Shown in pieces: positions 1 through 57,461 of a DNA stretch of 57,461 nucleotides. Made by a program: the position numbers and the translations under genes. The notes below the pieces were generated by a model. That model did not search any database. It saw only the letters and a program-made list of their open reading frames with translations, and had not been told where the DNA came from. The stretch is from the IMG/VR virus record IMGVR_UViG_3300017788_000030, positions 1 to 57,461 of that record. One strand, written 5' to 3'. The DNA comes from a virus. The number at the start of each line of letters is the position of its first letter. Position 1 is the first letter of the stretch.

Positions 1-220
1 GACAAGAATCGGACAAAATAGTAAAATGGTGCTTACCGGCGATGTTTCTCAATCGGATTTGAGTAGACATTTACAGGGAGGCTTTTATGATCTAATACAA
101 ACACTAGACAAAATAGAAAATATCGGAATTTCTACTCTTACAGATAGCGATATTATTCGTAATCCTATAATAGCAAAAATTTTAGCAAGACTAGACAATT
201 ATGAACAAGGCAGAAAATAG
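1..220 (+). CDS. PhoH-like ATPase, C-terminal fragment (cut by window edge)
   Basis: The frame is open from base 2 and reads TRIGQNSKMVLTGDVSQSD, which matches the end of the PhoH family core, where a conserved R-I-G-xx-SK segment is followed by a TGD motif. The tail (NPIIAKILARLDNYE) resembles the helical end of PhoH proteins. The ATG at base 26 lies inside this conserved motif, so it is not the true start and the 5' part is outside the window. PhoH proteins are P-loop ATPases related to the helicase core of RecD. They are common in phages and their phage role is unclear. The stop lies 20 nt inside the following nuclease gene, so translation of the two is probably coupled. Confidence 0.8.
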   Translation, partial: TRIGQNSKMVLTGDVSQSDLSRHLQGGFYDLIQTLDKIENIGISTLTDSDIIRNPIIAKILARLDNYEQGRK

Positions 221-800
221 TAAATGCTTATTGCTAAATGCTGACTATTCGCCTTTAAGAATTATTAGTTGGCAAAAGGCCATAGTATGGTCTATCAAAT
301 ACGAAAATAATCCTACTTTTAAAATTGAAATCATCGAATATTATAAGGACAAATATATACAAGCAGCAAATGGGAAAAAATTACCAGTTCCTATGGTTGC
401 GAAGACATCGAGATATTTCAATATATATAATCGATCACTAAAATTTTCTCGTAAAAATCTCTTTATAAGAGATAATTATACTTGTCAATATTGTGGTAAA
501 AAATTTCCATATAATGAATTAACATATGACCATGTGATTCCTAAGAGTAAATTTCATACAAATAAAAGTTATGCTACTAATTGGTGCAATATAACAACCG
601 CTTGTACTAGCTGTAATCGTAAAAAATCTAATAAAACACCTGAACAAGCTAATATGCAAATAATTAGTACTCCTACTACACCATTTTATGAATTTAGATA
701 CTTGCCTCTAGCAAAAGAGCTAACTACTATATACAGTAGCGAGGATTACGAGGAGTGGAAGAAATACATTGATTCTTATCTTGAATTATTAAAACCATAA
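201..800 (+). CDS. HNH endonuclease
   Basis: This 199-aa protein has the layout of a common phage/bacterial HNH family. It opens with a segment around residues 10-25 (LLNADYSPLRIISW) and then has a zinc pair CQYCG (C95, C98). The catalytic strand YDHVIPKSK sits near residues 108-116, and a second zinc pair ACTSCN near residue 134 is followed by KKSNKTPEQA. This is the complete ββα-metal set, so the enzyme is probably active and cleaves or nicks DNA. The start ATG overlaps the end of the PhoH-like gene by 20 nt and the stop abuts the next gene (TAATG). The full N-terminal domain and its place in the operon suggest a fixed phage gene and not a recent homing insertion, but homing activity cannot be excluded. 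Confidence 0.85.
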   Translation: MNKAENSKCLLLNADYSPLRIISWQKAIVWSIKYENNPTFKIEIIEYYKDKYIQAANGKKLPVPMVAKTSRYFNIYNRSLKFSRKNLFIRDNYTCQYCGKKFPYNELTYDHVIPKSKFHTNKSYATNWCNITTACTSCNRKKSNKTPEQANMQIISTPTTPFYEFRYLPLAKELTTIYSSEDYEEWKKYIDSYLELLKP

Positions 801-1144
801 TGCCAACATATACATATCGCTGTAGTAAGTGCTGTAAAAAATTTGAACTATTTTTTCATATAACAGACTATGTTGATTGTCCATCTTGTGTATTTTGTAG
901 TTCACAAAAAACAGAAAGAAGTTATCATGATGATATATGCTCTGTTGCATCGTCGATAAAGAAGCATGATTCTGAGTTACGAACCATTGGAGATTTAGCT
1001 AATCGTAATAGAGACAGACTCACCGATGACCATAAACAATATCTATCCCACAAGCATAATGAATATAAACAAACAGAGAATAATAAACCACTACCAAAAG
1101 GTATGTCTAGAATAAAGAAACCCCCGAAACCGAAATGGATATAA
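800..1144 (+). CDS. FmdB-like zinc-ribbon protein
   Basis: The N-terminus MPTYTYRCSKCCKKFE is the hallmark of FmdB/CxxC_CxxC_SSSS putative regulatory proteins. A second Cys cluster near residues 27-38 (CPSCVFCSSQ) completes one zinc ribbon. After about residue 45 the protein is charged and probably helical (SSIKKHDSELRTIGDLANR), ending in a basic Pro/Lys-rich tail (PKGMSRIKKPPKPKW). FmdB members are often called transcriptional regulators but the biochemical role is not established. The start codon overlaps the HNH stop by one base (TAATG), which indicates translational coupling. Binding of nucleic acid is plausible from the zinc ribbon and basic tail, and is inference. Confidence 0.7.
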   Translation: MPTYTYRCSKCCKKFELFFHITDYVDCPSCVFCSSQKTERSYHDDICSVASSIKKHDSELRTIGDLANRNRDRLTDDHKQYLSHKHNEYKQTENNKPLPKGMSRIKKPPKPKWI

Positions 1145-1536
1145 TTATGGACTTTTTCCAGTCAAACAATAGCATTTTTGATAAACAAAATACTCCAGAA
1201 GCTCATCATACTATTTTCTATACTCTTGATGGATCTCAAGAAACATATACTAATAATATTCCACTAAGAAACCAAGAAGATAATCTAGTGTATGCTAAAA
1301 AATACAAAAAAATTGATGGGTCATATAAATATATGATAAAACTTGCCAATAATGGAAAACTATATAATCCTATTTCTATATATGGCGAAGAAAAAACTAA
1401 TCATTTTTTAGACAGCGTATGTAAATCATCTAATAAATTTAAGACAGTTAATGAAAAGGCTTTTAATTTTTATATACAGTTTTTGACTTCAAAAAATATA
1501 TCCTATTATCATAATGCAGAAAGAGAGATAGACTAA
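1135..1536 (+). CDS. Hypothetical protein
   Basis: I do not recognise this 133-aa protein. It is rich in Asn, Lys and Tyr, has no membrane segment and no cysteine motif. Tyr-rich strands near residues 55-75 (YAKKYKKIDGSYKYMIKL) suggest a small alpha/beta fold. Two starts are possible: ATG 1135 overlaps the zinc-ribbon gene by 10 nt, while ATG 1147 begins 2 nt after that gene's stop. Neither has a clear ribosome site, so coupling to the upstream gene probably sets initiation. The gene ends directly before the next ATG (TAAATG), inside the replication/recombination operon. Confidence 0.6.
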   Translation: MDIIMDFFQSNNSIFDKQNTPEAHHTIFYTLDGSQETYTNNIPLRNQEDNLVYAKKYKKIDGSYKYMIKLANNGKLYNPISIYGEEKTNHFLDSVCKSSNKFKTVNEKAFNFYIQFLTSKNISYYHNAEREID

Positions 1537-1866
1537 ATGTCTAGAATTACCAAAATACAAAAGTATGCTATATTATGGTTACAATCTCAAAATATGTCCA
1601 TAGAAAATATTGAGAAAGAACTTAAATTAGATTCTAAGCAGATAATGAATGTACTAAAAAATAGTACCTCAAAAGAAGAGAGTTCAACAGTAGCACAAAA
1701 TAAGATTACATCAAAAGATCTCATGATAAGAAATAGTCAATCCGGTAATAGGAATGTATCTATTATGACAAAAGCAGCTTCTGAAATGAACGATGAAAAT
1801 AAAAAACTAAACTATTCCAATAATATTAAATCCTCCCCACATATATATAGACCACATGGATCATAA
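1537..1866 (+). CDS. Hypothetical protein with N-terminal HTH-like segment
   Basis: This is a 109-aa protein. Residues about 5-40 (KIQKYAILWLQSQNMSIENI then KELKLDSKQIMNVLKN) look like a helix-turn-helix or sigma-region-4-like trihelix. A Ser/Asn-rich linker and the motif DLMIRNSQ and VSIMTKAASEMNDE follow near residues 62-88, and it ends in a short tail with IYRP. The C-terminal motif looks conserved in type, but I cannot assign it to a named family. It begins immediately after the preceding stop, with a purine-rich AGAGAGA about 10 nt upstream, and overlaps the next gene by 11 nt. A small DNA-binding regulator is plausible but unproven. Confidence 0.55.
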   Translation: MSRITKIQKYAILWLQSQNMSIENIEKELKLDSKQIMNVLKNSTSKEESSTVAQNKITSKDLMIRNSQSGNRNVSIMTKAASEMNDENKKLNYSNNIKSSPHIYRPHGS

Positions 1867-2284
1867 AAATATTAAACTAGATCTGTCGCCAGAAGAACAA
1901 GAACTCTTCGACAAAATTAAAAAACAGATCAAAGAACAACTAAATGCACAACAGCCTCAAGGCGAGGTAAAGTTAGATGATAGTGCTATTTCGGGATTGT
2001 ATGATCCTAATATTCTTCTCGACGATCCTATACACCCTAGGCACATTACTACCTATGATAGAGAAATTTATGTAGAACTAAGAATGGAGATGTCAGCTAT
2101 AAATGAGCAAGGACAATTTAAAGAAATATTTCAGATACTAGAAAGTTTTTATCATATACCTGTACCGTCCGGTGCGGATTATCTACCCAAAGTGTCGGGA
2201 TTTATTGATTATTTTGATGCTAACCTACTAGATTGCGCGCAAAAAATACATAAAAATAATGGAATCAAAGAAGTACATATCTAA
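1856..2284 (+). CDS. Hypothetical protein, acidic
   Basis: This is a 142-aa acidic protein I cannot name. The N-terminal 35 residues (LDLSPEEQELFDKIKKQIK) are charged and probably form a coiled coil. The middle has GLYDPNILLDDPIHPRHI near residues 48-65, followed by a helical C-terminal part with FYHIPVPSGADY. There are no cysteine clusters, P-loop or membrane helix. It overlaps its neighbours on both sides (11 and 26 nt) and lies just upstream of the RecA-like gene, so a role in replication or recombination is suggested only by position. Confidence 0.55.
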   Translation: MDHKNIKLDLSPEEQELFDKIKKQIKEQLNAQQPQGEVKLDDSAISGLYDPNILLDDPIHPRHITTYDREIYVELRMEMSAINEQGQFKEIFQILESFYHIPVPSGADYLPKVSGFIDYFDANLLDCAQKIHKNNGIKEVHI

Positions 2285-2684
2285 ATACTCCAACAATAAG
2301 CCAGTCTCTTCTGCACAATATATCACAGAAATTATATGTGAAAGAAAAGCAGCAAAAGATAAACAAGATTTACACTATAGATTTTGGATAAGCAAAGAAT
2401 GGAGCAAATTTTTTCGAAATCAAATAGGCTCAGCAAATAAGCTGCTTAAGCAATACTCCGATAAAGCTATCGTAGCAGCTCTTTTAAGCACTGACGGGCA
2501 AAAAATTTATTCTTTGCGAGCCCCACATCTACCTGATATGATAGTGAGGGAGCAGACTAGACTGGACCAGCAAAATCAAACTATGACAAAACATGTTGAT
2601 AGAAAAAATGATATTATTTTTGGTTCCAAAAATACACAATCTCATAAAAACATTATTTCTAGAATTAAGGACTTAGACAAATGA
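2259..2684 (+). CDS. Hypothetical protein upstream of recA-like gene
   Basis: This is a 141-aa basic protein without a family I can name. The core near residues 35-90 is aromatic and basic (LHYRFWISKEWSKFFRNQI, then YSDKAIVAALLS), compatible with a nucleic-acid-binding domain. A polar C-terminal tail (residues 105-141) is rich in Asn, Lys and Asp. The start ATG lies 26 nt inside the previous gene, and its stop overlaps the RecA-like start in an ATGA junction. Strict coupling to the recombinase suggests an accessory role there, but nothing in the sequence proves it. Confidence 0.55.
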   Translation: MESKKYISKYSNNKPVSSAQYITEIICERKAAKDKQDLHYRFWISKEWSKFFRNQIGSANKLLKQYSDKAIVAALLSTDGQKIYSLRAPHLPDMIVREQTRLDQQNQTMTKHVDRKNDIIFGSKNTQSHKNIISRIKDLDK

Positions 2685-3706
2685 GTATCAAAGAAGATGT
2701 AAAAAAAGATTTTGGTTCAGATATACTATTGTCTGCTAATTCAATCATAGACAGAGATCTAGTTACAATTCCAGTTAGTCCCGCCCTGGATATTATTCTT
2801 AATGGAGGTATACCAGAAGGTAGTTTCGTAATTCTAACAGGACATCCTAAATGTGGAAAAACCGTAACATCTTTAGATTTTGCCGCAACCGCACAAAGGG
2901 AAGAATACCAAGGAACACTAAAAAATCCTAGAGAAGTGTTCTATCTAAACATAGAAGGTAGAATTAAGAAAAGAGACTTAGAAGGAATAAAAAATTTAGA
3001 TTGTAATAGACTCAATATTATAGGCAGTCAACAAGGTAAAATACTACACGCCGAAGAATATTTGCAAATTGCAGAAAGAATCATAAACGAAGAACCAGGA
3101 TCAGTTATGATTATAGACTCATATTCTGCTCTATGTACAGAAGCTGAAATAACTAGCGAAATGGATAAAATGCAAAGAGCAGACGGAGCTAAATTATTAG
3201 CTAAGTTTTGTCGTAAAGTAGCAAATGTAATACCAGTTAATAAAAATATAGTAATAGGTATTACTCATTTAATGGGTAATCCTGGATATGGAAATGTAGA
3301 GTGGAAAGAAAAAAGTGGACAGGCTATAGCATATCAAACGGATATAAAAATTAAGGCTAAAATGTTTAAGCCATGGTTAAGTGGGGCCGACGGTCCTCAG
3401 ATAGGTCAAGAGGTGGATTGGCAAACCATATGCTCGGCTCTCGGTCCTCCTGGCGGCTCTATAAAAAGTTTCATAAGGTATGGAGAGGGTATAGATAAAC
3501 CAATGGAACTGGCTACTTTATGTATAGATTTTGGACTAATTAATAAAAGCGGAGCATGGTACACTATCAGCTGTCTAGGAGACAAGCAAAAATACCAAGG
3601 AACAGAAAAACTCAGACAATATATAGCAGAAAATGAAAGTGTATATAATGAATTATATGAAAAGTTAAACGAGACAATTGGCACACCATGCAAGTCAAAG
3701 ACCTAG
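2681..3706 (+). CDS. RecA/UvsX-like recombinase ATPase
   Basis: This 341-aa protein has the RecA-fold core. The Walker A motif GHPKCGKT is at about residues 54-61, after the typical lead-in LDIILNGGIPEGSFVILTG. The Walker B strand SVMIIDSYSAL is near residues 141-151, followed by a helical segment and the strand NIVIGITHLMGNPGYG. Such proteins form ATP-dependent filaments on ssDNA and promote strand exchange during phage recombination-dependent replication. It is of UvsX/phage RecA size and lacks the long C-terminal domain of bacterial RecA. It starts in an ATGA overlap and its 3' end overlaps the next nuclease gene by 19 nt. Helicase, primase and nucleases lie downstream in the same operon. 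Confidence 0.85.
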   Translation: MSIKEDVKKDFGSDILLSANSIIDRDLVTIPVSPALDIILNGGIPEGSFVILTGHPKCGKTVTSLDFAATAQREEYQGTLKNPREVFYLNIEGRIKKRDLEGIKNLDCNRLNIIGSQQGKILHAEEYLQIAERIINEEPGSVMIIDSYSALCTEAEITSEMDKMQRADGAKLLAKFCRKVANVIPVNKNIVIGITHLMGNPGYGNVEWKEKSGQAIAYQTDIKIKAKMFKPWLSGADGPQIGQEVDWQTICSALGPPGGSIKSFIRYGEGIDKPMELATLCIDFGLINKSGAWYTISCLGDKQKYQGTEKLRQYIAENESVYNELYEKLNETIGTPCKSKT

Positions 3707-4098
3707 ATGGAAATATACATTATTGGAAATTAATTGGAGGTATTTCTAATGGTTATGATGAACAGAAATCTTCTTATCATCTATTGGCCAGACAACTCAT
3801 TAAAGAGTGTTTTCCAACACTACAAATTTTAGAAGAAATTCCTATACATATTAGAAAAACAGAAATACTTTTTTTGGATTTTTACTTACCATTAAATAGA
3901 AAATGTATAGAAGTACATGGAGAACAACATTATGCGTTTTCTAGATTTTATCATAAGGATAAGATTGGGTTCCTAAAGCACAAAAAAAGAGATAAGGATA
4001 AACAAGAGTGGTGTGATGTTAATAATATAGAATATGTCGAATTGCCGTACAATGAATCATTATTAGAATGGAAAAAGAGAATACTAAATGAATACTAA
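3688..4098 (+). CDS. Vsr-like / PD-(D/E)XK small endonuclease
   Basis: This 136-aa protein carries the signature of the Vsr-like restriction-endonuclease fold: a Glu-rich strand (ILEEIPIHI, about residues 48-56), LDFYLPL (about 66-72), the core strand KCIEVHGEQHYAF (about 74-87), and later KKRDKDKQEWC (about 98-108) and a C-terminal ELPYNE. The acid pair plus the His after the Glu-x-x-Gly strand resemble EDxHD and DUF559-type nucleases. It probably cleaves DNA. It may be a recombination-associated nuclease or a solitary homing enzyme. It lies between the recombinase and the next gene with overlaps on both sides. A second protein of the same fold is at 20,137. Confidence 0.65.
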   Translation: MQVKDLDGNIHYWKLIGGISNGYDEQKSSYHLLARQLIKECFPTLQILEEIPIHIRKTEILFLDFYLPLNRKCIEVHGEQHYAFSRFYHKDKIGFLKHKKRDKDKQEWCDVNNIEYVELPYNESLLEWKKRILNEY

Positions 4099-4579
4099 AA
4101 CAGCAAAAGAAGAGATAGAGCACTGGGATTCTATATTAGATGAGTACGAAAAGAATATTGGTTTACCAACATATGTATCAGACAGTTTACCGGAACAGGA
4201 ACTACAATCCTATTTAACGATGAACAGAGATGTACTAGAAAAACTTACGCCAGAACAATGCGGAGAAATAAGTTATAGACTAGGACAATTTTCTTTTCAT
4301 ATACAAAGAACTTTGAACAGGGAAATAGCTAGATATAATTGGTCAGAAGAGACCATCAAAGATATTATAGCCGATGATATCAATTCGTATAAAGGATATG
4401 GATATATAGAAAAGTCATCACAAGCTATTAAACACAACGACAGAGCATCTGCGCTAAATAAAATTAAAAAATATGCCAAACAAAGATCGGACAGACTAAC
4501 ATATATAGCAACATCTATCAAAAATCTATCGGATATACTTATTTCTATTCTAAAATCTAAGGCATCAAAACATGGATAA
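4088..4579 (+). CDS. Hypothetical helical protein (possible UvsY-like mediator)
   Basis: This is a 163-aa, almost wholly helical and charged protein with no cysteine or P-loop motif. The central part (residues about 75-125) has LNREIARYNWSEETIKDII followed by YKGYGYIEKSS. The end is basic and amphipathic (IKKYAKQRSDRLTYIATSI). Its size, helicity and place two genes after the RecA/UvsX-like gene resemble T4 UvsY-type recombination mediators, which load UvsX on SSB-coated ssDNA. The residue-level similarity is weak, so this is a suggestion from context. The start overlaps the nuclease gene by 11 nt and the stop overlaps the next gene by 8 nt. Confidence 0.5.
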   Translation: MNTKTAKEEIEHWDSILDEYEKNIGLPTYVSDSLPEQELQSYLTMNRDVLEKLTPEQCGEISYRLGQFSFHIQRTLNREIARYNWSEETIKDIIADDINSYKGYGYIEKSSQAIKHNDRASALNKIKKYAKQRSDRLTYIATSIKNLSDILISILKSKASKHG

Positions 4580-4955
4580 CTTAACGCAAGAACAAATAAA
4601 AGAAATGATCAGTTTATTGCAGGGTATGTTGACAAAGAATCAGTCGGATGGTACGATATCAACTGATACCGCTAAGACTACAGGCTCGGATTCTTCCATG
4701 AAGACTCATAATAAAAAACCAAGAGTATCTTCTACAAATAAATTTGACACAATGATGGAGTCTAATTTGCATAAAGACGATATAGAAATCGATAAAAAAT
4801 TAGCCAAGTATGCACCTACTCCGAGACTTAGAAAATTTCAGCCCATAACCGTTGTGTGTAGAATTTGTGGTAAAAAAGAAACTATAAGTCCAGCTTTACT
4901 TCACGATAACATCGAGCGATATAAGTGTAATAAATGTTCTCAGGGAGCTGGTTGA
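4572..4955 (+). CDS. Hypothetical protein with C-terminal zinc ribbon
   Basis: This is a 127-aa protein. The first ~85 residues are polar and probably disordered (Ser/Thr/Lys-rich, e.g. TISTDTAKTTGSDSS). The C-terminus has two CxxC pairs, CRICG near residue 97 and CNKCS near residue 121, separated by about 23 residues. This is a standard zinc-ribbon arrangement. It is placed directly before the replicative helicase gene (stop TGA, then ATG 4957). A helicase loader or ssDNA-binding cofactor would fit this spot in a phage replication operon, but the sequence itself shows only a probable zinc ribbon. Confidence 0.55.
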   Translation: MDNLTQEQIKEMISLLQGMLTKNQSDGTISTDTAKTTGSDSSMKTHNKKPRVSSTNKFDTMMESNLHKDDIEIDKKLAKYAPTPRLRKFQPITVVCRICGKKETISPALLHDNIERYKCNKCSQGAG

Positions 4956-4956
4956 T

Positions 4957-6420
4957 ATGATTTTATGTGATACCTCTGCCGAAAGAGCTGTTCTGGCAGG
5001 AATATGTAAGTATGCCGAAGATGCATATCTAGACATTTCTGACATTATTCAAGAATCTTCTTTTACTGTAGATAGTAATAAGTTTATATTTAAGTGTCTC
5101 AAAACTCTTCTAGATAGAGATATAAAAATATCTATAGATGTGGCCTCGATATTCTCTGTAGCAGAAGAACTTGGTCTATCTCATATTTTATCGAAAAAAG
5201 AAGAAATACAACATCTAAAAGCCATATTAGATTTTCCGGTTAATATTTCTAATATTAGAAAATTTGCATCTAAAATTCGCAAGCTAGAAATAGCTAGATT
5301 ATTAAGACAACAACTTGAGCAAGCGCGAGACAAAATATTAGATATTACTGGTAATGAAAGCATAGGTTCTATTCTTGGCATAGCAGAAGATAGTATCTTT
5401 GATTTTAGTAATCTATTAAATGATGTAGACAACAATGCCGAATGTATTGGTGCAAATCTAGATGAATATATTAATAATCTACTCGAACACAAAATCGATC
5501 AAGTTGGAATACCAACAGGATTTCCTGTTTATGATCAAGCTATAGGTGGTGGCCTCAGAAAAGGCACCATAAATGTTATAGCGGCCAGACCCAAAGTTGG
5601 TAAAACTCTTTTATCCGATAATATGGGATTTTACATAGCAAATAAACTTAAAATTCCTGTATTGAACATGGACACAGAAATGTCCAAAGAAGACCATTTA
5701 AATAGAGTGCTGGCTATGATGACCGAGATAGAAATTAATCATATTGAAACAGGTAAATTCACAGACACGCCAAATAAACTATCAAAGATTAAGTCTGCTG
5801 TAGAGGATCTAAAAGAGACCAAGTTATTTTACAAATCAATAGCCGGAAAACCATTCGAAGACCAATTATCTATTATGAGAAGATGGCTTATTAAAGATGT
5901 TGGACTAAATGATGATGGAACAGCAAAAGATTGTGTAATTTTTTATGATTATCTGAAACTTATGGATTCGGCAGGTATTTCTCAGGACATGAAAGAATAC
6001 CAAGTGTTGGGTTTTATGATGACTTCGTTACATAATTTTGCCACGAAATACAAAATTCCCATAGTGGCATTCATACAATTAAATAGAGATGGCATAACTA
6101 AAGAAAGCACCGACACTGCCAGTGGCTCGGATAGAATCATCTGGCTATGCAGTAATTTCAGTATTTTTAAGAGAAAAACTCCAGAAGAAATATCCGAAGA
6201 TGGTCCAGAAAATGGCAATAGAAAACTTGTTCCATTAATCAGTCGTCACGGAGGAGGATTAGACGATAATGACTATATTAATTGTCATATGAAAGGCTGG
6301 TGTGCAAAAATTACAGAAGGCAAAACAAGATTAGAATTGGTTACGAATACAAAAAATAATACCGACGGATTTATAATGGAGGATGTTCATGCAAATGATG
6401 AAGAAATCCCTTTCCAATGA
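4957..6420 (+). CDS. DnaB-type replicative DNA helicase
   Basis: This 487-aa protein has the two-domain plan of DnaB. The N-terminal helical domain begins with SAERAVLAGICKYAEDAYLD, and the RecA-fold motor domain starts near residue 185 (GIPTGFPVYDQAIGGGLRKG). The Walker A motif ARPKVGKT is at about residues 210-217. MDTEMSKEDHLNRVLAMM (H1a-like) is near residues 239-256, and the Walker B strand CVIFYDYLKLM is near residue 327. An FIQLNRDG segment and a late basic segment follow. It unwinds DNA 5'-3' ahead of the phage polymerase and recruits primase. GGGAG lies 9 nt before the start. The 3' end overlaps the primase gene by about 30 nt, keeping helicase and primase translation coupled. Confidence 0.9.
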   Translation: MILCDTSAERAVLAGICKYAEDAYLDISDIIQESSFTVDSNKFIFKCLKTLLDRDIKISIDVASIFSVAEELGLSHILSKKEEIQHLKAILDFPVNISNIRKFASKIRKLEIARLLRQQLEQARDKILDITGNESIGSILGIAEDSIFDFSNLLNDVDNNAECIGANLDEYINNLLEHKIDQVGIPTGFPVYDQAIGGGLRKGTINVIAARPKVGKTLLSDNMGFYIANKLKIPVLNMDTEMSKEDHLNRVLAMMTEIEINHIETGKFTDTPNKLSKIKSAVEDLKETKLFYKSIAGKPFEDQLSIMRRWLIKDVGLNDDGTAKDCVIFYDYLKLMDSAGISQDMKEYQVLGFMMTSLHNFATKYKIPIVAFIQLNRDGITKESTDTASGSDRIIWLCSNFSIFKRKTPEEISEDGPENGNRKLVPLISRHGGGLDDNDYINCHMKGWCAKITEGKTRLELVTNTKNNTDGFIMEDVHANDEEIPFQ

Positions 6421-7549
6421 TCAAGATAAGTATAAAATACTCTGTGATTTATTGTGTGATAATATAGATGATCTGTTATCTCATTTCGAAATAACATATA
6501 AACACTCCGGCAAGATGGTGTCGATGGCATGTCCCATACATCAGGGGGATAATAGTAGTGCATTAAATCTATATGTAGAAGGAGACTCATATAGAGGAAA
6601 TTGGAAATGTAGAACACACCAATGCGAAAAAACATTCAAAGGATCTATTATTGGTTTTATTAGAGGCTTGTTATCATATCAAAAACATAATTGGTCTAAA
6701 GACGGAGACAAGATGGTATCCTTTGAAGAAACCATACAGTTTGTGTCTAAATTTCTAAATAAAGATTTAAGCACTATAAAAATATGCAAAGTTTCTAAAA
6801 ACAAAAATACTTTTACAAATGCTATTAATCAAATAGCTATACAAAATAATCAGCTAAATATAGAAAAAACCCTAAACAGAGAAAAGGCAAGATCTTTATT
6901 AGATATACCGTCCGAGTACTATCTTAATAGAGGATTTAGCAAATCTATATTAGATAAGTATGACGTTGGCTTATGTACAAATCCGAAAAGAGAAATGTAT
7001 AATCGAACAGTTGTACCAATTTACGATCTAGATCATGAGTATGTTATAGGCTGTACTGGAAGAAGTATCTTTGAAAAATGTCCGAAGTGTTCATATTTTC
7101 ATAATCACCAAGACGAATGTCCATCGCAGGATAAGCTATATTTATATTCTAAGTGGAAACATAGTTTAAATTTTAAAAGCCAAAACTCTCTTTATAATAT
7201 ATGGTTTGCCAAAAAACATATTCAAGAAACCGGTATTGTGATACTTGTTGAAAGTCCAGGTAATGTATGGAAATTAGAAGAAAATAATATTCATAACAGC
7301 GTTGGGATTTTTGGTTGTTCTTTGAGCGATAAGCAAAAAATGATCTTGGATTCAACCGGTGCTATGACTATAATACTGTTGATGGATAATGACGAAGCTG
7401 GTCGCAAAGCATCCGCACAAATCAAAGAAAAGTGCGAAAATACATATAAAGTATATTGTCCAGAAATTTCTAAAAACGATATCGCGGAAATGACTCCTGT
7501 GGAAATAGAACAACAAATCAAAACTTTTATTAGGAATATTATACTATGA
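6389..7549 (+). CDS. DnaG-type primase
   Basis: An N-terminal zinc-binding domain (CPIHQGDNSSALN near residue 48, then KCRTHQCEKTF near residue 72) resembles the CHC2 fold and would read the priming sequence. The TOPRIM catalytic core follows, with VILVESPGNVWKLE near residue 285 (catalytic Glu), FGCSLS, and the acidic motif LLMDNDEAGRK near residue 331. Extra cysteines (CPKCSYFHNHQDEC, near residues 232-245) may form a second zinc site. I prefer ATG 6389 to ATG 6383 because the GGAGG at 6378-6382 is then about 6 nt away. The start lies within the helicase gene and the end forms an ATGA overlap with the kinase gene. It makes RNA primers for lagging-strand synthesis. Confidence 0.85.
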   Translation: MQMMKKSLSNDQDKYKILCDLLCDNIDDLLSHFEITYKHSGKMVSMACPIHQGDNSSALNLYVEGDSYRGNWKCRTHQCEKTFKGSIIGFIRGLLSYQKHNWSKDGDKMVSFEETIQFVSKFLNKDLSTIKICKVSKNKNTFTNAINQIAIQNNQLNIEKTLNREKARSLLDIPSEYYLNRGFSKSILDKYDVGLCTNPKREMYNRTVVPIYDLDHEYVIGCTGRSIFEKCPKCSYFHNHQDECPSQDKLYLYSKWKHSLNFKSQNSLYNIWFAKKHIQETGIVILVESPGNVWKLEENNIHNSVGIFGCSLSDKQKMILDSTGAMTIILLMDNDEAGRKASAQIKEKCENTYKVYCPEISKNDIAEMTPVEIEQQIKTFIRNIIL

Positions 7550-8145
7550 TTATAGGATTGTCTGGACGTAAACAATCTGGAAAAACTATTTGTTGCGAGT
7601 TCCTAAAAGGATTATTACTTAGTAATGGATATAATGATGTACACATATATAATTTTGCAGACCCATTAAAAGAAGACATCTGCATGAATATGTTTGGATT
7701 AACCTACACTCAGTGTTATGGCGAAGATGATAACAAAAATGAATTAGTTGACGCATACTGGGAAGACAAACAACTAACTGCACGAGATTTAATGCAATTA
7801 ATAGGCACCGATATATTTAGAAAATTAAATAATAACGTCTGGGTAAATGCTTTGATCAATAAAATTAAGAAAAACAAACACGAAATTGTTATAGTATCTG
7901 ACTGCAGATTTCCTAATGAAATAGATGCTATACAAAACCAAAACGGTATTGTTATACGTCTAAATAGAAATCCTCACAACTCTAATCATAGTAGCGAAAC
8001 AATATTGGATCCCGTTAGTTATAATTGGCAAAAATTTGATTTCATAATTAATAACGCTAACATGACAGTTAGAGAACAATTTGAGACTATCAAAAAAATT
8101 ATGATTCAGAAAAACATTTTGCCGAAACAGAAACAATCCCTATGA
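7546..8145 (+). CDS. Deoxynucleoside monophosphate kinase
   Basis: This is a 199-aa P-loop protein starting MIIGLSGRKQSGKT, with Walker A at residues 4-13. FADPLKEDI near residues 37-45 and the later LMQLIGTDIFRKLNNNVWVN and IVSDCRFPNEIDAI are characteristic of the phage dNMP kinase family (T4 gp1 is the known example). These enzymes phosphorylate dNMPs recovered from degraded host DNA, including modified nucleotides in some phages, to feed replication. It begins in an ATGA overlap with primase and ends in an ATGA overlap with the RecB-like nuclease. Confidence 0.8.
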   Translation: MIIGLSGRKQSGKTICCEFLKGLLLSNGYNDVHIYNFADPLKEDICMNMFGLTYTQCYGEDDNKNELVDAYWEDKQLTARDLMQLIGTDIFRKLNNNVWVNALINKIKKNKHEIVIVSDCRFPNEIDAIQNQNGIVIRLNRNPHNSNHSSETILDPVSYNWQKFDFIINNANMTVREQFETIKKIMIQKNILPKQKQSL

Positions 8146-9188
8146 TTATAACCTATCTAAGAAGTTCTAGTTATGGCACACACTCTATGTGTCCTATGCA
8201 ATATACATTTGAGTATGTACTAGGCATAAAATCAAAGTCGAATAAAAAAGCAGATAAGGGTACTATATGTCATAAGGTTTTTGAAATTTTGGCACATATA
8301 AAACTGTGTCATCAAAATAATGAACAATACTATAATGATATAGAAATATTGGGATCGATAGATATTAACAACTATGATATAGATCTAATGATAGAAAAAG
8401 TATATCATTACTATATAACAAAATTTAATCACCACGACTGGTCCGTTTCCGATTATAACGAATGTAAAAAATGGATTTTTAAAGCCCTCAATTATTCTGA
8501 TGGTATATTTGATCCTCGAAATAAACATATTGTACAGCCTGAGCAGCATTTTGATATAGAAATTAGAAAAAATTGGGCTAAATATGACTATAATACCAAG
8601 CTTGGACAAATTAGCGGATATTTAGCTATCAAAGGAACTATGGATCTTATAGTAAAAGTAAATGATGATACTCTAGAGATCATAGATTACAAGACAGGTA
8701 AAAGATTAGACTGGGCAACCGGTCAAGAAAAAACTCTAGCAAAATTGCATGAAGATCCACAATTAATGCTATATTATTATGCTGTACATAAGTTGTATCC
8801 AAATATTAAGCATGTTATAGTTTCGATATATTTTATCAATGATGGGGGTATGTTTTCTATATGTTTCGATAAGTCTCATATATCGAAAATAGAAAATATG
8901 CTAAGAAATAAGTTCGAAACAATAAAAAATACTACCAATCCACAATTAAATAAAAGCTGGAAATGCACAAAATTATGTCATTTTGGAAAAAATACATTCG
9001 AAAATACTTCTCATCTTCCCATCATAGAATATAGAGAAAATCAGGTTACACCAATTGGTAAATGTATGACAATGTGCGAACAGGTTCATCATGACATCTT
9101 AGTAAAAGGTATAGATGCCGTGGTTGACGAATACCAAACACCAGGTTATAATGTAGGACAGTACAAAGCGCCCGGAAGTGCTGAATAA
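8142..9188 (+). CDS. RecB/Cas4-like PD-(D/E)XK exonuclease
   Basis: This 348-aa protein has the RecB-family nuclease pattern. SSYGTHSMCPMQYTFEYV is at the N-terminus, KGTICHKVFEILAH near residues 41-54 supplies the conserved His, and the catalytic core GTMDLIVKVNDDTLEIIDYK near residues 166-185 contains the Asp and the DYK motif. QLMLYYYAVHKLYP near residue 208 is the usual following helix. Cysteines at the N-terminal CPMQY and C-terminal segments (CTKLCHF and CMTMCEQ) could form an Fe-S or zinc site as in Cas4/AddB-type enzymes. It probably resects DNA ends for recombination. It is the last gene of the coupled chain. 40 nt without a gene follow before the polymerase. Confidence 0.75.
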   Translation: MIITYLRSSSYGTHSMCPMQYTFEYVLGIKSKSNKKADKGTICHKVFEILAHIKLCHQNNEQYYNDIEILGSIDINNYDIDLMIEKVYHYYITKFNHHDWSVSDYNECKKWIFKALNYSDGIFDPRNKHIVQPEQHFDIEIRKNWAKYDYNTKLGQISGYLAIKGTMDLIVKVNDDTLEIIDYKTGKRLDWATGQEKTLAKLHEDPQLMLYYYAVHKLYPNIKHVIVSIYFINDGGMFSICFDKSHISKIENMLRNKFETIKNTTNPQLNKSWKCTKLCHFGKNTFENTSHLPIIEYRENQVTPIGKCMTMCEQVHHDILVKGIDAVVDEYQTPGYNVGQYKAPGSAE

Positions 9189-9228
9189 TTATTACTGACT
9201 CTATTAATTACGAAAGGATAAAAATAAA

Positions 9229-9273
9229 ATGGATATGAGAAGAACATATGTTCCTCTTCATGTCCATTCCTAG
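9229..9273 (+). other. Short ORF carrying the first PHP motif, cut off by TAG TGA
   Basis: An ATG at 9229 with AAGG about 11 nt upstream reads MDMRRTYVPLHVHS and then meets TAG (9271) and TGA (9274). This 14-residue peptide is exactly the expected start of a DnaE PHP domain, where HxHxxxS leads into YSLLDG. The rest of the motif continues in another frame from GTG 9273. The two pieces are separated by the equivalent of an 8-nt insertion. The stop and the next start overlap as TAGTG, an arrangement that allows re-initiation. It may be a disrupted start, a programmed frame change or a sequence error. Confidence 0.75.
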
Positions 9274-11120
9274 TGACTCACTACTCACTATTGGATGGAC
9301 TTTCTCAACCACATCAAATCGCTAATAGGTGTTTGGAAATTAATGCAAAATCGTGTGCAATAACTGATCATGGCAATATTTCTGGTACTATTAAATTTTA
9401 CACAGAAATGAAAAAACATGGTATTAAACCCATAATAGGTTGTGAACTATATATCTCGTCGGACGACGCTTCTATACAAACCAAAGAAAACAAAAAACTA
9501 AGTCATCTACTTGTTTTAGCTAAAAACTATAATGGTTGGAAAAACTTAATAGAATTGGTTTCATTGTCTAATAAGCCGAACTATTACTACCATAAGCCCA
9601 GGCTAGACCTATCTCTGCTAAAGCAATACGTAAAAGGTGACTTAGTATGCATATGCGGGCATTTAGGATCATTCATTGCGGATAAATTAGTCTCCTCTGA
9701 TCAGATTATATCGGACTGGAAAAATGTGGGTATTGATAACATTAATTCTTTTAAGGATATATTCGGTAAAGATAATTTTTTTCTAGAATCCCAATTAATG
9801 GATCAAGAAAATCTGCCTGTGCAAAAAACACTAACAGACTGTATTAGAGAACTAGGAATAATTACAAATACAAAAGTGGTCTGTACGCCAGATGCCCATT
9901 ATTGTAGAAAATCCGATGCTATAGATCAGAGAATATTATTATGCAATAATCTAAAAACAACTTTTGGTGAAATTAGCAAGAAAATTCATAACCACGAAGA
10001 TATTCCGCTGTCTGCTTTCTTTACCTCGGATAATTTTCATATTTTATCTCAAGAAGAAATATGTAATTTGCATACCGAAGAAGAAATAGAAAATACAAAT
10101 CTAATAGATTCCATGTGTGAAGAATATAACATACTAGACAAGCCCAATCTTCCTCCTTTTGGTTGCCCGAAAGGGTATACCGACGCCGAGTATCTTAGAG
10201 AACTATGCAGAAAAGGATGGAAAGAAAAAATAGCAAAAATAGTACCAGAAAACGACCAAAATACTTATGTTGATCGTATCAAGTATGAATTAGATGTTTT
10301 GCAGGGTGCTAATCTTTCTAGCTACTTTTTACTAGTGCAAGATATTGTAAACTATGTTAGAACAAATAATTGGCTACCCGGACCAGGACGCGGAAGCGCT
10401 GCTGGATGTTTGGTATCATATCTAATTGGTATTACTAATATTGATCCTATTAAATATAATCTAATGTTTGATAGATTTTACAATTCTGGCAGAAATACTA
10501 AAGATAGAATATCAATGCCAGATATAGATGTTGATGTTCCAATTAATAAAAGAGAAAATATTATCCAATATATCAAAGATAAGTATGGTGAGGACAAAGT
10601 TTCTCAAATGATAACCTTTAATACCATCAAGGGTAGAGGCGCTCTGAAAGATGTTCTTAGAGTATATGGAAATATATCTTTTGACGAAATGAATAAAATT
10701 ACTAAAAATATCCCTGATGAAGCAAAAATTGCAGACGAACTTCAGGAAATGAAAGAAGAAACTGGAGAAGCGTCTATTATAAGGTGGGCATTGGAAAATA
10801 ATGCAGATAGCTTAAGAGATTATTGTTATATAGATTCAAATAATACACTAAATGGTCCTCTTGCAAAAAGGTTTGAGCAGGCTATTAGATTGGAAGGAAC
10901 AAAATCCAATCAATCGAAACATGCGGCTGGCATAGCCATTAGCGCCAATCCATTGAAAGATATTTGTCCTATGATCTATGACTCTAAAAACGATCAAATG
11001 ATAGCGGGTATGGAAATGCAAGACCTAGAATCATTAGGAATTATTAAATTCGATATTCTAGGAGTAGCAATGTTAGATAAAATTATGACAATTCAAGACT
11101 TATTAAAAGAAGGAGAATGA
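9273..11120 (+). CDS. dnaE: DNA polymerase III alpha, N-terminal half (PHP + palm)
   Basis: The frame begins at GTG 9273 with THYSLLDGL, then ITDHGNISGTIKFY and IKPIIGCELYI, i.e. a PHP domain missing only its first motif. Palm motifs are GPGRGSAAG (about residue 370), MPDIDVDVP (about 415, two catalytic Asp) and IKFDILG (about 591, the third catalytic Asp). The protein stops at residue 615, right after the palm; the fingers are encoded at 11,988. It is the catalytic half of the phage replicase. The better N-terminal sequence is in the short ORF at 9229, so the annotated start is doubtful. The 3' end overlaps a small gene; exonuclease and second half follow in coupled order. Confidence 0.88.
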   Translation: MTHYSLLDGLSQPHQIANRCLEINAKSCAITDHGNISGTIKFYTEMKKHGIKPIIGCELYISSDDASIQTKENKKLSHLLVLAKNYNGWKNLIELVSLSNKPNYYYHKPRLDLSLLKQYVKGDLVCICGHLGSFIADKLVSSDQIISDWKNVGIDNINSFKDIFGKDNFFLESQLMDQENLPVQKTLTDCIRELGIITNTKVVCTPDAHYCRKSDAIDQRILLCNNLKTTFGEISKKIHNHEDIPLSAFFTSDNFHILSQEEICNLHTEEEIENTNLIDSMCEEYNILDKPNLPPFGCPKGYTDAEYLRELCRKGWKEKIAKIVPENDQNTYVDRIKYELDVLQGANLSSYFLLVQDIVNYVRTNNWLPGPGRGSAAGCLVSYLIGITNIDPIKYNLMFDRFYNSGRNTKDRISMPDIDVDVPINKRENIIQYIKDKYGEDKVSQMITFNTIKGRGALKDVLRVYGNISFDEMNKITKNIPDEAKIADELQEMKEETGEASIIRWALENNADSLRDYCYIDSNNTLNGPLAKRFEQAIRLEGTKSNQSKHAAGIAISANPLKDICPMIYDSKNDQMIAGMEMQDLESLGIIKFDILGVAMLDKIMTIQDLLKEGE

Positions 11121-11122
11121 TA

Positions 11123-11308
11123 ATGTCATTACAAAGATTTGCCGATATTCCTGTGGGTACCAGGTTTAAAACAGATAATAAAGAATACGTTAAAATTCAA
11201 GATGAAAGACTGTCTTGTTGTAAGGTTCTAAATGCTGCTCTTATTTCGGATTCAACTAAAAAAACCTTTATTGTTCCTATCACAGAGGTAGAAGTTGTAA
11301 CAGAATGA
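11123..11308 (+). CDS. Small protein between polymerase and exonuclease
   Basis: This is a protein of about 61 residues (MSLQRFADIPVGTRF, then EYVKIQDERLSCC and FIVPITEVEVV). The motif F-x-D-[IV]-P-V-G-x-x-F followed by a Tyr-Val-Lys strand is typical of small all-beta phage proteins of unknown role. I prefer ATG 11123 to ATG 11117 because AAGGAG at 11109-11114 is then 8 nt upstream. It ends in an ATGA overlap with the exonuclease gene. Its fixed position inside a split replicase cluster suggests co-expression with the polymerase, but I see no functional motif. Confidence 0.6.
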   Translation: MSLQRFADIPVGTRFKTDNKEYVKIQDERLSCCKVLNAALISDSTKKTFIVPITEVEVVTE

Positions 11309-11991
11309 TCAACTATAATAAAATTTGCGTTTTTGACTTTGAAACAGATGGTATAGATGCAGAATCTTGTAGTCCTGTTCAGTTGGCTGCTGTGATGATC
11401 GATCCAATTAGTCTGGAGATTGTTCCAAGTTCTGAATTTAATATCTATTTTAAGCCAGAAACTCTTGAGAAAGATCCAGAATATACTTACACAACAGACG
11501 TTGTTGATTTTCATGCCAAGGTTTATGGTTGTTCGAAAGACGATATTATGGCCAAATGGAAGTCTAATCCTTCTCAACAACACTCTTGGAAAATGTTTAC
11601 AGATTATCTTGATAAATACCATACGAGAACATCTAAAAAAAGCCAATTTAGCGCACCCATAGCTGCTGGATATAATATATACAGATTTGATTTGCCAATT
11701 ATTAATAGGCTTAGTACTAAATATAAGAACTTAAACAAGGAAGGAAAAACAGATCTATTTTATCCAAGAGATGTTATAGATGTTATTAATCTGGTGTTTT
11801 ATTGGTTTGAACAAAATAGTGACATTAAAAGTTATACCCTAGATTCTCTTAGAGAATACTTTGGCATATCTACAGAAGGCGCTCACGATGCCTCCAAAGA
11901 CGTTACAGATACGGCAAATATAATGATTAGATTTATGAAATTACATAGAAGACTCTCAAAGAACATAAAATTCAAGGACTCTTTTAAATGA
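11305..11991 (+). CDS. DnaQ-like 3'-5' proofreading exonuclease
   Basis: This 228-aa protein has all DEDDh motifs. Exo I is VFDFETDGID (D11, E13), Exo II is near residues 120-128 (YNIYRFDLPIINR, with the Asp), and Exo III is GAHDASKDVTDTAN near residue 193 (His and Asp). It corresponds to the epsilon subunit that removes mispaired 3' ends. It starts in an ATGA overlap with the small gene and ends in an ATGA overlap with the second polymerase half, so it lies between the two parts of the polymerase and should be made in equal amounts. There is no visible beta-clamp-binding motif that I can name with confidence. Confidence 0.88.
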   Translation: MINYNKICVFDFETDGIDAESCSPVQLAAVMIDPISLEIVPSSEFNIYFKPETLEKDPEYTYTTDVVDFHAKVYGCSKDDIMAKWKSNPSQQHSWKMFTDYLDKYHTRTSKKSQFSAPIAAGYNIYRFDLPIINRLSTKYKNLNKEGKTDLFYPRDVIDVINLVFYWFEQNSDIKSYTLDSLREYFGISTEGAHDASKDVTDTANIMIRFMKLHRRLSKNIKFKDSFK

Positions 11992-13604
11992 AGAAGTTTG
12001 CTTATTCTTGTGGATGCTCATTTGATTTATTGGATCAGAACCAAAAAAATATTGACTTTAATCCTATTAACAATCAGATTAATTTAGATTGTTCAAAAAC
12101 ATGGAATCTCATATCTGATGGAAATACCAAAGGTTGTTTTCAATTAGAGTCTCGCTTAGGACGATCCATGGCCAAAAAGCTGAAACCTCAGAATATAGAG
12201 CAACTATCTGCCTTAATTAGTATTTTAAGACCGGGATGTCTGGAGGCTGTAAGAGACGGAAAAACAGTTAGCAATCATTATATAGATAAAAAAAATGGTA
12301 GAGAATCCGTAGATTACTATCATCCGGCACTTGAGCCAATACTTCAAAAAACCTATGGTGAAATGATTTATCAGGAACAGGCTATGGAGATAGCTAAAGA
12401 AATAGCCGGATTTGATCTTCAAGAAGCCGACAATTTGAGAAAAGCTATTGGTAAGAAAAAACCAGAAGAAATGTCTAAGCTAAAAAATAAGTTTATAGAT
12501 GGAGCAAGAAAAAAACAAATAGTATCAGCATCCGAAGCCGAAGAAATTTTTGGTTGGATAGAAAAAAGTCAAAGATACTCTTTCAATAAAAGTCATGCTG
12601 TCTCATACGCTGTTAATGCTTATTTATCAGCATATTGTAAAGCTCATTTCTCTAGAGTATTTTTTGCGTCTTATTTAAGATTTGCTAAAGATAAAATAGA
12701 TCCAAAAGCAGAAATTAAGTCATTAGTTCAAAACGCAACAGAAATGGATATTTTGGTTAGCGTACCAGATCTACGACTTATGAACGAATTATTTATGCTT
12801 AAAGGTAAAAACATATATTTTGGCCTAACAGATATCAAAGGCTTCGGATCTTCTGTATATAAAAAATTATCTAATGTAATCGAAGATAATAAAATTGATC
12901 TATATCAATGTGATTGGTATGACATCCTTTTACGCATACTGGTTAATATCAATTCAACTGCTGCTAAGGCTTTAATAAAATCTGGAGCTTTAGATTTTAC
13001 TAAAAAAACCAGAACAAGTATGCTATTTGAATTTAGTCTAGTTAGTGAATTAACGAATAAAGAAATAGTATATCTAATTAACAATATACCGTTCTGTAGT
13101 AGTATATACGAATTTATATATAAGCTATTATGTGATCATAAACTAACACAAAAAAGAAAAATGACTATTAACAGCATGTTGGATACAATTAAAAAACCTC
13201 CATATTCTCTCGAAGACAATCCCGAATGGATAGCAGACTCTGAAGATGAGGTTTTAGGATGTCCCATTACTTGTTCAAAAGTAGACATGTACGATGTAAG
13301 CATGACTAATTGTAACTGCAAAGATTTCAAAACTATCCTAATCAAAGACAACATTATCGTATGCGGAGAGATATCGGGACTCAATGTAACAAAAACAAAG
13401 TCAGGAAAATCTCCTGGTTCGGAAATGGCCTTTGTTTGCTTAACAGATGGATATGGTTCTATTGATAGTGTTATATTTTTTCCAGAAGCATACAAAACAT
13501 ATAAGCATATTTTATTTGATAATAACATCATTATTATTAAAGGCAAAAAGGGACAAGGCGATGATTCACTTATAGTAGAAAAATGCTTTATACCAAAAAC
13601 TTGA
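11988..13604 (+). CDS. dnaE: DNA polymerase III alpha, C-terminal half (fingers, HhH, OB)
   Basis: After a short unusual leader (FAYSCGCSFDLLDQ) the protein reads LISDGNTKGCFQLES and LKPQNIEQLSALISILRPG, the fingers region that follows the palm in intact DnaE. The segment TYGEMIYQEQAMEIAKEIAG and a Lys/Glu-rich helix follow, then KSHAVSYAVNAYLSAYCKAHF (residue about 205). The HhH-like part is around residues 330-400. The end is an OB fold (IIVCGEISGLNVTKTKSGKS through VFFPEAY-like strands). It starts in an ATGA overlap with the exonuclease. It must associate with the PHP-palm half to make an active polymerase. No intein residues are present at the break. Confidence 0.87.
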   Translation: MKKFAYSCGCSFDLLDQNQKNIDFNPINNQINLDCSKTWNLISDGNTKGCFQLESRLGRSMAKKLKPQNIEQLSALISILRPGCLEAVRDGKTVSNHYIDKKNGRESVDYYHPALEPILQKTYGEMIYQEQAMEIAKEIAGFDLQEADNLRKAIGKKKPEEMSKLKNKFIDGARKKQIVSASEAEEIFGWIEKSQRYSFNKSHAVSYAVNAYLSAYCKAHFSRVFFASYLRFAKDKIDPKAEIKSLVQNATEMDILVSVPDLRLMNELFMLKGKNIYFGLTDIKGFGSSVYKKLSNVIEDNKIDLYQCDWYDILLRILVNINSTAAKALIKSGALDFTKKTRTSMLFEFSLVSELTNKEIVYLINNIPFCSSIYEFIYKLLCDHKLTQKRKMTINSMLDTIKKPPYSLEDNPEWIADSEDEVLGCPITCSKVDMYDVSMTNCNCKDFKTILIKDNIIVCGEISGLNVTKTKSGKSPGSEMAFVCLTDGYGSIDSVIFFPEAYKTYKHILFDNNIIIIKGKKGQGDDSLIVEKCFIPKT

Positions 13605-13627
13605 CATTCGTTGGTCTTTTGGTATAA
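13588..13627 (+). promoter_or_regulatory. 11-bp perfect inverted repeat enclosing the ssb promoter
   Basis: TTATACCAAAA (13588-13598) and TTTTGGTATAA (13617-13627) are perfect reverse complements separated by 18 nt. The right arm includes most of the -10 element and the spacer includes the -35 element. This could be an operator for a dimeric repressor or an RNA hairpin at the end of the upstream message. Confidence 0.7.
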
Positions 13628-13628
13628 T
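13601..13628 (+). promoter_or_regulatory. Consensus sigma70-type promoter for ssb
   Basis: TTGACA (13601-13606) and TATAAT (13623-13628) match both consensus hexamers exactly, with a 16-nt spacer. The -35 overlaps the TGA stop of the polymerase half. Transcription would start near 13635, giving a short leader before the ssb start. Confidence 0.85.
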
Positions 13629-13655
13629 AGTCGTGTAGGTTTGGTTATTTAACTT

Positions 13656-13660
13656 AGGAG
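13656..13660 (+). promoter_or_regulatory. Ribosome binding site of ssb
   Basis: AGGAG lies 7 nt before ATG 13668. It is one of the strongest ribosome sites in the window and fixes the ssb start. Confidence 0.85.
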
Positions 13661-13667
13661 ATAAACA

Positions 13668-14036
13668 ATGAACATTAATATACTACGTGGTAATTTGGCT
13701 CGAGATCCAGAGGTCAGGACTGTTACAACAGGAGACAAGCAAACATCTGTTGTTAACTTCACTATTGCTGTGTCAAGAGACTATACAAAAGCTAATGGAG
13801 AAAAGGATAAGATCACAACTTTTGTTCCTTGTGAAGCTTGGGATACTGGAGCAGAAATTATAGGAGAATCCTTTAAGAAAGGCGATCTAGTTCTAGTAGA
13901 AGGATCTTTGAGAAATGATAGCTGGGAAAAAGACGGAGTCAAGCATAACTCATTAAAGGTAAGAGTTAATAATTTCTCTAAAATCACTAAGCTATCAAGG
14001 AATAATAAAGAAGATAAAGAAAAGGTAGCGTTCTGA
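13668..14036 (+). CDS. ssb: Single-stranded DNA-binding protein
   Basis: This 122-aa protein has a full OB-fold SSB domain: MNINILRGNLARDPEVRTV, VVNFTIAVSRDY, FVPCEAWDTGAEII, FKKGDLVLVEGSLRNDSWE, then KVRVNNFSKI. It coats ssDNA during replication and recombination. The linker is very short and the C-terminus is KEDKEKVAF, which lacks the usual acidic DDDIPF tip but keeps a final Phe. Protein-protein contacts may therefore differ from bacterial SSB. It stands alone between gaps with its own consensus promoter and a strong ribosome site, suggesting high early expression. Confidence 0.93.
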   Translation: MNINILRGNLARDPEVRTVTTGDKQTSVVNFTIAVSRDYTKANGEKDKITTFVPCEAWDTGAEIIGESFKKGDLVLVEGSLRNDSWEKDGVKHNSLKVRVNNFSKITKLSRNNKEDKEKVAF

Positions 14037-14061
14037 TTATCTTGTAAAGTAAAGTAATTTT

Positions 14062-14095
14062 CGGTTTGGCGCAAGATACGTTCTGCGCCAAATCG
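14062..14095 (+). terminator. Stable hairpin after ssb, possible terminator
   Basis: TTTGGCGCA (14065-14073) pairs perfectly with TGCGCCAAA (14084-14092). C62, G63 and G64 extend the stem with G95, C94 and a G-U pair, giving 12 bp with a 10-nt loop. No long T run follows (CGTTAATT), so termination may be weak or it may protect the 3' end of the ssb message. Confidence 0.5.
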
Positions 14096-14100
14096 TTAAT

Positions 14101-14124
14101 TACAACAACAATAACAATAATAAT
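14101..14124 (+). promoter_or_regulatory. CAA/AAT-repeat leader without ribosome site
   Basis: The 24 nt before ATG 14125 consist of CAACAACAAT then AACAATAATAAT-type triplets, with no guanine and no Shine-Dalgarno sequence. Such unstructured A-rich leaders can support initiation without a ribosome site. No promoter is clear in the 14,037-14,124 gap. Confidence 0.45.
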
Positions 14125-15786
14125 ATGAGTTCTAAACTAAAAATATTGATGGTTTCCGAAGCCAGTTTTCTCAGCTCTGGTTTCGGTACGTATACAAAAG
14201 AACTACTATCCAGACTCCAGTCAACTGGAAAATATGAAATAGCAGAGTTTGCCTGTTATGGCAAAGTTAATGATCCAAAAGATAGCTCTATAACATGGAG
14301 ATATTACGCTAATGCAGTAGACCCTTCTGATCCACGACATTCACAGTATAATGGTTCTATGGAAAACCAGTTTGGTAGATGGAGATTCGAAAGAGTATTA
14401 TTGGATTTTAAACCGGACGTTGTAATCGATATACGAGACTATTGGATGAACTCATACCAGCAAGTATCCCCACTGAGACCATTTTTCCACTGGATTTTGA
14501 TGCCAACCGTGGACTCGGCACCACAGCAGGAAGAATGGATAGATACTTTTCTAAACGCCGATGCTATTTTTACATATTCTGATTTCGGAAGAGATACTCT
14601 TCGTCAACAAAGCAATAATAAAATCAATTATATCGATACAACATCACCAGGTATTAATTTAGAAACTTTTCGCCCACTTGTTAATAGAGACGAAATCAAA
14701 AAGGTAATGGGTCTAGAAAATGCTTTTGTTGTTGGAAGCATTATGAGAAATCAGAAAAGAAAACTAATTCCAGAATTATTTGTTGTTTTCAAAAAATTGC
14801 TTAATGACTATAAAGAATCTAATAATCCAGCAGGAGAAAATATATACCTATACCTACATACTAGTTATCCAGATGCGGGATGGGATATTCCACAACTTCT
14901 CAAAGAATATGAAATAGGAAACAAAGTTTTATTTACATATAGTTGCAAATCATGCAATTTTTTAAGACCATGCCTATTCCAGCACCCTGTAACATTTTGT
15001 CCTAAGTGTGGGAACTATTCGTTTTCTATGCCGAATGTTAGTAATGGCTTAACACAGGAAGATCTAAATACCATTATTAATACTTTTGATTTATATGTAC
15101 AATATGCTATTTGTGAAGGATTCGGGATGCCTCAAGTTGAAGCCGCTGCCTGCGGTGTTCCTGTAGCATCCGTAGACTATAGTGCTATGTCTGATGTGGT
15201 TCAAAAACTAAATGGTTTTCCCGTAAGAGTAAAACATTTCTTTAAGGAACTAGAAACAAAAGCCATCAGGGTTTATCCTGACAATGATCATCTAGTAGAA
15301 ATTATTAAAAACTATATTGCTATTCCAGACATTCTAAAAAACCAAAAAAGACACGAAACCAGACAATTAGTAGAAAAACATTATGATTGGAATATTATAG
15401 CACAAAAATGGGAAAATTATTTAGACAATATCACTCTTACTAATTATCAAGGCAAATGGGACACAAGGTTACCTCTAATCACGTCTTTAACAGAATTAGA
15501 CAAACATAAAAATCCATATGATATGATAGTAGACTGGGTAGCTAAAAATATACAAGATAATCAAATAGCAACATCTATGATTTTGCTAAATATGATCAGA
15601 GACCTAGATTACGGTTTTGCGATAAATGGAATGAATACTCAACCATATAATATCGATAATGTAAAACAAGTATTCGAATCTCTAATAAACAATCATAATA
15701 TTACTATGCAGGCAAAAGACAATCCAGAATTGCTATCACCCGAAGATTTTATTTTATATGCCGATATGAAGGATCAAACAAAATGA
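14125..15786 (+). CDS. GT4-like glycosyltransferase with zinc-ribbon insertion
   Basis: This 553-aa GT-B protein begins LKILMVSEASFLSSGFGTYT, the N-terminal Rossmann domain. SPGINLETFRPL (about residue 174) and VGSIMRNQKRKLIP start the C-terminal domain. The donor-binding motif EGFGMPQVEAAACGVPVASV is near residues 332-351. Between the two halves of the second domain are CKSC (C274, C277) and CPKC (C292, C295), a zinc ribbon not usual in GT4 enzymes. About 120 residues follow the catalytic part and look helical. It probably transfers a sugar from a nucleotide donor to an unknown acceptor (DNA base, virion protein or host glycan). It is the first gene of a coupled glycosylation cluster. Confidence 0.8.
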   Translation: MSSKLKILMVSEASFLSSGFGTYTKELLSRLQSTGKYEIAEFACYGKVNDPKDSSITWRYYANAVDPSDPRHSQYNGSMENQFGRWRFERVLLDFKPDVVIDIRDYWMNSYQQVSPLRPFFHWILMPTVDSAPQQEEWIDTFLNADAIFTYSDFGRDTLRQQSNNKINYIDTTSPGINLETFRPLVNRDEIKKVMGLENAFVVGSIMRNQKRKLIPELFVVFKKLLNDYKESNNPAGENIYLYLHTSYPDAGWDIPQLLKEYEIGNKVLFTYSCKSCNFLRPCLFQHPVTFCPKCGNYSFSMPNVSNGLTQEDLNTIINTFDLYVQYAICEGFGMPQVEAAACGVPVASVDYSAMSDVVQKLNGFPVRVKHFFKELETKAIRVYPDNDHLVEIIKNYIAIPDILKNQKRHETRQLVEKHYDWNIIAQKWENYLDNITLTNYQGKWDTRLPLITSLTELDKHKNPYDMIVDWVAKNIQDNQIATSMILLNMIRDLDYGFAINGMNTQPYNIDNVKQVFESLINNHNITMQAKDNPELLSPEDFILYADMKDQTK

Positions 15787-16904
15787 ATGCTCTTTTTATA
15801 GGCCCATATAGACAAACTGATGGTTGGGGGATGGCTTCGCAAGATTATATCAAAGCCATAGCCACTAAGATACCTAACATAACAGCTAGACCAATATTTT
15901 TTATCAATAGAACATCTGAGCCGGATCAGCAAATTATTGAATATGAAAATTCTATATATTCATCTTATGATATTATTTTTCAAAAAACTTTGCCACATTG
16001 TATAGCTCCTATAAAAAAGGGACCAAAAAATGTAGCTTTGTTTGTGTTAGAAACTAATAATATATCAAAGTCTATTTGTATCAATAATCTAAATAATATC
16101 GACGAAATTTGTGTACCATCTAAACAAGAAGAATTATGTTTAAAAAAATCTGGAGTTAAAACAAAAGTCAAAGTTGTATCAGAACCTATAAACATAAATA
16201 CATATGCAAATAATAGAAATTATAAACTTTCTATTCCAGGATTACCAGAAAAGGCATTCAAGTTTTATTGTATTGGAGAATATGTAGAAAGAAAAAATTT
16301 TTCTGATCTAGTTGTAGCTTTTCATCTAGCTTTCAAAGATACAGACAATGTGGTTCTAGTAATAAAATCAGGTGTTCCTGGAGCATCTCCTTCTCAGTCT
16401 GTATCTATGATCAAAGAAGATATAGCAGAAATAAAAAAGAAGATGAATATTAAACAGTACTATAAAAAAGAATTCATAATTAGCGACAGGCTTTCCGACA
16501 TAGACATAATTGGTTTACATAATACTTGTGATTGTCTTGTTATGCCATCCTACGGCGAGGCATTTTGCAGACCAGCAGCGGAAGGATTAATTTTGGGTAA
16601 AACCCCGATAGTAACGGATCATACAGGAATGGCCGATTTTATAGACAACAATAATGGATTTCTTATCAATAGTCACAAACAACCAGTTATGCTAAAGCAA
16701 AGAACTTTATCTAATGACTTTGATATATATAATGCGTATGAATACTGGTATCGACCAAATATTTATAGTTTAATCGAAAATATGCAAAAGATTTATACTA
16801 TGTATAAAAATGATAGAAAAACATATGAAGCAAAAAGAGAGATAGGAATATCTTCTATAGATCAATTTAGCTATGAAACAATAGGTAAAAAAATATGCGA
16901 TTAA
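15783..16904 (+). CDS. GT4-family glycosyltransferase
   Basis: This is a 373-aa GT-B protein. The N-terminal loop GPYRQTDGWGMASQDYI (residues 6-22) is the acceptor-side glycine motif. FYCIGEYVERKNFSDLVVAF (about residues 161-180) starts the C-terminal domain. MPSYGEAFCRPAAEGLILGK (about 256-275) is the E-x7-E-like donor motif, followed by TPIVTDHTGMADF. It is complete and probably active. The ATGA overlap with the preceding glycosyltransferase and the 10-nt overlap with the next gene point to one pathway. The acceptor is not evident. Confidence 0.8.
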   Translation: MNALFIGPYRQTDGWGMASQDYIKAIATKIPNITARPIFFINRTSEPDQQIIEYENSIYSSYDIIFQKTLPHCIAPIKKGPKNVALFVLETNNISKSICINNLNNIDEICVPSKQEELCLKKSGVKTKVKVVSEPININTYANNRNYKLSIPGLPEKAFKFYCIGEYVERKNFSDLVVAFHLAFKDTDNVVLVIKSGVPGASPSQSVSMIKEDIAEIKKKMNIKQYYKKEFIISDRLSDIDIIGLHNTCDCLVMPSYGEAFCRPAAEGLILGKTPIVTDHTGMADFIDNNNGFLINSHKQPVMLKQRTLSNDFDIYNAYEYWYRPNIYSLIENMQKIYTMYKNDRKTYEAKREIGISSIDQFSYETIGKKICD

Positions 16905-17803
16905 ATACTATTAATAGCAATATTATACATCAAATGATAGAATCAGAGAGAAATATAATATATAGACCATCTAATCCTATATTTGATAGAATTCTATATC
17001 ATATAGGGTATAATTTTTATATCTTGGATAAGGACTATATTTCTAACTCAGATAACGCACTCGGCTTACCAGAATCCCATATAGATTTATACTCATATGA
17101 TTTATTTATATGTAACTCTATACTAGAAGCGGCTCAAGACACCCTGTCGAAACAATTACATCTGAATTCTGTGATATTTGAGCATGGCCCAAAACAAAAT
17201 CAAATAAAAAAAGAAGATCTCTCTATCATTAATCAAAAATTGAAGAATTCTAAAAAGATATTTTTCGATGAAAATTATGCTCTAACCTGGAATCAACACG
17301 GAACTGTTGTATTAAATTATGGGATACCTTTAGATATCTTCTTTAGTGCAATAGATTATAACGACAGAGAAAAAGATCTATTAATAGTCAATATACCTAA
17401 TAATATTGTTGGACATCAACTAAAAAGTTATTTCGAAAACGAACACTTCAAGTGCGAACTAATAGAGAATATACCAGCAATATCATTATCCGAGTTATCT
17501 CAGTATCTTAATAAATTTAGACTTATTGTTAATTTACAATCTGATAAGTTATTAAATCTGGCGTCGATAGCATGTGGATGCACCTCCGTATTATTATCTG
17601 CAGAAAATATACTAATTCCATCTACAACGTGTAGAACATCAGTAGATGAAATAGCAAGAAATATTAATAATGATCTTAAAAATTTTCCATCAAATGAATC
17701 TACAGCAGAATACCTAAAACATTTCCATCATTTTGATCTATTCAAGATTAAATTATCGGATACTATAGAACATGATTCAAAAAGAAAGGTTTTTGTACTA
17801 TGA
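16895..17803 (+). CDS. Probable GT-B-like protein, divergent
   Basis: This 302-aa protein has the alternating strand/helix pattern of GT-B enzymes but weak motifs. FDENYALTWNQHGTVVLNYGIPLDIFF-type text near residues 122-150 resembles the linker where the donor domain starts, and IACGCTSVLLS near residues 225-235 resembles the donor-site Gly/Ala helix. The usual E-x7-E motif is not clear, so it may be an inactive or very divergent relative. It overlaps both neighbours (10 and 4 nt) inside the glycosylation cluster. Assignment rests on context as much as on sequence. Confidence 0.45.
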   Translation: MRLNTINSNIIHQMIESERNIIYRPSNPIFDRILYHIGYNFYILDKDYISNSDNALGLPESHIDLYSYDLFICNSILEAAQDTLSKQLHLNSVIFEHGPKQNQIKKEDLSIINQKLKNSKKIFFDENYALTWNQHGTVVLNYGIPLDIFFSAIDYNDREKDLLIVNIPNNIVGHQLKSYFENEHFKCELIENIPAISLSELSQYLNKFRLIVNLQSDKLLNLASIACGCTSVLLSAENILIPSTTCRTSVDEIARNINNDLKNFPSNESTAEYLKHFHHFDLFKIKLSDTIEHDSKRKVFVL

Positions 17804-18213
17804 TAGCTAATCTCAATGTGGTTAAACATATCGATGATACAGCACCAAAAGGATTAAATAATATCGATATTGAAAATATTCATAAGATTACTAATAATTA
17901 TGTAAATCATATCGATTGTTTATGTCTTGATGATCTGACATTTGATCAGAGAAATCATTTATTTGTTACCATGATTAATAAATTATGTTTGGGTGGAACT
18001 ATATCTATTAAGTTTATTAATCTTAGTTTACTAGCATCAAAAATAGAAAAACTAGAAATCACAGGAGAAAAATTTTCTAAAATATTTCAGAACATTTTTT
18101 CAGCATGGTCTGAGCCAGAATATCTAGATATTATTAATCAAATGAAATTAAAAGTCAATTATATATATTTTGATCAGATTTATACAACTGCAACACTAGA
18201 AAAAACGATATGA
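17800..18213 (+). CDS. Hypothetical, possibly partial methyltransferase-like
   Basis: This is a 137-aa protein. The segment CLCLDDLTFDQRNHLFVTMI followed by KLCLGGTISIKFINLSLLAS (residues about 45-85) resembles the second half of a class I SAM-dependent methyltransferase, where an acidic strand, a helix and a Gly-Gly-turn strand follow one another. The SAM-binding glycine loop expected near the N-terminus is absent. It could be a degraded methyltransferase or a different small alpha/beta protein. It joins both neighbours through ATGA overlaps within the glycosylation cluster. Confidence 0.4.
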   Translation: MIANLNVVKHIDDTAPKGLNNIDIENIHKITNNYVNHIDCLCLDDLTFDQRNHLFVTMINKLCLGGTISIKFINLSLLASKIEKLEITGEKFSKIFQNIFSAWSEPEYLDIINQMKLKVNYIYFDQIYTTATLEKTI

Positions 18214-18905
18214 AAACTGCTTGTTGTATACTATCATACAATATTACCAAAGGCATGAAGTCGTATGGGCCGATAGGGACTCTCAAAAAAAATAAAACAT
18301 CCAAAGAGCTTATCGTCTATCAAATAGAATATTTGCGTAAAATATTTGGTTCTGTAGATATATTTTTAGTTCTAGGTTTTGGTCAAGATAAAATTATAAA
18401 GTCTCTTGAAAAGAAAAAATATGTACACTTTATTCATAATTCAGAATACGAAAACAAAAATGATTCTTATGCTATCAAATTATTTCTGAATTATATAAAA
18501 CCAACAATAGACAATTATTGCGGTATCTTTTTTTTGGATTCTAATACTCTGATAAAAAATATATCTCTTAAAAAGAAAAATGTCTCATGGATTCTGACAA
18601 AAAAATATCATAAAAGAAATCGTATTAAGGCTGATTATCTCGGTATAAATACTATAGACGCACAATTGATAAGCTCTATATTTTACAATATGGGAGATTA
18701 TTTATGGAATAAAAGTTTTTATTTGACAAAGACAGACGCACAGAGTATCATATATGATATACATGGTTGTTACGACAATATGTTCGATTTTGAAATTATT
18801 AACTTCCTAATAGAAAAACTCGGATATAAATTCTACATTAACGAAATTAATACCAACGATAGTATAGAAATCAAAGGACTTAGAGACAAATACAAGATAT
18901 CATAA
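18210..18905 (+). CDS. Nucleotidyltransferase-like (GT-A fold) protein
   Basis: This is a 231-aa protein. The start CCILSYNITKGMKSYGPIGT, then SKELIVYQIEYLRKIFGSVD and IFLVLGFGQDKIIKSL (residues about 30-72), follows the pattern of sugar-phosphate nucleotidyltransferases/MobA-like enzymes: a nucleotide loop, a dimer helix and an LVxGF strand. YCGIFFLDSNTLI near residues 106-118 would be the D-x-N metal site. The usual L-A-G-G-x-G-T-R-L loop is replaced by a divergent one, so activity is uncertain. It could supply an activated sugar to the nearby glycosyltransferases. It starts in an ATGA overlap. Confidence 0.5.
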   Translation: MKTACCILSYNITKGMKSYGPIGTLKKNKTSKELIVYQIEYLRKIFGSVDIFLVLGFGQDKIIKSLEKKKYVHFIHNSEYENKNDSYAIKLFLNYIKPTIDNYCGIFFLDSNTLIKNISLKKKNVSWILTKKYHKRNRIKADYLGINTIDAQLISSIFYNMGDYLWNKSFYLTKTDAQSIIYDIHGCYDNMFDFEIINFLIEKLGYKFYINEINTNDSIEIKGLRDKYKIS

Positions 18906-18906
18906 T

Positions 18907-19692
18907 ATGAAACAAACTATACTGCTTCACGATTCGCAAAGTAATTGTAGCAAAGGCATGAACAAGTTTTTGATAGAAGGCATAAACGCTATGTCTAATA
19001 CCGAGGTTTTATTTAGCAAATTTCACGGAAAACTATTTGGAACATACCAGAAGTATAAATTTTCCAGTTTAGTTTGGCATATATCAGAATATACTCAAGA
19101 ATTATATGATTTTATCAGAGACTATGATAATTCTGTAAAAATTTACTTAGTTGTTGATGGTTCTTTAGACTCCGAATTTATTTCTTATATAAACAAAACC
19201 AATATAAATGTGATTCTTAAATCTAATATAGAGAACAACTATACTAAAGTAGTATGTACTTTCGATAACTTGTATGATGATACTATTTTCTTTAATGCGA
19301 ATCTGGTTAGAAATAATAAAATAGTTGTACTGCTATCTAAAAATAACCAAAAAAACACAGAGTTGTTATCAGACATTATATATCCAAAAACAAACAGACC
19401 TATAGTATTAATGAATAATCCAGAATACCAATCAGAAGTTAATATTGGTGTTTTTAACTATCCTGATCTAGCGGATATTTTAAATACTTACGGTGGTGTT
19501 GTTGATTTGGACCAAAACTATATTCTAGAAAGCCAAGCTACAGGAATCGATCATTACGACACAATAAATAATTCTATAGTCGATGCTATAGACAATTCTA
19601 GATTAACAGAAAAAATAACAAATATACAAAATAAAACATACAAATATTTTATTGACAAGTATTTAATACCACATATTATGGGTGATAGATGA
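18907..19692 (+). CDS. Hypothetical protein of the glycosylation cluster
   Basis: This 261-aa protein I cannot assign. The N-terminus (TILLHDSQSNCSKGMNKFLI) resembles the acceptor-domain start of GT-B enzymes, where a Gly-rich turn precedes a helix. Strands such as VKIYLVVDGSLDSEFISYI and KIVVLLSKNN follow. No donor-site E-x7-E motif is visible. It begins 1 nt after the previous stop and ends in an ATGA overlap with the next gene. Function in the same pathway is inferred from tight coupling only. Confidence 0.45.
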   Translation: MKQTILLHDSQSNCSKGMNKFLIEGINAMSNTEVLFSKFHGKLFGTYQKYKFSSLVWHISEYTQELYDFIRDYDNSVKIYLVVDGSLDSEFISYINKTNINVILKSNIENNYTKVVCTFDNLYDDTIFFNANLVRNNKIVVLLSKNNQKNTELLSDIIYPKTNRPIVLMNNPEYQSEVNIGVFNYPDLADILNTYGGVVDLDQNYILESQATGIDHYDTINNSIVDAIDNSRLTEKITNIQNKTYKYFIDKYLIPHIMGDR

Positions 19693-20156
19693 ATATAGGA
19701 TTCTACCTACTAGATATTAATTCTAAAAATGAACACCAAACACAAATTCTTCAATTAATTAATAATCTATGCAAATTAAGACCATATGACAACATTGTTC
19801 TATTTAATAATAGATATAATAATGTGGATTTAGATCACAAGTATTATATATTACATATTAATCAAGCAAAATATTTTGATGGTATACTATTCCTATTTGA
19901 TATTAAAAGCGCATTGTTAACAAGAACTTTTCCATGTCCCAAAAAACAAGTACTGTATCTTACTTCAAATGACTGGGCAGTTAATAATAAAGCTCCATAT
20001 ATATTTTGGAGAGATCTTTTTATGAACAAAGATTTTGAAATTATAGTTTCTGACCAAAAATTATATACCGAATATGATATATGTTGGAGAAAACCAATAG
20101 CTATTATAGAACAGTATAATACGGAGGATCTTAGCAATGTTATACAAAAACTATAA
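19689..20156 (+). CDS. Hypothetical protein, GT-B N-domain-like
   Basis: This 155-aa protein starts MNIGFYLLDINSKNEHQTQI and has alternating strands (NIVLFNNRYN, YYILHINQ, GILFLFDIKSALL) and a final helix with EQYNTEDLSNVIQKL. It looks like a single Rossmann half such as the N-terminal domain of a GT-B enzyme. It may be a free-standing half or a gene shortened when the next nuclease gene was placed over its 3' end (20-nt overlap). I see no evidence of a frameshift, and the ending looks natural. Confidence 0.45.
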   Translation: MNIGFYLLDINSKNEHQTQILQLINNLCKLRPYDNIVLFNNRYNNVDLDHKYYILHINQAKYFDGILFLFDIKSALLTRTFPCPKKQVLYLTSNDWAVNNKAPYIFWRDLFMNKDFEIIVSDQKLYTEYDICWRKPIAIIEQYNTEDLSNVIQKL

Positions 20157-20928
20157 AAACTATTCCGATACAGATAAAAAACGTATTATTCACACTCTAT
20201 ATGTAGAAGAAAAAAAGAGCTTCTCCGATATTGCTGAACTACTTAATACTTATTCTAACAAAATCAGAAGAGATGCTATAAAATATAAAATCCCCATCAG
20301 AAATAAAAGCGAAGCACAATCTAATGCTATACAAACAGGTGTTCACAAACATCCAACCAAAGGAACATCCAGGTCCGAAGACACAAAAACAAAAATAGGA
20401 TTGTCGGTAATGAAATCTTGGGAAGAACTAGATGATCAAGAACTAGAAAAAAGAAAACAAACGGCTAAAGAGCTATGGGATAACTTAACAGATGATGAGA
20501 AGCAATATCGTTTAAGTTTAGCAAATAAGGCTGTTAGAGATACTAGTAAAAAGGGATCGAAACTAGAAATCTATCTGCTTAATAGACTACTATCTGACGG
20601 GATAAAAGTAGACTTTCATAAAGAACAAATGTTGTTAACCACAAAGCTACAAATAGATTTATTTTTACCAACAATGAATATTGCTATAGAAATAGATGGC
20701 CCTTCTCACTTTTTGCCAGTATGGGGTGATGATACTCTAGCAAGAAATCAAAAATATGATGATAAAAAATCTGGTCTAATTTTAGGTAAAGGACTAAAAC
20801 TTATACGAATCAAACAACTAAAAGATTTTTCAAAAAGTAGAGCAGATAAGTTATATGATCGTTTAATATCTATACTAAATAATAGTAAATCATTCGATAA
20901 CACTAAAATTCTAGAAATAGAGGACTAA
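20137..20928 (+). CDS. Modular Vsr-like endonuclease (HTH + NUMOD-like + nuclease)
   Basis: This is a 263-aa three-part protein. Residues about 12-55 are an HTH (KSFSDIAELLNTYSNKIRRD). Residues about 60-145 have two or three short modules of the NUMOD3 kind (TSRSEDTKTKIG, KQTAKELWDNL). Residues about 145-250 are a Vsr-like nuclease with GSKLEIYLLNRLLSDG, TTKLQIDLFLP, IAIEIDGPSHF and LKLIRIKQLKDF. The Asp before FLP and the Glu-x-Asp-x3-His segment resemble the EDxHD homing family. A good ribosome site (GGAGGA 20123-20128, 8 nt spacing) fixes the start. It could be a free-standing homing nuclease or a fixed recombination nuclease. It shares its fold with the 3,688 gene. Confidence 0.7.
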   Translation: MLYKNYKNYSDTDKKRIIHTLYVEEKKSFSDIAELLNTYSNKIRRDAIKYKIPIRNKSEAQSNAIQTGVHKHPTKGTSRSEDTKTKIGLSVMKSWEELDDQELEKRKQTAKELWDNLTDDEKQYRLSLANKAVRDTSKKGSKLEIYLLNRLLSDGIKVDFHKEQMLLTTKLQIDLFLPTMNIAIEIDGPSHFLPVWGDDTLARNQKYDDKKSGLILGKGLKLIRIKQLKDFSKSRADKLYDRLISILNNSKSFDNTKILEIED

Positions 20929-20929
20929 T

Positions 20930-21637
20930 ATGGTTAAGGAATCCAAAGAATCTAAAGAGAATAAAGAGATCGTATTAAAATCAACCGACTTAGGATGGAC
21001 AGATCATGTGTTAGGACTATTGTCTGATGATGAAAAAATTTCAGGAAATCCAACAACAGATGGTTTGCGCAGAATATTTGAGATAGTTCTTAATTGCAGA
21101 TTATTGTTGTCAACATCCAGTGTGGTTCAGTCTCCGAGTCCGGATAACGAGAAAAGAGCCACAGTTATCCACTCTCTTACCTATCGTTTAAATCCTGAGT
21201 CTGACGACCCATATGGTATTAATACTTTGACTGTGGACGGATCTGCGGACGTTTATTGGGGTAACTGCGACAAGGTATATCGTAACCATCCTGTTGCGGT
21301 AGCAGAAACCAGAGCCGAAGGACGAGCATTAAGACGAGCATTAAGACTACGAAAAGTAGTAGCGGCAGAAGAAATATCATCAAATATCGAGGATGATCCA
21401 AATGGAGAAAATGTATCCAAGATTAGCGTTAATCAAATAAATTTCTTAGATGTTCTAGCACAAAGACTAAATGTTAATGTGACTAAACTCCTCAAACATC
21501 TTGACATAACATGTGATTCTGTTTATAATATAAAACACCATGAGGCAGTTTCTATTATACAAAATCTAAATACACTACAACAGAATACTGCTTCAATTCC
21601 AGAAAATATCAAAGGCTATGAAACAGAATGGAAGTGA
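20930..21637 (+). CDS. Probable ssDNA-annealing recombination protein
   Basis: This is a 235-aa protein. The core has NPTTDGLRRIFEIVLNC near residue 41 and, near residues 120-142, HPVAVAETRAEGRALRRALR. A Pro-x-Ala-x-x-Glu-Thr-Arg-Ala-x-x-Arg-Ala-Leu helix of this kind is seen in phage single-strand annealing proteins related to Rad52/Erf. The C-terminal part, ISVNQINFLDVLAQRLNV and EAVSIIQNL, resembles the helix-hairpin tail that often closes such annealing proteins. It would pair complementary ssDNA during phage recombination. It begins 1 nt after the nuclease and is followed by a zinc-ribbon gene. The assignment is by motif only, and an unrelated family is possible. Confidence 0.5.
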   Translation: MVKESKESKENKEIVLKSTDLGWTDHVLGLLSDDEKISGNPTTDGLRRIFEIVLNCRLLLSTSSVVQSPSPDNEKRATVIHSLTYRLNPESDDPYGINTLTVDGSADVYWGNCDKVYRNHPVAVAETRAEGRALRRALRLRKVVAAEEISSNIEDDPNGENVSKISVNQINFLDVLAQRLNVNVTKLLKHLDITCDSVYNIKHHEAVSIIQNLNTLQQNTASIPENIKGYETEWK

Positions 21638-21640
21638 CAT

Positions 21641-21964
21641 ATGAAAGTACTATATAAGGCTAATGACAAATTACAATTTGAGTTAGAAGGAAGTGGACAG
21701 AAAGAAGTTTTTAAAGAAATAGCTCTTATACAGGAAATTTTTGGAGAAACAAAATGTGGACTATGCGGAAGCACCAATCTAAGATTTATTGTGCGAAATG
21801 TAGAAGGAAATGATTACTATGAACTTAGATGTATGGATTGTGGAGCTATACTAGCTTTCGGTCAGCATAAAAAGGGTGGCACACTATTTCCGAAACGAAA
21901 AGACGACGAAGGCAATTGGTTACCTAACAATGGTTGGCACAAATGGAAAAAAGAACAAGAATAA
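21641..21964 (+). CDS. Zinc-ribbon protein of unknown role
   Basis: This is a 107-aa protein. Two CxxC pairs, CGLCGS (near residue 41) and CMDCG (near residue 65), make a zinc ribbon, surrounded by YYELRCMDCGAILAFGQ and GGTLFPKRKDDEG, then WLPNNGWHKW. I recognise this as a recurrent phage small-protein type, found near annealing proteins, but it has no established function. It starts 3 nt after the previous stop and its 3' end overlaps the next gene by 22 nt. Binding of nucleic acid is plausible. Confidence 0.6.
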   Translation: MKVLYKANDKLQFELEGSGQKEVFKEIALIQEIFGETKCGLCGSTNLRFIVRNVEGNDYYELRCMDCGAILAFGQHKKGGTLFPKRKDDEGNWLPNNGWHKWKKEQE

Positions 21965-22911
21965 TTGACGATTTTGTAGTTTATGGTTACGAAAACGGGT
22001 TTTGGCAAAGTTTAATAATACATTGTACTGTATTATTAATAATGTCATTTTTGTTTATTGTTATAGAAAAAAGAAAACCTCCTATAGTTATACAATTATC
22101 TTCATTATCTGATGTTGTAGAGTATAATAATGCTAATACGGAAGATCTGGAACTAGAAGTTGATGTGTCACATTTTAATGTTAGCAATACTAACAATGAA
22201 ATTGATAATCAGCTAGATATAATTAGCGATGTGATATTTCAAGAGGAAGAGCCTGTCGCGGATTCGTCTGATGCTTCTGATATTGTATCAATAGAGGAAT
22301 CTTTGTTATTGGACTCTATTGATAACAAAAAATCCGATATGAACCAAATGTTTTCAGAAGCGGAGACCCCTCAAAAGATACCAAGTACAGAACCAATGGA
22401 TGATAATCCTTTAAAAAAACTTGTGTCTCAGGGCGTCTCACTAGGCCAAGGACAAGGCAAAGCGGTGTCTGCTAGAACTACTTCTGCTAGCACTTCTCCA
22501 AAATCTATAGAGGAAAAAATACAAATGTACGGAGCCGGAACAGGAGATGTGCAAATATCGTTGTCATGGTCAACTGCCGACGACATAGATTTACATGTTC
22601 AGTATATAGGATATGGTATCAACGAAGTTATTTTCTGGAGAAGGAGACTTGGTTCGTCTGGAGCTATTCTAGACATAGATATGAATGCTAGAGGACCACA
22701 AAATCGCAATCCTATTGAAAATATTTTTTGGCCATACAATAGCGCTCCTCGCGGCCGATTTATGGTGGGCGTACACTTTTTCAGAAGCTGGACCAGAAAT
22801 ACTAAAGTTCCGGTAATCATTCGTATCAAAACTCTAAAAGGTACTTATACCAAAGAGTCTGTTGCTATTCTAGGGCAGGATATACAAGTTATAGAAACTT
22901 TTACTAACTAA
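21943..22911 (+). CDS. Membrane-anchored protein with DUF2135/YfaP-like domain
   Basis: This is a protein of about 322 aa. A transmembrane helix is at residues 21-42 (FWQSLIIHCTVLLIMSFLFI), followed by a long acidic, Ser-rich linker. The C-terminal domain (residues about 197-315) reads VQISLSWSTADDIDLHVQYI, then ILDIDMNARGPQNRNPIENI and RGRFMVGVHFF. This is the DUF2135/YfaP-like beta-sandwich, which in planctomycete proteins typically binds metal at the DDxDLHV and LDxDMN motifs. ATG 21943 is preferred to TTG 21934. It would lie in the host inner membrane with the domain outside. It could be host-derived, and a role in adsorption, exclusion or lysis is unknown. Confidence 0.65.
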   Translation: MEKRTRIIDDFVVYGYENGFWQSLIIHCTVLLIMSFLFIVIEKRKPPIVIQLSSLSDVVEYNNANTEDLELEVDVSHFNVSNTNNEIDNQLDIISDVIFQEEEPVADSSDASDIVSIEESLLLDSIDNKKSDMNQMFSEAETPQKIPSTEPMDDNPLKKLVSQGVSLGQGQGKAVSARTTSASTSPKSIEEKIQMYGAGTGDVQISLSWSTADDIDLHVQYIGYGINEVIFWRRRLGSSGAILDIDMNARGPQNRNPIENIFWPYNSAPRGRFMVGVHFFRSWTRNTKVPVIIRIKTLKGTYTKESVAILGQDIQVIETFTN

Positions 22912-23368
22912 CGGGACCCCATTTTTGGGCTGGACAACTTGCTTGTTTATTAGCGAGTTTATTATGGTAATTTTTATCTCTAGTAATAGTACATCCACAT
23001 AAATTACATGAATTATTCTGAAAATGTTCACACATTTTACAAATATTCATTCTGTCTTTAATCTGATCTTCCGAGCATAATAAGTCTTTCGGGTCGAATG
23101 TTGGAGTAGTATGATCTTTACCCATTTTTAACATTTGATTTTCTGCTTGCTGTCTTATAAATGCTGTAGGGTCACCTACTGCCCCATGATATACTGGTGG
23201 CGCAAAGTCACTTGCCGCTAAAGAAGTTTCCATATCTTGTCTAGCAAAATGAAAACAAATAATTTTAGTTAGTGGATTTTCCAAAGCCACTTCTAGTTTA
23301 CAGTTTTTACACTTATAAATTCTTTTATTATTGTATATTTTTTTAGTATCTTCAAATTCACAAAACAT
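22904..23368 (-). CDS. Zinc-knuckle protein, DUF6171-like
   Basis: This is a 154-aa cysteine-rich protein. An N-terminal pair (YKCKNCKLEVAL) is followed by a linker with AFIRQQAENQMLKMGK and a C-terminal cluster MNICKMCEHFQNN, CNLCGCTI and a final CPAQKWGP. The Cys spacing followed by CPxxKW is typical of small phage proteins that resemble DUF6171. It is the last gene of the virion block and its stop codon overlaps the stop of the + strand membrane gene by 8 bp. Its role is unknown; association with the neighbouring tail proteins is possible from location. Confidence 0.6.
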   Translation of the reverse strand: MFCEFEDTKKIYNNKRIYKCKNCKLEVALENPLTKIICFHFARQDMETSLAASDFAPPVYHGAVGDPTAFIRQQAENQMLKMGKDHTTPTFDPKDLLCSEDQIKDRMNICKMCEHFQNNSCNLCGCTITRDKNYHNKLANKQASCPAQKWGPVS

Positions 23369-23374
23369 AATTTA

Positions 23375-26300
23375 TTAAGTCCATATATTACCGCCTGTAG
23401 GATCCCTAAATATTCTGTTTAAAAATATAGCGCTCATAGAGCGACTTAAGGTTGACCAACATATCCAGTCCGCATAATTACAAGGTGACTGCTTGTTATC
23501 TAGCTCCGTATCATAATAACAAGTAGGAGCAGAGTCGCAAGATGTTCTTCTATAAATAGGTGGTGTTAATTTAAAAGTATTATACAATACGCTCTCTCCA
23601 CCACCCGCTGTTAATCTAGGAGGAAATCCTAGTTCTTTACAGTTACCAATACCATTTGTAGTAGCCATATATGGAACAAAAGAATTTGGATAATATTCTA
23701 CAACAACGTCATTATTAAGATTACCACCACCCGTACCCGATATTAAATGATCTTGTATAGTTTTAGCTTTTCTATAAGTATATGTGATATAAGCAATAGA
23801 TGTTGTTACCGTCCATGATCCTGTGGCATATTCATGGTAGCTAATATCCTTATATTTTGGTTGCTCTATGCTGATATCCTGAAAATTTAAAGAACAAGTA
23901 CCAGGAATAATTCCCTCTATTATATCTTCTGTTGGTATGGCTGGACTTACTTTACATGGAAATTGAGCATTATTGTATAAATTTTCCATTTTTTGCCTCC
24001 ATCCAGCCGCATTGTCAGATGCTGTCCATCCTCCATATGTTAAATGTCCTTCGCTTACTGCTCCACAGTTAAACCATAATGCTCCTCCTCCACACAAAGA
24101 CATTATAAATCCGGCAGCTCTTCCACATGGCATGAACCCTTTCCCAAAATCATCTACGCCATCAGGTTCTCTATATCCATTAACAACAACAGCATCTCCT
24201 TGTAGATCTCCATAAGATATTCGTCCTATTTCACAAACTACGGTATAATCCTGGTAGGTAAAATTAAAATCATTATTTTCTTCTTGGATTTCTATAGCAA
24301 CAGGATCCCCGCAATTACTAGCACATTCACTAGTTATATTTTCTGTAACGGTATACTTTCTTGGCATGTCTATATTTATAATAGGACAACTATTATTAGA
24401 ATTAACTCTCAAACAATATGTTTTACCAACACTGGGAATATTTACTGTAACCTTATCTTTTGTATACGATATATTTATGAACGGAATAGCGCATGTTGGA
24501 GGTGTATACGGACCATAATCTACTGTTTTTGTTCTTTTAAAAACTTTTCTTGTTGTTGTGGTTGTTGTACTAGTTGATACTTTAGTACAATTGTAAGGAT
24601 TTCCAAAAGTTGGAAGAGGTAAATAATATGCACCGGGATTAACGCACGATGTTGCTCTAGGAAGATGAAAACCGGGATTACCGATGATCGACGGACAGTC
24701 AGCCCAACAACCAGCTATATTCCCCAATATTGCTGTTACTGGACCCGGTCCTATTTCTGCGCCTAAACCCGCACTATATGTAATGCAGCTAGTGGAGGGT
24801 CTTTGAGTATGCGGAGTAAATTTAAGTCTATATAAATGTCCTTTTAATCTAAAAGTAGTAGAACACTGTTGAAATTCATAATCAAACTCTGGTCCTCCTT
24901 CAATCCCATCATAGTTATCAAAATCAATGATATTTGTACCTAGATCGCAGTTTACGCACTTGGGTTTAAATTCCGGATTCTCTTTTATAGAATCAGCATC
25001 TATGTGTCTACAATATCCATATCTAAAAGGATCATACCAATTAGATTTTCCACATGCTCTTGGAGCATATGTTATACCCGGATACCACCACCGCATATCT
25101 GTTTGCATTTGAGGACCAGGTGGACATGGATCTTGACATTCCGGCGGATCTTCTTCCATAGGTGCTTCGCCACCCATTTGAGGGGGACAATCTGAAGGTC
25201 TGACCCATGGCTCCCTCCATGGATCGCAAGCTCCTTCTCTTATACTAATATCTACATATGCCCCAACAGTAGTATCAGAAGTAGTACGAGTAGCTATTAG
25301 TGTTATACTTTCATTATCGCTAGTAGGCTGTGGATCTGAAGGAATAATATCTGGTGTTGTTACAGGATCTGGAAATATCTCGGATCCTGGCCTATATCCA
25401 GCCATTTCCGCCGCTGTAGGGCCCGATGATGTTGTAGTAGAATATTCTACCGTTATTAAACTATTTTGTATTTCTGTTCGTCTATATATTGTTTCATTAA
25501 TATTATTATTACCAACATTACCAACTAATACAACATTGCCCCCATCTACTTGTACAACGCTTAGTTGTATACTTACATTATATATATTAACACTAATAAA
25601 ATCTCCGATATTTCTTGTGCCATTAATATTTAATGTACCATTAATATTAGATCCTGGATTAATAGCACTATCATAGTTATATAAAATTTGACTATATATT
25701 TCTTTGGCTGTAATTTCTGGTTCTACAAAATTAACTAGCTCATTTTGTGTTAATATATAATTTTTCTTGAATAGTTGTTTTCTATTTATTTTTTGATTTT
25801 CGCCATATAATAATCTAAATAACATTTCATTAGCATTATCATCTAAAATATCTAATTCTGGTGATACAGAAGCATTACCTTCTGCATATTTATTATTCAA
25901 ATACTCTTGAGCATCTATATCATTTAACAATCGATAAAATGGCATTTTTGGTTTTGGAGTAGATGTTAAACAATTGTTGTCAAAAAAGACAGGATTATCT
26001 GGATCCATCATTGTTCTAATTATTGTTTTAGAAGTCCTTGGGTCCAAACCAATAAGATTAACTGTACCAGCATCATGAGTTAATTCAATTGCTAGGGTTG
26101 CTCCCATTTGTTCGTATGTGATATATTTGCTTAAAAATGTGGTATAATTTGCTTTTAATGTAATATTTCCAGCGGTTGTTATTTCACATTTTTCTGACCC
26201 ACAACCAATAGTGTTGTCAACAGGCTTGTCGATATCTGCATAAATAGTTCTGATAATAAAAGGACTTGATCTCTCTACCGAGCCTAATGTAAAACCATTA

Positions 26301-29300
26301 CTATTTATATTTGTGTTAATTAATGATGTATTATCTATAATATTAAGATTAGTTGGTCTAAAAATTTGTCTAACATCATCTCTTGAACTTTGATTATCTG
26401 TCAAAATAGTTCTAGATAAAGCATATCTGGGAGTTTGAACTTTTAGAGATTCTACCCAGTCCGCTCTAGGATTAGAAAAATTAATAGTGCTTTTGAATAC
26501 TTTTGGAATTTTAATAAAAGCCAAAGGCCCAGGAAAGTAATCTTGTAAAAACCCCGGTCTTAAACGCTGAATTTCCGCTAGTCTGTTAGTTCTTCTTAAC
26601 ATTTCTTTTTCATCTGAAACAAGCAGTATGTTGGCATCCTTACGATTTGCGAAGTGACTGTCCGCAAGTACCAAAAAATCATCATCTGTTCCTAAAGTTG
26701 GAATTATATAACCTGGAGGGAAATCTATAAAAGTATTTTTTCTATATAATGCAGACGATTGTAAAATTCCACTAGTCATAACATCGGGTATTTGTGATGA
26801 AAAATTTATTTCCATCATAGGAATATAATTTTGGTATTGATCTAATCCAACACTCCATGATCTAGAATGATCTAAATCATATTTATGATATATACAAAAG
26901 TATGGTCTCTCATCAGTTGAAAAATATCTTAAATCTACAGGTAAAGATGTACAATTTTCTCTACTTAGTTCATTAGAGTCTTTTCTGTTTATATCTAATT
27001 TAAAAATACTTGACGATAAATGATCATTAACAATTTGCTTTAAGAATAAATTATCATATATGCTTTTTGGTATTTGTTTGTACGAAACCAGATGTGGATT
27101 ATTTAGTATAGCATTATCGTATTTTACTAAATCCCCCCACTTAGTCATATATTTTTTATTAGACAGCAAAATATCTTTATCGGTAGAAATCATTCTTCCG
27201 TCGTATATAACAACTGATGATCTATTTGGTTCTACGGGCCATACTAAATCAAAATTATTATCTAGTATCTTATCTCTAAATTTAAATTCTGTATAAATTT
27301 TGATATACATATTCTCTTCTGACGATCCAAAAATAGGTTTTCCTTCTTTATCTGTAATTTGTACCATAATTTTTTTACTAACTATAATATTAGATCCTAA
27401 TACCCTAAGTAGTCTATTGCCGTTAGCATCAGTACTCATTAAGAATGGACCAGACAAAGGAGACACTCTGTATAATTCAACAGGAGTATCACATTCGGTT
27501 TCGCTGTTATAAACATATCCTGTGGAAGAAAAATTTTTGTAATCTATATCTAAATTACTATATTTGGTTAGTATACTAATATCATTTCCAACAAAAATAT
27601 AACTAGTAGTAGCTGTCACATCCGGTCCAGCATAAAAATAATATCCATTTTTTAATTTTAGAATAGAATTAGAAACTAAGTTTGATGATTGAGCCGTAGA
27701 CTCTATAAAATCATCTAAAGATATAATAGTAGAATAATCTGCTATTGTTCTTTTCTCTGGAATTCTAAAGTATGGTCTTGACCCATAGAATCTTACTACT
27801 CTAGGATCTGAGGTGATAATAGGATTCCAAAATCTATTATTATCTGGCCATTTTATATTTTGATCCCATAGATTAGCAATGTTTACTGGAAAACCGTCAA
27901 CACCTCCCACGGGCAGATCCGAATTCTCGCATTCTTCCAAGCCCGGCTGAGTATGTAATATATAATCCAAAGAAAGATTTGATTTGGGACGAGCTGGTAC
28001 AAGTAAAGGGGCGTTAATACGAGCATTAATCTCAGAAATAAGCGTTAAATAACCGTACAAGATTGTGGGATCGTTTTGTTGTATGTCTTTTACTATATAA
28101 GGATCAACTTGGCGTGTAATAGTTGGATCCTCATAATTAAATAATTTAGGACTTCCTATATAATCAATATTATTTAACCTATATCCGCCTCTGTTGCTAT
28201 AAAATGGCTGCCAAAAATATGATGTTCCCCATTCTTTATACGGTCGAAACAAAACTCTTGGTTTTCTATGAATATCAAAATTACTAATTTTTTCTAATGC
28301 ATTTAACATACCTTGATCTAATATAAACGCATATATTTTTTCTCCTGATCCAGGAACATCTAATAAACTAAAATCGTATTGTATTTTACCGTCGTTACTA
28401 ATAGATGGTTGCGGAGAAGCAGACAGTTGTTCTGGGCCAGGTCCGACTGCAGCCTGTGTCGTAGCAATACCAAAATTAGGATGATATAGTGCTTTGTTTG
28501 CCGACGTCGCTACCGGGACACCTTCCCCGATCCTGCGCCCCTGCGCACCCACGACCTCAACGCCACGACTTATTCTATATGACAAAAATTGTTTTCTTGG
28601 TTTTTGTTTGATAGTAATATTAACTTCTGATATCTCATCACCTCTGTTTCTACCTGTTCTAGTTCTAGTCTCCGGAGGAATATATCCCTTAAAAGGATCA
28701 CAAGGATCAGAATATGCTAGTACTTGTTGTGTTACATCGTCTATTATCATTCTTGGAATAGATAATCTTTCATTAGAATTACCTAACATAGCATTAATAA
28801 AAGGATTTGTGATGGTAATAACTAATGGATCCGGTATAGCAGATCCTTTTTGAAATAATATTTTTTCTTGTTGATTATAAACTGTAACATTATTAGATGT
28901 TACTTTATTTAAATATCGTTTCCAGGCCGTATTCTCAATCCATATATCGTCATCACCATCTGTTGCTACATAAATCCATTGTTGTCCCAACAAATCAGCT
29001 GGTTCATTTATAGAAATATAAATATCGCTATATCTTGTGCTAAAATTTTTAAGCGTTACATGATAATCCATAGTAGAATAATTAGTAAGCTTTATAGTTG
29101 CTGATTGTTCACACTCGTACGGATATTCCGGATCTAGCTTTCTATTAATGATCGGCAAAAAAGGAGTAGAATTAAGATCAGCCTCAGAACCAAATAATAG
29201 ACCTGCTTTGCCGGGCGTATATCCCCCATATCTTTTTAGTCTAGGACTATATCTAGTAGATAATCCTGGTACAAAAAATGGCGAAGAACTTAATTGTATA

Positions 29301-31501
29301 CGACTTGTGTTACAACTAATAGGATGACTATTGTAATGATTTATATTTAAACCATAACACCTACACTTTGATTCATCGGCCGGAAATCTTAAACATGATT
29401 CCGTACCAGCAGTATCCGACTGTAGTTTTGCAGCATATACTTTGTATAGTTTTATTCCTACATCTTTAGTTGTAAAAGTAATAGCAATGTTACTTGATCT
29501 AGCCGATCTAATATTAGTATTAAATACTACTGTTTCATTCTCTCCAAAAGAGCTAGCATTAAAATATATTCCTCCGTTAGGGTGTGTGGCTAATAAATCT
29601 AGGTGAGGATTAAAAGCTATAGCTTTATATGATCTATCTAAAGTATTATTGATATATTTATTACTAAAACTAGTAACGCCACTAAATACTGGTTTGCTTT
29701 TTAAGACCACATCATTATATAATATATTACCATAAATCGAATAATTATCATTATCAGAACCGCAATTGTTACTGGATCTTAAAGTAGTATCAACACTAGT
29801 TCCAATATTCAGATTTCCAAATTGTATAGACTGATCGTAGTAAAATTTTTTGTTGATTCTTTCATCATCCATTGGCGACGATTCGCATACTCTATATGGT
29901 CGAGAATTAATATTTCTAAACTTAACTTTGCTTATATCCATTACCATATCAAAATCTAAATCAACATATACAGAATTACTTCTATTATTGATAGTCAAAT
30001 TTTTTGTAACGGATGATCTAGGAGGAATCCATTCGTATCCTCCATATTTAGAGTATAATGTTCTAACTAATTCTTCTTTATTAGAAATATAGTTCAAATT
30101 ATTAGCAGAATCATACTTTGTGCCTCTTAACATATTTTTATTTAACAAATCTATTTGTTCAAAATCATTAAAATCTGTATATAAATTTCTTCCTTCTTTA
30201 TCTAATAAGTTAGTAGTAATTCCATCATACAGCGGAGAAGTACACATGAGCGCAGATAAACTAAATGCTTTTGTATGACCAAGTCCTATCTCGCTATATG
30301 TAGCATATAGATTATAAAATCTTTCATATAAATTTTGAGATATATAAATAAAATTAGAGCTCGGAGGTATGATTCCCAAGAATGTTGTACCGTCTACCAC
30401 TTTTAATCCAGACGGACATTGTGGTAAATCTCCTTCGCTAGGATGAGACGGCTCGGGACGTTCATTGAAATTAAAATCCGGATTTGCTGGCTCTGGCCCA
30501 TCATTCTTTGCAAAAAAAACATCCCCTGGACTAATGTAGAAATCTACCCCTGGAATTGGTCTTTGATCATTTCTTCTGCCGATATCAAAATACCTATACC
30601 ATCCCATAACACCACTAGTATATTGCCATTTCCAATAAGAAGCCCGTTTTTGTCTGCTTAAAAATACATTTTTGAAATTACTTTCCGAAAAACCATATGG
30701 TTTTGTAAAACTTTCTACAGTAGGAATAATAGCTGGAGTACCAAATTGCTGGTTAGGCAGCAAGCCACTAAATATACTAGGATAGGCTGTTCTGTAATTA
30801 TCTGAACCCGAAGGTAAAGATAATAATATAAAGTTACCACATGTGCTACTTAGTAATTCAGATTTTTCATAGGATTTCTTGTGGGTATACTCGTTGATAT
30901 GGTAAGAACTAGTAGCATCATATGGGATTTCGGAAATTGTTTCTTTAAGTTTCCAATCTATGCAAAAACCACTATGGGTAATAAATCTCTCTATTCCTAA
31001 GCCAGGATTATTACATGCTGGAAATTGTTTAAGATGTTTCCAGTCATAAAATCCAGATATATAAGATTGATTAAGAACAGGAACTTTTGCTAAAAAATCA
31101 TCAGAATGAAATTGAACATCGCAAGAAGTTGTTAGTTGTTCATCATCAGGATTTTCTGGATCAGGATCCAATATTCCTGTACATGGATTACAACAATATA
31201 AACAATTAAAATCAGTTTCATTATAAATACCATAATAGTTATTTGTTATTTCTGTAATTTGACCGTTATCACAATTGCATGGTTTAAAAGAGCTACTGAA
31301 GTCTTTTTTAACCTGTATTAAAGGATCACAATACTCTGCATTTGATTGAGAATTCTGAATAATTATAGGTAGCCATAATCCCGAAATATTGTTGTTGTAT
31401 AGTTGGAACGAGGGAATCAGTCTTAATGCTTCTATATTAATACTAGCATTACTAATATTTACATCATCTATAAAATATTTAGTATATATTCCACATCCCA
31501 T
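23375..31501 (-). CDS. Giant Cys-rich virion-type protein (2,708 aa)
   Basis: I do not recognise a family across this 2,708-aa protein. It is beta-rich and Asn/Ser/Tyr-rich, with cysteine clusters at the N-terminus (CNCDNGQITEITN, NCLYCCNPCTG near residues 78-110), in the middle-to-end part (CQDPCPPGPQMQTDM; CVNCDLGTNI) and near the C-terminus (PTCYYDTELDN). A Thr-rich stretch (STSTTTTTTRKVF near residue 2305) looks like a linker. A GC-rich patch lies at 28,498-28,572. A baseplate, tail-tip or host-contact protein is likely from its place after the hub-like genes. No signal peptide or transmembrane segment is obvious. No clear ribosome site precedes ATG 31501, only 2 nt after the previous stop. 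Confidence 0.6.
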   Translation of the reverse strand: MGCGIYTKYFIDDVNISNASINIEALRLIPSFQLYNNNISGLWLPIIIQNSQSNAEYCDPLIQVKKDFSSSFKPCNCDNGQITEITNNYYGIYNETDFNCLYCCNPCTGILDPDPENPDDEQLTTSCDVQFHSDDFLAKVPVLNQSYISGFYDWKHLKQFPACNNPGLGIERFITHSGFCIDWKLKETISEIPYDATSSYHINEYTHKKSYEKSELLSSTCGNFILLSLPSGSDNYRTAYPSIFSGLLPNQQFGTPAIIPTVESFTKPYGFSESNFKNVFLSRQKRASYWKWQYTSGVMGWYRYFDIGRRNDQRPIPGVDFYISPGDVFFAKNDGPEPANPDFNFNERPEPSHPSEGDLPQCPSGLKVVDGTTFLGIIPPSSNFIYISQNLYERFYNLYATYSEIGLGHTKAFSLSALMCTSPLYDGITTNLLDKEGRNLYTDFNDFEQIDLLNKNMLRGTKYDSANNLNYISNKEELVRTLYSKYGGYEWIPPRSSVTKNLTINNRSNSVYVDLDFDMVMDISKVKFRNINSRPYRVCESSPMDDERINKKFYYDQSIQFGNLNIGTSVDTTLRSSNNCGSDNDNYSIYGNILYNDVVLKSKPVFSGVTSFSNKYINNTLDRSYKAIAFNPHLDLLATHPNGGIYFNASSFGENETVVFNTNIRSARSSNIAITFTTKDVGIKLYKVYAAKLQSDTAGTESCLRFPADESKCRCYGLNINHYNSHPISCNTSRIQLSSSPFFVPGLSTRYSPRLKRYGGYTPGKAGLLFGSEADLNSTPFLPIINRKLDPEYPYECEQSATIKLTNYSTMDYHVTLKNFSTRYSDIYISINEPADLLGQQWIYVATDGDDDIWIENTAWKRYLNKVTSNNVTVYNQQEKILFQKGSAIPDPLVITITNPFINAMLGNSNERLSIPRMIIDDVTQQVLAYSDPCDPFKGYIPPETRTRTGRNRGDEISEVNITIKQKPRKQFLSYRISRGVEVVGAQGRRIGEGVPVATSANKALYHPNFGIATTQAAVGPGPEQLSASPQPSISNDGKIQYDFSLLDVPGSGEKIYAFILDQGMLNALEKISNFDIHRKPRVLFRPYKEWGTSYFWQPFYSNRGGYRLNNIDYIGSPKLFNYEDPTITRQVDPYIVKDIQQNDPTILYGYLTLISEINARINAPLLVPARPKSNLSLDYILHTQPGLEECENSDLPVGGVDGFPVNIANLWDQNIKWPDNNRFWNPIITSDPRVVRFYGSRPYFRIPEKRTIADYSTIISLDDFIESTAQSSNLVSNSILKLKNGYYFYAGPDVTATTSYIFVGNDISILTKYSNLDIDYKNFSSTGYVYNSETECDTPVELYRVSPLSGPFLMSTDANGNRLLRVLGSNIIVSKKIMVQITDKEGKPIFGSSEENMYIKIYTEFKFRDKILDNNFDLVWPVEPNRSSVVIYDGRMISTDKDILLSNKKYMTKWGDLVKYDNAILNNPHLVSYKQIPKSIYDNLFLKQIVNDHLSSSIFKLDINRKDSNELSRENCTSLPVDLRYFSTDERPYFCIYHKYDLDHSRSWSVGLDQYQNYIPMMEINFSSQIPDVMTSGILQSSALYRKNTFIDFPPGYIIPTLGTDDDFLVLADSHFANRKDANILLVSDEKEMLRRTNRLAEIQRLRPGFLQDYFPGPLAFIKIPKVFKSTINFSNPRADWVESLKVQTPRYALSRTILTDNQSSRDDVRQIFRPTNLNIIDNTSLINTNINSNGFTLGSVERSSPFIIRTIYADIDKPVDNTIGCGSEKCEITTAGNITLKANYTTFLSKYITYEQMGATLAIELTHDAGTVNLIGLDPRTSKTIIRTMMDPDNPVFFDNNCLTSTPKPKMPFYRLLNDIDAQEYLNNKYAEGNASVSPELDILDDNANEMLFRLLYGENQKINRKQLFKKNYILTQNELVNFVEPEITAKEIYSQILYNYDSAINPGSNINGTLNINGTRNIGDFISVNIYNVSIQLSVVQVDGGNVVLVGNVGNNNINETIYRRTEIQNSLITVEYSTTTSSGPTAAEMAGYRPGSEIFPDPVTTPDIIPSDPQPTSDNESITLIATRTTSDTTVGAYVDISIREGACDPWREPWVRPSDCPPQMGGEAPMEEDPPECQDPCPPGPQMQTDMRWWYPGITYAPRACGKSNWYDPFRYGYCRHIDADSIKENPEFKPKCVNCDLGTNIIDFDNYDGIEGGPEFDYEFQQCSTTFRLKGHLYRLKFTPHTQRPSTSCITYSAGLGAEIGPGPVTAILGNIAGCWADCPSIIGNPGFHLPRATSCVNPGAYYLPLPTFGNPYNCTKVSTSTTTTTTRKVFKRTKTVDYGPYTPPTCAIPFINISYTKDKVTVNIPSVGKTYCLRVNSNNSCPIINIDMPRKYTVTENITSECASNCGDPVAIEIQEENNDFNFTYQDYTVVCEIGRISYGDLQGDAVVVNGYREPDGVDDFGKGFMPCGRAAGFIMSLCGGGALWFNCGAVSEGHLTYGGWTASDNAAGWRQKMENLYNNAQFPCKVSPAIPTEDIIEGIIPGTCSLNFQDISIEQPKYKDISYHEYATGSWTVTTSIAYITYTYRKAKTIQDHLISGTGGGNLNNDVVVEYYPNSFVPYMATTNGIGNCKELGFPPRLTAGGGESVLYNTFKLTPPIYRRTSCDSAPTCYYDTELDNKQSPCNYADWICWSTLSRSMSAIFLNRIFRDPTGGNIWT
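28498..28572. other. GC-rich patch inside the 2,708-aa gene
   Basis: In 28,501-28,560, 42 of 60 bases are G or C by hand count (70%); the line before it (28,441-28,500) has 26 of 60. The coding strand reads SRGVEVVGAQGRRIGEGVPV in frame. The patch is continuous with AT-rich DNA on both sides. Confidence 0.7.
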
Positions 31502-31503
31502 AT

Positions 31504-33108
31504 TTAATCATTTATACTTGTTAGAGTCCACTTACCATTGATAAAATTAAAAATACCCCGAGTATTACTACTTACAGAAAATTGTAAAGGATTACCATAT
31601 AAAGTCATGTAGCTTTCTATGAGTGTAATACCCAGAGCAGAGTCCCTAGCCGCTTTAATAGTATAAGCTTTTTCTATAGACGCCTGTTGGCTATTTATAA
31701 TAGTTCCGATAGCAACAAACGGACGATTATAGATAGGTTCATAAAAACCATTATCAGGATTATATTTACAATATAAAGCAGCTTCTCTTGGAGATCTAAA
31801 GAGTAGAGAACTATCTTTGACGAAAGCTACTTTTCTCAAACCTTCTGGTAGCGGAGTAGAGTCTGTCATACCATCTTCTATTACTCCCCTAACAGGATTT
31901 TCGTCTACCAGATCATGTTCGATAGTGATCCAAACCGGCTTATAAGGGGCTCCTACTGTCCAAACCTCAGCATCTTCGTCCCATCTTAGATCTACTGGAC
32001 CAACAGGCCAGGTATTTGGTAATGCTGCCCACCCTTTGTAAAATGTTTTTTCTTTGTAAGGAGCAGAATATTCTCCATTTTCTAAAAGCTGTTGATTTTT
32101 AAATATGGCATTGCCGCTGCCATCTGTAACTATTTCTCCTTGTGCAGTATACTTGTATTCTCCGGAAGAATTCGGCACAGGATATCCCTCTTTATCATAT
32201 CCCCACCCGTGAACTATTAGTGGTCCTCTTAAACCAAAAAACCTTTGATTATTTTGTCTCAAACCATCTGTATAATCAATATCATTCTCAGTAAAATTTT
32301 TATTCATTTCTAATGAACGAGTACTACATATTGATCCTGCTTCTCTCGGCACATTCATGCCGAATCCCACAACACTAACATTATGAGTACAATTATCGTC
32401 TGTTTGTTTGGCTCCAGAATTAGCAAATTCTCCATTTAGCATAATCAAAGGATTTAGTGTGAATTTATTAATAACATTATTAGTACCAGCAAATAAATTT
32501 GCTCTATTATCTATAATCTCTAAATCATTACCGCTTCCTATGATATAAGGAGGCGTGGTTTCCGAAGGAACAGAACTTTTGTTTCTTTTTATAGCCTTAT
32601 CAGAATCTGGTACACAAAATTTACACTCTCTATTATCTAGAGTTCTTCCCGGAAATATACTGTTAAGCAAAGCGTTTCTAAAAGTCGCTATCTGTCCACT
32701 GCCGATAGGCACTGCTCCCAATAGGGGTAAATTACTGAAATCAGTAATAAAAGTAGTATATCTTCCTGTCCCATTACAATAAGGACATTTGCTTCTAGAA
32801 TAAGGAACCATACTATATGTTGTATTATACGGAGTTGGATAAAAAGATACCGGAGAAAAAATTCCGTCTAGGCTCATAACAGAAACCTTATTATATGATG
32901 CTCCATGGAATACTGGTGTTAATTGAGTTTCCGGCACCATAGCCACCTCCGAAATAGTTCTTATTCCATTTAATAGGTGTGGACCATTAGCATTTGGTCT
33001 AATCATACTATCAGGAAGTTTAATATTTTCTGGAATAAGTCTGATATCTCTGATTGTATTACTTGCCGGAGTTATATTTGCATTATTACCGACCAATATA
33101 AAATTCAT
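31504..33108 (-). CDS. Structural protein with DnaJ-like zinc motif (534 aa)
   Basis: This 534-aa protein begins MNFILVGNNANITPASNT. Near residues 106-114 it reads CPYCNGTGR, an exact CxxCxGxG motif like the DnaJ zinc domain, and near residue 163 RECKFC provides a second pair, so one zinc site of two separated knuckles is likely. The C-terminal half is beta-rich (WPVGPVDLRWDEDAEVW) and ends in an FINGKWTLTSIND strand. It is preceded by AAGGA about 10 nt before ATG. It lies between the hub-like and giant proteins, so a tail/baseplate connector is probable. I cannot give a family name. Confidence 0.55.
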   Translation of the reverse strand: MNFILVGNNANITPASNTIRDIRLIPENIKLPDSMIRPNANGPHLLNGIRTISEVAMVPETQLTPVFHGASYNKVSVMSLDGIFSPVSFYPTPYNTTYSMVPYSRSKCPYCNGTGRYTTFITDFSNLPLLGAVPIGSGQIATFRNALLNSIFPGRTLDNRECKFCVPDSDKAIKRNKSSVPSETTPPYIIGSGNDLEIIDNRANLFAGTNNVINKFTLNPLIMLNGEFANSGAKQTDDNCTHNVSVVGFGMNVPREAGSICSTRSLEMNKNFTENDIDYTDGLRQNNQRFFGLRGPLIVHGWGYDKEGYPVPNSSGEYKYTAQGEIVTDGSGNAIFKNQQLLENGEYSAPYKEKTFYKGWAALPNTWPVGPVDLRWDEDAEVWTVGAPYKPVWITIEHDLVDENPVRGVIEDGMTDSTPLPEGLRKVAFVKDSSLLFRSPREAALYCKYNPDNGFYEPIYNRPFVAIGTIINSQQASIEKAYTIKAARDSALGITLIESYMTLYGNPLQFSVSSNTRGIFNFINGKWTLTSIND

Positions 33109-33123
33109 ATATAAAATTCCTTA

Positions 33124-36100
33124 TTAATATGGTCTTGTTCCCATAGGTTTTGATGCAAATTGTATAAGTCTTGTCTGCATCTCTTTAATTGATTCTGCAA
33201 ATCTACGATTTTGTATTCTTATCGCATTATTAATATTTTTGATATTATCTGCTTGTTCTTTGTTATAAAAACCAATTTTTCTACTAAAAGTTCTAAGACT
33301 ATATTGTGTTGTAATACCACTATCTCCGATACTTATTTTTATGCTATTAACTATAGGACCAAGATAATCATTTAAATAACTTCCTAGAGTCCAATTTCTC
33401 AACATAATACCAGCTAATGTAATATCTCCGGTTTCTAATACTTGTTGATAACCATTATTTGTACCCACCATAGCTAGTGCTGCTTGATCAAGAGGAATCA
33501 TTCCTCCATATTCCCAAGGCACAAGAGTAGGATCAATTTTTATCTCAACTCCTCCTACTAGATTATTAATAAGTGCCACTAAACCTAAATTTGTTACAGC
33601 TTGACCAGGAAAAATATCACCAGCTATAGTACCGGGATGAGATACCCATGGTCCGTATGTCATAAGATTATTTCTTAAAGGAATAGCAGCAAATACGGGT
33701 TTGGCTGCTCTAGGATGCATATTTTGATCACCGTCTTTATTTACTAATCCAGCATACTCTCCATCCGGGCTGCTAATCCTTAAAAAGGCATTATCCGCAG
33801 CAAAAAATTGATTTAAATCAGGTCCTATTATCACATCAGCTTCTGCGGGTTCTTCGTCACCCAAAACCATTGCTGCTATAGCTGTACTAACGCCATTATC
33901 GTACATTCCGGATTTGATAAATACAGGACTAGGAAGTGCTAAAATAGCTCTTGGTGTACCTTTGGAAAAAGTAATTTGTGGATTACTACTACCTTCTTCT
34001 ACTGGTAATATTTGAGCTTTAGCATATATCTTATATAAATGACTAGTTGCGTTTCTAGGTACTCCATGAGCTGTTAAGCTTGGTAATATTGGACTAAAAC
34101 TGATTCTTCCTCCTGGCGGACCCTGGTCAGTTATTAAAGCCGTATACGGTATCATTATATAAGCATCTTGTGGTAAATTGTGTATCAAAGGAAAATAATA
34201 TCTATTAGCTAATGCTGGAGTAATACCAACAATTTGTAATGGATTTCTCAAACTAGTTCCTAGTATGGTTCTATTTTGCAAAGCCCATGGGGACAACGAA
34301 CTACTGTGCATTAAATTATTATTTTCAAAATACCTATAAGTGCCATTTCTGGTGGGTGGAACATCATATTCTGCTGAGTTATCAAAACCTAATAATGGTG
34401 GAATTTTACCATTCTCGCTTGCCAAAGACTGTGCTGCTAAACTATCAACTTCCATAACATCATCTATCATATTTCCAGGCTCTTCCCATCCATCTCCTAC
34501 TATACTATAATTATAAAGAGTATCTCCATTACTATTATTAGTATATTTAAGTAATTGTGGTAATCTTACAGCAAAATTTTTACCATAGTGTGTATCTCCA
34601 ATACTTTTAATAAACATTCTAATATTTTCTAATAAGTTACTTGTAGACTCCATACTCTGTTGGTATTGTCTTTCATTAAGTTCTGGATGCATTAGAGCAA
34701 AAGAAGATCCGGTATGATCCAATCCATAATTAAGAATTCTATTTTCGGGTATTAAAAATGTTACTAAAAATGCACTATAAAAGTTCATTACGGTCTGTAC
34801 ATAAGAAGCGTAAAATCCTTTACTTTTTAGCGTTAAATTCTCGCCGAAATAAGACTTAGCAAACAAATCAGAGACTGTTCTGCTTAGATAGTTAAATACT
34901 ATTTTGGATGTTGCAGTAGGTTTTCCTGACTCTATCATTACTTGCAAATGAAGATACCAAGCTTCATCACTAGCCATTGCTGCTCTTATTTCATCTTCTT
35001 CTATTACAAATTTCCCAGATGTAATGGATCCTCCAGTAGTATCACCTGCTAGTCCTCCTGGAGCTACAACAATACCAGGAAAAAGATTTCTAGCAACTTG
35101 TCCAGCAGCAGACCAGTTTCCGTCAGTTATATCATATTGTGTTGGAAAAAATGCTTGAATATCTCTAAAATCAACTACAATTTGTAAATTTCCTGTTTTT
35201 CTATCAAGATAAACTCGTCTATATTCGTTATTATTACTTTTACCAAAATATGGAGAAATAATATCTAGATATAAAGGATAACTATTTTGTGGAGCAATAG
35301 GCTCAATATTTAGTGCTGGTTTTATAGTATTAAGATAGGATCCTTTATTAATATTAGTACCATAAACAGTGGTTTGAATAGTATTAAAAGTATTATTTTC
35401 TTGAGCAAAAGCGGCGCCATAACCCCTACCCCATGGTTGCGCTCTATTACCTATGGGTCTTTGATTAGCGTGGTCGGGCATTCTATATGTATTATACAAA
35501 CTATTCTGTTGCGTAGAATTATTAGCAAAACTAGTGATCGGTACAAAACTGTCTAAAGCGGGCTCGTAAATTCTGTACCATCCCATTGATCCACCGGTAT
35601 ATGTATTAAACTGATGTATCCTTTCTTGAGCACCACCAACTAATACTGATCTAGTTTTTACATCTTGATATTCTTCTCCAAAGTTATAACTAACAACATT
35701 TTGTTGAAAAGTACTACCTAATATAAAACTTCTAATTGTATTAGGTTTGGGTTGTACATTTCGCGTAACTGTACGAATTTTTATAACTCCGCTATAACCT
35801 CCATTTTTTCCTTTCTCTAAAGGAATAAAATCTATAATAAAATCTAAACCAGCATTAGTACAACAATATTCAATAAAATTCATTATTGGCATTGTCTCTT
35901 CTGATATGTATATGCCAGGCGGAGGAGCAGGAACTTCTGATAAATCTAGTGCTAATAAAGATCTTGGTAAACCATCTACAGCAATAGGAGCATGTATTAA
36001 ACCCATTTCCGTAAATAGTAATGATGAGCCGTCCATATCAAAATTTATATTATGTGGATCTAGTAAACTTTGTGAGGTACGATCAAAAGGAGTTCTTGCT

Positions 36101-37140
36101 ACTATAGCTCCATACGGATTAAATGATGACTCTGCATCGATGCGACTTGCTTTTCCCCGACCGATCTGGTTTCCGTCTGGTGAGATAACAGCAGGCAAAG
36201 GTTCCAGCATTTCTACTAGTGCATAATATATATTACGAGCCAATACTCCTCGACCCTCAACAAATCCGCTACTACCAAGATTATTATTTTCTAGATGACC
36301 AAAAACATTAAATAGATTAGGTATATTTCCTTGGTAAACTGATCCATTATATCTTGAATTATATTTTGGCCAAGTAACATTAGGACAAGGATTAGGTCCG
36401 CACGGATATTTTAAATCTCCATATGGTACAGCTAAATTTTGTCTAGTCAAAGGTAATGCATTACTTGTGTTATCTATAATAGTACTAATACTACCATAGT
36501 ATTTTCCTAAAATTAGTTGACATCCATTCAGCAAAGAACTATAGCTGTTAATATCTACTTCATATTTTCCATTACTAAATGACCATTTTTTTATCATGCC
36601 GCCAAACCAAATATCCATAAATCTAAAAAATACAGGACAACCTATAATATCTAGATCAACAGAAGCCTCATTATTGCTATAGTCTCCTAAAAAACCAGGA
36701 TCATTACTGAACCAATGTTTTAAGGCAGGATTAGCCGGATCATCAAATCTATATCGTATATTTGATTTATGTGTTCTCCAACAATGTTTGCCAATATCTT
36801 TAAGAAATTGTGGTAATCTAAGATTATCACTCGATATTTTATCCCACTTTTCTTTTTCTTTTTGAAATACAGTTTGATGAAATGGAAGATCCACACTTTC
36901 ATTTACGTTAGGATTTTCAGTGTTAAGAACATTACTACTAGCTTTATTGTTAATATGAATTTTGTATGCTGCTATAGCAGGATGATTATGATGTCTATAT
37001 AAATCTTTGATCAAACTCACCCTGCAAGATGACACTTCTGATCCCCAACCCATATTCATATCGATATTAGTAACACTACACCCTAAAAAAAGTGTTTGGT
37101 TAAATGGTCCAGCTAATTGATAAGGATTATTACATGTCAT
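33124..37140 (-). CDS. Probable tail hub / baseplate protein (1,338 aa)
   Basis: The N-terminus FLGCSVTNIDMNMGWGSEVS followed by SCRVSLIKD resembles tail hub proteins, where a strand pair with Gly-Trp-Gly opens the ring domain. Around residues 418-450 there is ETMPIMNFIEYCCTNAGLDF leading into a long strand region (VIKIRTVTRNVQP), and the C-terminal 60 residues (NIKNINNAIRIQNRRFAESI) are helical and basic. At 1,338 aa it is far larger than phage hub proteins such as T4 gp27, so additional domains must be present. It lies after two paralogous tail proteins in the same transcription unit. Call is by position and the N-terminal motif, so moderately weak. Confidence 0.45.
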   Translation of the reverse strand: MTCNNPYQLAGPFNQTLFLGCSVTNIDMNMGWGSEVSSCRVSLIKDLYRHHNHPAIAAYKIHINNKASSNVLNTENPNVNESVDLPFHQTVFQKEKEKWDKISSDNLRLPQFLKDIGKHCWRTHKSNIRYRFDDPANPALKHWFSNDPGFLGDYSNNEASVDLDIIGCPVFFRFMDIWFGGMIKKWSFSNGKYEVDINSYSSLLNGCQLILGKYYGSISTIIDNTSNALPLTRQNLAVPYGDLKYPCGPNPCPNVTWPKYNSRYNGSVYQGNIPNLFNVFGHLENNNLGSSGFVEGRGVLARNIYYALVEMLEPLPAVISPDGNQIGRGKASRIDAESSFNPYGAIVARTPFDRTSQSLLDPHNINFDMDGSSLLFTEMGLIHAPIAVDGLPRSLLALDLSEVPAPPPGIYISEETMPIMNFIEYCCTNAGLDFIIDFIPLEKGKNGGYSGVIKIRTVTRNVQPKPNTIRSFILGSTFQQNVVSYNFGEEYQDVKTRSVLVGGAQERIHQFNTYTGGSMGWYRIYEPALDSFVPITSFANNSTQQNSLYNTYRMPDHANQRPIGNRAQPWGRGYGAAFAQENNTFNTIQTTVYGTNINKGSYLNTIKPALNIEPIAPQNSYPLYLDIISPYFGKSNNNEYRRVYLDRKTGNLQIVVDFRDIQAFFPTQYDITDGNWSAAGQVARNLFPGIVVAPGGLAGDTTGGSITSGKFVIEEDEIRAAMASDEAWYLHLQVMIESGKPTATSKIVFNYLSRTVSDLFAKSYFGENLTLKSKGFYASYVQTVMNFYSAFLVTFLIPENRILNYGLDHTGSSFALMHPELNERQYQQSMESTSNLLENIRMFIKSIGDTHYGKNFAVRLPQLLKYTNNSNGDTLYNYSIVGDGWEEPGNMIDDVMEVDSLAAQSLASENGKIPPLLGFDNSAEYDVPPTRNGTYRYFENNNLMHSSSLSPWALQNRTILGTSLRNPLQIVGITPALANRYYFPLIHNLPQDAYIMIPYTALITDQGPPGGRISFSPILPSLTAHGVPRNATSHLYKIYAKAQILPVEEGSSNPQITFSKGTPRAILALPSPVFIKSGMYDNGVSTAIAAMVLGDEEPAEADVIIGPDLNQFFAADNAFLRISSPDGEYAGLVNKDGDQNMHPRAAKPVFAAIPLRNNLMTYGPWVSHPGTIAGDIFPGQAVTNLGLVALINNLVGGVEIKIDPTLVPWEYGGMIPLDQAALAMVGTNNGYQQVLETGDITLAGIMLRNWTLGSYLNDYLGPIVNSIKISIGDSGITTQYSLRTFSRKIGFYNKEQADNIKNINNAIRIQNRRFAESIKEMQTRLIQFASKPMGTRPY

Positions 37141-37158
37141 GATTATTCTCTATTTAAA

Positions 37159-38781
37159 TTAACACGCTGAATATTCCCAAGTTATATTGTATGAAAAAGT
37201 ATTAGTATTAATATCTATATCTTGATTTTCTGATTTAACATATATATCATATACTAATGCAGAAGATAGTCCTAGTGAGGCTGGAGTTGGTTTATATCCA
37301 CTAATTTTTGCATTAATATCCTTTAGTATATTATTAGGAAATGAATATTTAGCAAGGCCGGTTGGCATGGGAAATGTGCCTACATAACTTAATGTTCTAC
37401 TACCAACACTAAAACTATTAGTAAAACCATATACTACTGGCCCTAGTCTACGACCAATAACTTTGGTCTCCTGATACCGTATAACAGGTAAAGTATCTTC
37501 TATAGATAAGGTTTCTACTAATGTTCCAGTAATTAATGGTCTGGGTCTAGTATCAAATTTTCTATTATATGTAATTTTACCATCATAGGGAAATAACTGT
37601 TCGGATGTAGATATTGGAAAATTGTTTAATAGCGCCGAATTAAAATTATTTCTAAATCTCAATGGTATCATACTTATGGCTTGTACCATATGCCCACTAG
37701 CTCTATTATATAGTAATGGTTCTATAATTTTCCATCCACTAACCGCATTTCTATATTTTGTAGTAGTTCTATAACTATCTACAACCCCATTATTAGTACC
37801 ATACCCAGCTTCAAAAAACCCTGATACGGGATTTTTAATATCATTTTGTCCACTAACGCCGATAGGGGGATTGGCATAATTTACAAAAGCAGCATATATT
37901 CCGGTTGCTGGTTCTAACCCTTGTATAGTACCATCCATATCTATAGTAATTTTATATTGTTTATCTAACGATACAGTAGCTTTAAAAGTGTCTAACCAAG
38001 CATCGTTTCCACTTTTGGCTATAAATGTATCTGTAATTTGATACGATCCATTAATTTCACTAACATCAAGAGATCTTTCTTGATTATATAATGTGAAAGT
38101 ACTTGGCGGAAACATACCTGTTAATGTTGCGTAGTTATCTCTATCATTTACCCACTTTTTAGCCCAATATAGAGACCCGCTAGATGATCCTATATTTATC
38201 CCGACAGCTCCTATTGTATGAGATATTTTGTATGTAGGCACAGGAACATTTTCATTCCTATCCCAAAACTGATTATCGAACAAAGATTCTAGTACATAGT
38301 TGTCTGTAACGGACTCTACAAAAGATCCTCTGCTATCATTTATCAACTGACTGCCACTACCAGAAACTGGTATTTTAAATATTATTGTATAATCAATAGT
38401 ATCTGCCCAATTATTTTGATTCTCAGAAAATACAATACTATCCACAATAGCAACAGAACCACTCACTAATGGTGGAGCACCCTTACATTGTACTATTAAT
38501 GACTTATAGTTATTAATTAATATTTGCTCTTTAAGATTACTAGCAGCCTCAAAAAGACCATTAATAGTATCATCACCCTGCGATGTTGATGATTTAGGAT
38601 CGTCTAATTCTGCTTTTCTTTTAACATAGCATATACCTTCTAAAGTAACAGTTCTTTCTGATGTTAAAAAGTCTCCCGCCGACGTGCGAGATCTAGATAG
38701 ATCAAATGATACTTTGGGAGTAGGATATCCGTCTTTTCCTTTGAAATTAAAATTTCCGTATCTAATCTCTACTTCTGCCAT
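37159..38781 (-). CDS. Tail structural protein, paralogue A (540 aa)
   Basis: This 540-aa beta-rich protein pairs with its upstream neighbour (38,791-40,407). Shared segments include the start NFNFKGKDGYPTPKVSFDL versus NFDFRASGLATPTLSIN, the motif IGAVG, INGSYQITDTF versus INGSYSITDIF, and GTIQGL. The ending YNITWEYSAC matches KNITWAYEIQ. Both look like a repeated two-domain tail component, such as tube- or baseplate-associated proteins. A ribosome site AGGA lies about 10 nt upstream. It is 9 nt from the paralogue, so the pair arose by tandem duplication. The biochemical role is unknown. Confidence 0.6.
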   Translation of the reverse strand: MAEVEIRYGNFNFKGKDGYPTPKVSFDLSRSRTSAGDFLTSERTVTLEGICYVKRKAELDDPKSSTSQGDDTINGLFEAASNLKEQILINNYKSLIVQCKGAPPLVSGSVAIVDSIVFSENQNNWADTIDYTIIFKIPVSGSGSQLINDSRGSFVESVTDNYVLESLFDNQFWDRNENVPVPTYKISHTIGAVGINIGSSSGSLYWAKKWVNDRDNYATLTGMFPPSTFTLYNQERSLDVSEINGSYQITDTFIAKSGNDAWLDTFKATVSLDKQYKITIDMDGTIQGLEPATGIYAAFVNYANPPIGVSGQNDIKNPVSGFFEAGYGTNNGVVDSYRTTTKYRNAVSGWKIIEPLLYNRASGHMVQAISMIPLRFRNNFNSALLNNFPISTSEQLFPYDGKITYNRKFDTRPRPLITGTLVETLSIEDTLPVIRYQETKVIGRRLGPVVYGFTNSFSVGSRTLSYVGTFPMPTGLAKYSFPNNILKDINAKISGYKPTPASLGLSSALVYDIYVKSENQDIDINTNTFSYNITWEYSAC

Positions 38782-38790
38782 ATTATATTC

Positions 38791-40407
38791 CTAGGATCTA
38801 GAATGCCGAGATTGTATCTCATAAGCCCATGTTATGTTTTTTTTAAAACTACCAGCAAAAGGATCATGAGTTTCTTTGTTAGTTATTTCCCAACTGACTA
38901 TGCGAGCTGCAGTTGATGAATATAATTTGTTAGGATTAAATTTTTCAATTATATTAATCATATTTGTTCTAATACTACTAGGTATATGCGCTATTGCCGA
39001 TCCTGTTACAGGCAATGTTACTGTATAATTGACTGTTCTTGTTGGCAAACTATATGTGGATATATCTTGTATAATAGGCATGCGTCGAAAAACTGTTTGA
39101 GCAACTCTTTCCCTAATCCCATAGTTGTCACTAATAGTAATTTGCTCTTCTATGGAATTAGGAAATAGATTAAGTGGCCTAGAATCATAAACAAATGTAT
39201 AAACAATACTACCATCTACTTTATTATGTTCTACGTTCGCACTAATCGGATCGGGATGAAGCCATGTTGTTCTTCCTCCAAGATTATTATTGCTATTAAA
39301 ATTTTGAAAAGTTGGTATTGGTAAAAAATTTCCACTAGAAAATGATGCAACCAAAGCTCTCTGATAAAAAGTATTATCTGTTAATAAAGTATTAAATTGT
39401 CCCGAAGCATTAACATATGCTATATTTCCAGTATGATTATTTGTTTGGAAAAAAAATGGTCTAAACGATGAACTAATATCCCAATACAAATTATCACTAT
39501 TAGTTGGTAGAGTTTTTAAGCCTTGTATTGTTCCATTAATTGTAATATTTCTATTGAATTTATCATCTAGTACACTAGCCACACTAAATGTTTCTGTAAA
39601 AAGAGGAGCGCCGACTCCGCTATATGACTTAAAAATATCTGTAATCGAATAAGATCCGTTGATGCTATCAGCTTCTATTGTACTAGATCTATCAGTTATA
39701 GATAAATTATTTAATACATTAAAAAAGGCTATATCTCTATATAGAAGACCAGTAACACAACTTTTAGCATTGTTTAATGCTCCTTCGTGTGTGGCTTTTC
39801 CAACTGCGCCAATTTTACGAGTAATAGTATATGGAATCCTAGAGTTCCCACTAGGAAACAGTCCACTTAATCCTGGGTCTCTTAGATATTCGCTAGAATC
39901 AGATGATTTTATTGTATACGAATTTTCTATACTAGAAACATAAACATCTGTTAAACCAGCATATCTGTGCTCGCCAGTAGGAGGTTTTTCAATTTGCAAG
40001 TCTATAGAATAATCTATTATTTGAACTAAATATTCGTCGGTTCTATTACTAAATTCTATTTTGTTAACTTTAGTTTTATCTTTAGCCTTATCGTCTAATA
40101 TATTAGAAAATAATGGATCACTACCACATAAAATCTCTAACTCTTTATAGTCCTCACTAAAAGATTTTTCCATACCACTAACCAAACTAGACATACTGCT
40201 CCAATTGGTCGGATTAGTGTTTTTCCAATTTCCGGTATCATTTAAGTTTCCGCTACCCCTAATCTGTCCCCTAAGAGATATATTTATTGTTTCTCCAATT
40301 ATTGCTCCGCCGTCCGTAAAATTAAAGGTACTATTTATCGATAGTGTTGGAGTAGCAAGCCCACTCGCTCTAAAATCAAAATTATTATACTTAATATTTG
40401 TTCCCAT
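38791..40407 (-). CDS. Tail structural protein, paralogue B (538 aa)
   Basis: This 538-aa protein is the upstream member of a tandem pair. Shared elements with paralogue A run through the length: an N-terminal NFDFRASG, LTDVYVSSIENSYTIKSS, RKIGAVGKATHEG, DSINGSYSITDIFKSYSG, TINGTIQGLKT and VYTFVYDSRPLNL, so the domain layout is collinear. Sequence identity is low, indicating an old duplication. It lies directly downstream of the fibre gene, with TAGGA about 11 nt before ATG. The product is likely a tail or baseplate component. Confidence 0.6.
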   Translation of the reverse strand: MGTNIKYNNFDFRASGLATPTLSINSTFNFTDGGAIIGETINISLRGQIRGSGNLNDTGNWKNTNPTNWSSMSSLVSGMEKSFSEDYKELEILCGSDPLFSNILDDKAKDKTKVNKIEFSNRTDEYLVQIIDYSIDLQIEKPPTGEHRYAGLTDVYVSSIENSYTIKSSDSSEYLRDPGLSGLFPSGNSRIPYTITRKIGAVGKATHEGALNNAKSCVTGLLYRDIAFFNVLNNLSITDRSSTIEADSINGSYSITDIFKSYSGVGAPLFTETFSVASVLDDKFNRNITINGTIQGLKTLPTNSDNLYWDISSSFRPFFFQTNNHTGNIAYVNASGQFNTLLTDNTFYQRALVASFSSGNFLPIPTFQNFNSNNNLGGRTTWLHPDPISANVEHNKVDGSIVYTFVYDSRPLNLFPNSIEEQITISDNYGIRERVAQTVFRRMPIIQDISTYSLPTRTVNYTVTLPVTGSAIAHIPSSIRTNMINIIEKFNPNKLYSSTAARIVSWEITNKETHDPFAGSFKKNITWAYEIQSRHSRS

Positions 40408-40431
40408 ATAAAATTATTCCTAATACAAAAA

Positions 40432-43400
40432 TTATACATCACTATTGTCGAAACTAATTCCGGAAGGCACAAAAACTTGATTAATATCAACTTCCACTGA
40501 CCATAGACCATTGTTCTCTGGTACACCGCTAGCAAAAACTCCTAATCTTTGAACATTAATGTTATTTCCATCATTCAAAATAGATACACCAATAGGATCT
40601 TTAGTGCTATAATCAACACCATAATATCTTTTTTGTGTAACAGTGTCACTACCTAGTTTTACTGTTGTACGAGTACCATTAGTATTTCTATAGCTGAGAA
40701 TAGCTCCTTTTAATTCTCCAGCAACAGCCCCATAACCATTTGGTGTACCATTACTAAATACTGCGCTATAATTAACTGTATAATTCCAAACAAAAGTTCT
40801 ATTATGATCTATAGGAACATTAGGATTAGCATCAGACAAATACTGTAAACTAATAGTATTATTTATATTAGCTGTACTATTTGCATTTTTGTGCCAATCT
40901 GCTAATAGTTCGCTACTAACATCTGCAAGAGTTCTTCCTCTCAGATAAAACTTGCTATGTTGTGAAGACCCTTTCCAATTATTAGTATTTCTTACCAACG
41001 ATCCGCCAGCGCTTACATGATTATTTCTACAAGAATTAAGTGATACATCATTACCAAATTCCATACCCAAAGTATTATCAGTATTATCTACAGATTGAGG
41101 AAAACGAAAACCTTTATTATGAATCCATTTTGCTCCGTCCCAAACTATCATTAACCCATTATCTGAAGCTCCTAAATTAATATTAGTACTAGTTGTGGTT
41201 GCTAATCTGATAGTCACAATTTCGTCGGAACTATTAGTTACTATATTAAGAGGATGTATACCACTAAATTGGTAATCTAAATCAATAGTATCCAAGCCTA
41301 CATTGCCCGCATTATCTATAATTTTTAGATATTTATTTATGCTATTGGCGCCTGGTATTGTTTTGCCAGGCGGAGTTAGTTGTAGTTCTTTGGCTCTAAT
41401 TTTTCCATCAATAACTAACTTTCCAGCCTCATACCAATACTTAGAATCTGATACAGATGATACTTGCCAATCATTTGTAACAGTATCAACACCAACACCC
41501 AAAGCGCCGCTATTAACAAAATATTGCAAACCCTTTTTACCAACTGCCTGACCGCTTTCTGCTATTATAAAATAATTACCACCAGCACCAGCATTATTAA
41601 ATACCGTATTTATATTTGTTGATGAACCAAGAATAATATTGTTAAAAGTATTGTTAGGCCCTTGCTGCAACACAGTTTCTGCCTGAGATGGAGGTTCTCC
41701 TGTTGTTCCAATAGTTATAGCTTGACTAATAGGATAATATCTTAAACTATTATTACCAGTAGAAGCATAAGATGAATGAGTAAATAATAAGCTATGTCTA
41801 TCAAAACTTTGACTCGACACGGCACCGTTGTTATTGACTTTTAAAATTGTACCAGTAAGATTAACAGGAAAAATTAAGCCACTAGCAACCGTTAGCCTGT
41901 TTAAGAATCCGGAAACTCCAGTCACGTTATGGATTCTGATTGAATTCTGGTCCACAATAGTTTTGATTAGATACACAGACTCATCTCCGTCAACCGGAGC
42001 TTGAACACCACTACCCTTAACAACAAAATCATAGCCATAATCACTACTCGGATTATTCAAAAACATTCCGCTAGGGCTAATAATAAGAATACGCTCTTCG
42101 ATAGAATCATCGTCTAAAATAAATGTTTGTTGAGAATCTCTGTCAGCTCTTAGATATACTATTTCTCTGGTATTGGTATTAAAATTAATATCTCTTATAC
42201 CACTACCGATTTTATCTGTTACTTTAAACAACAAGCCACTATTTTGACCCGATAAATTAACTGGAAATTGCCATGTAGCCTCTCCAGAAGCGTCTGCTAT
42301 TAAAGAGTAGCCAGAAACCGTAGATAATTTTACTCGTAGTCTATCTGTTGTTAATACTCCGCTCACATCTAATGTTGATCTCGGGGCTGTAGTATTTACT
42401 CCTACTCTATTAGTTGATAGATTTATCATCAATACTCTATCATTATTAGCTCCTCCAGCATTACTACTATTAAAATATACTCCTTGTTGATAAGTTCCAG
42501 TATTAAAAACTATCTTTTCGTTATCGAAGAATAGTTTGTTTAAATTGCTGCTTCCAATTTGTACAGTATTATTGTAGTAACCCTTAATACCATTTCCTAT
42601 GGCAATATGATTCACTCCAGAAATAATATTACTATATCCTAGAACTAAACCACTACTATGAGTATATCTATTATTATTACCAACTACCGTGGTATAATTT
42701 CCATATAGTGGATTAGTAATAAGATCTGTGGTATCATTACCATCTTGGAAAGCTAATACATATCCAGTATCATAACCAGCGTACAAATCAGCAAAACACT
42801 CATCGCAAGCACTACCATCTCCATGAACAACGTCGTCAAATGTGGTTTTAACATAATAATCAACAGTATTGGATTGTGTAATATCGGCATTTACAACCAA
42901 TGTGGTAATATAATTACTATTTGTATTCTGTTTAATAATACCCAATGGTAATTCTGTTGTTGGATCTACACCATCTAAAATTGTTCGTACATAACAAGCC
43001 GTATTTTTTGATGCAGGAGAGAACAGGCATGTGAGAACTCTGTCTCCTGGCCCAAAATCATTTATATTTCCGATAATAACAATATTTGTTCCTGATACTC
43101 TGCATGGATATCTAACTAAGCCCACAGTATTATTATTACCATAAACACTATTGAGTGGCCCATATACTTCATTATTGTATCCTATACTTATACCACTGAC
43201 TATAACTTCATTAGGACCTATCACAATATTCCCACTACCAAATACCTGATTTCTTTCGCTGGATGTATTTACGGACAATGAATTACTACCTATAATATCA
43301 TTATATGATCCGAGAATAGAAATATTATTTCCTATAACAAAATTACTATTACCTAAATTTTGTATATTATTACCATCCAAATTAGTATATGACCCCAAAG

Positions 43401-44982
43401 TATTGGCATTAAGTCCAATTACTCTGGATTTATTACCAACAATCAAAGCGCCACTAGCATTAGAAATCCAATTATTAATACCAAATACGCTCGTATTAGA
43501 CATGGCGTTGCCAGCAGTTCTAGTATCTGTACCAGAAACAGAACCGTCTGTGCTAATAACTATTCCACTAGTATTATTTAATACGCCAAATATTAAATTA
43601 TTATTACTATCAATTGGTACATGATTACGGGGGCCTATAATAATATTATTAGCTAGATTACCAGATAAATTATTATTATTACCAACAACTAAAGATTGTT
43701 TAATGTTTGATACGGTATTGTTTTGTCCTATAACGATCAAACCAGTTGGAGAAGCATCTAATGTGCTATTATTAATACCTAATAGTATACTGTCTTGTAA
43801 TCCGCTGGTTGTAGATGTTCCTAATCCTACTATCACAGACTTAAAACTATCTGATAAATTAATGTTACTACCAATATAAATACCACTATTAATTTTTGTT
43901 GTAATATTAGATTTGCCTATATTGATAATATCATTTCCGCTAACAGCAGAATTATTACCATATACAATATTATTAGAACCAGATATATTAGCATTTGATC
44001 CTAAAACAATATCATTATTTCCGCTAATATTAATATTGTTGCCGATATAAATATTATTATTTCCAATATTGTCTATATTTGTGCCAAATCCTATACCAGA
44101 ATTACCCACAAGCATAGATTCTGATACTAAAACAACAAGATTATTACCACTAATATTAGTATTATTGCCCAAAAAGATATTGTAGTTACCCGTTGCTTTA
44201 CAAGATGATCCAACCCCTATATTAGATAAGCCAGAAATAAATCCGTCAACAGTAAATGCTATATTATTCAAGCCTGATACTATACTATTATTGGATACTA
44301 TAAGAACTTTATCTCCACGGCCATAATTATTATTACCTATTACTATACCAGTATTATTTACTATATTATTATTATTGCCGAGTAAGATATAAGATAATCC
44401 ACTAATGGTATTATTATATCCTATCACATCATAAAAGTGACCGGTAACATTATTCATTCCTCCCAACACAGTATTAACCAAACTAGATCTAAAAACTTCT
44501 CTGCTAATACCAGTATGATCAACACTAAATATTATTTCACCACTAGTTTGTAGACTAGCAGGATCTAAAATTTTTGCCTTAATTTGAGCATAGTTAATAC
44601 TATTATAGTTGTTGTCCCTTCCTGCTAAATCTATAGTAACAGGATAACTTCCTGTTTCCGGGGGAGTTTGACTATTATGTACAAACAATATTCTCACGCC
44701 TGTTGCGCAATTAGTTTCATTTTCAACTTTTAATCCATCATAAGCACAATCTGTCACAATATGTAGCGCAGCATCGGGATTGGTATTATTAAGACCCAAG
44801 CGACCTTTCGAAGCATCAAAGTATAAAACATCTCCAGCTGTCGTACCAGATACTGCAAAATCTATATTTAGCCTATTCTTATTAAATATCGTAGGATTAC
44901 CAGAGGTATCTGATAGAATAATATCATAAGTTATTCCTGATCCTATATTTAATGTTCCGGAAATTACATTAAGATTTGACAT
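40432..44982 (-). CDS. Beta-roll fibre/adhesin-type virion protein (1,516 aa)
   Basis: The 1,516-aa protein has a short N-terminal part with LGLNNTNPDAALHIV (residues about 60-75). Residues about 165-640 are a long array of degenerate 14-16-residue repeats of the IGNNNxISGxNNIVLG kind, as in the left-handed beta-roll head of YadA-like adhesins. Another GVNTTAPRSTLDVSG unit follows near residue 865, then collagen-free strands and a C-terminal domain with GYGAVAGELKGAILSY (near residue 1410). This looks like a trimeric tail fibre or appendage that touches the host. A GGAG ribosome site lies about 8 nt before ATG. It sits directly after the tape-measure gene. Confidence 0.7.
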   Translation of the reverse strand: MSNLNVISGTLNIGSGITYDIILSDTSGNPTIFNKNRLNIDFAVSGTTAGDVLYFDASKGRLGLNNTNPDAALHIVTDCAYDGLKVENETNCATGVRILFVHNSQTPPETGSYPVTIDLAGRDNNYNSINYAQIKAKILDPASLQTSGEIIFSVDHTGISREVFRSSLVNTVLGGMNNVTGHFYDVIGYNNTISGLSYILLGNNNNIVNNTGIVIGNNNYGRGDKVLIVSNNSIVSGLNNIAFTVDGFISGLSNIGVGSSCKATGNYNIFLGNNTNISGNNLVVLVSESMLVGNSGIGFGTNIDNIGNNNIYIGNNINISGNNDIVLGSNANISGSNNIVYGNNSAVSGNDIINIGKSNITTKINSGIYIGSNINLSDSFKSVIVGLGTSTTSGLQDSILLGINNSTLDASPTGLIVIGQNNTVSNIKQSLVVGNNNNLSGNLANNIIIGPRNHVPIDSNNNLIFGVLNNTSGIVISTDGSVSGTDTRTAGNAMSNTSVFGINNWISNASGALIVGNKSRVIGLNANTLGSYTNLDGNNIQNLGNSNFVIGNNISILGSYNDIIGSNSLSVNTSSERNQVFGSGNIVIGPNEVIVSGISIGYNNEVYGPLNSVYGNNNTVGLVRYPCRVSGTNIVIIGNINDFGPGDRVLTCLFSPASKNTACYVRTILDGVDPTTELPLGIIKQNTNSNYITTLVVNADITQSNTVDYYVKTTFDDVVHGDGSACDECFADLYAGYDTGYVLAFQDGNDTTDLITNPLYGNYTTVVGNNNRYTHSSGLVLGYSNIISGVNHIAIGNGIKGYYNNTVQIGSSNLNKLFFDNEKIVFNTGTYQQGVYFNSSNAGGANNDRVLMINLSTNRVGVNTTAPRSTLDVSGVLTTDRLRVKLSTVSGYSLIADASGEATWQFPVNLSGQNSGLLFKVTDKIGSGIRDINFNTNTREIVYLRADRDSQQTFILDDDSIEERILIISPSGMFLNNPSSDYGYDFVVKGSGVQAPVDGDESVYLIKTIVDQNSIRIHNVTGVSGFLNRLTVASGLIFPVNLTGTILKVNNNGAVSSQSFDRHSLLFTHSSYASTGNNSLRYYPISQAITIGTTGEPPSQAETVLQQGPNNTFNNIILGSSTNINTVFNNAGAGGNYFIIAESGQAVGKKGLQYFVNSGALGVGVDTVTNDWQVSSVSDSKYWYEAGKLVIDGKIRAKELQLTPPGKTIPGANSINKYLKIIDNAGNVGLDTIDLDYQFSGIHPLNIVTNSSDEIVTIRLATTTSTNINLGASDNGLMIVWDGAKWIHNKGFRFPQSVDNTDNTLGMEFGNDVSLNSCRNNHVSAGGSLVRNTNNWKGSSQHSKFYLRGRTLADVSSELLADWHKNANSTANINNTISLQYLSDANPNVPIDHNRTFVWNYTVNYSAVFSNGTPNGYGAVAGELKGAILSYRNTNGTRTTVKLGSDTVTQKRYYGVDYSTKDPIGVSILNDGNNINVQRLGVFASGVPENNGLWSVEVDINQVFVPSGISFDNSDV

Positions 44983-44996
44983 TAAATTTCTCCATC

Positions 44997-47900
44997 TTAT
45001 GCTTGTTGAATATTTATTCCATCAAAATTATTACTAAACGAACTAAGTGCTTCATTTATACGACCACTAATAATTCTTTGTAGTCCCGGCTCTATCGAAG
45101 CCAGCGCTTCTGCTCCGGTGAGAACTATTTGGATTGGTGGTAGTGGGGCTAGTTGCATGGTTATGGTGTCTGGAATCCTAATAGACGATAATTGGTTAAT
45201 AAAAGTATTAAATGTTTGTGTAAAAGCAGATAGTCCGTCAATATTATTTACACCGTTACGATTATTAGTAATATTTGTTTGTGTTGGAGAAATCAAACCT
45301 TTAGTAACTTGACCAAGTAAGCTAGTAAATGTAGTCAATTGTTGATTTACGCTATTAAATATTTGTGTTAGAGTATTTTCTTGTGGAGCAACCACATTTC
45401 GTATCTCCTGTTGTCGTTGTGGAAATCTGGCTTCTTTATTAATTCTTTGTGCCTCAAAATGCTCTTGTATTTTGCGTATAAGAGGGGAATCGAAATCGCT
45501 TCTTAAATATGCTGGGGTTCCTGTCTGTCTATTATAACTTTGAGCTAAATTACCATTACTTTGAATTAAAAATCCTATACTTTTTATTAGTGCGTCATAT
45601 GGCATTTGTTTTAAACTTGTGTGTGTGGACGATCCTGATCCTCGTTGCAAATAAACCACACCTCCATCAGCATAATTGCCGCTATTAATAGCTTGCAATA
45701 GTGGTAAATTAGCTTGAGTAGCAGCACGATTAACCACAAACTCGCCGGGCGTTAGCATAGCAGGGACAGTGTCGGTGCCGCGAGGTTGATAGTTTACATA
45801 TTGACCTTGGCTAGCATATACTATGCCGCCCCTACTTTGATAAATGTTAGGAGTCAAAGACTTTTCTGGATCAAGAGGTGCTAGTCTACTATGTCGTAAT
45901 CTGTCTGCTCCTTGTCCAAAGAATGGTAGACTAATACCTCCCTCGTCCCTAACCAAGGCGCCTTGTGCTTGTGGAAATAATTTTCTAAGAATATTATAAA
46001 CAGAATATTCGTCTGGTCTTCTAAAAGTAAATTCCATGGAATTTTCAAAATCCGCAAAATTTGGTAGATTCATTTCTTCTGGTAGAATTGTTCTACCCTG
46101 AATATTCAATTCTTTTCTAGTAATGCCACTACCTCTAAGCATTCTCTCTAATTGTCCAGATGGGTCTTTTCTTGTTCTAGCGTATTCTTGTAGCGCTGGC
46201 AACAATGTTTTCAAATCGCCGGATGTACTAAAGTTAAATAAGGTCGTGCGGCTCCCCGGAGGGTATTGATTTGGATTCGGTAGATCTACTGAGCCAACAC
46301 CACTAACAGAAGGATCTAGTCCAGCAACTTTTTCACTAGAGCCCAATAAATCATAAGTAGAAAAAGCTTTTCTGGCTATCGTCTTTTCTCTCAATTCGGC
46401 ACTTTCAGGCGAAAATAGCTCTAGAGCAGACTGTATTGTTCTAGACATGATATTTTGTTGTTGAACATAAGCATCTTGAGGAAGATTTGGTTGGGATGCT
46501 AATTCTAAAGGTGCTTTATCAAAAGCGGTATACGCCATTCCTTTGCTTGCTGGTCCAGCATTAACAGCTCTTGGTCCCACCTCTGGTGGCTGTCCAAAGT
46601 TTTTAGCTCCTGGTTGTGCCATTCTAAAGACTGGTAAATCAAGACCCATTTGTGTTGCACGAGATGCTCTGCTATTTGGGTCCATCGGTAGTTGCCCGGA
46701 CTTTACTTTATCTATAGTTGTTTGATCAACACCATAAGACTCTAAAAATCTTAAGTATTCTTCGCTAATAGTACCAGAATCTAATTGTCTAGACAATCTA
46801 TATTCTAATTGTTTTTGTAATGATGCTAATTCTGTTTGTTGTTTAGCTATCTCTACCATTAGTTTAGATTGTTTATTACGAATTGTTGTTGATAGTTTTT
46901 TCCGAGCTGATTCCGATAAGGAACTATCATTCATTTTTGTGTCTCTAGTTTGTGCTAAATCATCTAATACTTTAAAATTATCACTGATTTGTGTCCTAAG
47001 TTCACTAATTCTTTTTATACTGGTTTGTGGTTTAGCTCCTGGTTGTGCAAAACCAACAGCTGCATTAACAACAGCATTTCGTGTCAAACTATTAAGGTCT
47101 GTTGGGATATCAAAAACTTGATTAGAGGCAAGTTCTACTCCTGTGCCTATGGTTGCACTAACTCCAGCAGCAGTTGCTCTTGTTCCCAGGGTTCCGACCA
47201 TAGAACGAACACCTTGTGTTGCTAGTCCATATCCCATTCCTGGAATAGCTCCGGCCACAGCACTAGTTACGGGATATTCTCCCATTAGTTGGTTAGCTTT
47301 TTGATTAGCTTCTGGAGCAACAGCATCTAGTCCTGCTTCTTGAATATAGCCCGCACCCATAGCCCCGACTACTCCACCAGTAAGAACAACTAATGGATAA
47401 GCAGGAGCGAATGGAGTAAGCAGCATCGGAGAAGCTAATTGAGCGGTTGCCGACCCTGCTGCTATACCAGCAGCTGTTGGACCGATAGATTTAGCAGCAG
47501 AAACGCCAGCAGCCTGAACTTGTCTTTCTTCTAAAGCAAATTTTTCCCAGTTGAACGTACTAATAGGACTCTGAGCATTGGTTGAATATGGACCCATACC
47601 AGCCCTATATGCTGCCATACCATTTGGTATTCTCATACCATCCTGAGCATAAACCAATCCACCCTTACTATATCCCATAGTTTGCATACTTTTTCTTAAA
47701 AAAGCCTGACTAGCTGGCATATTATTAAACTCAGGAGTATCTGCTATACTGGCTATTACAGCAAATAATTCATTTGGATTAGCATCTAATTGAGCTATAG
47801 TATAACCAGTATCTGCTAGTTTTTGATAATTATTATCTACTAGTTCTTGTCCTATTTGAAAAACAATACTACTTCTGGCATTTTTTCTATTTCTAAGTTT

Positions 47901-50900
47901 TTGTTGTAGTTGTGTTTTTTCTATATTATATTGTTCTTCAACTTTCTTTGGATCAATTCCTGCATCTAAATATTGTTGTTTTTTTAGTTGTGCTCTTTGT
48001 TCCCAAATTTGCATAGCATCATCCGAAGAAAAGTCTCCCATTTGAGCTGCAAACTGTTGATTTCTGACATTAGGACCCACATGAGTAGTATTGGCTAAGG
48101 CATGAGCCATCTCGTGCTTGGCCATTGCTGATGTTACGACCCTATCACGAAAAATTATATTTCTTGATTGTAAATCAAACGTTGCGGAAGCTCCAGACGG
48201 TAGACCTGATTGTCTAATTCCGGAGATGCCATAATTTTGATTTGTTGCCATTAGTAATTTTTGTTGTCCTTGTGGACTACTAGTATAACCTTGTAGTGAG
48301 TCTGTTAGACTATTCAGAGTATTTTTCATAGCATTCGGATCAAAAATATCTATAGCATTCAACTGCTCATTCTCTGGTAATCCACCATATTGAGCATAAA
48401 CAACTCCTCCTTTGGCATAAGGAAGTGATACGCCAACCTTTGCTCTATCCTGGGGTGTAGCAAATTTTTTCCATGTATTACGATCAATTCTTATATTACT
48501 ATTATTGGGTCTCTTAATTAGTACTCCCTCATTATTCCAACTAACATAGTCACCTACTAGTGGTTTATCACCAATTAAACGGCCATTTAACCAAGTATAT
48601 CCAGCAGATTTTGGCGTGGGTAGTGGAGAAGTTGATGGTTGTTTGCGATTAGTACCAACCGGAGGTCTGGGGGTTGATGGCATGGGCCCAGCCGAAGGTC
48701 TGGGACTTGGTGGAAACGGATCTAATCCGGCCCCTGTTCTTATTTGTCTCTCTCGTTCTGCATTATCTGCTTCTTGTTGTGTTTTAGCTCTTCTTTGTGC
48801 GCCTGGAGTTAATGGGGTTGGTGGACCACTTCCAGGAAAATTATTACCAGGAGGATCTAAAAATATTCCTTTCCCGGTTTCGGATTGATCTTCAGGTGTT
48901 GTTGGACGAGGTTTTATTGGGGGTTTGTAGGGCGGAGGCTCTAAAAATGGACCCGATGGAGTTCTCCGTGTTTTTTCTGCTTCTTCTTGTGCTGTTGTTC
49001 TAGGCTGAGGAAGTTGTTCTGGTTTTTGTCTATGGCAAGCTTCGACATAGTTGCGGTCGATCTCGCTGAGTCGATTGAGCGGCACACGGATGACGCTGCC
49101 GTTGGACTTGCGGATTTCGACCACGTCGTCTTTTAATCCTTGGAACCGACCCACCGTCGCATACTTTCCGCTCGCGTCCACCCAGCGCCGCTCTCGAATC
49201 TCTTTTTCATCACATTTTATTTTTACAGCAGCTTTATCTTTTTCTGTGGCAGCGGAAGGTTGCGATGGTTTGGGAGATTGTGATTGTTTGGCGGGGCGCG
49301 TCTTTAGAATACGTTCCTGATCTGATTTAATCAAGTGGTCAAATAAAAGATCGGTCTCCTGATAACGGGGTTCTCCATTTTCTTCGCCAGTCTGATACTT
49401 TATCAGAAAACGATCATGATCCTTCCAACCTCGAAACTCTCCTTTAAATATGCTTCTGCCTATAGCGTCTGTCTTTGGAGAGCCAAAATTCTGTCGATCA
49501 AATTTGTTTTGAGCGGTCCAGGTTCTAATACCTAACCCCTGTTCCTTTAGTGCTTGTTTTTTCTGATCATCACTACATTCGTATTTTTTTGCCGCATCTA
49601 ACATGTGTCTTAAAAAGTTGTTGAGACCGCTATTATTCAATCCTTCAATTATGCGATCTTGCGCGGCTACATTTTCCTCGTATCTCTTCTTTGCGCCCGC
49701 CGTACGCCCACCCGCGAGCCAATCCTCCATTCTGCGCTCTCGGTTGTTGATTGGAGCGGGATCATTTCGACTAACTGGTGGCACATACCATACACTATCA
49801 TCGTTGTCGGTTATTGGAACAGTCGTAACCTCAATGAAACAATCATTGTTATTCTTATTAAATTTGCCAATCTTATGTCTATATAATGGAGCACTCGTTC
49901 CACTACCTCCTTCTTTTCTATCCCACAGTTCTACTTGAGTTCCATTATAGTAGATTGGGAGCCCTTCGGCATCCCGGCTTTTTGTTGTAAAATAACCTTC
50001 CCTTAGTCCGTTTTGTACAGCATAATAAGTGGCTTCTCCTCCGTGTATACCAATTGTTTCCTTTGCTACACCTCCCTTTTGTAAATAAACAACTCCTCCT
50101 TTCGCATATTTATTTATGGATCCACCCTTACTATTATTAATACTTTGTAATAATGGTAAATTAGCCCTTGTCGCAGATCGGTTAACAACAAATTCTCCGG
50201 GAGTTAACATGGCCGGAACAGTATCAGTACCACGCGGTTCATAAGGAACTAACATACCATTATTAGCATAAACTATTCCTCCTCCAGCGGCAGGGCCGGC
50301 GGCTCGCCGAGGGACGTGCCCCGCGGGTGGAGCGGACCACGGGGGTGGGCTGAAATCTCCGCGCCGCCGACGCTCATGCCGCCGAGGAGGAGGTGGCCGC
50401 CGAGGAGGAGGTGGCCGCCGAGCCGGAGGTGCGGGTGGCTGTTGCCCGGCTCCAGCAGGAGCGGGAGGGGCTGGCATTCCCGGCATCCCTGGTACCAAAG
50501 CAGCTATTAAATTAATTATAGGTTGAAGTTGGTTAATAATTGGATTCCAGACATTCATCATATTTATGATGGCGCCTATACCTCTTTGGGTAGATCTACA
50601 ACATTTATCAATAGCTTCTAAAATAGCATCTAATTTAGCATGAGCACTCTTATCACTTAATGGCACATCATCAGTATTACTTTTTACAATATCTTTAGTA
50701 CTATATCCTAGTTTATTCGTATCTTTGCTAATACTTAAATTTTGTTTAGTCATTGTGTATATTTCACTAGGTTTTGTAATTTTTACGCCATCCTTAGTGG
50801 CAACCTGGGTCATATCTTCGGCTGTTCCTCCTTCTTGTAAGTATTTAACGCTGCCGCCTTTGCTCCTGTTGATAGATTCTAACAAACCTCTATGCCTAGA

Positions 50901-53900
50901 TGTTGCTTGTTTATTAACAACAAATTCTCCCGGTGTAAGCATCGCCGGCACAGTATCAGTTCCTCTTGGTTCGTATGGCACCAACATACCATTATTTGCA
51001 TAAACTATTCCTCCCAAATTTTTAGGATTAGCTATTCTTATAACTTTATTTTGAGCCTGTTTATTAGGAAATAAAAACTGTGCAACATTACTTCCGCCTA
51101 AAGCATTAAGTTTTTCTATGCTAGCATCAGGATTTCTAGGATCAATATATCCTTGTCTTGTTAGCCTTTTTAAGAGATTACCCCTAGCATTATCTTGATT
51201 TCTTTTATCTAATTGATTAAAGCCACCAACCATTTTATTAAAGTTGTTTATGTCGTTAACACTCTTAATAAAAGCTGTTTTAAACTTCTGATTAACTTTA
51301 GGATTTTTGTCTATTATGTTTAATAAATATGGATTATTTTTAGCAGTATTAAGTGCTGTGCTAGATGCTTGAGATAATAGTGATATTTGATTACGTAGGG
51401 CCGGATCGGTTTTTGAACTAACAGGAATCATTGATGCTACAGCAGCTATTTGATTATTATCAAAAGGCCTAAATATTGCTTCGGCTATTTTAGCATCCAA
51501 ACCATATTGTTGCATAGTTTGAATATCTGTTGTAACATCTCCGGATAGTGGAAATTTGCCCTTTAATTTTTCTAGAATATTTGATCTTAGTGTTAAGAAC
51601 CTACCAGGATTCTCAAATTTAGAAGGTAATTGAATATTACTTATTCTGGATAAAGTTTTCCACATTTGAGCTTGTTTTTCAGCTTCTTTATTTGCTAATA
51701 CTTTCTCTCTTCTTTGAGATTCTTGTGCTTTTTTAAGCATACTAGTATCATAGTCATTCCAGAGTTGGTCTGCTAATTCATCAGGAGTAATATTTAAATT
51801 ATTCTTACTTATATAATCTTTTTTAGCTTCTTCATATGATGCCCTAATACTATCATCTAATTCTACCAAAGCTTGATAACCTTTTAATTTAACGCCTGGA
51901 TCTATAGATTTTTGAATTTCATTTTCTTTATTTTTTCTCTCTATTAACAATTTTTGCCAGTCTTTAAATGCTGGGTCAGAATTAATAATATCAGAAGGTA
52001 GGCCTCCATTATCTCTATCAAAAGAAATCTGTCTTAAAGTATCTGTTGAAACAAATCCGAACCCACCACGATTATCAAAAAAAGTTTGTAATTCACCGTT
52101 TTTAGCAGCTAAATCGTCTTGGTCTTGTTTTCTTGTCTGAGCCTGTTTTATATCGAAATCATTCGCCCATGTAGGTAAATTTAGTGTTTTTAATAGATTC
52201 CGTCTATCATTTTCTTTATCTGCCATGTTTTTGCTTCTTTGTATGGCAGCATTTGTTTCTGCATTCAAGATGTCTTCGTCGGTAGCATTATGATTCAAAC
52301 CTAACGCTCTTGTTTTTTCTGTTCTATATCTATAGTCTTGTTGTTGTTGTGCCAACAATTGTTCTTGTGTTCTTTGTTGTCTTTGTGTTATTTCTGTTTT
52401 TCCGGTCTCTATGATTTTTTGAATTATTAGATCAATATCTTGTTGTTTAGCTGTTTTATATACTAAATATACTAAATCATCACCAGTAATTTGAGGTAAA
52501 GACAGTTGTTGTTGGTCTAATATCCGTAAAAGCTTATCTTTTATATCTTGAGACATGCCACTACTATTTATTCTATCTTTTTCTAAAGTAATTCTGATCA
52601 TCTCATCTACATATGTTGCTGCTCTTGGACCCAATCCTGATTTCCACCAATCTCCTTGTTGAGCGGACTCTACTTCTGATGACTGCATTCTTGAAGCCAT
52701 TTGTTCTGATGCTAGTCTTTGTTGTCTAGCTTCGTAAGCTGAAACACTGACATAGCCCATTTGAGCAATTTTATCAACTGGTCTTGTTAGTCCACCAAGA
52801 GCACTACCCAAGTATGTTTGTTGTTGTTCGCTTTCTTCTCTTTTTTTCTTATCGAATGCTTTAGGATCGTAAGCTAATTCGCCAAATGTTTGCACAGTAT
52901 CCAAAACCACATTTGTGCCTAAAGGAGCAGCCTTTGTTAATAATCCGGCTGCTGATCTTGTAGCAGCAGAATAGCCGAACCTTGCTCCTATATCTGCTGT
53001 TAATCCAACTGCTTGCGCAGTTGTTTCATCCGCTCCTAATGCTGTGGCTCCTGTTCGTAAAGCTTGTTGCATTAACACATTGCCAGCTACTGATCTTAAG
53101 TTTGCAAATTGTGTAACTTGCTGCCTAGTTGGAGTAACAGATCCAACCGCAGATTTAACCCCTTGTCCCAATCTTTGTAATGATCCCTCTGGAACTAATG
53201 TCGGATTCGGAACACCAACATCTGCTGCCCAATTATTAATACCTCTTCTTAAAGAAGATAGTCTTGATACTTGAGGAGCGGCCGTTGCTGATTGAGCAGC
53301 GGCCGTTACTGATGGTGCGCCTAAAGTAGCATTGGTTGCTGCGCTTTTAGCTCTAACATCTTTTATGTTTTTCCGAAAAGCATCATCTGTATCCGTGCCA
53401 TCAGCAGCATAAACTACTCCTCCTCTACTATATGTTTTTCCACTTCCATTACTACTATTAATACTTCTTAATAGTCCTAAATTATTTTTGGTAGCTTTAG
53501 CATTAACAACAAATTCCCCTGGTGTTAACATAGCAGGAATAGTATCTGTACCTTTAGGAGCAAAATTAACATAAGTTCCATCACTAGCATATACTACTCC
53601 TCCTTTAGACTGAGTTTGTGGAACTCTGCCTGGAGGAGTTAATCCTAATCCCATACTTCTTAATTGTTCAGTATTAAATCTAACCTCAATACTACTTAGT
53701 GCGTCAATAAATTTTTGATTCGCAGCATCTAACACCGCAGTTTGTTTATCTAAAGTGTTTTGGTTAATTCTTTGTGTAGTATCTATTAATGACCGTTGTT
53801 CTGAAGCTAGTAATGCTTGTAATTCTTTTATTTCTCTACTTTGTTCTGGAGGTTGTTCTAGTCTACTAATAATAGTTTGAAATATAGGATTATTTTGTAA

Positions 53901-56900
53901 TCCGGATCCTTGAGAAGACGCTAAGTTTTTGAATAATTCTGCTCTTACTGGTCTTAATTCGTCTTCTTCTAAACCGCTCATAGAACTAAGTTCATTAAAT
54001 AAAGTTAACACATTTCGCGTTTGTCCAGCAAAAGCTTGTTGAGCAGCAAGCATAGCTTCTTGTTGGGTCTTACCATCTGTTAAAGCTTGTCTATAAGCTA
54101 ATTGAGCAGCTTGGGATTGTTGAATAGTATTTACATTTCCCGACAGGGCGCTGTTTAATACATTAAATGTAGTACCTAATTCTTGTAATTCTTGCGGCGT
54201 ACTACCAAGCAATCGTTCGCCAAAGCCTGTTGATGCCTGAGTAATATTTGCAGATTTTTGTTGTATTCTAGATATTTCTGAAATAATATCATTAATATTT
54301 TGTTCTATATTTTGAGGTAAACTATCTAACGCTTGATTAACCTGTCTAATAGATGACTCTGTTAAACCCAATTCTTTATTTAGTGCAATAAATTGTCTAG
54401 ATGCTGCTAAGTCTCTTTTATCAAAAGATTGCGCCATATTTGCTAAAGATTTTTCAATATTTTGTTTTTGTTGTATTAATGAGTCTCTTCTATCAGATAA
54501 TGTGCCAGCATTTAAATCTTGTGGTCTTACTCCGGCTTTAGTAGCCGCAACCGACGTTCTAGCTTGTCTTCTTTGGTCCAGGGTAATTCTTTTACCCAAA
54601 GCTTCTTGAAAACTTATATTACTTTGAGCAATAATATTTTGAGATGATGCTATATTTTCAGCTAGTTTATCTTGCAAAGATCCATATTCTTTTGCTGCGG
54701 CTCCAACAAAATTTAAAGCATTTTCTAAAAATTTTGCACTAGCATTTAATGCTTCAAATACTTGTTTACTAGCTTGTATTTGTTGGTTTAATCCAGGAAT
54801 ATTTTCTAGTATATCTTGTATGCTAATATCTTCTAACTTATTTCTACCCTTTACAAACTCAGCAATAGCCGGTTTAAATTGGGCTCTAATACTTTCTCCT
54901 AGTTGTGGTCCAAAAATATTATCTAGTTGATTAGTTAATAAACCACTTAATCTATCGCCAATAACATTAGGTTCAGTAACGCCTCCGGCTTTGGCCTGAT
55001 TTAAAGCTGTTGTCATAGAGTCTTCTATATCCAAACTGAATCTAGCAAATTTTTCTACAAATTGTCTATCTTGTCCAGCGAACTGAGCTGACTGAGATAT
55101 TGCAGCATTTTGTTCAGTTCTAGAATATGCTCTAGGATTTTCTAGAATATTAGATGATCTTAATTTAATACTAAAATCAGCAGAATCACTAACTATATTT
55201 TGGATACTTTCAGAAGCCTGATCTAAACTAAAAGATGCCGCATTAATTGATTGATTAAGAGTTTCAAAAGTTCTGGTTAAACTAACGGAAACTAAATTTA
55301 GCTGTTTTGTGAGCATATTATTAGCTTTGGCTCTGGCGATCTCAGAAAATCTGGTCTCAATGCTTGTTCTAATTTCTTGTGTTTTTTGTGCTGTTAATTC
55401 ATTGATTTTTTGATTTTTTGTGTCTTCGGCATCTGTTGATTGTTTAATTTTTTCAACTTCTACAGCATAAGCTGTATCGGCTTCCAAAATAGCAGCATAT
55501 AATTGATCAAAAGATGATCCTCCTTGTTGTAGTTTTTGGGACACTGTTGCATAATCCTGCGTAGCTTGTATCTGAGAGTCTAAAAATTGTTGAGCTACAG
55601 CAGCTGCTTTTTGTTGATTCACAGCTTTTTCACCCCCAACAGTTTCTGCTGTTGGAGACGATAAAATACCTAATCTTCTGCCGATTCCGGTTAGCGTAGA
55701 CGGAGCATTTGCTCTTTCTCTAGAAGCTGCTAGTTTAGTTTCTTCCGTTTGTATTCTTTGGAAATTACCAATAACATCATTAAATGCACCTTTATCATTT
55801 ATATTAACCGACATTCTTTCAAAAGCTTTGCCTGTAGTATCAAAAATTTGATCAATTCTAGCGCTAGTAGTTGTTGCTTCAAAATTTGCAACACTAGCAC
55901 CCCAACTATCTATTGATGTGGCTAATCCAACAAGCAAACCTCCAATAGCACCTATGCCGCCAAACTGAGATCCAATGCTAGTAAATGTAGAAATATTTGA
56001 TGCTACTCCGGCAACCCCTGCTCCTGTTGCTCCTCCTATAGTTTCTCCTAATTGACCAGCTAACATTGGTCCGGTAAAAGCTAATGCTGTACCCAATCCA
56101 GAAAAGTTAAACTTGTTACGTTCTTTACTAGCGGCACCTTGTGTTTGTGACAATTGATCTGATGATTGTTGTAAAACATTTTGACTTTGTGTCGTTTCTT
56201 TAATTTCTTTGTATAGTCCACCCCAAGCATCGGCTACTCTTCTTTCCGCTGCTGCTACAGCATCGGTAAGAGGAATACTATTATTAATTTTTCTAATTTG
56301 TGCAGCAATAGCATTGACTTGTTTTCTTTGTACTTCTGCTACGAGTTTTGCGGCATCTTGGTCACCTGTTTCTGCTGCTCTAAAGGCACCAAAAGAAGCC
56401 GAAGGATTTGCCACCGGATTACTTTTTCCAAATAGAGCAGTAACTGATGTCTGTGTAATAAATTTTTGTAAAGCTTCGGTAGCAGCCTTTGTAACAGTAG
56501 TAAATTTATCTACTGGCCCATAATTAGTTCCACCATCCTTAAAACTTCTTATTCCAACACTACCGCCCTTATTCAATCCTAATGCTTTTGTTGCTTTTTC
56601 TCTTATTATAAAACTACCAACTGGTAAACTTGTAGGAATACTATCACTAGTTCCACTGCCCGGCCCCTTAAATATGCTAATACCACCTTCACTGAATCGC
56701 CCCATACCATTCTTATCAGCTTGATTCATTTTATTTAAAGTACCATATCCAATTCTTTTGGCAACTTTTGGTGGTACATAAGCTTCGCCGTTGCTAACTA
56801 GCGCAGGAACAGTTCCTCCATCAGCAAATGCTAGCCTGCCACCATTTGCTCTTCCAAAATACTCTAAGGCCATTTGTCCAGAAGATTTTGCGGGTTTTTT

Positions 56901-57461
56901 CTTATTTCTAACCACACTATTAGGATCATTAATCAAGCTTGGACTTTTACTATATCCGCTTTGTAGTATCCAAGCGGGATCTGTTGGTGGAGGCCATGTT
57001 TCTCTACGCCCATAAAGTTTGGGATCTATTAATGACTGATTTTTTGTCCAGTCTTCTGGTTCTAATGGGGTTTTCTTAACATCTCCTCTATTCTTAAAAT
57101 AGTATTCCCATACCTTCTTAGCGTCTCCGCTCACACTACTTCTATCAGAAGTTAACATAGCTCCTTTTTCACTAACAGCTTCCATTATCACATCATATAA
57201 TCTTGGACCATAGCCACTAGTAGCTTTAGATAATCCTACATTATATAAATTATCTTTCATCTTATGTGCGTAAACATATCCTGATCTTTGATCATTTTTG
57301 TAATAACTAGCCGTAATCATATCGCCATCTTCATTTAATCCTATTTTCCCAAAATCTTTTTCTTTTTTAGCCGGAGCTGTTTCTGCTGATTTTCTATTTC
57401 CATAAAGACCACCCATTAAACTTGCCATTTCTGATGTAGCATCAGCAAGACCACCCTGAGC
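44997..57461 (-). CDS. Giant tape-measure-like protein with added modules (at least 4,143 aa, 5' end open)
   Basis: The frame is open from the right window edge; the first internal ATG is at 57428, so the true N-terminus may lie outside. Early residues (GYGPRLYDVIMEAVSEKGAM) resemble the GNAT-like domain of some phage structural proteins. Long coiled-coil and Gln-rich helices fill residues about 300-2,200, with hydrophobic Gly/Ala segments near 445-520, 1,420-1,520 and 3,300-3,440. Four near-identical TDTVPAMLTPGEFVVN-type units mark domain joins. Residues about 2,317-2,997 contain Pro/Arg-rich linkers and SHD1-like modules, and a HEMAH metallopeptidase motif is at about residue 3,105. It should fix tail length and be ejected into the host. 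Extra modules may act in the host. Confidence 0.75.
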   Translation of the reverse strand, partial: AQGGLADATSEMASLMGGLYGNRKSAETAPAKKEKDFGKIGLNEDGDMITASYYKNDQRSGYVYAHKMKDNLYNVGLSKATSGYGPRLYDVIMEAVSEKGAMLTSDRSSVSGDAKKVWEYYFKNRGDVKKTPLEPEDWTKNQSLIDPKLYGRRETWPPPTDPAWILQSGYSKSPSLINDPNSVVRNKKKPAKSSGQMALEYFGRANGGRLAFADGGTVPALVSNGEAYVPPKVAKRIGYGTLNKMNQADKNGMGRFSEGGISIFKGPGSGTSDSIPTSLPVGSFIIREKATKALGLNKGGSVGIRSFKDGGTNYGPVDKFTTVTKAATEALQKFITQTSVTALFGKSNPVANPSASFGAFRAAETGDQDAAKLVAEVQRKQVNAIAAQIRKINNSIPLTDAVAAAERRVADAWGGLYKEIKETTQSQNVLQQSSDQLSQTQGAASKERNKFNFSGLGTALAFTGPMLAGQLGETIGGATGAGVAGVASNISTFTSIGSQFGGIGAIGGLLVGLATSIDSWGASVANFEATTTSARIDQIFDTTGKAFERMSVNINDKGAFNDVIGNFQRIQTEETKLAASRERANAPSTLTGIGRRLGILSSPTAETVGGEKAVNQQKAAAVAQQFLDSQIQATQDYATVSQKLQQGGSSFDQLYAAILEADTAYAVEVEKIKQSTDAEDTKNQKINELTAQKTQEIRTSIETRFSEIARAKANNMLTKQLNLVSVSLTRTFETLNQSINAASFSLDQASESIQNIVSDSADFSIKLRSSNILENPRAYSRTEQNAAISQSAQFAGQDRQFVEKFARFSLDIEDSMTTALNQAKAGGVTEPNVIGDRLSGLLTNQLDNIFGPQLGESIRAQFKPAIAEFVKGRNKLEDISIQDILENIPGLNQQIQASKQVFEALNASAKFLENALNFVGAAAKEYGSLQDKLAENIASSQNIIAQSNISFQEALGKRITLDQRRQARTSVAATKAGVRPQDLNAGTLSDRRDSLIQQKQNIEKSLANMAQSFDKRDLAASRQFIALNKELGLTESSIRQVNQALDSLPQNIEQNINDIISEISRIQQKSANITQASTGFGERLLGSTPQELQELGTTFNVLNSALSGNVNTIQQSQAAQLAYRQALTDGKTQQEAMLAAQQAFAGQTRNVLTLFNELSSMSGLEEDELRPVRAELFKNLASSQGSGLQNNPIFQTIISRLEQPPEQSREIKELQALLASEQRSLIDTTQRINQNTLDKQTAVLDAANQKFIDALSSIEVRFNTEQLRSMGLGLTPPGRVPQTQSKGGVVYASDGTYVNFAPKGTDTIPAMLTPGEFVVNAKATKNNLGLLRSINSSNGSGKTYSRGGVVYAADGTDTDDAFRKNIKDVRAKSAATNATLGAPSVTAAAQSATAAPQVSRLSSLRRGINNWAADVGVPNPTLVPEGSLQRLGQGVKSAVGSVTPTRQQVTQFANLRSVAGNVLMQQALRTGATALGADETTAQAVGLTADIGARFGYSAATRSAAGLLTKAAPLGTNVVLDTVQTFGELAYDPKAFDKKKREESEQQQTYLGSALGGLTRPVDKIAQMGYVSVSAYEARQQRLASEQMASRMQSSEVESAQQGDWWKSGLGPRAATYVDEMIRITLEKDRINSSGMSQDIKDKLLRILDQQQLSLPQITGDDLVYLVYKTAKQQDIDLIIQKIIETGKTEITQRQQRTQEQLLAQQQQDYRYRTEKTRALGLNHNATDEDILNAETNAAIQRSKNMADKENDRRNLLKTLNLPTWANDFDIKQAQTRKQDQDDLAAKNGELQTFFDNRGGFGFVSTDTLRQISFDRDNGGLPSDIINSDPAFKDWQKLLIERKNKENEIQKSIDPGVKLKGYQALVELDDSIRASYEEAKKDYISKNNLNITPDELADQLWNDYDTSMLKKAQESQRREKVLANKEAEKQAQMWKTLSRISNIQLPSKFENPGRFLTLRSNILEKLKGKFPLSGDVTTDIQTMQQYGLDAKIAEAIFRPFDNNQIAAVASMIPVSSKTDPALRNQISLLSQASSTALNTAKNNPYLLNIIDKNPKVNQKFKTAFIKSVNDINNFNKMVGGFNQLDKRNQDNARGNLLKRLTRQGYIDPRNPDASIEKLNALGGSNVAQFLFPNKQAQNKVIRIANPKNLGGIVYANNGMLVPYEPRGTDTVPAMLTPGEFVVNKQATSRHRGLLESINRSKGGSVKYLQEGGTAEDMTQVATKDGVKITKPSEIYTMTKQNLSISKDTNKLGYSTKDIVKSNTDDVPLSDKSAHAKLDAILEAIDKCCRSTQRGIGAIINMMNVWNPIINQLQPIINLIAALVPGMPGMPAPPAPAGAGQQPPAPPARRPPPPRRPPPPRRHERRRRGDFSPPPWSAPPAGHVPRRAAGPAAGGGIVYANNGMLVPYEPRGTDTVPAMLTPGEFVVNRSATRANLPLLQSINNSKGGSINKYAKGGVVYLQKGGVAKETIGIHGGEATYYAVQNGLREGYFTTKSRDAEGLPIYYNGTQVELWDRKEGGSGTSAPLYRHKIGKFNKNNNDCFIEVTTVPITDNDDSVWYVPPVSRNDPAPINNRERRMEDWLAGGRTAGAKKRYEENVAAQDRIIEGLNNSGLNNFLRHMLDAAKKYECSDDQKKQALKEQGLGIRTWTAQNKFDRQNFGSPKTDAIGRSIFKGEFRGWKDHDRFLIKYQTGEENGEPRYQETDLLFDHLIKSDQERILKTRPAKQSQSPKPSQPSAATEKDKAAVKIKCDEKEIRERRWVDASGKYATVGRFQGLKDDVVEIRKSNGSVIRVPLNRLSEIDRNYVEACHRQKPEQLPQPRTTAQEEAEKTRRTPSGPFLEPPPYKPPIKPRPTTPEDQSETGKGIFLDPPGNNFPGSGPPTPLTPGAQRRAKTQQEADNAERERQIRTGAGLDPFPPSPRPSAGPMPSTPRPPVGTNRKQPSTSPLPTPKSAGYTWLNGRLIGDKPLVGDYVSWNNEGVLIKRPNNSNIRIDRNTWKKFATPQDRAKVGVSLPYAKGGVVYAQYGGLPENEQLNAIDIFDPNAMKNTLNSLTDSLQGYTSSPQGQQKLLMATNQNYGISGIRQSGLPSGASATFDLQSRNIIFRDRVVTSAMAKHEMAHALANTTHVGPNVRNQQFAAQMGDFSSDDAMQIWEQRAQLKKQQYLDAGIDPKKVEEQYNIEKTQLQQKLRNRKNARSSIVFQIGQELVDNNYQKLADTGYTIAQLDANPNELFAVIASIADTPEFNNMPASQAFLRKSMQTMGYSKGGLVYAQDGMRIPNGMAAYRAGMGPYSTNAQSPISTFNWEKFALEERQVQAAGVSAAKSIGPTAAGIAAGSATAQLASPMLLTPFAPAYPLVVLTGGVVGAMGAGYIQEAGLDAVAPEANQKANQLMGEYPVTSAVAGAIPGMGYGLATQGVRSMVGTLGTRATAAGVSATIGTGVELASNQVFDIPTDLNSLTRNAVVNAAVGFAQPGAKPQTSIKRISELRTQISDNFKVLDDLAQTRDTKMNDSSLSESARKKLSTTIRNKQSKLMVEIAKQQTELASLQKQLEYRLSRQLDSGTISEEYLRFLESYGVDQTTIDKVKSGQLPMDPNSRASRATQMGLDLPVFRMAQPGAKNFGQPPEVGPRAVNAGPASKGMAYTAFDKAPLELASQPNLPQDAYVQQQNIMSRTIQSALELFSPESAELREKTIARKAFSTYDLLGSSEKVAGLDPSVSGVGSVDLPNPNQYPPGSRTTLFNFSTSGDLKTLLPALQEYARTRKDPSGQLERMLRGSGITRKELNIQGRTILPEEMNLPNFADFENSMEFTFRRPDEYSVYNILRKLFPQAQGALVRDEGGISLPFFGQGADRLRHSRLAPLDPEKSLTPNIYQSRGGIVYASQGQYVNYQPRGTDTVPAMLTPGEFVVNRAATQANLPLLQAINSGNYADGGVVYLQRGSGSSTHTSLKQMPYDALIKSIGFLIQSNGNLAQSYNRQTGTPAYLRSDFDSPLIRKIQEHFEAQRINKEARFPQRQQEIRNVVAPQENTLTQIFNSVNQQLTTFTSLLGQVTKGLISPTQTNITNNRNGVNNIDGLSAFTQTFNTFINQLSSIRIPDTITMQLAPLPPIQIVLTGAEALASIEPGLQRIISGRINEALSSFSNNFDGINIQQA
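45729..45830 (-). repeat. Tape-measure PAMLTPGEFVVN unit, copy 4
   Basis: This is a 34-codon unit reading GGIVYASQGQYVNYQPRGTD then TVPAMLTPGEFVVN. It is the most C-terminal copy. Confidence 0.85.
48102..48116 (-). other. HEMAH zincin motif within the tape-measure protein
   Basis: The codons read HEMAH (His-Glu-Met-Ala-His) in the context TSAMAKHEMAHALANTTH, at about residue 3,105. This fits the HExxH metal-binding and catalytic helix of gluzincin/metzincin peptidases. A third ligand is not identified. Confidence 0.55.
48440..48600 (-). other. Weak third SHD1-like module
   Basis: YTWLNGRLIGDKPLVGDYVS then VLIKRPNNSNIRIDRNTW follow the strand plan of SHD1 modules (Trp at the start, a Gly turn, paired strands, a Trp/Leu before a helix), but key residues are poorly conserved. 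Confidence 0.35.
49040..49200 (-). other. SHD1-like module in GC-rich DNA within the tape-measure protein
   Basis: The coding strand reads RRWVDASGKYATVGRFQGLK, then DDVVEIRKSNGSVIRVPLNR and LSEIDRNYVEACH. The pattern R-x-W-x-D/x-x-G-K, G-x-F-x-G, V-x-L/I-R, V-P-L-x-x-L-S-x-x-D-x-x-Y is that of SHD1 (SLA1 homology domain 1), frequent in Planctomycetes proteins. Hand count gives 33 and 39 G or C in the two 60-nt lines 49,081-49,140 and 49,141-49,200 (55% and 65%). Confidence 0.7.
49315..49530 (-). other. Second SHD1-like module
   Basis: RTWTAQNKFDRQNF then GEFRGWKDHDRFLIKY and LLFDHLIKSDQERIL resemble the SHD1 plan (Arg-x-Trp-Thr, G-x-F-x-G, Leu/Ser-x-x-Asp-x-x), with an insertion in the middle. 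It lies upstream (N-terminal) of the clearer copy. Confidence 0.45.
50181..50282 (-). repeat. Tape-measure PAMLTPGEFVVN unit, copy 3
   Basis: This 34-codon unit has the same amino acids as copy 2 (50,913-51,014), though 14 of 34 codons differ synonymously. Confidence 0.9.
50281..50480. other. GC-rich Pro/Arg linker segment
   Basis: Lines 50,341-50,400 and 50,401-50,460 each have 45 G or C of 60 by hand count (75%). The - strand codes a Pro/Arg/Ala-rich linker (PPAPPARRPPPPRRPPPPRR). It sits directly beside a tape-measure repeat unit. Confidence 0.75.
50381..50416. repeat. Two perfect tandem 18-bp copies
   Basis: The unit gccgaggaggaggtggcc occurs at 50,381-50,398 and again at 50,399-50,416, followed by a degenerate third start. 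It codes a repeated Arg/Pro block. Confidence 0.9.
50913..51014 (-). repeat. Tape-measure PAMLTPGEFVVN unit, copy 2
   Basis: The 34-codon unit reads GGIVYANNGMLVPYEPRGTD then TVPAMLTPGEFVVN and is identical at protein level to copy 3. Confidence 0.9.
53502..53603 (-). repeat. Tape-measure PAMLTPGEFVVN unit, copy 1
   Basis: This is the most N-terminal full unit, GGVVYASDGTYVNFAPKGTD then TIPAMLTPGEFVVN. Two looser relatives near the N-terminus of the protein (56,570-56,690 and 56,740-56,830) show the same Gly-Gly/Pro/Gly/Glu pattern. Confidence 0.85.

Follow-up and report, generated by a model that had tools for sequence, protein, structure and literature searches.

The window analysed here, a stretch of 57,461 nucleotides of viral DNA (IMG/VR record IMGVR_UViG_3300017788_000030), raises the question of how SHD1, a binding domain known mainly from eukaryotes and planctomycetes, came to lie in a phage injection protein, and what it may do there. 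The protein concerned is a tape-measure protein (TMP). TMPs occupy the tube of the tail and pass into the host envelope during infection. A survey of phage protein mosaicism found block exchange inside TMPs, as is seen here, and could not confirm any case of recent domain gain in TMPs, although such gain has been suspected (PMC10684548). In the present case, by contrast, codon composition directly supports such a gain. A named cellular domain, a sharp codon signature and a relative whose copy at this site is older make it directly testable, and the case also offers a lead to the host of a phage group.

The giant tape-measure gene and its blocks

The giant ORF of the window (44997–57428, minus strand) is still open at the contig edge. 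The 5′ part of the gene lies beyond this edge, and the first ATG in the window is internal. The full-length gene is present in a relative, L003, whose 177,880-base record also encodes terminase, tail-fibre and baseplate-wedge-like proteins. The L003 TMP has 6,196 aa and carries PhageMin_Tail (PF10145) at aa 192–383 (E 5e-21). Its residues 2133–3503 share 75% identity with residues 1–1344 of the window protein. Based on this alignment and the open frame, 44997–57461 (minus strand) is assigned to the C-terminal two thirds of a giant TMP gene. The whole protein is predicted to have about 6,200 residues, with the PhageMin_Tail domain being seen in the relative. The window protein also matches a tape-measure family of PHROGs. 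The analysis is limited by the incomplete window record, by the fragmentary records of several relatives and by the short length of the SHD1. An assembly chimera was ruled out, since the sequences on either side of the SHD1 are collinear and in frame with their L003 matches.

A block of about 200 aa (aa 1–200; 56829–57428, minus strand) shows 58–75% identity in all relatives tested, and the later blocks vary. Searches with this conserved block gave no family match and no convincing PDB match. In the N-terminal half of the L003 TMP, beyond the window edge, P-loop kinase, HIGH nucleotidyltransferase, HAD-like phosphatase and HELTH peptidase motifs were observed (at aa about 848, 1004, 1463 and 1948). 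The nucleotidyltransferase match (PF16581) is weak (E 0.008), and comparison of this region with the PDB gave nothing convincing. Judged by these motifs, this half looks as if it were also a chain of enzyme-like blocks.

Four GEFVVN units of direct repeat family D1, all on the minus strand, are distributed along the window gene (53503–53603, also located by motif positions; 50914–51014; 50182–50282; and 45730–45830). Two short GGVVY units of direct repeat family D3, also on the minus strand, lie before (50061–50108) and after (48372–48419) the SHD1 block. The preliminary description placed the GC-rich segment between two GEFVVN units. This is true of a Pro/Arg-rich tract, which alone lies directly between the second and third units. 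The SHD1 lies in the wider gap between the third and fourth units, in which a HExxH block and a further 600 or so residues are also found, and its nearest flanks are the short GGVVY units.

The HExxH peptidase-like block (aa 3010–3270; 47619–48401, minus strand) was delimited by motif and conservation, with HEMAH at 48102–48116. The HExxH motif and a later Glu are conserved in three copies, and the block is 67% identical to that in L003. No Pfam family or convincing PDB family matched this block, which is a candidate zincin-like metallopeptidase. In the TMP of L025, a more distant relative, two dissimilar HExxH motifs (aa 2342 and 2805) and no SHD1 occur between the GEFVVN units located at aa 2155 and 3075, as if peptidase-like blocks had been exchanged in this late inter-unit gap.

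Identity and codon composition of the SHD1 domain

The TMP carries one genuine SHD1 domain (about 49026–49202, minus strand; aa 2743–2800), identified by Pfam PF03983 and by the yeast Sla1 SHD1 (2hbp) in both sequence and fold. The profile match within the record reaches 46.5 bits (E 1.7e-13), and the Pfam search for PF03983 that had been proposed as a check located the domain at aa 2746–2801 (E 6.4e-10). Scores of 39–46.5 bits lie above the family threshold, the curated PF03983 cut-off being 23.7. The phmmer search matched the yeast Sla1 SHD1 (2hbp) with an E value of 1.2e-4. For a template-free model, with a local pLDDT of about 70 in the SHD1, the top PDB match in Foldseek is again 2hbp (1.3 Å, 36% identity, prob 1.00, E 1.1e-3), and the structure model of the whole segment is of low confidence outside the SHD1. 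A profile built solely from planctomycete SHD1 domains scores the window domain at 47–55 bits. The domain is similar to those of yeast Sla1 and planctomycete proteins in sequence profile, fold and domain length, but differs in lying within a phage TMP.

One clear and two weaker SHD1 modules had initially been described, and the two weaker ones were not confirmed. The second module (aa 2633–2712) is without profile support (hhalign about 2%). The third is a small beta-rich module at aa 2942–3000 (48429–48605, minus strand), which shares 47% identity with its counterpart in L003. Its hhalign match to the SHD1 profile (42%, E 2.7e-4 over 29 columns) is well above that of decoy segments, and its own structure model does not single out SHD1. 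The match is suggestive of a possible distant SHD1-like domain.

Amino-acid-corrected GC3 was used for the composition analysis because Pro/Arg-rich stretches inflate raw GC. For each window of 60 codons, the GC3 expected for its residues under the codon usage of the genome itself was calculated. Along the gene, corrected GC3 is raised in two tracts, at aa about 2300–2400 and about 2520–2800, and peaks exactly on the SHD1 (z 7.5, whereas the highest value among 289 control windows was 4.2). The tract containing this peak (49029–49871, minus strand) is of foreign synonymous composition. The other raised tract contains the Pro/Arg-rich stretch at aa about 2300–2382 (50283–50531, minus strand), with GC up to 0.74 and a corrected z of 5.4. 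The GEFVVN unit between the two tracts has native GC3. Just past the SHD1, after about aa 2800, GC3 returns to background, and the Pro-rich linker that follows (aa 2801–2941; 48606–49028, minus strand) has native GC3 with a corrected z near 0. The earlier observation of a GC-rich segment in an AT-rich gene is thereby borne out and sharpened, and a mere Pro/Arg effect is ruled out for the SHD1 tract. When seven related TMPs were each compared with their own background, the window tract was the strongest by far (9.3), the next outside this gene being 4.8. Synonymous GC3 is 0.68 in the window SHD1, compared with 0.19 in the phage background and 0.12 in the L003 SHD1. Planctomycete SHD1s (n = 70) have a median GC3 of 0.71 (5–95% range, 0.53–0.87). 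These compositions support the view that the window SHD1 is a cellular-type domain of foreign codon character inside the TMP.

The SHD1 site in related phages and the source of the domain

Related phages were drawn from viral contigs. The block order in L003 is the same as in the window, namely GGEA segment, SHD1, Pro-rich linker, small module and HExxH block. Identity between the two, 67% across the HExxH block, declines to 41% within the SHD1 and to 17–25% in the stretch just before it. The L003 SHD1 has diverged so far that it scores 22 bits, under the Pfam cut-off, and the key sequence pattern is kept in both phages. Among the other related records, SHD1 was detected only in L024, whose copy is that of L003. 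No SHD1 was detected in the five related TMPs that hold the C-terminal half (L016, L017, L019, L022 and L025), which contain other blocks between two to five GEFVVN units.

Because L003, with a 75% identical TMP core, has an SHD1 of native GC3 at this place, the SHD1 site is older than the window copy. The segment had been taken for a cassette inserted at a domain boundary. A foreign SHD1 does lie in a region of variable blocks, but the L003 copy at the same place indicates that a new insertion alone does not account for it. The comparison suggests that the window SHD1 stretch most probably replaced an earlier copy recently, or was acquired anew, at an older site. Against a recent gain count the greater age of the first SHD1 gain, as indicated by L003, and fast divergence, which could partly mimic replacement. 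The modest identity (43–47%) of the nearest candidate donor likewise counts against it.

SHD1 domains had been described as frequent in planctomycetes. Whole-genome searches agree, with 3–23 SHD1s per genome in the seven planctomycete genomes tested and none in 14 control genomes, which represented the other phyla. A genome scan for planctomycete SHD1s used a pattern widened by one added alignment row, so its taxon list is biased; the whole-genome searches are unaffected. The best planctomycete match shares 43–47% identity with the window SHD1, about as much as the L003 copy, and no closer donor was found in the planctomycete genomes searched. A planctomycete-type, GC-rich source of the window SHD1 is likely.

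The planctomycete host suggested at first is plausible and unproven. Searches of 294–392 planctomycete genomes with the conserved TMP block or 20 kb of phage DNA gave chance-level matches only, and the L003 terminase shares about 25% identity with those of named phages. In 50,697 phage records the SHD1 block is unmatched, and the GEFVVN region weakly matches Brevundimonas phages. The window SHD1 is also unmatched in plasmids. Viral contigs L104–L106 encode planctomycete-type SHD1s with RTWTDxTGK, which were rejected as parts of TMPs; they lie in small separate ORFs and are likely host genes in those contigs. L036 (JABMRB010000027.1), titled Candidatus Nealsonbacteria, is 9.1 Mb with eight SHD1 domains and looks like a mislabelled planctomycete.

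Putative role of the SHD1 block and competing readings

The reading we prefer, with roughly even confidence, is an exchangeable SHD1/HExxH cargo block between GEFVVN/GGVVY units, whose SHD1 was recently gained or replaced from a planctomycete-like source and serves as an ejected peptide-binding adaptor. The C-terminal half of the TMP would be a chain of exchangeable blocks linked by these repeated units, and in one of the blocks SHD1 would be combined with the HExxH peptidase-like domain. The stretch that contains SHD1 (aa about 2520–2800) would be a recent gain, or would have displaced an earlier SHD1 from this site, and its donor would be GC-rich with planctomycete-like codon usage. The block would leave with the TMP at ejection, and the SHD1, as a small SH3-like peptide-binding adaptor, may dock the TMP or the adjoining HExxH block on a host protein at entry. 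Such an adaptor ejected with the TMP is the most likely role that we infer for the SHD1, with ejection and binding predicted by analogy to other phages. The SHD1 of Sla1 binds NPFxD-type peptides. The SH3-like fold of SHD1 and its peptide binding in yeast are mentioned in a citation within PMC12808100. In bacteria, domains with an SH3 fold are frequently linked to extracellular peptidases (PMC5906684).

Three other readings were weighed. The window SHD1 may have arrived via another phage rather than directly from a bacterium. If SHD1 circulates as a virion-protein module, the window copy could come from a GC-richer phage, which we regard as somewhat unlikely. In a 49-column tree, the three phage SHD1s, among them that of L029, group together (SH-aLRT 88), and L029 is an apparently unrelated phage of 51% GC. 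There, a 780-aa Pro/Gln-rich SHD1 protein (L029:9119–11461, plus strand) lies directly before a DarB-like antirestriction gene, and this adjacency also favours such exchange. However, the grouping is weakly supported with long branches, the L029 SHD1 has a lower GC3 (0.50) than the window copy, and its identity to the window SHD1 (45%) is no higher than that of planctomycete domains. The domain could also be passive filler, caught by illegitimate recombination in a TMP spacer that tolerates inserts and adding length only. The free variation of blocks among relatives, most of them without SHD1, and the divergence of the L003 copy to below the Pfam cut-off are in keeping with this. This reading is nevertheless unlikely: SHD1 occupies the same site, with the key pattern kept and the same HExxH block alongside, in two phages whose TMP cores share 75% identity. 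It is still less probable that the SHD1 works in virion assembly by binding another tail protein, for example Pro-rich stretches or the tail tip, instead of a host protein. SH3-like folds do bind short peptides and the TMP has Pro-rich stretches adjoining the SHD1, but related phages with similar tail genes manage without this domain.

An exchangeable cargo block, as we prefer it, has partial counterparts in known systems. The TMP gp96 of phage P23-45 has 5,002 aa with a fused virion RNA polymerase, which demonstrates that active enzyme components can form part of a TMP (PMC10770324). Both proteins are giant TMPs; gp96 carries functional and metallopeptidase parts, to which the putative cargo of the window TMP and its candidate metallopeptidase block would correspond, but the cargo of gp96 is a polymerase with demonstrated activity, whereas that of the window TMP is a cellular-type domain predicted to bind. 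TMP-related effectors of contractile injection systems (Sle1 and Tme) likewise carry exchangeable functional domains on a TMP-like carrier (PMC13277306); they differ in being bacterial effectors loaded in contractile nanomachines, whereas the window protein is a phage TMP containing SHD1. A wider generalization would see TMPs as open platforms: host-derived protein-binding domains would accumulate there, together with peptidase-like ones, in the spaces separating GEFVVN units, and would be carried into planctomycete cells, where they would meet host partners at entry. This generalization is speculative and in our view unlikely.

Elsewhere in the window, two separate genes, of 615 and 538 aa, encode the halves of DNA polymerase III alpha (9273–13604, plus strand), and a polymerase-exonuclease-like gene of 228 aa (phrog_192, E 3.6e-20) lies between them. 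The related record L010 (10028–14359, minus strand) shows three ORFs with identical lengths and order.
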